A stretch of 20,929 nucleotides of DNA. Source: a virus. Shown piece by piece: positions 1-20,929 of this stretch; position 1 is the first letter of the stretch, and each line of letters starts with the position of its first letter. The position numbers were made by a program, and so were the translations under genes. The notes under the pieces were generated by a model. It saw only the letters and a list, made by a program, of their open reading frames with translations, had not been told where the DNA came from and made no database searches. The stretch is taken from the IMG/VR virus record IMGVR_UViG_3300050821_003615, positions 1 through 20,929 of that record; one strand, given 5' to 3'.

Positions 1-176
1 GGGAGCCGGTGGTCGTCCCGGTGGTCGAGGAAGTGCTGGCCGAGAACGAGGCGCTCACCCGCCAGGTCAACACCCAAGCCGAGCAGATCGCGGACCTCAT
101 GCGCCGGCTGAAGGCACTCGAGGGGCCGCCTGCTCCCAAGAAAGGCGAGCCCCATGCAGCCGGAGCTCGCGCTTAA
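1..176 (+). CDS. 3' end of a coiled-coil phage protein (partial)
   Basis: The frame beginning at base 3 is open from the window edge to a TAA at 174-176, giving the last 57 residues of a protein whose start lies outside. The piece runs from a valine-rich stretch into a heptad-like helix (VEEVLAENEALTRQVNTQAE, then IADLMRRLKALEG) and ends in a Pro/Lys/Ala tail. This looks like a C-terminal coiled coil. It overlaps the next gene by 23 bases, which argues that both belong to one late transcript. By P22 gene order the upstream neighbours should be capsid genes, so a head-associated or small accessory protein is possible, but no family was recognised. Confidence 0.6.
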   Translation, partial: EPVVVPVVEEVLAENEALTRQVNTQAEQIADLMRRLKALEGPPAPKKGEPHAAGARA

Positions 177-714
177 GTTCGGACCGCTACCCTCCCAGGT
201 CGGACCGGATCACATTGCGGCGCTGTGCGCCCGAGCGGCCGTCGCACCGCCCGGGCCCTTCGTCGAGGTCGGCGTCTTCCAGGGTGGTACCGCTTGGCAC
301 CTGGCGAAGATCGCGCAGGAGCAGGGGCGGGACATCTGGCTGTACGACACCTTCGCCGGCATCCCGTACTCAGGTCCCAACGACTCGCACAAGATCGGTG
401 ACTTCGCCGCGTGCTCTTACGATGACGTCCGCGCGGCGATCCCCTACGCCCGCGTGGTGCAGGGCATCTACCCGCAAAGCGCGTGGGGCCTACTCTACGG
501 GCCGGTGAAGCCGATCGCCTTCGTGCACCTCGACTGTGACCAGGAGCGCGCGTACCGCGAGGCCTTGGCCTTCCTCATTCCGCGCATGGCGAAGGGCGGG
601 GTGATGTGGTTCGATGACGCGCCGTGCCTGCCGGGCGCGATGAAGGCGGTGGCGGACGTGTTCGCGGCCGAGCGGATCCGCGAGACGGCCGGTAAGTGGT
701 GGGTGGAACTGTAA
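154..714 (+). CDS. TylF-type SAM-dependent O-methyltransferase
   Basis: The 186-aa protein has the layout of the TylF/macrocin O-methyltransferase family, metal-dependent enzymes that methylate sugar hydroxyls. A glycine-rich SAM loop FVEVGVFQGG is at residues 36-45, the LYDTFAGIP segment at 63-71, FVHLDCDQERAYREAL at 123-138, and GGVMWFDDAPCLPGAMKAV at 148-166. Asp127 or Asp129 and Asp154/Asp155 are the likely Mg2+ ligands. It is shorter than the antibiotic-pathway members and lacks most of their N-terminal region. ATG154 follows a purine-rich AAAGGCGAG. It is followed 13 bases later by a methyltransferase/GT9 gene, so a role in making or capping a glycan is the natural inference. Substrate unknown. 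Confidence 0.75.
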   Translation: MQPELALKFGPLPSQVGPDHIAALCARAAVAPPGPFVEVGVFQGGTAWHLAKIAQEQGRDIWLYDTFAGIPYSGPNDSHKIGDFAACSYDDVRAAIPYARVVQGIYPQSAWGLLYGPVKPIAFVHLDCDQERAYREALAFLIPRMAKGGVMWFDDAPCLPGAMKAVADVFAAERIRETAGKWWVEL

Positions 715-727
715 GGAGGACGACGAG

Positions 728-2470
728 ATGACCTGGAAACGCGACGACCCGCAGGGGAACGAGGCGGCGAAAATCCGCTGGGAGCTGGTGCAGTGGACCC
801 GTGGGCGGGTGCTCGACATCGGCTGCGGGATGTACAAGGCCTTCCCGCACTTCATCGGCGTGGACAACTGCGCGGACACCCGCCTTTTCGGCCACCCGAT
901 CAAGCCGGACGTCTTCGTCACCGATGCAGCGGACCTCGCAGTGTTTGGCACCGAGCAGTTCGACGCGGTGTTCTCGTCCCACCTCCTCGAGCACATCGAG
1001 CAGCGCCACGTCGTGAAGACGCTCAAGGAGTGGCTGCGCGTGGTGAAGCCGGGCGGGTACCTCGTGCTGTACCTGCCCGATGAGACGCTCTACCCGAAGG
1101 TGGGCGAGGAGGGCGCGAACCCGGACCACAAGTGGAACGTCTCGTACCTCCTCCTCGTGGAGCTGATGCAGAACACCGGGGTGTCGTGGGACCTCGTCGA
1201 TTGGCAACGCCGCGATGCGGGCCAGGAGTACTCGCTCTTCTTCGTGTTCCAGAAGCTGGAGGAGAAGGACCTCGTCACCGGCTTGAAGGTGCAGCGGCAG
1301 ACCTTCTCGTGTGCCACGAAGGAGCCGATCACCGCGAAGCGCGCGTGCGTTGTGCGCTACGGCGCCACCGGGGACATGATCCAGGCCTCGTCCGTCTTCG
1401 CGGGCTTAAAAAAGCAGGGCTATCACGTCACGCTGATGACCGCCCCGCCGGGCGACGACGTCGTCAAGCACGACCCGAACATCGACGCCTTCTACATCCA
1501 GGACAAGGACCAGGTGCCGAACCCGGAACTCGGCCCCTACTGGGACTACCACAAAAAGCGCTTCGACAAGTGGGTGAACCTCTCCGAGTCGGTCGAGGGG
1601 ACGCTGCTGGTGCTGTACCCTCGCATGCCGCACCTCATCTCCCCGGCTGCACGTCACATGGTGTGCAACGCGAACTACCTGGAGTTTCAGCACGCGATCG
1701 CAGGCGTCCCGCACGTCCCTGCGGTGAAGTTCTACCCGACGCCCGAGGAGACGAAGTGGGCGAAGGCGGAGCGGCGCGCGTTCGGGCGTGACACGTTCCT
1801 CGTTGTCTACGCGCTCAACGGCTCGTCCGTGCACAAGCGCTGGCCGTGGATGGATAGCGTGATCAGCGCGCTCTTGATGGACTTCCCGGACCTGCACGTG
1901 GTGCTGGTCGGCGGCGTCGACGGGCAGATCCTCGAGCAAGGCTGGTTCGGCTGGGACAAGGACCCGGCCAAGCATGACGACGCGAAGAAGGTGCAGACGA
2001 ACCCGCGCGTGCACTGCCGATCGGGCCGCTGGGAGATCCGCCAGACGCTCGCCTTCCTTGAGCAGGCCGACATGGTGTTTGGACCTGAGACGGGGATCCT
2101 GAACGCCGCGGCGCAGCTGGAGATCCCGAAGGTGCTGCTGCTGTCGCACTCGAGCGTGGAGAACCTCGCGCGCGACTGGGTGAACACCCACGCGATCGCC
2201 TCCGGGGACACCGAGTGTCCGGGGCGCGGGAAGAACGAGGCGCCGGCGTGTCACCAAATGCACTACGACTTCACCTTCTGCCGCCAGGCGACCTTCCCGA
2301 AGGAGCACCCCACGGAAGCCGGCAAGCCGATGGGCGTCGCGCAGTGCATGTACGACCTCGACTTCGAGTCGGCCTATCGGGTGGTGTGGCACGCGGTGAC
2401 GTGGGAAAAGGAGCGCAAGGCGGGCAAGCCGGTCGAGAAGGGCCCGGCGCTGCACCTCGTGGGAGCGTAA
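728..2470 (+). CDS. Bifunctional methyltransferase-GT9 glycosyltransferase fusion
   Basis: Two enzymes are joined in 580 aa. Residues about 1-180 are a class I SAM methyltransferase: RVLDIGCG (27-34), FSSHLLEHI (82-90) and LRVVKPGGYLVLYLP (103-117). Residues about 204-555 resemble GT9 (ADP-heptose:LPS heptosyltransferase-like) enzymes: CVVRYGATGDMIQASSVFAG (207-226), a second Rossmann half from about 355, and FGPETGILNAAAQLEIPKVL (451-470) as the nucleotide-sugar site. Four cysteines near the C-terminus (497, 508, 518, 540) could bind metal. A strong Shine-Dalgarno AAGGAGG precedes ATG728. Placed directly before the gp4-like gene, it may decorate a virion protein or act on host glycans; neither donor nor acceptor can be read from sequence. 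Confidence 0.8.
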   Translation: MTWKRDDPQGNEAAKIRWELVQWTRGRVLDIGCGMYKAFPHFIGVDNCADTRLFGHPIKPDVFVTDAADLAVFGTEQFDAVFSSHLLEHIEQRHVVKTLKEWLRVVKPGGYLVLYLPDETLYPKVGEEGANPDHKWNVSYLLLVELMQNTGVSWDLVDWQRRDAGQEYSLFFVFQKLEEKDLVTGLKVQRQTFSCATKEPITAKRACVVRYGATGDMIQASSVFAGLKKQGYHVTLMTAPPGDDVVKHDPNIDAFYIQDKDQVPNPELGPYWDYHKKRFDKWVNLSESVEGTLLVLYPRMPHLISPAARHMVCNANYLEFQHAIAGVPHVPAVKFYPTPEETKWAKAERRAFGRDTFLVVYALNGSSVHKRWPWMDSVISALLMDFPDLHVVLVGGVDGQILEQGWFGWDKDPAKHDDAKKVQTNPRVHCRSGRWEIRQTLAFLEQADMVFGPETGILNAAAQLEIPKVLLLSHSSVENLARDWVNTHAIASGDTECPGRGKNEAPACHQMHYDFTFCRQATFPKEHPTEAGKPMGVAQCMYDLDFESAYRVVWHAVTWEKERKAGKPVEKGPALHLVGA

Positions 2471-2473
2471 GCG

Positions 2474-3499
2474 ATGGCAACCAGCGGCCAGTACACCTTC
2501 AGCGTCACGCGCGACACGATCATCCGCAACGCGATGCTGAACATCGGAAAGCTCGGCGACACGGAAACCCCGACGCCGACCGAGACGTCCGACTGCTCGA
2601 ACTTCCTGAACATGATGGTGCGACAGTGGATGGGCCGCCAGGACTTCGCGCCGGGCTTGAAGATGTGGAGCCGCTACCGCGGCGACCTCCTCCTCTCGTC
2701 CACCAAGGGGATCTACACCCTCTCCCCGACGGGCGACAACTGGGCGGCGGCGGTGGCCTTGCCGCTCAACCCGAACGAGCCGAACCTGAACGAGACCACG
2801 CTGACCGCGGCTGCCGCCATCAACGCGACCGCACTCTTCGTGAGCCTCGCGGCGGCGGCCGGCTTCTCGGTGAACGACTTCGTCGTGGTGCAGCTCACGA
2901 CCGGGGACATCTTCTCGACGACCTGCTCGGCGGTGAACCTGGGCACCGGCCAGATCACGATCCCCGCGACCGGACTCACCGCCGCGGCCGCGTCCGGGGC
3001 GATCATCTGGAACTACACGACCAAGGGCCAGCCGCTCCTTGAGATCAACTCCGCGATCCTGCGCGACTCCCAGGACAACGACACGCCGCTGAACTACATG
3101 ACGCTGCAGGAGTACGAGGCGCTGCCGACGAAGGTCCAGCCGGGATACGTGTCCGACCCCCAGGCGATCTACCACGAGCCGCAGCTCATCGGCGCCACCG
3201 GCCTGCGCTCCTCCACGCTCTACCTCGATGTGGCGGGTGCCCAGGACGTCACGAAACAGATCCACATCGTCGGGTTCCGCCCGCTGCAGTCGTTCGTGAA
3301 TCCGCTCGACAACGCGGACTTCCCGGAAGACTGGGAGCTGCCGCTCTCGCTCGGCCTCTCGCGCCTGATCTGCCCGATGTTCGAGGCGGTGTGGACGAAG
3401 GAGATGGACTCGAACCTCACGATGGCGCTCGCGATTGCGCGCGAGACGACCCCGGAGACCTCCGTCGCTTACTTCCAGTGCCACGCGGACGACCCTTGA
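2474..3499 (+). CDS. gp4-like head-completion / tail accessory protein
   Basis: This 341-aa protein opens with a helical region (TRDTIIRNAMLNIGKLGD at 12-29, then FLNMMVRQWMGR) followed by a beta strand set (DLLLSSTKGIYTLSP). That pattern is seen in long relatives of P22 gp4, the ring that sits under the portal and holds packaged DNA in. P22 gp4 itself is about half this length; the extra middle (about 90-200), rich in Ala, Thr and small beta strands, looks like an inserted Ig- or beta-type domain. The assignment leans on position: the next gene is clearly gp10-like, as in P22. A four-base overlap couples the two. Start ATG2474 lies three bases after the previous stop. Confidence 0.62.
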   Translation: MATSGQYTFSVTRDTIIRNAMLNIGKLGDTETPTPTETSDCSNFLNMMVRQWMGRQDFAPGLKMWSRYRGDLLLSSTKGIYTLSPTGDNWAAAVALPLNPNEPNLNETTLTAAAAINATALFVSLAAAAGFSVNDFVVVQLTTGDIFSTTCSAVNLGTGQITIPATGLTAAAASGAIIWNYTTKGQPLLEINSAILRDSQDNDTPLNYMTLQEYEALPTKVQPGYVSDPQAIYHEPQLIGATGLRSSTLYLDVAGAQDVTKQIHIVGFRPLQSFVNPLDNADFPEDWELPLSLGLSRLICPMFEAVWTKEMDSNLTMALAIARETTPETSVAYFQCHADDP

Positions 3500-4938
3500 A
3501 AGTCAACGCAATCTTCGGGGCGGGTGTTGCCGGGAAAAGCTACGTGGTCACACGGCAGCGGCGCCTGAACTGCTACTACGAGAACCGCGATGACAAGGAC
3601 AAGTCCCCGATCGCGGTCTACGGGACGCCCGGCATGGCGCTCGCGGGCGCGATCGGCACGAACGTCGGCGCCTCGGTGCGCGGGATGATCGGCAACCCTA
3701 ACAACCTCTTCGCGGTGGTGGGCGGGATCTTCTACCAGCTGAACCCGAACCTCTCGACCTTCTACAGCCTCCCCATCGGCACGAACTTCGGCCTCGTCAC
3801 ACTCGCCACCAACACCAACAACGTGCAGGTCGCGCTGGTGGACGGCACGAGCGGCTACATCTTCACCGCCGGCGCTCTGGTGCCGATCGTCTCGGCCGGC
3901 TTCCCGAACGGGGCGAAGACCATCACCTTCGCGGCCGGGTTCTTCGTGGCGGAGAAGCCGAACTCCCAGCAGTTCCAGGTGTCGGCCGCCTTTGACGGCA
4001 CGACCTGGAACCCGCTCGCTTTCGCCTCCGCATCGCAGTACTCGGACTTCCTCCTGGCGGTCGACAACCTGGTGGGAAACCTCCTCCTCTTTTGCGGCAC
4101 GCACCTTGAGTTTTGGCAGAACGTCGGCACGACCCCGCAGCCGTACGCGCCGATCCTCTCGGCCACGGTCGAGTACGGGATCGCGGCGATCTTCTCGCGC
4201 GTGCACGTGGACAACTCGATCATCTTCCTCGCCCGCTCCCAGCAAGGCGGAGTGAAGGTGTGCCGGATCATGGGGTACCAGGTGACGCCCATCTCCACCC
4301 CGGATCTTGAGGCAATTTTCGCCACCTTCCCCACGGTCGCCGACTGTGTCGGGCTCTCCTACGACACCGACAAGCACCCTATGGCGCAGCTCACGTTCCC
4401 GAGCGCGAACCGCTCGTTCCTCTACGACTGCTCGACCGGGATCTGGAGCGAGACGCAGACTGGGCTCACGCAGAACTACGCCGCGCGCCACCTCGGCAAC
4501 CTCTCGACCTTCTTCGGTGGCAAGCAATACATCGCCGACTCGACGTCCAACAATCTCTACGTCCCGAGCGCAACCCAGTTCACCGACAACGGTGCGGTCA
4601 TCAAGCGCGAGATCATCACGCGCCACCAGCTGAAGGACTTCAACCTGTTCAGCATCGGGGAGCTGTACGTCGACATTGAGACCGGGGTCGGGCTCACCTC
4701 CGGCCAGGGCTCGAACCCGGTCGTCGGGATGGAGTGCTCGAAGGACAACGGCCGGACCTGGCTCACCCAGCGCACGAAGACGATCGGGATGCAGGGCCAG
4801 TACAACTCCTCCGGCCAGCGCCTGCACTTCAACCGCTGGGGGTCCTCGCGCGTGTTCACCTTTCGCCTCTGCATGACGGATCCGGTGAAGTTCGCGCTCA
4901 CCGCCGGGGCGACCAGCGAAGGCGTGCGCGCGCAGTGA
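3496..4938 (+). CDS. gp10-like packaged-DNA stabilization (tail hub) protein
   Basis: The protein matches the P22 gp10 'phage stabilisation' family, the tail hub that plugs the connector beneath gp4. A TTG at 3496 overlapping the previous stop as TTGA gives 480 aa, close to the 472 aa of P22 gp10; an upstream ATG at 3391 would add residues buried in the gp4-like gene. The start motif is KVNAIFGAGVAGKSYVVTRQ, followed by many short WD-like beta strands typical of the family (RGMIGNPNNLFAVVGG; DNLVGNLLLFCGTHLEFWQN; DNSIIFLARSQQGG; FLYDCSTGIWSETQTG). No clear Shine-Dalgarno is seen, so translation is probably coupled to the preceding gene. Confidence 0.82.
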   Translation: MKVNAIFGAGVAGKSYVVTRQRRLNCYYENRDDKDKSPIAVYGTPGMALAGAIGTNVGASVRGMIGNPNNLFAVVGGIFYQLNPNLSTFYSLPIGTNFGLVTLATNTNNVQVALVDGTSGYIFTAGALVPIVSAGFPNGAKTITFAAGFFVAEKPNSQQFQVSAAFDGTTWNPLAFASASQYSDFLLAVDNLVGNLLLFCGTHLEFWQNVGTTPQPYAPILSATVEYGIAAIFSRVHVDNSIIFLARSQQGGVKVCRIMGYQVTPISTPDLEAIFATFPTVADCVGLSYDTDKHPMAQLTFPSANRSFLYDCSTGIWSETQTGLTQNYAARHLGNLSTFFGGKQYIADSTSNNLYVPSATQFTDNGAVIKREIITRHQLKDFNLFSIGELYVDIETGVGLTSGQGSNPVVGMECSKDNGRTWLTQRTKTIGMQGQYNSSGQRLHFNRWGSSRVFTFRLCMTDPVKFALTAGATSEGVRAQ

Positions 4939-6449
4939 GCACGAATCTACCGCCGATCCCGGGGCCGCTGATCACTGCGAAGTCGGTGCTCACCGCGCCG
5001 TGGCTGTCCTGGTTCTACCAGCTCCAGCAGACCGTGAACTCCTTAAGCGGCGGGATCGGCGGCTCGGTGCCGGCGACCCGCGCGATCAACACGATCGCGC
5101 CCCTGACCGGCGGCGGGACGCTGGCCGCAGACCTGACGCTCGCGGTGAGTCTCTTTGCGGCCGGATCCGCGGGCATCGTGCCGGCCTCGGGCGGCGGGAC
5201 CGTGAACTTCCTGCGCGCGGACGGAAGCTGGGTACCGCCGACCGGCGGGGGCCCGTGGACGCTCACCGCCGTCGACCGGATGGTCGCCTCCAACGCCGGC
5301 GCGAGTCAGACCGGCGCGCGCGTGTTCCTCGAGGGCGCGAACGCCGGCGCGAACTCGACGATCAGCGACATCATTGCCTTGGGCGACAACGCGCTCGCGG
5401 GCGGGATCACGGACGCGACGCTCGCCGGGTCGATCGTCATCGGGTCGGGGAGCTTCCCCGGATTCTTCAACTCTGACAGCGGCGGCCCGATCACCTCGGT
5501 CGGGTTCAATGTCGCGCCGCTCCTGGTGCCGTCCGGCGCCTTCGGCGGGATCAGTGGCGTCGCACTCCTCGGCGACAACATCGCCAACAAGTACACCGGC
5601 ACGCGCTCGAACGAGCAGTTCTTCAACACCGTCGGGATCGGCTCCTTCGTCTTTTCGTTCCTGGACTCGACTATCAGCGGCGCGCCACCGCAGAACACGG
5701 TCGCGATCGGCTGGGGCGCCTGCTCCAATGTGCAAAACGCCGGGGGCACGCAAGAGGCGAACATCACGCAAAACGTGATTATCGGCACTCAGGCGGTGTC
5801 CGCTATTAAAGGGACCGCCCTCAACCCCCCGAACCTCTCCGCGAACGTGTGCATCGGCTACCGGGCCGGCCAACTCGGCGGCAACAATCCCGGTACGTCG
5901 TTCGTCGGGAACGTGCTTGTCGGCTCGTCGGCCGGCGACTCGTACGGCCTGAGCAACTGCGTACTGATCGGCAACAATGCCATCACGAACGGCTCGACGA
6001 ACACCTCGCGCGGGAACATCGGCATCGGCGGGTTGGACTTCGGCAACAACTCGCTCAATACCGGTGAGCAGAGCAACATCGTGATCGGGGCCGGCGCGCA
6101 GAACGCCGCCGCCAACGTCCGCTGTCTCCTCTTCGGGGTGGGCTGCGGACGCGGCTCGATTGCCGCGGCGAGCGATCAGTTCCTGCTGGAAACCTTTGAC
6201 CCGATCAACGACGGCACCCGTCGCGCGCTCCTGTACGGGCTGCTCGCGGCCGCCTCCCCTGGCGGGCTGATCGTGGGACACTCCACCCAGGGCACGAACC
6301 GGGACATCCCGGGATTCAACATCCTGAAGATCATCAACGGCTCGAAGACCGGAGTGAACCCGGTTGGCGGTGGGTTCTTGTACGTGAGCGCGGGGGCGTT
6401 GCATTACGTGGGCACAGCCGGGACTGACACCCCGCTGGCCGTGGCTTAA
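4935..6449 (+). CDS. Tail fibre/needle-position protein with YadA-like repeats
   Basis: A GTG at 4935 overlaps the previous stop as GTGA and gives 504 aa; the open frame extends further upstream only in shadow sequence. The N-terminus (LPPIPGPLITAKSVLTAPWL, then SWFYQLQQTV) is typical of a virion-anchoring head of phage fibres. Then comes LTGGGTLAADLTLAVSL and NFLRADGSWVPP, a linker common in tail fibres. The C-terminal half carries a run of degenerate repeats of the form N-x-hydrophobic-x-IG-x-x-A (NVCIGYRAG, NVLVGSSAG, NCVLIGNNA, NIGIGGLDFG, NIVIGAGAQ), like the left-handed beta-roll of trimeric YadA-type heads. It occupies the slot after gp10 where P22 encodes the needle gp26. Trimeric fibre is inferred; receptor unknown. 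Confidence 0.72.
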   Translation: MSTNLPPIPGPLITAKSVLTAPWLSWFYQLQQTVNSLSGGIGGSVPATRAINTIAPLTGGGTLAADLTLAVSLFAAGSAGIVPASGGGTVNFLRADGSWVPPTGGGPWTLTAVDRMVASNAGASQTGARVFLEGANAGANSTISDIIALGDNALAGGITDATLAGSIVIGSGSFPGFFNSDSGGPITSVGFNVAPLLVPSGAFGGISGVALLGDNIANKYTGTRSNEQFFNTVGIGSFVFSFLDSTISGAPPQNTVAIGWGACSNVQNAGGTQEANITQNVIIGTQAVSAIKGTALNPPNLSANVCIGYRAGQLGGNNPGTSFVGNVLVGSSAGDSYGLSNCVLIGNNAITNGSTNTSRGNIGIGGLDFGNNSLNTGEQSNIVIGAGAQNAAANVRCLLFGVGCGRGSIAAASDQFLLETFDPINDGTRRALLYGLLAAASPGGLIVGHSTQGTNRDIPGFNILKIINGSKTGVNPVGGGFLYVSAGALHYVGTAGTDTPLAVA

Positions 6450-6463
6450 ACGAGGAGGACGAG

Positions 6464-6703
6464 ATGGGTATCGCAAAAGCAGTGATCGAGGTGGATCTGG
6501 CAGAGCTGACGGCAATCCAGCAAGGCCTCGCCGCGCTCAAGGTCTCGGCGGACATGACCGCGCAGGCGATCGAGCGGCAACTGACCGAGCAGCTCGCGAA
6601 CGCGCAGCGCCAGGCGGCCGTCGAGGCGCGGAAGAAACGCAAGGTCGCGCGCGCGAACTCGCACGCGAGCCCGGAGCCGGCTGCCGGTGGTGCGCCATCG
6701 TGA
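6464..6703 (+). CDS. Small coiled-coil protein, function unknown
   Basis: A 79-aa protein predicted to be a single long helix (AELTAIQQGLAALKVSADMT and AIERQLTEQLANAQRQAA), followed by a basic patch (KKRKVARA) and a Pro/Gly/Ala tail. A clear GAGGAGG Shine-Dalgarno lies seven bases before ATG6464, stronger than that of most neighbours, so separate initiation is likely. It overlaps the cupin-SET gene by four bases (GTGA). The basic tail could bind nucleic acid or be a protein-modification target, but there is no family match; the position among tail genes suggests a minor virion or assembly protein. Confidence 0.7.
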   Translation: MGIAKAVIEVDLAELTAIQQGLAALKVSADMTAQAIERQLTEQLANAQRQAAVEARKKRKVARANSHASPEPAAGGAPS

Positions 6704-7542
6704 ACGAGCTCGCCACACTCGCGCACCTCCCGGTCGAGGAGCTTGAGCGGGAGATGCTAAAACTCCCGCAGGCGCCGTGCGGCGTGCGTCATCACTTCAT
6801 CGCCGGGCTCTACATCCGCGAGGTGACGATCGCGGCGGACACGTACGCGATCGGACACCGGCACAAGGTCCCGCACGTGAATATCCTGCAAAAGGGGCGC
6901 GTGGCGATGGTGGGACCTGACGGGCGCACGATCGAACTCACCGCGCCGACGATGTATATCGGCCAGGCGGGCCGCAAGGTCGGCTACATCCGGGAAGACA
7001 TGACCTGGTTCAACATCTTCCCGACCGAGGAGACGGATGTTACGAAGCTTGAGGCGCTGCTCTTCGAGAAGAGCGAGGCGTTCGAGCAGGCGGCCGCCGC
7101 GCTCCTGCCGAGCGCGGAGCCGGATCGGCTGATCGGGTACAACCGCGAGGACTACAAGGACTTCATCGCGCAGGCCTTCCCCGGCAAGACCGAGCGGCAA
7201 GTGCGCGCAACCTTCGGCGGGGACGATGATGTGATCCAGTTTCCGCGCGGCACGTACAAGGTGAAGGTCGCCCCCTCGCACATCCACGGCCAGGGGGTGA
7301 TCGCGACCCACGACATCGCGGCCGGGGAGACGATCTGTGCGGCGAAGATCGGGGAGAACCGCACGCCGGCCGGGCGTTTTACCAATCACGCCCGCGACCC
7401 GAACGCGCGTATGCTTCGCCAGGCGCAAGTCGTGATGCTGGTCGCACTGCGTGCCATCAAGGGGGCACACGGCGGGATGGACGGTGAGGAGGTGACCGTC
7501 AACTACCGCCAGGCCATAGCGGAGGCTGCGAAGGACTCATGA
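6700..7542 (+). CDS. Cupin-SET fusion protein (putative lysine methyltransferase)
   Basis: A GTG start overlaps the previous stop. Residues about 30-110 form a cupin-like barrel: HHFIAGLYIREVTI, then GHRHKVPHVNILQKGRV (52-68) with His53, His55 and His59 as possible metal ligands. The second cupin motif (QAGRKVGYIREDMTWFNIFP) lacks its histidine. After a helical linker, residues about 184-271 form a minimal SET domain: IHGQGVIATHDIAAGETI (195-212), RFTNHARDPNA (226-236, the NHSxxPN SAM-binding motif) and GEEVTVNYR (262-270) with Tyr269 as the expected catalytic tyrosine. SET enzymes methylate lysines in proteins. No pre-SET or post-SET cysteines are present. It lies between fibre and ejection genes, so a virion or host protein could be the substrate; that is inference. 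Confidence 0.77.
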   Translation: MNELATLAHLPVEELEREMLKLPQAPCGVRHHFIAGLYIREVTIAADTYAIGHRHKVPHVNILQKGRVAMVGPDGRTIELTAPTMYIGQAGRKVGYIREDMTWFNIFPTEETDVTKLEALLFEKSEAFEQAAAALLPSAEPDRLIGYNREDYKDFIAQAFPGKTERQVRATFGGDDDVIQFPRGTYKVKVAPSHIHGQGVIATHDIAAGETICAAKIGENRTPAGRFTNHARDPNARMLRQAQVVMLVALRAIKGAHGGMDGEEVTVNYRQAIAEAAKDS

Positions 7543-8309
7543 GCGCGATTGCGACGGCGATTGTGGGTGGGGCGATCATCGCAGGCGCCGGGTCTGCGAT
7601 CGCCGGGCACGAGGCGGCGGGCGCGACGACCGCAGCAGCGAACACGGCCGCAGGCGTGCAGCAGCAGGCGCTCGCCCAGCAGCTCGCGCTCGCCACGCCC
7701 TACACGAACCTGGGCCAGTCGGCGATCCCGACGTACCAGGCGCTCTTGGGGATCGGCGGCGGTGGTGCCCCAGGTGGAGCGGGCCGCGGCACCCGTCCGA
7801 CCGCGGGCGCACCGGGTGCAGGCGGGCCGGGCGGCAGCATCGAGCAGACGCTACAAAACCTGCCCGGCTACCAGTTCCAACTCACCCAAGGGGTGGATGC
7901 GGCGAAGGCGGCGGCCGCCTCCGAAGGCCTCGGACTGTCCGGCAACGCGATCCAGGGCATCGAGACCTTCGGCTCCGGGCTCGCCGACTCGAACTACCAG
8001 CAGTACCTGCAGGACCTGCTCGCGCCGATCCAGATCGGCCAAGGCGCAGCCGCGGGCCAGGCCGCCAACATCCAGACCGGCGCCTCGAATCTCGGCAACA
8101 TCGCCATCGGCCGCGGCAATGCGATGGCGGGGATCGACGCGAACGAGACCGCGGGCCTCACGCGCGCGGCCGGCAACGCGGGCCAGCAGGCGCTCACCTA
8201 CCAGACGCTGCAGAACCTGAACCCGAACTCCGGCGCGCCGGCCGGGTGGGGCGTGGGCGGGCAGACCGGGGACTTGAACTACGGCCAGCAAGTGGCGGCG
8301 GGGTTCTAA
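7539..8309 (+). CDS. gp7-like DNA ejection protein
   Basis: This 256-aa protein resembles the smaller ejection proteins of P22-type podoviruses, which leave the virion with the DNA and help form the channel across the cell envelope. It opens with a hydrophobic glycine/alanine segment (AIVGGAIIAGAGSAIAG), then an Ala/Gln-rich helix, a Gly/Pro-rich linker (about 75-100), and the recognisable core LPGYQFQLTQGVDAAKAAAA, followed by GLGLSGNAIQGIETFGSGLA and a Tyr/Gln-rich helix. The order gp7, gp20, gp16 in P22 matches this gene and the next two. ATG7539 overlaps the upstream stop as ATGA. The assignment rests on the core motif and gene order. Confidence 0.7.
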   Translation: MSAIATAIVGGAIIAGAGSAIAGHEAAGATTAAANTAAGVQQQALAQQLALATPYTNLGQSAIPTYQALLGIGGGGAPGGAGRGTRPTAGAPGAGGPGGSIEQTLQNLPGYQFQLTQGVDAAKAAAASEGLGLSGNAIQGIETFGSGLADSNYQQYLQDLLAPIQIGQGAAAGQAANIQTGASNLGNIAIGRGNAMAGIDANETAGLTRAAGNAGQQALTYQTLQNLNPNSGAPAGWGVGGQTGDLNYGQQVAAGF

Positions 8310-8310
8310 C

Positions 8311-9744
8311 ATGGCCGGCTTTGACCCTTCAGTGATTGGCGACATCGGCGGCTACGGCCCGAACCCGGTCAAGGCGCAGGCGGACGCGCTGAACTTGGCG
8401 GGCGGGATGCAGACCTACCAGTCCGGTCAACTTGACCTCGCAAAACAGCAGCAGGCGCAAAAAGACGAGGCGCAGGCGCGCAAGCTCCTTCAGGGCGTGG
8501 ACCTCAACACGCCCGAGGGCCAGGCGAAGCTCACGCAACTGCCACCGGAGCTGCGCATGAAGATGATGCAGGGGGTCGCTAAGACCCAGTCCGCGCAGAA
8601 GGAGGTGACGCTCCAGGACATGGACATCGCTATGCGCAAGCTCGACATCCTGGAGTCCGTGCAGGACCCGATCGTCGCGCAGTTGGAGACGATCAAGAAC
8701 CAGCCGGGGATGACCCCGGCGATGCTCGACGCGAAGACGAAGCAACTCATCGTGCCGGCGATCCTGCAACTCCAGAAGGACCACCCGGAACTGCAGCCGG
8801 AGATCCAGCGCTTCCTCGCCGATCCGAACCACATGACCTACAACGGGCTGATCGCGGTCGATCAGCAGACCGCGACCGGGCGTCAGGCGCTCGCGAGCCG
8901 CCGCGCCGAGCGGCACCAGGAGGAGGTCGAGCGCGAGAATCGCAAGAAAGACGACCTCGCAGAGCGCCGGGTGGCGGACGCCGAGAAGAAGGACGCGGAC
9001 CGCAAGCGCGAGGCCCAGGAGGGCATCATCTCCGACGACTCCGCGCAGCTTGCGGTCGATCGCATCATCAACGGGGAGCAGGCGCGCGATGTGCTCGCGA
9101 ACTTCGGGCGCGGCAAGCAAGGCCCGGGGAACATCGCGAAGGTGCAGAACCTGCTCGCGAAGACCGCGAAGGAGCGCTTCGGGGACAAGGCGCCCGCGGA
9201 GATCAGCGCGCGCATGATCGAGATGAAGGGCTTGGCGAAGGAGCAGCAGACCGAGGCCACGATCGCCGGCAAGATCGCGTACGCGGAGAAGGAGATCGGG
9301 CAGATCGGGCCGAAGGTGCTGGAGTCCGCGCAGGCGATGGACCGCGGCTCGTTCGTCCCGTGGAACCGCCTGAAGCAATACACCGAGGCGCAGACCTCGG
9401 ACCCGAAGCTGAAGCGGCTCAAGGCCTACCTCACCACGTTGTCCAACTCGTACGACGTCTTGGGCGGGCGCGGCGGCACGGATGTGGAGAAGCGCGCGCA
9501 CAACCGCGAGCTCCTGGACTCCGCCGACAGCTTCGAGACGCTCAAGGTCGCAGTGGATGCGATCACGAACGAGGCGAGCCTCTCGCACACGGCCGCGCGC
9601 GAGTCGATGACCGTCGACCGCGATCGGTTCAATCCGGGCACCACACCAGCGGCTGGCGCAGGCGGGGGTCCTCCTCCTTCCCCTGCTGCCGCGCCCGCCG
9701 CTGGTGGCGGGGCAGGCTGGGGCAAGGCGACCGTGGTGCAGTGA
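8311..9744 (+). CDS. gp20-like DNA ejection protein
   Basis: A 477-aa, largely helical protein in the middle position of the ejection trio. Residues about 35-75 are Gln/Lys/Ala-rich helix (LDLAKQQQAQKDEAQARKLL); about 190-250 is a long highly charged coiled coil (RRAERHQEEVERENRKKDDL). The C-terminal 40 residues are low-complexity Pro/Ala/Gly (TPAAGAGGGPPPSPAAAP) ending GWGKATVVQ, and the following gene's product ends with a similar GSVVQ-type tail, hinting at a shared packaging or docking tag. No enzymatic motif is visible. The start ATG8311 comes one base after the previous stop. Role inferred from order and composition; sequence identity to P22 gp20 is not obvious. Confidence 0.6.
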   Translation: MAGFDPSVIGDIGGYGPNPVKAQADALNLAGGMQTYQSGQLDLAKQQQAQKDEAQARKLLQGVDLNTPEGQAKLTQLPPELRMKMMQGVAKTQSAQKEVTLQDMDIAMRKLDILESVQDPIVAQLETIKNQPGMTPAMLDAKTKQLIVPAILQLQKDHPELQPEIQRFLADPNHMTYNGLIAVDQQTATGRQALASRRAERHQEEVERENRKKDDLAERRVADAEKKDADRKREAQEGIISDDSAQLAVDRIINGEQARDVLANFGRGKQGPGNIAKVQNLLAKTAKERFGDKAPAEISARMIEMKGLAKEQQTEATIAGKIAYAEKEIGQIGPKVLESAQAMDRGSFVPWNRLKQYTEAQTSDPKLKRLKAYLTTLSNSYDVLGGRGGTDVEKRAHNRELLDSADSFETLKVAVDAITNEASLSHTAARESMTVDRDRFNPGTTPAAGAGGGPPPSPAAAPAAGGGAGWGKATVVQ

Positions 9745-9745
9745 G

Positions 9746-11827
9746 ATGCCGACCTACGAGATTCAGGCCCCGGACGGCAATAAGTACCGGATCGAGGGCC
9801 CCGCCGGCGCAACTGACGACCAGGTACGCGCCCAGGTGCTCCAGCAGCACCCCCAGGCCGGCACGGCCAAGGCGGCAGCGCCGAAGCCGGACAGCGCACT
9901 CAAGACGGTCGGCAAGGAGGCGCTCGGCGGGCTTGAGGCAGCCGCCAGCACCGCGACCGGCATCGCCGGGGGACTTGGTGGCGGGCTCACCTACCTCGGC
10001 ACCCTGGCCGCCTCCGGCGGCGACACCGAGGCGGCCAAGGCTGTCCAGGAGGACACCCAAAAGGCCCTGACCTACCAGCCGAAGACGCAAGCGGGAAAGG
10101 CGGACGTCGCGGCGGTTGGGAACATCGCGACCGCCGCGATCGAGCGCCCGACGGAGGCCGCCGGGGACATCGCGCGCCGCGGGGTCCAAGCGGTCGGAGG
10201 ATCCCCGGAAGCGGCCGGGGTGGCCGGCTCGTTCGTCAAGACGGGCCTGCAGGCCCTCCCGTACGTCGCAGGTTATCGCGGGGCGGGCGCCGCCGCGCGC
10301 GGGGCGGAAACCGCGGCAGGGGCCGCAGAGACAGCAGGGGAGGCCGCAGCACGTGCACACGTCACTCGCACCACTTCTCTGGATTGGAACAGCGTACCTC
10401 CTGCTATCAAGAGGACCTTGTCCCGGATGGCTGCGCGCGGAGAAGACCTGGGACGCCTGGATCCGAAGGCGCTTGAGCGGGTCGCGCGCGCCCAGTCGCT
10501 GGACGTCCCGGTTCCAATCACTCGAGGTCAAGCTACCCGGGACCTGGCGAATATCACTGAGGAGGAGCAGCTGCGTCGGTCAAACGTCGGGGGCCCGCTA
10601 CGCGCCAAAATGTCGGAACAGGACACGGCCCTACATCGAAATTTAGCCGCCGTGCGGGAGCAGGTCGCGCCGGGCTCGAAGGTCACGAGCTCCGCCGACG
10701 CGGGCCTCCCCGTGCAGACGGCCGCGCGCCGCAAGCTCCAGGTGATGAAGGGCCAGTCGACGCGCCTGTACGAAGAGGCGCGCAAGGCCGGCGACCTCGA
10801 GGCGCCCGTCTCGACCGATCCGATCATGACGTGGCTGCAGGACCCGGCGAACAAGGCGAACGCCGGGTGGGTCGAGCAACGCCTGCGCGCGTACGATGCG
10901 CACCCGGGCGGCAAGCCGCAGCCGGGGCAGCCAACGACCGCGCCGATCCTCACGATCAACAACCTCGAGCGCGTGCGCCAGGAGCTGAACGCCGCCACGC
11001 AAGAGGGCGGGACGAAGGGCCATTACGCGGGGCAGGCGAAGGGGGTGCTCGACCAGCTCCTCGACAACTCCGGCGGAGATGCCTACAAGAAGGCGCGCGC
11101 GTCCTGGCGGGAGTGGAACCAGGAGTTCGGCCGGCAGCGCGCGATCCGCGACCTCACGCGCGAGAAGGCGGGGCTCACCGACCGGCGCATCGCGCTTGAG
11201 GGCACGACCGACTACGTGCTGAAGTCCTCGCGCGAGTCGCTGGAGGAGATCAAGGCCACCCTCACCAAGGGCGGCACGGAGAAGACGCGCGCGCGCGGCG
11301 AGAAGGCCTGGCGGGATCTGCAGGCCGGCGTCGTGCAGAAGCTGCGTGAGGAGGCGGCCGGCAAGCGCGCGATCAGGAACGAGGCGGACGCGGAGCAGTT
11401 CAACGCCTCCTTCCTCGATCGGTTCCACGAGCTCGACCGCTCCGGCAAGCTCGAGGTGCTCTTCGGGGACAAGGCAGCGGCGAAGCTGCGAAAGTTCGCC
11501 GACACGGTCCACGACGTGCGCACCACCCCGGCGGACCGCGTGGCCGGCCCGAACACCGCGACGCGCCTCGCGGCGCTGATGGAGACCTTCGCGCACTCCA
11601 CCGGCCTCTCGTTCGTCGCACGCGGGGTGCGCAAGGTCGGGGAGAAGATCCACGAGGGCGTGCGGGAAGAAGAACTCGCCCGCAACCCGCTCGAGGACGC
11701 AGCCGCAACGGGGGCACGGGCGGACCGCGCGGAGGCGCGCGGCGCGCGCGCTGGTAGGTTGACGCGCACGCTCAAGGAGCGCTATGGCGCGGGCAGCGTG
11801 GTGCAGTCTACCCAGGACCAGCAGTGA
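9746..11827 (+). CDS. gp16-like large DNA ejection protein
   Basis: ATG9746, one base after the previous stop, gives 693 aa; an earlier in-frame ATG lies inside the upstream gene. The N-terminal ~35 residues (YEIQAPDGNKYRIEGPAGAT, then DDQVRAQVLQQHP) form a small beta-alpha domain with the GPxGATxxQ motif recurrent in phage virion proteins. Two glycine/alanine-rich hydrophobic zones follow (about 50-85 and 155-195), compatible with membrane insertion, then a long charged helical region to the end. This suits the largest P22-type ejection protein (gp16), which acts in the cytoplasmic membrane. No lytic transglycosylase motif was found. It overlaps the ATP-grasp gene as GTGA. Confidence 0.62.
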   Translation: MPTYEIQAPDGNKYRIEGPAGATDDQVRAQVLQQHPQAGTAKAAAPKPDSALKTVGKEALGGLEAAASTATGIAGGLGGGLTYLGTLAASGGDTEAAKAVQEDTQKALTYQPKTQAGKADVAAVGNIATAAIERPTEAAGDIARRGVQAVGGSPEAAGVAGSFVKTGLQALPYVAGYRGAGAAARGAETAAGAAETAGEAAARAHVTRTTSLDWNSVPPAIKRTLSRMAARGEDLGRLDPKALERVARAQSLDVPVPITRGQATRDLANITEEEQLRRSNVGGPLRAKMSEQDTALHRNLAAVREQVAPGSKVTSSADAGLPVQTAARRKLQVMKGQSTRLYEEARKAGDLEAPVSTDPIMTWLQDPANKANAGWVEQRLRAYDAHPGGKPQPGQPTTAPILTINNLERVRQELNAATQEGGTKGHYAGQAKGVLDQLLDNSGGDAYKKARASWREWNQEFGRQRAIRDLTREKAGLTDRRIALEGTTDYVLKSSRESLEEIKATLTKGGTEKTRARGEKAWRDLQAGVVQKLREEAAGKRAIRNEADAEQFNASFLDRFHELDRSGKLEVLFGDKAAAKLRKFADTVHDVRTTPADRVAGPNTATRLAALMETFAHSTGLSFVARGVRKVGEKIHEGVREEELARNPLEDAAATGARADRAEARGARAGRLTRTLKERYGAGSVVQSTQDQQ

Positions 11828-13140
11828 AGGTCCTGGTCATCGAGCACGAGGACGCTGGGTGCGGACTCGCCTTCTGTCTGCGCTGCATCCGCGCCGGCCA
11901 CCAGGTGCGCTACTACGCCGGTAAGGGCTCGCGCGTCGGGGAAGGGTTCCCGGGCCTGCAGCGGATCGACAACTGGGTGTCGGCGTTGCGGTGGGCGGAC
12001 CTCGTGTGGTGCACCGGCAACCACGAGTTCCTGCCGAAGCTCGACTACGCCAAGTCCCAGGGCGTGTGCGTGTTCGCCCCGTCCGTGCAGTCCGCCCAGC
12101 TTGAGATCAAGCGCGCGAAGGGGATGAAGTTCTTCGAGGATCACGACATATCGGTGCCGGATTACCACCAGTTCGCGAGTCTAAAGGAGGCGGAGCTGTT
12201 CCAGCGCAAGACCGACGCGCGCTTCGTGTTCAAGACCCTCGGAGACGAGGAGGACAAGTCCTTGTCCTACGTCGGCAAGACTCCGGCCGACATGGTCGCG
12301 CGCCTGCAGCGCTGGCAGCGCCTCGGCATGAACCCGAAGGGCCCGGTGATGCTGCAGGCGTGCATCGAAGGCCTGGAGCTCGGCGTGTCGCGCTGGATGG
12401 GCGCGGACGGGTTCGTGGGTCCCTACAACGAGAACTTCGAGCACAAGAAGCTGCTCTCCGGCAACTGCGGCCCGAACTGCGGGGAAGCCGGCACGGTGCA
12501 GAAGTACACCACCGACTCCTCACTCGGGGAGATGGTGCTCGCCCCGCTTGAGGCCGCGCTGGTCAAGCTCGGGCACCTGGGCGACATCGACGTGAACTGC
12601 ATCATCGATGAGGCGGGGAAGCCGTGGCCGTTGGAGTTCACGTGCCGCCCCGGCTGGCCGGCCTACAACATCATGATGGCGACGCACCAGGGCGACCCGG
12701 CCGAGTGGATGCTCGATGCGTGCAAGGGCAAGGACACGCTCAAGGTGACGACGGCGATCGCGGCCGGGGTGGTGGTCGCGCAGCCGGACTACCCGTACTC
12801 GGAGAAGACGAAGGCGGAGACACTGGACATCCCGATCTACGGCGTGAGCGACAAGAACCGCCGGTTCGTGGCGCCCCAGTCGGTGAAGATGGCAACGCTC
12901 CCGCAGATGGTCGAGGGCAAGGTGAAGGACGAGCCGATGTGGGCGACCTGCGGGGACTACATTGCGGTGGTGACCGGGGTCGGAAAGTCTGTTAAACAGG
13001 CGTGCGAGCGAGCCTACCGGGTAGTGAAGGACCTCTCCGTTCCCAACATGATCTACCGCGACGACATCGGCGAGAAGCTCGAGGCGGAACTGCCCAAGCT
13101 CCAGGCGCACGGGTTCGCGGAGGAGTTTACCTATGGGTGA
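11824..13140 (+). CDS. PurD-like ATP-grasp ligase
   Basis: The 438-aa product follows the whole domain order of phosphoribosylamine-glycine ligase (PurD/GARS): N-domain MKVLVIEHEDAGCGLAFCLR, then FAPSVQSAQLEIKRAKGMKF (84-103), the ATP-grasp part with FVFKTLGDEEDK (134-145), QACIEGLELGVSRWMGADGF (178-197), EHKKLLSGNCGPNCGEAGTV (206-225), DVNCIIDEAGKPWPLEFTCR (256-275), and the C-domain ACERAYRVV plus YRDDIGEKLE. PurD joins glycine to phosphoribosylamine. Here the N-terminal GGREHAL-type motif is replaced and the metal-site 'EFNCR' reads EFTCR, so the substrate may differ. GTG start overlaps the ejection gene's stop. A purine-pathway auxiliary enzyme or an unrelated amide ligase are both possible. 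Confidence 0.78.
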   Translation: MKVLVIEHEDAGCGLAFCLRCIRAGHQVRYYAGKGSRVGEGFPGLQRIDNWVSALRWADLVWCTGNHEFLPKLDYAKSQGVCVFAPSVQSAQLEIKRAKGMKFFEDHDISVPDYHQFASLKEAELFQRKTDARFVFKTLGDEEDKSLSYVGKTPADMVARLQRWQRLGMNPKGPVMLQACIEGLELGVSRWMGADGFVGPYNENFEHKKLLSGNCGPNCGEAGTVQKYTTDSSLGEMVLAPLEAALVKLGHLGDIDVNCIIDEAGKPWPLEFTCRPGWPAYNIMMATHQGDPAEWMLDACKGKDTLKVTTAIAAGVVVAQPDYPYSEKTKAETLDIPIYGVSDKNRRFVAPQSVKMATLPQMVEGKVKDEPMWATCGDYIAVVTGVGKSVKQACERAYRVVKDLSVPNMIYRDDIGEKLEAELPKLQAHGFAEEFTYG

Positions 13141-13143
13141 CGC

Positions 13144-14280
13144 ATGGCCGGCTTGATGTCGCCGATCACCCTGATCACGCAGATCCTCTCGGATCAGGGC
13201 ATCGTCGGCGCGGGCTTTAAGATCAACACCTACGTCGCAGGCTCGGTCTCGACCCCGCAGAACACCTGGACCGACTCGACCCTCACGGTGTTGAACTCCA
13301 ACCCGATCATCCTCGGGAGCAACGGGCGCTTCCAGAACGTGGCGGTGTGGGCGCCAGCCGGGACCGTGATCAAGATGGTGATCCAGGACGCGAACAACAA
13401 CGTGATCGCGGGCCTGACGATCGACAACATCCCGCTGCTGAACGACCTGACCGCGGTCGCAGGCGGCACCCCGATCACCCTCTTCGGCGGCACGGACACG
13501 GGCGCGGTCAACGCCTACATCCTCAACTTCACCGCGCCCTTCTTCACCGCGTACGCCAACGGCATCACGATCTTCTGGATCCCCGCGAACACCAACACCG
13601 GTGCCGCCACGGTCAACGTGAACGGCCTGGGCGTGCGCAACATCGTGAACGTCGACGGCTCGGCGCTCCTGGCCGGGCAGATCCAGGCGAACCAGCCGAC
13701 GGAGATGATCTTCTTCGGCGGCCAGTGGGTGCTGATCAACACCGGGCTCTACACCGGTCCCCTGACCGTCGGCGGCGCGACGACTCTCAACGGCCTCCTC
13801 AACGCCCTCGGCAACATCCAGCTCGGCGCGGCCGGCAAGACGCTTCAGGAGTGGTCACAGACCGCCGCCGCGCTGGTCGACGCCTCGATGGACTCGGGCA
13901 CGTTTGTCGGGACCCTAGGAGGGGTGACCGGCACGATCACGGGCACTGTGGGGTTCGAGCGCGTCGGTCGGATCATCGTGCTCTTCGCCGATGCGACTAT
14001 CGCCGGCGCGAGTAACAGCACCAACTTGACGCTGTCCGGATTGCCGGCGAGCCTGCAGCCGACGAACGGGGCGCTGATGACCACCCTCACCCCGTCGCTC
14101 ATCGACAACACCGTCAACGGGATCCTCGGCACGACGCAACCGAACGCGGGCAGCAACTTCGTCACCTTTGCGAAGTCCTCGGCCGCCTTCCCCATCCAGT
14201 TCAATCAGAACGGCTTCACCAACGGCGGGACCAAGGGCATCCTCGGCGGGTGGGAGATGCTCTACTGCCTGAAGGGGTGA
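13144..14280 (+). CDS. Tail fibre-like / receptor-binding protein
   Basis: A 378-aa beta-rich protein. The N-terminal ~95 residues (GAGFKINTYVAGSVSTPQNT, WTDSTLTVLNSNPIILGSNG, VWAPAGTVIKMVIQDA) form a common podophage fibre anchoring domain. Residues about 105-200 hold the fibre-type repeat NTGAATVNVNGLGVRNIVNV and QPTEMIFFGGQWVLINTGLY. A triple-strand-like segment PLTVGGATTLNGLLNALGNI follows, then a C-terminal beta domain (about 240-378) ending WEMLYCLKG. Placed after the ejection genes and next to the endolysin, like the tailspike position in P22, though no spike enzyme motif is seen. Start ATG13144 is three bases past the previous stop; a second Met five codons on is possible. Confidence 0.72.
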   Translation: MAGLMSPITLITQILSDQGIVGAGFKINTYVAGSVSTPQNTWTDSTLTVLNSNPIILGSNGRFQNVAVWAPAGTVIKMVIQDANNNVIAGLTIDNIPLLNDLTAVAGGTPITLFGGTDTGAVNAYILNFTAPFFTAYANGITIFWIPANTNTGAATVNVNGLGVRNIVNVDGSALLAGQIQANQPTEMIFFGGQWVLINTGLYTGPLTVGGATTLNGLLNALGNIQLGAAGKTLQEWSQTAAALVDASMDSGTFVGTLGGVTGTITGTVGFERVGRIIVLFADATIAGASNSTNLTLSGLPASLQPTNGALMTTLTPSLIDNTVNGILGTTQPNAGSNFVTFAKSSAAFPIQFNQNGFTNGGTKGILGGWEMLYCLKG

Positions 14281-14284
14281 TGGC

Positions 14285-14797
14285 ATGACACGCGACGACA
14301 TCATCGCCTTCGTGCTCAAGGAAGAGGGCGGCCTCGTGGACGACCCGGCGGATCCGGGCGGGCGCACCAACTTCGGCATCACGCAGAAGTACCTGGCGGC
14401 CGCGCAATTGTCGCACACGGACATGAACCTGCCGGCGACCGTTGACGAGCTCACGAGCGAGCAGGCGGCGGAGCTCTACCGGCGCGACGAGTGGTTCACG
14501 ATCCACGGCGATGCGCTTCCGGCGCCGCTCGCGCTCCTCGTGATGGATTGCGCGGTCAACTCAGGTCCCAAGCGAGCGATCGAGATGCTGCAGGAGGCGC
14601 TCGACGGGGTCTCCGTGGACGGAGTGATGGGCCCGCACACCCTCTCGGCGGCAGGCGCGTCGCCTGGCATCGTGGATGAGTACGCGGCCCGGCACGCGGC
14701 GTTCTACGCCGGGCTAGAGGTGAGGGAGGGGAAGTTCGAACTCGGCTGGATGCGGCGCCTGATGCGGGCGCACCGCCTGGCGGCCGGTAATGGCTAA
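14285..14797 (+). CDS. GH108 endolysin (N-acetylmuramidase)
   Basis: The 170-aa protein is a standard glycoside hydrolase family 108 lysozyme-like endolysin: the N-terminal motif FVLKEEGGLVDDPADPGG contains the catalytic glutamate of EGG (Glu14), followed by RTNFGIT and a small helical domain. A C-terminal peptidoglycan-binding part (family 3 type) includes VDGVMGPHTLSAAG. Such enzymes cleave the MurNAc-GlcNAc bond and need a holin to reach the wall because there is no signal peptide here. SD-like AAGGGG lies before ATG14285. The gene overlaps the downstream membrane-protein gene by eight bases, forming the core of the lysis cassette. Confidence 0.9.
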   Translation: MTRDDIIAFVLKEEGGLVDDPADPGGRTNFGITQKYLAAAQLSHTDMNLPATVDELTSEQAAELYRRDEWFTIHGDALPAPLALLVMDCAVNSGPKRAIEMLQEALDGVSVDGVMGPHTLSAAGASPGIVDEYAARHAAFYAGLEVREGKFELGWMRRLMRAHRLAAGNG

Positions 14798-15050
14798 CGG
14801 GGACGACAGCTTTATCCACTTGTTTCACACCGTCTGGAGCGGCGTGTTGACTGTGTTCGGAGGTCTCATCGTGTGGAACTGGAAGCGCCTCGTCGACCAG
14901 GTGGACGGGAAGGTCGACAAGACTGAAGTCGAGACCTTACGCAAGGAGTTGAGGGACCGCTGGGTCGCGCAAGACTCCATGCACCAGGAGAACCGTACCC
15001 GACTGGACGCGATTTACCAGCTACTCGCGCGCAAGCGCGGGCGGGCGTAG
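14790..15050 (+). CDS. Small membrane protein with coiled coil, holin candidate
   Basis: An 86-aa protein with one transmembrane helix (about residues 11-31: LFHTVWSGVLTVFGGLIVWN) followed by a long charged helix (KVDKTEVETLRKELRDRW) to the end. Acidic residues before and basic residues after the helix predict N-out, C-in topology. Overlap with the endolysin gene suggests a lysis role: holin, antiholin or a regulator. It is not the usual arrangement for an inner-membrane spanin (which would place the coil in the periplasm), although topology prediction could be wrong. No family recognised. Confidence 0.6.
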   Translation: MANGDDSFIHLFHTVWSGVLTVFGGLIVWNWKRLVDQVDGKVDKTEVETLRKELRDRWVAQDSMHQENRTRLDAIYQLLARKRGRA

Positions 15051-15090
15051 ACTGCCGGCGGCCAGATCCGCCCACAACCGGAGATCCCGC

Positions 15091-15279
15091 ATGAACGCAT
15101 GGCAATGGTTCCTCGCCCACGGCGACAAGCTCCTGGTCGGCCTCTCGGCCTCGATCGCGGGACTCGAAGCGCAGGGCGTCCTCCCGCACTCCACCTCCGT
15201 CACGGCGAGCGCCGTCATCACGGCCATCCTAGGCGTGCTGCACACGATCGCGCTGCCCGAACCGACGAAGACCCCATGA
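15091..15279 (+). CDS. Small hydrophobic protein, holin candidate
   Basis: A 62-aa protein with two hydrophobic segments (KLLVGLSASIAGL at about 13-25, and ASAVITAILGVLHTIAL at about 39-55) separated by a short polar turn, typical in size and layout of class II phage holins with two helices. GGAG lies nine bases ahead of ATG15091. Forty bases separate it from the upstream gene, the longest gap in the cassette, so it may be separately regulated. It shares ATGA with the lipoprotein gene. Either this or the preceding gene could be the holin. Confidence 0.58.
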   Translation: MNAWQWFLAHGDKLLVGLSASIAGLEAQGVLPHSTSVTASAVITAILGVLHTIALPEPTKTP

Positions 15280-15632
15280 ACCGCGCCAACGCCCCGGCGT
15301 TCGCGCTCTTCATCCTGGCGGCGCTGACCGCCTGCGCCGCGCTCGGCATCAACGGCTCGCTATCGCTCGATGAGAAGCTAGCCGCCGCCCAGGTGTCGGA
15401 AACTGCGGTGGTGAATGCCGCCACCGCCGCGGTGCAGGCGGGCACGCTCTCGAGCACGAACGCCCAGCACGTGCTCGACACGGCGCGAACGATGGACGGG
15501 TTCCTCGCCGCGGCGAAGGCAGATGTCAGCGCTGGCAACACGACGAGCGCGCAAAGTGAGCTGGCGCTCGCGACCAGCACGCTCCTCGCCCTGCAAAGCT
15601 ACGTGAACGCGCAAGCGCAAAAGGTGCACTGA
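15276..15632 (+). CDS. Putative lipoprotein in the lysis cassette
   Basis: Starting at the ATG that overlaps the previous stop, the product is 118 aa with a signal peptide (FALFILAALTAC) ending in a lipobox; Cys20 is the lipidated residue and +2 is Ala, so outer-membrane sorting is expected. The mature part is alanine-rich helix (LSLDEKLAAAQVSETAVVNA). It may be an outer-membrane spanin-like protein, but is much longer than typical o-spanins and not proline-rich, so spanin status is uncertain. An open frame extending upstream to 15099 lies in the wrong frame for the holin gene and is rejected as the start. Confidence 0.62.
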   Translation: MNRANAPAFALFILAALTACAALGINGSLSLDEKLAAAQVSETAVVNAATAAVQAGTLSSTNAQHVLDTARTMDGFLAAAKADVSAGNTTSAQSELALATSTLLALQSYVNAQAQKVH

Positions 15633-15847
15633 TGGCTGCCGCACTCCCCTTGATCGCTAACGGGATCGACCTGCTGGTCGGCATCCTCGGCGCGGCCGCG
15701 AAGATCGCGCCGATCATCCAGGCCGCACAGTCGCAGGGGCGCACCACACTCACCGCCGAGGAGTGGGCGCAGATCACCGGGGATGAGACGAGCGCGGAAG
15801 CGGCCCTGTCGGACGCGATCGCCAAAGCCAAAGCCCTGGGGAAGTAA
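15632..15847 (+). CDS. Small helical protein, function unknown
   Basis: A 71-aa product: a hydrophobic N-terminal segment (PLIANGIDLLVGILGAAAKI) followed by LTAEEWAQITGDETSAEAAL and an alanine/lysine-rich helix. TGATG overlap with the lipoprotein stop. Similar small ORFs with an EEW motif occur beside phage lysis genes, so a membrane-associated lysis accessory is a reasonable guess; no family is named. Confidence 0.55.
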   Translation: MAAALPLIANGIDLLVGILGAAAKIAPIIQAAQSQGRTTLTAEEWAQITGDETSAEAALSDAIAKAKALGK

Positions 15848-15849
15848 CC

Positions 15850-16236
15850 ATGAAGCGCCTCTTCGTCCTCTTCGCCGCCCTCCTCCTCCCGATCCTCGCC
15901 CAGGCTGCGCCGACATGCGTAGTCGCTTCGGCGAGCGCGCCGCCGACCGCGACGCTTTCCTTCACCGCCCCCACGCTGAACACGGACGGCACGCCGGTCG
16001 CGACGCCGCTCACCTATCAGCTCTGGCAGGGGACAGCGAGCGGCGCGGAGACACAGAAGGCGGCGGGACTGACGGGGTCGCCGATCGCCATCAACACAGG
16101 GCTCACCTCGAACTCGACGGTGTATTTCTACGTCGTGACGGTGGACGCGAACGGCACGGCGAGCGTGCCATCGAACGAGGTGTGCAAGACCTTCCCGAAG
16201 GCGGTGCCCGGCACCGTGGTGATCACGATCACGTGA
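15850..16236 (+). CDS. Secreted FN3-like domain protein
   Basis: The 128-aa product has a clear signal peptide (MKRLFVLFAALLLPILAQA) with cleavage after Ala19, then a single fibronectin-III-like beta sandwich: TATLSFTAPTLNTDGT, LTYQLWQGTASG, LTSNSTVYFYVVTVDANGTA and SVPSNEVCKTFP. Cys23 and the Cys in NEVCKTF may pair as a disulfide in the periplasm. GGGGAAG lies ahead of ATG15850. A signal peptide shows the protein is exported from the infected cell or is part of a lysogen's surface; possible roles are receptor masking, superinfection exclusion or virion decoration. The gene ends inside a palindrome shared with the opposing gene. Confidence 0.68.
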   Translation: MKRLFVLFAALLLPILAQAAPTCVVASASAPPTATLSFTAPTLNTDGTPVATPLTYQLWQGTASGAETQKAAGLTGSPIAINTGLTSNSTVYFYVVTVDANGTASVPSNEVCKTFPKAVPGTVVITIT

Positions 16237-16238
16237 TC
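16227..16238. repeat. 12-bp palindrome containing both convergent stop codons
   Basis: GATCACGTGATC is a perfect palindrome. The stop of the rightward gene (16234-16236) and that of the leftward gene (16229-16231) both fall inside it, so each protein ends with the same codons ATC ACG TGA. There is no stem long enough for an intrinsic terminator, and no T-tract in either direction. Confidence 0.8.
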
Positions 16239-16588
16239 TGCAGCGGCAGCGGGGCCGGGTTCTTCGGATCGTAGCTGACGGTCGCCTTGCCAGCATAGAA
16301 GGCGATCGTCGCGAAGCTCGGGCCCGCGGCGCCCGCCGGCATGATGGACAGCAGGAGGTGGTACGTGTTGCCATCCATCGGCACACCGACCGTCGCCGTC
16401 CCGCTCGCCAGGTCCCCCATCGCCTGCTGCCCGGTCGCCGGGGCATCCAGCCACACGAACCCGATGGTCCCGGCCTGCGGCGGCCAAGTGATGGTGAATG
16501 ACCAGGCCTGGGACTGCGCGCGCACGCTGATCGCCGCGAGGAGACACAAGAGCAGCGCCACGAGCGCCCACACGATGGCCTTCCTCAT
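16229..16588 (-). CDS. Small secreted beta-sandwich-like protein
   Basis: The 119-aa product on the minus strand begins with a signal peptide (AIVWALVALLLCLLAAISVRA, cleavage near Ala24) and continues with a beta-rich domain: WSFTITWPPQAGTIGFVWL, TYHLLLSIMPAG, FATIAFYAGKATVSYDP. The fold looks Ig- or FN3-like. GGAGGGGG lies three to four bases before the ATG; its ATGA overlaps the upstream gene. It is last in the leftward block, converging on another secreted one-domain protein, so the pair may share a periplasmic or surface role. Function unknown. Confidence 0.6.
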   Translation of the reverse strand: MRKAIVWALVALLLCLLAAISVRAQSQAWSFTITWPPQAGTIGFVWLDAPATGQQAMGDLASGTATVGVPMDGNTYHLLLSIMPAGAAGPSFATIAFYAGKATVSYDPKNPAPLPLQIT

Positions 16589-16752
16589 TTCCCCCTCCCC
16601 TGCTGTTCGATGCGCTCGGCATCCTCAGCGTCGGTGATCGCCTGGCACAGGACCTCGTTCAGGTCCGTACGGTCGAGCGGACCGAACTCGAACCCATCGA
16701 GGAGCACGCTGCGCAGCTCCATCAAGCGCTGCAGGCTCAGGGGCTTACTCAC
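16585..16752 (-). CDS. 55-aa hypothetical protein
   Basis: A GTG start at 16752 overlaps the stop of the nuclease gene (GTGA) and gives 55 aa (SLQRLMELRSVLLDGF, EFGPLDRTDLNEVLCQAITD, AEDAERIEQQGRGK), an acidic helical protein. The longer open frame to 17088 runs antisense-like through the nuclease gene and has arginine-rich shadow composition, so it is rejected. Translational coupling on both sides suggests it is real; no family is recognised. Confidence 0.6.
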   Translation of the reverse strand: MSKPLSLQRLMELRSVLLDGFEFGPLDRTDLNEVLCQAITDAEDAERIEQQGRGK

Positions 16753-17354
16753 GCGGCCACCTTCTGCGGGACGTGCTTGAGCACAATCTCGGCGAGCTCG
16801 TCGATCACCCCGTCGAGGTCCACGAGCATGTCCGGGTACCGATCGAGCGGGAAGTGGTGCAGGTCGAAGATCACGACGCGGGTGGGATCGCGCGTGTCGT
16901 AGCGGCACTGGAAGACGTCGTAGATGAAGCGCCGGCAGTTGAACATCGCGAGGTACGCGCGCCACTGGTAGCTGTCGGTGTACCGCTCCGCCTCGAAGCG
17001 CTCGGACAGCTTGTAGTCGCGCACCGTGAGTCCGGATAGCGCGTCGACCTTGCCGACGAGCGTCACGGGGCCGGAGGGTGTGTTCCACAACTTCTCCGCC
17101 TTCAGCTCCCGGATCGCCGGCACGAAGAGTTCGCCCTCGATCTGAAAGTCGAAGCGGTACCCGTCCTGCTCGAGCACATGCACGTCGGAGACGGCGAGTT
17201 CCTCGAGCGCCTTGTGGAAGGCGCGGGACGCCAGCATCTGATGCGAGGGCTCGGCGAGTCCGGACAGCTCAGCGATTAGCTCCTCAAGGCTCGAATCATC
17301 GCGCTGTGACCAGTAGCGGAAGGTCTCCAGGTCGGAAACAGACAAGCGAATCAT
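16749..17354 (-). CDS. RecB-family PD-(D/E)XK nuclease
   Basis: The 201-aa protein has the RecB-type nuclease motif set: SRAFHKALEEL with His47 (motif I), VGKVDAL with Asp104, TVRDYKLSE with Asp113 and Lys115 (the catalytic D-x-K), and DSYQWRAYLAMF with Gln130 and Tyr134 (motif IV, the QxxxY signature). This family includes phage recombination exonucleases and Cas4. A perfect AAGGAGGT Shine-Dalgarno (17361-17368) sits seven bases before the ATG, the strongest in the block. Together with the Sak4-like ATPase it would supply resection and annealing for recombination-dependent replication. It lacks the Cas4 cysteine cluster. Confidence 0.82.
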   Translation of the reverse strand: MIRLSVSDLETFRYWSQRDDSSLEELIAELSGLAEPSHQMLASRAFHKALEELAVSDVHVLEQDGYRFDFQIEGELFVPAIRELKAEKLWNTPSGPVTLVGKVDALSGLTVRDYKLSERFEAERYTDSYQWRAYLAMFNCRRFIYDVFQCRYDTRDPTRVVIFDLHHFPLDRYPDMLVDLDGVIDELAEIVLKHVPQKVAA

Positions 17355-17358
17355 CGTC

Positions 17359-17781
17359 CTACCTCCTTACCGTGAACGAGACCGACACCCCGCGCTCGGC
17401 GTTGTTCGCGAGTGCCCGGGTCTCGATGCCGATGCTCACGAGTTCGAACGCGCGCGTCACCCAGGGCGGCGCGCCTGACTGCGCAAGGAGGCATGTTACG
17501 CCCGCGTGGGCAACACCCGACACTGCGAAGTAGGTGACGACGCGCCCATCGCTCGGGTGCTTGCCGAGGACCGGGTTCGTCTCGTACCAGTGCCAATGAC
17601 CGGGGTGCTGGACGAGGTCCAGGGTCTCCGCGGCGTCGACCGCGGCGAGGACCTGGTAGGCGCCCTCCTCGTAGAGGGTCTCCTTCGGCAGGCTCGCGCA
17701 GCCGAAGACCGCGATCAGGCAGACAGCGATAAGCACCAGCCACCCGACCGTCGACAGCACGTTCTCGATGACGTCCCTCAC
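17359..17781 (-). CDS. Putative lipoprotein / membrane-anchored phage protein
   Basis: A GTG at 17781 overlaps the ATPase stop (GTGA) and gives 140 aa; the frame's longer upstream opening is a shadow of that gene. A hydrophobic N-terminal helix (VGWLVLIAVCLIAVFGC) ends in a lipobox-like FGC, followed by a polar domain with YQVLAAVDAAETLDLVQHPG, WYETNPVLGKHPSDGRVVTY and ALANNAERGVSVSF. The ExNPxLGxxPS and NNxxxG pattern recurs in small phage and bacterial membrane proteins of unknown role. Its place between the Sak4-like and RecB-like genes is odd for an envelope protein. The gene ends directly on the strong Shine-Dalgarno of the nuclease. Confidence 0.6.
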   Translation of the reverse strand: MRDVIENVLSTVGWLVLIAVCLIAVFGCASLPKETLYEEGAYQVLAAVDAAETLDLVQHPGHWHWYETNPVLGKHPSDGRVVTYFAVSGVAHAGVTCLLAQSGAPPWVTRAFELVSIGIETRALANNAERGVSVSFTVRR

Positions 17782-18686
17782 GCGGCCGCCTTGTCGAGTT
17801 TCTCGAAGCCGCCGGTGGCGACATCGAACCCGAGCCCGTGCGACTTCGCCGCGTGCTTCATCAAGCGCTTCACGTTGTCGAGCACCGCGGCGTCCGCCTT
17901 CTGGATCAACGGCAGGAGCTTGTCGAAGTCCTCCTTCGTCGCGCACTCCTCGATGCGCGCCTTCCAGTCGGCGAGCATGGAGGCGACCTTGGTCTGCTCC
18001 TCGGAGAGGGTGTTGAGCGAGGCCTTGATGGTCGCCACGACATCCGCGAGGAAGCGCGGGGACTTCGGGGTGTCCGGCACCGGGATCGGCGGCAGCTGCG
18101 CCGGGTTCTTACCGAAGGCGGTATCGGTGGGACTGAAGTTCAGGAACCTCTTTCCTCCCTGAAGATACAGTCGGCCCATGACGTCGGCCGCCTTGTAGAC
18201 CTCGTTCTTCGAGCCGCCCTGCATGTCCAGGCGCTCGATCACCTCGTCCCCCTGGCGCTGCTCGTCGGAGTGGGCGATCAGGATCACATCGAGGCCGAAG
18301 GAGCGCATGAGCCGCAGCCAGGCGATGAAGCCGGCCTTCAGCTCCCCGAACCCCTGGAGCGTGAGCGCGCCTCCGCGGCCCATCTTCGGGTTCCGGGCGA
18401 TGATGTACGTGGTGAGGGCATCCAGCGCCCGACCGGCGGTGTCCACCACGAGCGTCGCATAGGGCGCGAGGTCCTCCCGGGTGATGGCCTCCACATCGGA
18501 CCACCCCTCGACGACGATCGTGTCTGTGCGGTTCCTGGCGCGGTAGGCGCCCTTATCGAAGTCGAGTAGCAGGGGCTTCTCGGCCGTGAACCCGAGCGTC
18601 GTCTTGCCGATGCCCGGGACCGCGTAGATGCACGCGGTGATGGTCTTGACCTCGATGACGTCCGAGGCCTTGGTGATGCGTAGCAT
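17778..18686 (-). CDS. Sak4-like RecA-fold ATPase (phage recombination)
   Basis: The 302-aa product begins with a RecA-core nucleotide-binding domain: YAVPGIGKTTLGF (21-33, Walker A with Lys28-Thr29), LLLDFDKGAYRA (39-50), LVVDTAGRAL (79-88, Walker B Asp82), and GLDVILIAHSDEQRQGDEVI with DMQGGSKNEVYKAADVMGRL as sensor/core strands. This is the AAA_24/Sak4 group of phage single-strand annealing ATPases. The C-terminal ~90 residues are a charged helical extension possibly binding SSB or DNA. AGGAGG lies before ATG18686. Pairing with the RecB-like nuclease downstream fits a phage recombinase-exonuclease set. Confidence 0.78.
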   Translation of the reverse strand: MLRITKASDVIEVKTITACIYAVPGIGKTTLGFTAEKPLLLDFDKGAYRARNRTDTIVVEGWSDVEAITREDLAPYATLVVDTAGRALDALTTYIIARNPKMGRGGALTLQGFGELKAGFIAWLRLMRSFGLDVILIAHSDEQRQGDEVIERLDMQGGSKNEVYKAADVMGRLYLQGGKRFLNFSPTDTAFGKNPAQLPPIPVPDTPKSPRFLADVVATIKASLNTLSEEQTKVASMLADWKARIEECATKEDFDKLLPLIQKADAAVLDNVKRLMKHAAKSHGLGFDVATGGFEKLDKAAA

Positions 18687-18712
18687 GTTGGTCCTCCTGT
18701 TGCGTGTGTAGT

Positions 18713-19870
18713 CTACAGCGGCAAGCCTAGCGTTGTCCGGCGTGCTTCGTGAAGGGCTAGATATTCGGGACTCAGTTCACACCCGAGGAAGCGCCGCCCC
18801 AGGGATTCGGCCACGAAAGCGACGGTGCCGGACCCCATGAAGGGGTCGAAGATCACATCCCCCGGACGGCTGCCTGAGAGGATGCACCGCTCGACCAGGG
18901 CACGGGGGAATGTGGCGAAGTGAGCCCCGCTGAAGGGCTCCGTTGGTAGCGTCCACACCGTGCGCACGTTGCGGGTGGCGACGATCTTTGACACCGCGGC
19001 GCTGAAGGACGGGTTTTGCTTGTTCTTCCACCTGGTGTTGAACCCGCTCATCCGATCCCCGCCGCTGATCTGCTGCTGGGCGTCCTGTTTGCGGCGCCAC
19101 CCCGCCCCGCGGCCGAACTTGGTCGAGTCCTTGAGGCCAGCCTTGACCCTGGCGTGATCCTTTGTGCTGTGAGACACCCCGGGCCCGTCTGCCCAGCCGG
19201 AGGCCGCCTTCGGGTTCACGCCGTGGCCGCGGCTGTGGGTGTTCTCGCTCGCGGGCTCTGCGATCGCTTTGGCGTCGTAGTGGTAGCGCTCGGAGCGGGA
19301 AAGGAGGAAGACGTACTCGTGGGACTTGGTCGGCCTGTCGCTCACGGACTCTGGCATCGGGTTCGGTTTGTGCCAAATCACATCCGAGCGCAGGTACCAC
19401 CCGTCAGCCTGGAGCGCAAACGCCACCCGCCAGGGCATCCCCACCATGTCCTTAGCCTTGAGCGCGGCCTGCCCGCCACGCCGGTTCGGACCGTCCACGT
19501 CCGGGGGGCGAATCCTGGACTTCATCGCACGCGAGGCGCGGCGGAACTCCTCTTGCGTGCGCTGGCCGTTGATCGTCGAGGACCCGCCTACCCCGCCGTT
19601 CGCCCTGGGCGAGTAGTACGAGTCGCCATAGTTCAGCCACAACACCCCGTCATCGGCGAGGAGTTCGCGCACCAGGCGGAAGGTCGCGCGCATCCTTGCC
19701 ACGTGACGCACCCACGAGCGCTCCAGGCCCAGTTGTCCGACCACCCCGTAGTCGCGCAGGCCCCAGTAGGGCGGGGAGGTCACGACGCACTGCACGCGCA
19801 CCCCGTCCGCGATCATCTGTCGCATGAGGGCCCGACAGTCCCCGAGGTGGGTCCGGTCGACCCACTTCAA
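18713..19870 (-). CDS. Beta-class site-specific DNA methyltransferase
   Basis: The 385-aa protein has catalytic motif IV near the N-terminus (VVTSPPYWGLRDYG, residues 29-42) and the SAM-binding FDPFMGSGTVAFVAESLGRR (341-360) near the C-terminus, the beta order used by N4-cytosine and N6-adenine DNA methyltransferases. The SPPY form leaves the target base open. Residues about 205-295 between the motifs are basic and low-complexity, the likely recognition domain. TTG19870 is the start, overlapping the previous stop as TTGA, so it is translated by coupling. No restriction partner adjoins it, which suits a phage enzyme protecting its DNA or marking it in the early phase. Confidence 0.85.
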   Translation of the reverse strand: MKWVDRTHLGDCRALMRQMIADGVRVQCVVTSPPYWGLRDYGVVGQLGLERSWVRHVARMRATFRLVRELLADDGVLWLNYGDSYYSPRANGGVGGSSTINGQRTQEEFRRASRAMKSRIRPPDVDGPNRRGGQAALKAKDMVGMPWRVAFALQADGWYLRSDVIWHKPNPMPESVSDRPTKSHEYVFLLSRSERYHYDAKAIAEPASENTHSRGHGVNPKAASGWADGPGVSHSTKDHARVKAGLKDSTKFGRGAGWRRKQDAQQQISGGDRMSGFNTRWKNKQNPSFSAAVSKIVATRNVRTVWTLPTEPFSGAHFATFPRALVERCILSGSRPGDVIFDPFMGSGTVAFVAESLGRRFLGCELSPEYLALHEARRTTLGLPL

Positions 19871-19995
19871 GGGACGGCCTGTGTACCGTTTCTACGGGTG
19901 GCACCCTCGGGGGCCGGCAGAGATTGGCGGCGGCGCATCCAGCGGCGGTGCAGGCGCACCGCCAGCCACCCGAGAAGGGCGTTAAGAAGCCTCAT
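19867..19995 (-). CDS. Tiny basic protein, function unknown
   Basis: ATG19995 is preferred over the ATG at 20001 because GGGG lies six bases ahead of it and only two ahead of the other. It gives 42 aa: a short hydrophobic N-terminus (LLNALLGWLAVRL) and a strongly basic stretch (HRRWMRRRQ). It overlaps the upstream stop region and the methyltransferase start. Either a real membrane-tethered micro-protein or a leader ORF that couples translation of the methyltransferase, which has a weak TTG start and no clear Shine-Dalgarno of its own. Confidence 0.42.
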   Translation of the reverse strand: MRLLNALLGWLAVRLHRRWMRRRQSLPAPEGATRRNGTQAVP

Positions 19996-20173
19996 GGTCA
20001 TCCCCACCGCCCGCGCGCTCGTCACGAGACCGCAGAACATCGTGGGCGATAGCGACCGTGGCGGCACCAGCCTCAAAGGCGAGGTTCAGGGCGTGGATGA
20101 TGCCGCGGGAGGTGGAGAAGTCAGCGTCGAGCGCGATCCGCGCGATGACGTCAGACTGGTGGCTTTTGGGCAT
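19982..20173 (-). CDS. 63-aa early protein, function unknown
   Basis: Starting at ATG20173, which has GAGGAG seven to eight bases ahead, the product is 63 aa (MPKSHQSDVIARIALDADFS, TSRGIIHALNLAFEAGAATV, AIAHDVLRSRDERAGGGDDH), a helical protein with an acidic end. The longer frame to 20335 runs through the intergenic control region and is rejected. As the first gene of the leftward block, facing the repressor, it holds the position of early regulators or anti-repressors, but no DNA-binding motif is seen. Confidence 0.6.
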   Translation of the reverse strand: MPKSHQSDVIARIALDADFSTSRGIIHALNLAFEAGAATVAIAHDVLRSRDERAGGGDDHEAS

Positions 20174-20188
20174 GGTCGGTCTCCTCAT

Positions 20189-20205
20189 CCGATGAACGTC
20201 ATCGG
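20189..20205. promoter_or_regulatory. 17-bp dyad, operator or 5'-UTR hairpin candidate
   Basis: CCGATGA-ACG-TCATCGG is a perfect 7-bp dyad with a 3-base centre, 17 bp in all, the length of many Cro/CI operators. It lies just ahead of the Shine-Dalgarno of the leftward 63-aa gene and could also form a hairpin in its mRNA. A CGGTACCG palindrome abuts it. No second copy was found in the window. Confidence 0.35.
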
Positions 20206-20231
20206 TACCGTTGAGCCTCACAGTGCCTGAT

Positions 20232-20262
20232 GTTGCGCCCTTGGTCAACAGCATTGCGCAAC
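20232..20262. promoter_or_regulatory. Inverted repeat GTTGCGC / GCGCAAC in divergent control region
   Basis: GTTGCGC at 20232-20238 and its reverse complement at 20256-20262 flank 17 bases. A further TGCGCAAC copy lies at 20636-20643, on the other side of the repressor gene. The set lies where a repressor would control both directions. Binding by the 71-aa protein is inference. Confidence 0.35.
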
Positions 20263-20283
20263 GAGTCAACGGGGGTGTAGACT
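20254..20283 (+). promoter_or_regulatory. Candidate promoter giving leaderless repressor mRNA
   Basis: TTGCGC (20254-20259), 18-base spacer, then TAGACT (20278-20283) resembles a weak sigma70 promoter. The expected start, about seven bases downstream, falls on the A of ATG20291, and no Shine-Dalgarno lies there, so the transcript may be leaderless, as for lambda cI from pRM. The -35 overlaps the GCGCAAC arm. Confidence 0.35.
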
Positions 20284-20290
20284 GCATCAC

Positions 20291-20506
20291 ATGACGAGGC
20301 TGCAACGCGCCGTGCGGGCGCTGGTGAAGACCCACGGGGGAGTAAGGGCTGCCGCGCGCGCCACCGGTCTTGATGCTGGGTATCTTTCCAGGCTGAGAAG
20401 CGGCTCACAGAAGAACCCGAGCGAGGCGGTGCTCCTGATCCTGGGGATTACCCGCAAGGTGACGTATCACAGTTTGGAGGGAGGATCCCCCGGCTCGGTG
20501 GCCTGA
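20291..20506 (+). CDS. Small Cro/CI-like helix-turn-helix regulator
   Basis: The 71-aa protein is a single HTH domain: helix 2-turn-helix 3 at about 17-38 (GVRAAARATGLDAGYLSRLR), then SGSQKNPSEAVLLILGI, the usual Cro/CI sequence pattern. No peptidase or oligomerisation domain is attached, so a Cro-like repressor or a small immunity regulator fits best. It points away from the leftward early block across an intergenic stretch with dyads and promoters, the layout of a phage genetic switch. Whether it acts on that block, on the rightward genes beyond 20749, or both is not visible. Confidence 0.75.
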   Translation: MTRLQRAVRALVKTHGGVRAAARATGLDAGYLSRLRSGSQKNPSEAVLLILGITRKVTYHSLEGGSPGSVA

Positions 20507-20520
20507 CACGAACCGGGGGA
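20486..20520 (+). terminator. Inverted repeat spanning the repressor stop codon
   Basis: TCCCCCGG (20486-20493) and CCGGGGGA (20513-20520) are perfect 8-bp arms around a 19-base loop that contains the TGA of the regulator gene. It is a strong GC stem, but there is no T-tract after it, so it is a doubtful terminator; an RNA-stability or translation-shielding hairpin is as likely. Confidence 0.25.
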
Positions 20521-20591
20521 ATGCGGGCAGTGACGCAAAGGGGTTTGCCCGACTTGAGACAGAGTCTAGCGGAAAACGGTCGCACCCGTGC

Positions 20592-20620
20592 AAGTTGTCG
20601 TTATTGTGCTTGTGTATAAT
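20592..20620 (+). promoter_or_regulatory. Candidate early rightward promoter with perfect -10
   Basis: TATAAT at 20615-20620 is a perfect sigma70 -10 hexamer. Seventeen bases upstream the -35 is only AAGTTG (20592-20597), so it is weak unless activated. A DnaA box (20611-20619) overlaps the -10, and others follow immediately, so DnaA bound here would be expected to block it. It would serve the DUF1064-like gene and whatever follows. Confidence 0.35.
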
Positions 20621-20686
20621 TCTGTGGATAAGTTGTGCGCAACATGTGCACACCGTTGGGGTAACTAGCCTTTTCCCTGTGCATAA
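20611..20686 (+). promoter_or_regulatory. Array of DnaA boxes in one orientation
   Basis: TGTGTATAA (20611-20619), TGTGGATAA (20623-20631) and TGTGCATAA (20678-20686) each match the DnaA consensus TTATNCACA read on the minus strand; the second is the strict TTATCCACA box. Two weaker copies starting TGTG lie at 20634 and 20645. Starts are separated by 12, 11, 11 and 33 bases, near multiples of the helical turn, so bound proteins would line up on one face. Confidence 0.55.
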
Positions 20687-20748
20687 GTGCCCGTTCTTAA
20701 GATTTAAGACTACAACTGCAAGAGATTTTGACGAGAAGGAGGCAGACC

Positions 20749-20929
20749 GTGAGCGGATGGAGGAGGTACCGCGGGCCGAAGTCGGACGCCCGTGTTCCAC
20801 GTGGAACCAAGTACGGCGCGAAGGCACAGACGATCGACGGCCTGCGCTTCGCCTCCAAGCTCGAGGCAGCCAGGTACCAGGAGCTCGTGTCGATGGAGAA
20901 GGCCGGGGTGGTGAACTGGTTCATCCGCC
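20749..20929 (+). CDS. DUF1064-like putative resolvase/nuclease (5' part)
   Basis: AAGGAGG at 20736-20742 lies six bases before GTG20749; the frame stays open to the window edge (60 residues). GTKYGAKAQTIDGLRFASKL, then EAARYQELVSMEKAGVV, is the signature opening of DUF1064 phage proteins, which are thought to be PD-(D/E)XK/Holliday-junction-nuclease-like enzymes acting in recombination or branch resolution. The catalytic part lies beyond the edge. The first 20 codons are basic and contain a perfect parS-like 16-mer. It starts the rightward early side next to the origin-like region. Confidence 0.72.
   Translation, partial: MSGWRRYRGPKSDARVPRGTKYGAKAQTIDGLRFASKLEAARYQELVSMEKAGVVNWFIR
20793..20808. 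promoter_or_regulatory. parS-like ParB-binding site inside a coding region
   Basis: TGTTCCACGTGGAACC contains the 14-bp perfect palindrome GTTCCACGTGGAAC (20794-20807). It is the sequence form reported for chromosomal parS in pseudomonads, related to the general TGTTTCACGTGAAACA consensus. It overlaps codons 15-20 of the DUF1064-like gene (VPRGT). A 14-base exact match is very unlikely by chance in 21 kb, but coding and codon bias can create palindromes, so binding must be tested. Confidence 0.55.

Follow-up and report, generated by a model that had tools for sequence, protein, structure and literature searches.

What would a protein that joins a cupin to a SET domain be doing among the virion genes of a phage? 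The gene that raises this question lies in a window of 20,929 nucleotides, positions 1 to 20,929 of the IMG/VR record IMGVR_UViG_3300050821_003615, from a virus of the short-tailed phage type. A first-pass annotation, made from the letters alone, had read the product as a cupin-SET fusion encoded between fibre and ejection genes that could methylate a virion or host protein. The features needed for the argument are the following.

3520..4938, + strand: head closure protein Hc3 (P22 gp10-like); phrog_578, 4e-71
4986..6449, + strand: probable tail fibre gene; no Pfam or PHROG match
6464..6703, + strand: small ORF whose tail is rich in lysine, upstream of the cupin-SET start and overlapping it; not conserved
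6700..7542, + strand: cupin, helical linker and short SET protein; 280 aa, GTG start, PHROG 34170
6733..7080, + strand: cupin domain, residues 12-127; AlphaFold pLDDT ~95, Foldseek PDB cupins, phrog_24280 and phrog_12032
7081..7242, + strand: helical linker, residues 128-181; from the AlphaFold model and split-gene loci
7243..7515, + strand: short SET domain, residues 182-272; Pfam PF00856, model pLDDT 89.5, Foldseek top match vSET 3kma
7276..7296, + strand: SET motif I, SxIxGxG, residues 193-199; aligned with SPIHGRG of MLL1
7360..7404, + strand: RTPxGR(F/Y)xNHxxxPN, the short-form signature plus SET motif III, residues 221-235
7489..7509, + strand: SET motif IV, E-x-T-x-x-Y-R, with the catalytic-type Tyr269; aligned with GEELTYDY of MLL1
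7539..8309, + strand: downstream ejection protein; phrog_598 DNA ejection, 1.2e-21; ATGA overlap

The cupin-SET ORF runs from a GTG start at 6700 to a TGA stop ending at 7542, and overlaps each of its neighbours by four bases, the upstream one through GTGA at 6700-6703 and the downstream one through ATGA at 7539-7542, an arrangement like that of a translated operon. An AlphaFold model of the full-length protein, with 57 family members as input, reached a mean pLDDT of 92.2 and a pTM of 0.89 and comprises a barrel (residues 26-108), helices (114-172) and a small beta domain from residue 184. Since the profile of PHROG 34170 matches the protein over nearly its full length (E 1.3e-70, residues 12-275 to profile positions 20-281 of 296), and since 525 IMG/VR stretches encode relatives according to a two-pattern scan, the fusion goes beyond chance. 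The fused form occurs in the named phages zth2-2, Rhodoferax phage P26218, Pseudoalteromonas PH1 and the Manatee Spring podoviruses, whose proteins are members of PHROG 34170; this family has no assigned function, and the annotation of one member follows the PBCV-1 histone methyltransferase structure. No near-identical relatives turned up when the window was compared with phage records by megablast. Ten matches fell on bacterial or archaeal genome contigs, mostly metagenome bins of widely differing phyla; the bin matches are probably binned viral contigs, and those in large Paraburkholderia contigs look like prophages.

By profile comparison and predicted structure, the C-terminal half of the protein is a SET domain. 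The Pfam profile PF00856 gives 28.0 bits against the whole protein and 32.6 against the domain alone, above its cut-off of 22.4, and is matched individually by 55 of the 57 aligned family members (E up to 0.01). A sequence profile built from the C-terminal part finds MLL1/KMT2A (1.9e-9), vSET (1.1e-6) and EZH2. When the SET part was modelled alone (pLDDT 89.5), the best Foldseek match in the PDB was vSET (3kma; E 2.9e-5, TM 0.67), followed by MLL1, NSD1 and EZH2, and the first 50 matches were all SET methyltransferases. One close viral structure match is named 'SET domain containing protein'. Pfam, AlphaFold and Foldseek thus bear out the cupin and SET calls of the first-pass annotation, and the motifs that it had picked out are present, NHARDPN as residues 229-235 and NYR as residues 268-270. 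The closest known relative in fold, vSET (A612L of chlorella virus PBCV-1), is a small viral histone H3-Lys27 methyltransferase, and the profile match to it extends across the domain. However, vSET is a stand-alone protein of 119 residues, 88 profile positions being matched to 105 vSET residues, whereas the SET of the window is shorter, is fused to a cupin and is encoded within a phage assembly cluster.

The domain is also shorter than the SET of MLL1, and the same parts are missing in all 76 relatives aligned. In 76 aligned relatives, which share 27-49% identity with the window protein, S193, G197 and G199 of motif I, the residues R221, T222, G225, R226 and N229, and E264 and Y269 of motif IV are all present without exception, and H230 is present in 75. 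The spacing from G199 to N229 is 30 in all 76, compared with 64 in MLL1 as read off the profile alignment; the SET-I/motif II region, about 34 residues relative to MLL1, is absent, and the domain is therefore filed as a short SET variant. A fixed RTPxG(R/G) element replaces this region and is common to most stand-alone phage SETs, among them those of P-SSM7, P-RSM6 and Kolga and of marine contigs. The post-SET region is missing as well, with 11 residues beyond Tyr269 that are modelled as a helix. Motif IV of the window protein reads VNY, with Val two positions ahead of the catalytic-type Tyr, and the same Val-x-Tyr arrangement is found in motif IV of SET7/9.

Since motifs I, III and IV are present and practically invariant, predicted binding of S-adenosylmethionine (SAM) by the short SET is plausible. 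A complete lysine channel cannot be demonstrated, because the SET-I and post-SET regions are absent, and completing the channel may need a partner. Median dN/dS over close pairs was 0.11 for the SET half and 0.09 for the cupin half, values that are approximate, with high synonymous distances. These values argue that the SET half is not decaying and point to purifying selection as strict as that on the cupin half. The cupin-SET protein has the appearance of an active enzyme.

Databases already contain SET domains from phages. A pattern scan found at least 580 stand-alone short SETs in phage contigs, and these proteins (phrog_28741 of P-SSM7 and P-RSM6, the pelagiphage Kolga, and marine contigs) are of about 100 aa, carry RTPxG(G/R)(F/Y)xNHxxxPN and likewise lack SET-I. 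They differ from the fused form in having no cupin, in a G-to-N spacing of 34 (77 of 79) instead of 30, and in not being tied to ejection genes. In the marine set of about 100 aa (L190-L269, 80 of the at least 580 loci), RTPLGGF(V/I/L)NH was present in 79 of the 79 read. The stand-alone gene lies beside baseplate gp25 in P-RSM6 and beside nrdB in P-SSM7. The short SET is not confined to phages, since the giant virus Marseillevirus LCMAC101 has one of the same size (100 aa; BFVD A0A481YSP5), which superposes on our model at 1.3 A. The first-pass view that SET enzymes are mainly eukaryotic or effector proteins is out of date, given a 2014 review that counted SET in more than 500 bacterial genomes (PMC3980110) and, in the present analysis, the more than 500 fused forms and at least 580 stand-alone short SETs of phage contigs.

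The genomic setting is shared by most relatives. In 58 of 75 loci the gene that follows directly encodes a homologue of the window ejection protein, and 61 of the 75 have Hc3 a few genes upstream. The original placement between fibre and ejection genes holds on the ejection side (phrog_598, 1e-21), while on the other side the fibre assignment of 4986-6449 has no Pfam or PHROG match behind it. In many podoviruses the same slot is occupied by a cupin alone, of about 143-190 aa. In Vibrio phage VPMS1 and Thalassomonas BA3, a cupin-only gene precedes 'DNA ejection', and in the T7-like Sphaerotilus phage R1 a cupin-only gene has tail tubular B on one side and a T7_gp14-family protein on the other, which is the position of T7 gene 13. 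T7 gp13 (PF11090, a probable scaffold protein) shares this position between tail tubular B and gp14, but no sequence relation to cupin-SET was found and the likeness is positional only: a gp13 search matched T7's own gene alone, and PF11090 had no match in the window.

When a cupin-only query was used, SET lay within the cupin ORF in just 3 of 75 loci (the mixed cupin-only alignment was too diverse to serve for scanning). Since most of the cupin-only relatives found work there without a SET, SET activity is not essential to the function of the slot. In a tree of the cupin domain most fused proteins form one group (support 99) and a few SET-bearing cupins fall elsewhere; five changes are needed in all, two of them forced by strongly supported branches. 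The two modules also occur as separate genes. At one locus (L184) SET, cupin and ejection are three overlapping genes in that order, at another (L102) the cupin is followed by a separate adjacent SET gene, and at a third (L100) the SET module is just upstream of putative virion genes, with no cupin within the stretch examined. Where SET is a separate gene, the linker from about residue 147 accompanies it. Fusion in some phages and adjacency in others indicate, at the level of gene arrangement, that the cupin and SET parts work together and that the SET is an optional module.

Several other genes were seen near these cupins. A short SET-like fragment (4890-5135) precedes the cupin ORF of L147 and may be a SET that is broken or has undergone a frameshift. 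In L184, where SET and cupin are separate genes, they are directly preceded by a 357-aa ORF (4504-5577) with HGSPHKFDAFD...GHGLYFAE-like sequence reminiscent of ADP-ribosyltransferases. GNAT acetyltransferase genes adjoin the cupin gene in zth2-2 (L005, 7090-7578) and in BPP-1 (L010, 7477-7941, bbp24). An exchange of SET for GNAT was considered and rejected, since only 4 loci have a GNAT and 3 of them also have a SET, so that there is no complementarity.

We tentatively propose that the protein is a late morphogenesis accessory in which the cupin brings a short SET lysine methyltransferase to tail or ejection assembly. This proposal builds on the two folds, the conserved SAM and catalytic motifs, the purifying selection, the slot beside the ejection gene and the separable, linked modules. 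We infer from them a sequence of steps in which the cupin, as the constant part, would bind a tail or ejection-protein assembly intermediate, and the short SET would bind S-adenosylmethionine and, by catalysis, methylate a lysine on the protein handled at that assembly step. The wall missing from the lysine channel would be supplied by a partner, and the substrate would most likely be one of the phage's internal/ejection or tail proteins. It is conceivable, with a good deal of doubt attached, that a large and previously undescribed class of phage short SETs methylates lysines of the phages' own ejection or tail proteins while these are assembled, and that the cupin does the targeting.

A serious rival, which we consider unlikely, is that the SET persists in an assembly factor for a structural or ligand-binding purpose and no longer transfers methyl groups. 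The absence in all 76 relatives of SET-I and post-SET, which in known enzymes contribute to the peptide groove and the lysine channel, is in keeping with this explanation, as is the occurrence of cupin-only versions in the same slot. However, conservation within the domain is highest in the SAM and catalytic motifs, with Tyr269 in every relative, and a purely structural role would not account for just this pattern; stand-alone short SETs with the same motifs occur in unrelated phages.

Improbable, in our estimate, is a putative methylation of a host protein, for example a translation or envelope protein, after ejection of the enzyme together with the internal proteins or late in infection. The gene does lie within the ejection cluster, and phage infection of Cellulophaga doubled the share of methylated peptides, with varying methylation of EF-Tu (PMC13288928). 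However, no methyltransferase is known from the phages of that study (PMC13288928), which means that the change must come from elsewhere, and a late gene would be expressed at a poor time for reprogramming the host.

A search for a substrate among the neighbouring proteins found none, which counts against the morphogenesis proposal, as do the missing SET-I region and the cupin-only relatives in the same slot. The best lysine column is kept in only 25 of 56 relatives for the ejection protein and 26 of 61 for Hc3; with no column above 45%, both were set aside as conserved substrates. The ejection protein of the window has only one lysine. In the gp4-like tail accessory protein one lysine is kept in 33 of 34 relatives, but that protein is strongly conserved as a rule, and no conclusion about a substrate follows. 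The ORF at 6464-6703 ends in a basic tail, ARKKRKVARANS (KKRKVAR), and has the highest K+R fraction of 72 upstream ORFs; the KKRKVAR tail is unique to the window and was likewise rejected as a substrate.

The cupin half raises a further alternative. Foldseek matched the full-length model to PDB cupins at E of about 1e-5 (a double-stranded beta-helix barrel), and Pfam Cupin_2 was found in 7 of 57 family members. Relative to the metal-binding cupin motif HxHx(3,4)E, H53, H/Q55 and H59 are at motif-1 positions, the E is replaced by H, and the motif-2 His is not clear. A role for the cupin as a JmjC-like demethylase partner was rejected, since H/Q follows H53 where the site HxD/E has D/E. The cupin-only 'short tail fiber' proteins (phrog_12032, phrog_24280; e.g. 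BPP-1 Bbp23) have a homologous cupin in the same genomic slot, but most have no SET and their metal-type His residues are less conserved. Matches of the cupin half to phrog_24280 'tail fiber adhesin' and phrog_12032 'short tail fiber protein' would suit a reading of cupin-SET as a tail fibre adhesin with the SET as an added binding domain. We regard this as very unlikely, as the name appears to be similarity-based only and the relatives are cupins of 143-190 aa adjoining the ejection gene, without a fibre-like repeat. For the phiAP1 cupin annotated as a short tail fibre, the Ralstonia phage paper itself states that there is no experimental validation (PMC8703784). Finally, a false SET resemblance arising from a SAF or antifreeze beta-clip, which the first-pass annotation had named as the outcome that would undo its SET call, can be practically dismissed, since the SAF match is weak (E 0.08) and under the SAF cut-off while the PF00856 cut-off is passed and the top 50 PDB matches are SET enzymes.

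A recent observation speaks for the morphogenesis proposal. Lysine methylation of phage virion proteins was first reported in 2026, in a study that found phage proteins with methylated lysine and arginine, both in infected cells and in free virions, for phages without a known methyltransferase (PMC13288928). In hundreds of genomes the cupin-SET family would provide a phage-encoded candidate writer of such methylation on virion proteins, and the many related phages that have the same cupin minus the SET form a natural control. An active enzyme would mean that the SET fold can function without SET-I and post-SET, and would give a biochemical role to the T7 gene-13 slot of podoviruses. In the literature library searched, we found no paper with a description of the cupin-SET fusion or a test of any phage SET protein; keyword searches in papers on P26218 and on Shewanella phage X14, an isolate with the cupin only, yielded nothing on a cupin-SET protein, and one phage paper only lists a SET-domain ORF (PMC9025141).

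The window holds other enzyme genes beside its virion genes. A TylF-like O-methyltransferase gene (class I) lies at 154-714, and 728-2470 encodes a 580-aa protein with an N-terminal class I methyltransferase domain; decoration of virion or host sugars is a possible role for both. Among the virion genes, 11824-13140 encodes an ATP-grasp protein similar to phosphoribosylglycinamide synthetase (GARS_C 1.9e-9), and in 5 loci a relative occupies this position.

Follow-up and report, generated by a model that had tools for sequence, protein, structure and literature searches.

The window analyzed here, a 20,929-nucleotide stretch of the virus record IMGVR_UViG_3300050821_003615, carries among its virion genes an open reading frame that resembles PurD, which raises the question of whether this gene serves purine synthesis or another function connected with the phage particle. 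The relatedness to PurD is far beyond chance: the 438-residue product matches the NCBIfam PurD model TIGR00877 with an E-value of 9.7e-23 (80.6 bits, below the equivalog cut-off of 288 bits), the best sequence match among solved structures is the PurD 5vev (3.2e-18), and among the Pfam domains, GARS_C is recognized above the cut-off (1.9e-9) and GARS_A below it (1.2e-4). No PHROG matched this protein.

Table 1. Features of the ligase gene and its surroundings in the window.
Feature	Position	Strand	Basis
PurD-derived ATP-grasp ligase, 438 aa, GTG start	11824..13140	+	ORF call; Pfam, TIGR00877 and PDB matches; predicted fold; residue alignment
GTGA, in which the start codon overlaps the stop of the preceding ORF	11824..11827	+	sequence
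N-terminal loop (residues 1-20), site of GxGGREHA in canonical PurD; motif absent	11824..11883	+	
R97, equivalent to Aquifex PurD K103 (ATP contact)	12112..12114	+	R in 73/73
K137...K145, two ATP-side lysines (Aquifex K143, K151)	12232..12258	+	kept in 73/73
E206-H-K208, equivalent to PurD D212-H-K214; glycine-binding D changed to E, ATP-binding K kept	12439..12447	+	
G220-E221-x-G-T224, PurD GGMGA loop changed to GExGT	12481..12495	+	
EFTCRPGWP (271-279), PurD EFNxRxGDP; R275 kept, N285 changed to T273, D290 to W278	12634..12660	+	
Ejection-type protein directly upstream, cluster c4	9704..11827	+	position and slot-mates; no family match of its own
Second ejection-type protein, cluster c2	8311..9744	+	cluster
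DNA ejection protein, PHROG 598	7539..8309	+	1.2e-21
Tail-fiber/tailspike-type protein directly downstream, cluster c1, phrog_26190	13144..14280	+	
Cupin + SET-domain protein, phrog_34170, same operon as ligase	6700..7542	+	
Head closure Hc3 (P22 gp10-like)	3391..4938	+	
Tail-adaptor-type protein, cluster c6	2474..3499	+	relative in L121 annotated 'tail adaptor'

A structure predicted from 73 family sequences (pLDDT 94.4, pTM 0.92) has the whole-length PurD architecture of N, ATP-grasp and C domains, with the PurD fold spanning residues 1-424 of the query. The matches of this model ranked 1-15 by Foldseek are all PurD, and in the VIA comparison, the best match is PurD 2yw2 (Z 36.6 over 397 residues, rmsd 3.1), the 13 listed PurD entries (Z 31.5-36.6) being followed by PurK and PurT (at most 24.6). 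The ATP-grasp ligases PurK, PurT and PylC share a related fold (Z 22.6-24.6) but score 12-14 Z units under the best PurD, with 10-16% identity in the listed rows. Among the 50 BFVD matches listed, there was no PurD-like viral entry, and the best match had a TMq of 0.47. Together with the predicted fold, the presence of K137, K145 and the metal-side E271 in 73/73 aligned members places the protein among the ATP-grasp enzymes. An earlier note on this DNA had held that all PurD domains can be aligned, which stands for the fold but not for the sequence signature of the N domain: across the 73 members, Pfam recognizes GARS_C in 73, GARS_A in 71 and GARS_N in 1.

The gene is no isolated oddity but is widespread and near-fixed in a large, little-known and mostly uncultured podovirus lineage. 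A search of IMG/VR with the single sequence yielded 18 loci, and a profile scan with a 16-row alignment (A1) gave 460 pattern matches, 443 of them related stretches, and the 80 best were retained. In bacterial genomes, the A1 profile identified 7 loci. Among 50,697 phage records, there were 7 matches, namely, a copy in MW202796 that is 39% identical and unannotated there, and six at 24-27% identity in which the match starts at residue 73, the four annotated ones being labeled PurD. Hc3 served as a probe that finds relatives whether or not they have the ligase gene; among the 80 nearest Hc3 relatives, 27 of the 29 that extend at least 8.5 kb downstream carry it, a count in which L194 is scored as lacking the gene even though its contig is that of L033, where the gene lies further along. 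In L153, the gene was not found within 10 kb downstream of Hc3, and the ejection-type and tail-fiber-type genes abut with nothing between them, so the ligase is not indispensable. Five P22-like records at a greater distance show no annotation of such a gene in the corresponding stretch, nor do they appear among the phage-collection protein matches. Selection on the ligase gene is strongly purifying, with dN/dS of 0.009-0.224 in 16 of the 18 pairs tried, the other two giving no value. A maximum-likelihood tree of 53 rows places 17 PurDs on one side (100/100) and, on the other, a single clade made up of 33 rows from phages and 3 from cells.

The residues that set this clade apart were located by profile alignment onto Aquifex PurD 2yw2. 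Alignment A2 leaves out the phage-collection record L020 and, from the other 85 full members, 12 rows that are identical or nearly so; the 73 rows that it comprises were compared with 17 canonical PurD rows; motifs were counted in 86 full members, with the fragments L015, L016, L056 and L061 excluded. As given in the excerpted text of PMC8880213, Aquifex PurD contacts ATP through K103, K143, E185, E192 and K214 and glycine through D212, R287 and E292. The family shares with PurD (TIGR00877; 2yw2, 5vev, 1gso) the whole fold, the ATP-side lysines and glutamates, and the carboxylate-binding arginine: in Aquifex numbering, K143, K151, E192, K214, E100, E283 and R287 are unchanged in 73/73 members. 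Seven other positions are switched in every one of the 73, namely, the ATP contacts K103 to R and E185 to Q, which are conservative changes, D212 to E, the second G of TGG to E, N285 to T, D290 to W or H, and E292 to A, I, Y, T, P or L, never to an acidic residue; at the eighth, the A of GGMGA, 72/73 have T. All eight positions hold the PurD residue in 17/17 canonical enzymes, D290 and E292 included, except that the A of GGMGA is C in one. Thus, among the glycine contacts, only the arginine is kept. The GREHA loop is found in 0/86 full members as against 17/17 canonical PurDs, and the PROSITE signature PS00184, R[LF]GDPEx[EQIM], likewise in 0/86, the strict motif being present in 11 of 18 comparison rows (the 17 PurDs and L118). 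The GGMGA loop has become a GExGT-type motif (84/86), and EFNxRxGDPE has become EFTxRxG(W/H)P followed by a non-acid, with the EFT-type motif in 83/86.

The E-x-N metal motif of ATP-grasp enzymes is represented by E-x-T in 73/73 members. This motif is a convention that is not known to be retained in every ATP-grasp enzyme, so E-x-T does not exclude membership. Asn at the position equivalent to T273 is a common metal ligand in ATP-grasp enzymes, and, from ATP-grasp enzymes generally, we take N285 and E283 to be metal ligands in PurD. Given the T273 in place of the usual metal Asn and the K103-to-R and E185-to-Q changes, the ATP site is not identical to that of PurD. On the other side of the active site, the pocket for the amino group of glycine (D212, E292) and the GREHA loop are rebuilt, so that, judging from these residues, both substrates probably differ from glycine and phosphoribosylamine. 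The loss of GREHA and the reading of EFN as EFT, both pointed out in the earlier note for this one gene, hold family-wide, and the changed substrate suggested there gains support, since every aligned member departs from PurD at two of the three residues of the glycine pocket.

In most cases, the ligase gene follows the third ejection-type gene and precedes one of tail-fiber type. Among 86 loci with at least 300 bases upstream, an ejection-type ORF ends within 400 bases upstream in 77, and the overlap with the upstream ORF is exactly 4 bases in 58; of the 84 loci with at least 1 kb downstream, 69 have a tail-fiber-type ORF that starts no more than 700 bases beyond the ligase gene. The GTGA coupling to the upstream ORF, which ends at 11827, is present in the sequence as the earlier note described it. 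Its designation of that ORF as an ejection-protein gene is supported by position and by slot-mates in relatives (the same-slot relative in L057 belongs to phrog_26400, 'DNA ejection protein'), but the database searches gave nothing for ORF 9704-11827 itself. Probing with the second ejection-type protein of the window (8311-9741) gave no phage match and no confirmed one in viral contigs; the c2 alignment A5 was too diverse and was not used for scanning. In 9/86 loci, there is no called ejection-type ORF within 400 bases, and in 15/84, no tail-fiber ORF within 700 bases downstream. The former include L066 and L083, where the ligase gene follows apparent head genes (judged by eye) and precedes a tail-fiber-type gene; given that these two loci group together in the tree (93/93), their head-gene location may be one event. 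Sister operons contain PF05118 hydroxylases, GNAT acetyltransferases (12/21 match PF00583) or cupin-SET proteins in varying combinations: among 48 loci with the whole stretch, cluster c10 alone was found in 17, c9 with c8 in 13, c8 alone in 8, c9 alone in 4, c9 with c10 in 2, and none of these in 4. AspH, GNAT or cupin-SET genes as required partners of the ligase were rejected because these companions vary among loci.

The protein is probably a working ATP-grasp carboxylate-amine ligase, derived from PurD, that has ceased to make GAR and is maintained by selection within the particle operon. Such an enzyme would bind ATP-Mg via K137, K145, E185, K208, E94 and E271 (query numbering); R275 would hold a carboxylate for phosphorylation to the acyl phosphate, and attack by an amine would then yield an amide. 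It would be made from the particle-gene operon and, to judge by the gene position, expressed late. The full-length predicted fold, together with the viral purD or GART genes listed in the excerpts of snow, vent and ocean surveys (PMC11097641, PMC11360552, PMC12043954), could be taken to indicate an ordinary PurD, that is, an auxiliary metabolic gene boosting purine synthesis. This reading is highly improbable in view of the active-site switch, the missing GREHA loop and the separate clade. Indirect evidence also favors the doubt about plain purine synthesis voiced in the earlier note: purF (TIGR01134) and the PurN-type PF00551 were not found, with positive controls matching, in any of 16 long virus records, which may be incomplete, and canonical PurD is also encoded in six of the seven bacterial genomes with a ligase copy, the seventh (G003), possibly an incomplete assembly, having no PurD over the cut-off. 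Nearly as implausible is a retired enzyme with a structural or chaperone-like role and no catalysis. The location among virion genes and the loss of the usual metal ligand (T273) would fit such a role, but a non-catalytic protein would not need the seven ATP- and carboxylate-side residues, up to and including R275, that are unchanged in 73/73 members.

As to what an active ligase would modify, our first guess, made tentatively, is a virion protein, either the tail fiber or the ejection protein; it is a guess because neither neighbor is strictly linked to the ligase, as the exceptional loci above demonstrate. That the acyl group would be an amino acid and its acceptor a sugar, base or protein, as the earlier note proposed, is likewise conjecture. 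Slightly more speculative is the fuller scheme in which a near-fixed, PurD-derived protein modifier would attach an acyl group to the tail-fiber or ejection protein through an amide bond, the genes for the hydroxylase, the acetyltransferase and the SET methyltransferase serving as interchangeable companions in the operon. In the C-terminal tails of the neighboring virion proteins, inspected by eye in up to 22 rows per cluster, there was no shared tag of the kind used by RimK- or Pup-type ligases. We rank a virion-protein recipient above the same ligase chemistry acting on lipid A, on a sugar of the host surface or on a small molecule; the outcome could then be an altered receptor, the exclusion of superinfecting phages or a metabolite. 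The window does encode a TylF-type methyltransferase and a methyltransferase fused to a region that is weakly heptosyltransferase-like, the Roseomonas homolog lies near glycosyltransferase and PKS genes, and sister phages carry PF05118, a family that also includes the lipid A hydroxylase LpxO. Nevertheless, the stable neighbors in the phages are virion genes and sugar-type genes are in the minority (cluster c13, 13 loci), and we consider a surface or small-molecule target somewhat less likely than a virion protein. A defense role was also considered and dropped, as PADLOC did not match the ligase.

The preferred reading, a ligase with new substrates, implies that the gene is better not annotated as one of purine synthesis. 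The family matches the PurD model in 73/73 members although the PurD signature is missing; therefore, part of the viral 'purD' calls in metagenome surveys, counted as purine metabolism, may be something else and may in part represent this virion-operon ligase family. The eight residue switches provide a clear, testable set of changes by which an ATP-grasp enzyme may acquire another substrate, in a near-fixed virion-operon enzyme to which no role had been assigned previously. In the open-license PMC literature, we recognized no description of a PurD-like family in a virion operon. By their descriptions in partial texts, the LUZ24-like gene clusters and the R2K family of jumbo phages also comprise phage ATP-grasp ligases; a protein-modifying role has been proposed for R2K in the portion of the source available, and the ATP-grasp genes of the LUZ24-like phage UFV-P2 are, in the excerpt, placed in the early region, unlike the virion-operon ligase described here.

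The family also has cellular relatives. Among 200 genomes in the phylum of G001, G001 alone reaches member level, with 681 bits as against 158 for the runner-up; at E <= 1e-25, further cellular members were detected in 10/200 genomes of the G004 family and 4/199 of the G006 family, one in each being a phage-type copy. The cellular rows in the tree come from Halarchaeum (L091), Roseomonas (L092) and Sphingomonas (L118), the first two being long-branched; these rows may sit within or beside the phage rows. According to the accessible part of PMC3261824, two haloarchaea have extra PurD-like proteins (rrnAC0307, Hlac_1553) that were argued not to be GAR synthetases; by the description in that paper, they resemble the present family in that the Asp of R[LF]GDPEx[EQIM] is missing, the P-loop has diverged and GARS_N is absent. 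The features of this extra-PurD or EFT clade, GExGT and E-x-T-x-R-x-G in a clade apart from PurD (100/100), are all found here, and the Halarchaeum protein, which is cellular, of the extra-PurD type and 30% identical to the query, has the family switches and the clade in common with the phage ligase. In Acetobacteraceae and Sphingomonadaceae, cellular copies are present at L092, L118, L207-L215 and L217-L219; L092 has E206, E221, T224, T273 and R275 as in the phage family, and the GExGT and EFT motifs occur in both L092 and L118. A SET gene adjoins the cellular copy in 4 of the 12 loci examined (L092, L118, L221-L230).

Between the head closure gene (Hc3) and the first ejection gene, hydroxylase (PF05118 type) or acetyltransferase (GNAT) genes and cupin(-SET) genes are largely mutually exclusive across the phage loci, with hydroxylase and cupin occurring together in only 2 of the 48 loci that contain this whole stretch. 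A cupin-SET gene is also present in the window's own operon, and BLAST comparison of its product with the SET proteins of the cellular loci yielded no match. At 4 of the 12 cellular loci examined, the 3' end of the PurD-like gene is abutted or overlapped, tail to tail, by a SET-domain-type gene.

Coordinates of SET-domain-type and methyltransferase genes
Feature	Locus	Position	Strand	Remark
SET-domain-type gene	L118	9166-9585	-	abuts/overlaps PurD-like gene end
SET-domain-type gene	L228	8057-8461	-	abuts/overlaps PurD-like gene end
SET-domain-type gene	L229	6596-6982	+	abuts/overlaps PurD-like gene end
SET-domain-type gene	L230	8453-8854	-	abuts/overlaps PurD-like gene end
TylF-type methyltransferase	window	154-714		upstream of virion genes

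In the Rhodanobacteraceae genome G003, no canonical PurD was found over the cut-off, the phage-type copy (L086) being the sole GARS_C match. The annotation gives two ORFs for the PurD-like copy on the Sphingomonas plasmid (L118:7938-9238), and a frameshift seems to have split this gene. Another annotation concerns a small protein of phage MW202796 (L020:6988-7233), labeled 'ubiquitin', which contains paired cysteines and, judged by eye, does not look like ubiquitin.

In the window, a single ORF (728-2470) combines an N-terminal class I methyltransferase with a region weakly similar to heptosyltransferases; its second part is resembled by a related L021 ORF (313 aa) truncated by the start of that locus.

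Follow-up and report, generated by a model that had tools for sequence, protein, structure and literature searches.

Among tailed phages that have been studied well, most encode an initiator or a helicase loader of their own. The iteron plasmid origins of F, P1 (oriR) and RK2 need DnaA as well, and their DnaA boxes adjoin an AT-rich region, but these origins also need the plasmid Rep protein and its iterons. In the oriC of E. coli, the DnaA-ATP complex grows in an ordered way, guided by weak sites that are placed 2 bp apart between strong boxes (PMC6727663). Here we compare with these systems a phased array of DnaA boxes in the window, by which we mean the whole stretch of DNA analysed, a linear IMG/VR virus record of 20,929 bases.

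The start of a second contig (L021/L029, IMGVR_UViG_3300050821_002742, 18,435 bases; hereafter L029) is identical to the final 97 bases of the window. Because of this overlap, and because the reading frame of a DUF1064 gene stays intact across the junction and resembles the protein of a related phage, L022, over that length, the two contigs very probably represent one phage of at least 39.3 kb. The other ends of the window and of L029 do not overlap, and the genome is therefore not closed; synteny with G004, examined in an attempt to close it, showed mainly the early module in common. Together the two contigs encode a terminase, a portal-like connector, a tail-fibre-like gene, an endolysin, methyltransferases and sugar genes. 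The tail-fibre-like product (6700-7542) has its PHROGs similarity in the N-terminal part, whereas its C-terminal end matches a SET domain, and the late gene region includes a protein with PurD-like (GARS) ATP-grasp and C domains (11824-13140). At 728-2470, a methyltransferase domain comes first, and the C-terminal part looked heptosyltransferase-like by eye only. Positions 430-3121 of L029 hold a SIS-domain (GmhA-like) gene, a PfkB-type kinase and a CTP-transferase-like gene near heptose kinase/adenylyltransferase (phrog_7878), which together resemble an ADP-heptose pathway; at 4648-5916 of L029, a ParB-like domain and a DNA methyltransferase are fused in one gene (phrog_498). A DNA search of known phages with the window gave no match, nor did a scan with the helix-turn-helix (HTH) protein or a search of bacterial genomes with Rep. 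The search of bacterial genomes with Sak4 returned only a 46% relative, in Tropicimonas.

Three perfect TGTGNATAA boxes were found on the plus strand: box 1, TGTGTATAA, at 20611-20619; box 2, TGTGGATAA, at 20623-20631; and box 3, TGTGCATAA, at 20678-20686. They are clustered within 76 bp, and the 20.9 kb window contains no other perfect copies. Two weak units on the same strand, TGTGCGCAA at 20634-20642 and TGTGCACAC at 20645-20653, agree at 6 of the 8 fixed positions and start 11 and 22 bp after box 2, while box 3 starts 55 bp after it. The spacing of the units is accordingly 12, 11, 11 and 33; counted from 20623, four of the five are in exact 11-bp register (+11, +22 and +55), and box 1 stands 12 bp before box 2. 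A 12-mer, CTGTGSATAAGT, is common to the boxes at 20623 and 20678, which are 55 bp (5 x 11) apart. Three perfect boxes arose in none of 20,000 order-1 Markov sequences, the model being the 242-base intergenic segment itself, and both weak units in 11-bp register after box 2 likewise in none of 20,000 local Markov sequences. When periods of 9-16 were compared, period 11 gave the top four-unit score in the window. The boxes and their phasing are far beyond chance. A first-pass annotation had described three boxes on one strand, plus two weaker copies, spaced near multiples of 11 bp, and both statements hold at these positions.

An AT-rich segment, which had been noted to follow the array, was also confirmed. 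It contains CTTAAGATTTAAGA and extends approximately from 20690 to 20730, on the 3' side of the TGTGNATAA boxes; the segment around 20698 and the array together form the most AT-rich 40- and 60-base stretch of the 39.3 kb. This segment is a candidate unwinding element. Inspection by eye revealed no clear DnaA-trio beside the boxes. In L022 and another related phage, L027, the CTTAAGA elements CTTAAGATCTTA and CTTAAGAATTAAGA lie upstream of DUF1064, and the stretches with these elements rank at or near the top of those records in AT content.

The array is located in a non-coding slot of 242 bases (20507-20748), in which no frame gave a family match. The slot is bordered on the left by the gene for a 71-aa HTH protein (20291-20506, plus strand), aligned with L002, L022, L027 and L024, and on the right by the DUF1064 gene (phrog_190, Holliday junction resolvase-like; 20749-20929, plus strand, continuing in L029 1-300), whose GTG start at 20749 is closely preceded by AGGAGG. 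Further left, before the rightward HTH gene, are leftward genes for a PDDEXK-like protein (16749-17354, so named by our own reading, its PHROG being without function), a Sak4-like ssDNA annealing ATPase of the same early module (17778-18686, minus strand; phrog_124, E 2e-44) and a DNA methyltransferase.

The gene order HTH - X - DUF1064 recurs in related phages. The early module has its nearest relative in L002 (Sak4 70%, HTH 49%, DUF1064 46%), where an O-like replication initiation protein (phrog_1032, E 9e-32), with four 22-base repeats in its gene, takes the place of X. In L023, a primosomal protein gene, presumably DUF1376-like, lies upstream of DUF1064. Between these two genes (L023 3195-3276) are six CGGTGGYTYAAC-type repeats exactly 11 bp apart; this segment is probably a further phage origin, one that combines an initiator with iterons. 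X in L022 and L027 corresponds to the N-terminal part of the epsilon15/DnaT-like initiation family (phrog_2509) and has a length of about 135 aa, where the profile has 277; in L182 the same gene precedes DUF1064, and its contig begins too near to show the HTH gene. In the window, X is the array only. Since the relatives have an initiation gene as X, the array stands in the replication-initiation slot. We do not claim that it is a leftover of a rep gene: with the array masked, DNA alignments of the slot were not significant against L022 and L002, and that against L027 was borderline (6-8 of 300 shuffles reached the score). A short in-frame resemblance of the slot to rep genes (LWISCAQHV versus LWKTADEHV) was seen and is not relied on.

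Phased arrays were also found at homologous places inside the rep genes of L022, L027 and L182, in each case as four units 11-12 bp apart. The units are TGTGCATAA, TGTGTAGGA, TGTGTGTAT and TGTGGATAA in L022; TGGTGGTAA, TGTGTGGGA, TGTGGGTAA and TGTGGAAAA in L027; and TATGTAACA, TGTGTGGGA, TCTTGCTAT and TGTGGATAA in L182. When the rep genes were recoded with synonymous codons, the observed array score was reached in 0, 0 and 1 of 4000 trials, respectively, indicating that the protein does not force the boxes. The sole two perfect boxes in the 38 kb record of L022 are those of this array. The array was absent from the rep-family records of epsilon15, Carin1, Olaya and ctnlZ23, and a longer relative, L168, has repeats of different sequence, 33 bp apart. 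The retention of the array in relatives, raised as a check by the first-pass annotation, is thus partial: L022, L027 and L182 have a phased array, whereas others have an initiator gene with other repeats.

ORF scans of the window and L029, which covered the small ORFs in part, detected no recognisable initiator of replication and no helicase, loader or polymerase. In particular, phrog_1032, phrog_2509, DnaB, DnaC/IstB, polymerase A and D5-type queries gave no match there, and the Pfam queries for replication families do match in control genomes. It is unlikely that the phage has an initiator of its own, either unrecognised or located in an unsequenced gap, with the boxes only assisting as in iteron plasmid origins. 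As the genome is not closed, an initiator may indeed be missing from the sequence at hand, and L022 and L027 provide a precedent, combining DnaA boxes with iteron-like repeats and a short Rep protein. However, no repeats other than the boxes, initiator-specific iterons included, occur in 20500-20760. The HTH gene is not the replaced part, because in relatives it also adjoins a separate initiator.

Because the array occupies the initiation slot, no initiator, helicase, loader or polymerase was recognised, L022, L027 and L182 have phased arrays and an AT-rich segment is adjacent, 20507-20748 is likely to be the replication origin of the phage, a miniature oriC fired by host DnaA. A host-DnaA-dependent origin was one of two alternatives offered at the outset, and these features support it well. 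In the proposed mechanism, host DnaA would bind the three strong boxes, and DnaA-ATP would then occupy the intervening weak sites, which share their 11-bp helical register, and form an oligomer. The oligomer would open the AT-rich segment at 20690-20730, and the host helicase and replisome would then be loaded to activate the putative origin.

Several points count against an origin. The array is absent from the nearest Sak4 and early-module relatives (L002-L010). Relative to the boxes, the AT-rich flank is on the other side than in E. coli oriC. No IHF-like site was found in the window with one mismatch allowed, an IHF site being no universal feature of oriC. GC skew, suggested earlier as a check, is silent: over the window and L029 it tracks the gene strand and has no clear minimum at the array. 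In addition, the genome is unclosed, and DnaA binding and replication from the segment are predictions.

We also examined how frequent such arrays are in viruses. When viral contigs were searched for three units at 11-bp spacing, with 21 bases fixed, at least 120 matched, whereas the reversed pattern, used as a control, matched 6. Among 80 of the matched contigs, 69 array midpoints were outside ORFs of at least 100 aa, though ORFs of this size make up 71% of the DNA, and additional boxes favoured distances of 11, 12, 22 and 33; these counts are not independent because the loci were not deduplicated. The 11-bp DnaA-box arrays of many contigs (within L036-L115) are longer than that of the window and more perfect, and L037, L069, L098 and L115 are examples with box clusters on both strands. 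Similar arrays are present in noncoding gaps of known phages, namely Berlinvirus P483, T5-like Salmonella phages and Lactococcus phage AM4. Among open-licence papers, none that we found describes 11-bp DnaA arrays as being widespread in phages, or a bare array in an initiator slot. Phased DnaA arrays are thus shared with many viral contigs and with some known phages, so that the window is a variant of something known; what is distinctive is the bare array in the initiator slot.

The long arrays of other phage types, such as P483 and the T5-like phages, would also be consistent with a DnaA sink, a datA-like decoy by which many phage copies would sequester host DnaA and so reduce initiation in the host, with phage replication beginning at another place; three strong sites in each genome, multiplied by many copies, could bind much DnaA. 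As an explanation of the window, such a sink is improbable, for it leaves the initiation-slot position, the missing initiator and the adjacent AT maximum unexplained and does not need an 11-bp phasing with weak sites between strong ones. A sink is nevertheless possible alongside an origin, the two being compatible.

The other alternative offered at the outset, an early promoter sensing DnaA-ATP, here controlling the DUF1064 operon, received no positive support and is very improbable because no -35 element was found: although the DUF1064 start follows 60-140 bp downstream of the array, which does contain the TATAAT (20615-20620) that had been called a perfect -10, this motif is a by-product of box 1 and the following T, no sigma-70-like promoter (-35 and -10 with 16-18 bp spacing) occurs in 20200-20800, and the array in L022, L027 and L182 is inside a gene, about 400 bp from DUF1064.

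Returning to the proposed host-fired origin, we tentatively consider a wider reading, which is possible but more doubtful, that phages have repeatedly swapped an initiator gene and its iterons for a bare phased DnaA array and so become host-initiated replicons. The stages of such a swap might be represented by L002, L023 and L168, with an initiator and its own repeats; by L022, L027 and L182, with a truncated Rep and an embedded array; and by the window, with the array alone. The many 11-bp arrays in viral contigs could, as part of the same conjecture, belong to this strategy.

If the origin reading is true, an origin made of host DnaA sites only would tie phage replication to the DnaA-ATP level of the host, and the locus would serve as a naturally occurring minimal oriC in which to determine the smallest number of sites that allows DNA opening. 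Comparison of the slot would then be a simple way to find such phages, in which the initiator gene is missing and the phased array remains.

Among known systems, E. coli oriC shares with the window the strong boxes, the weak sites between them at 2 bp (an 11-bp period) and the adjoining AT-rich segment, whereas the window is much smaller, has no IHF-like site, carries its AT-rich segment 3' of the boxes and lies in a phage initiator slot. A lambda-type origin, an O gene with internal iterons as in L002, occupies the same genome slot and has phased repeats; unlike it, the window has no initiator gene, and its repeats are DnaA boxes, not initiator sites. The truncated epsilon15/DnaT-like genes (phrog_2509) of L022, L027 and L182 likewise place a phased DnaA array in this slot, ahead of DUF1064, and L022 and L027 also resemble the window in the AT-rich CTTAAGA element, but in these phages a short rep gene encloses the array and iteron-like repeats follow, neither of which the window has. 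With F, P1 oriR and RK2, the window has in common DnaA boxes next to an AT-rich region. With the T5-like phages, Berlinvirus P483 and Lactococcus phage AM4, it shares tandem TGTGNATAA units about 11 bp apart in noncoding gaps; the arrays of these phages, whose function is not annotated in their records, were not seen in an initiator slot, unlike that of the window.
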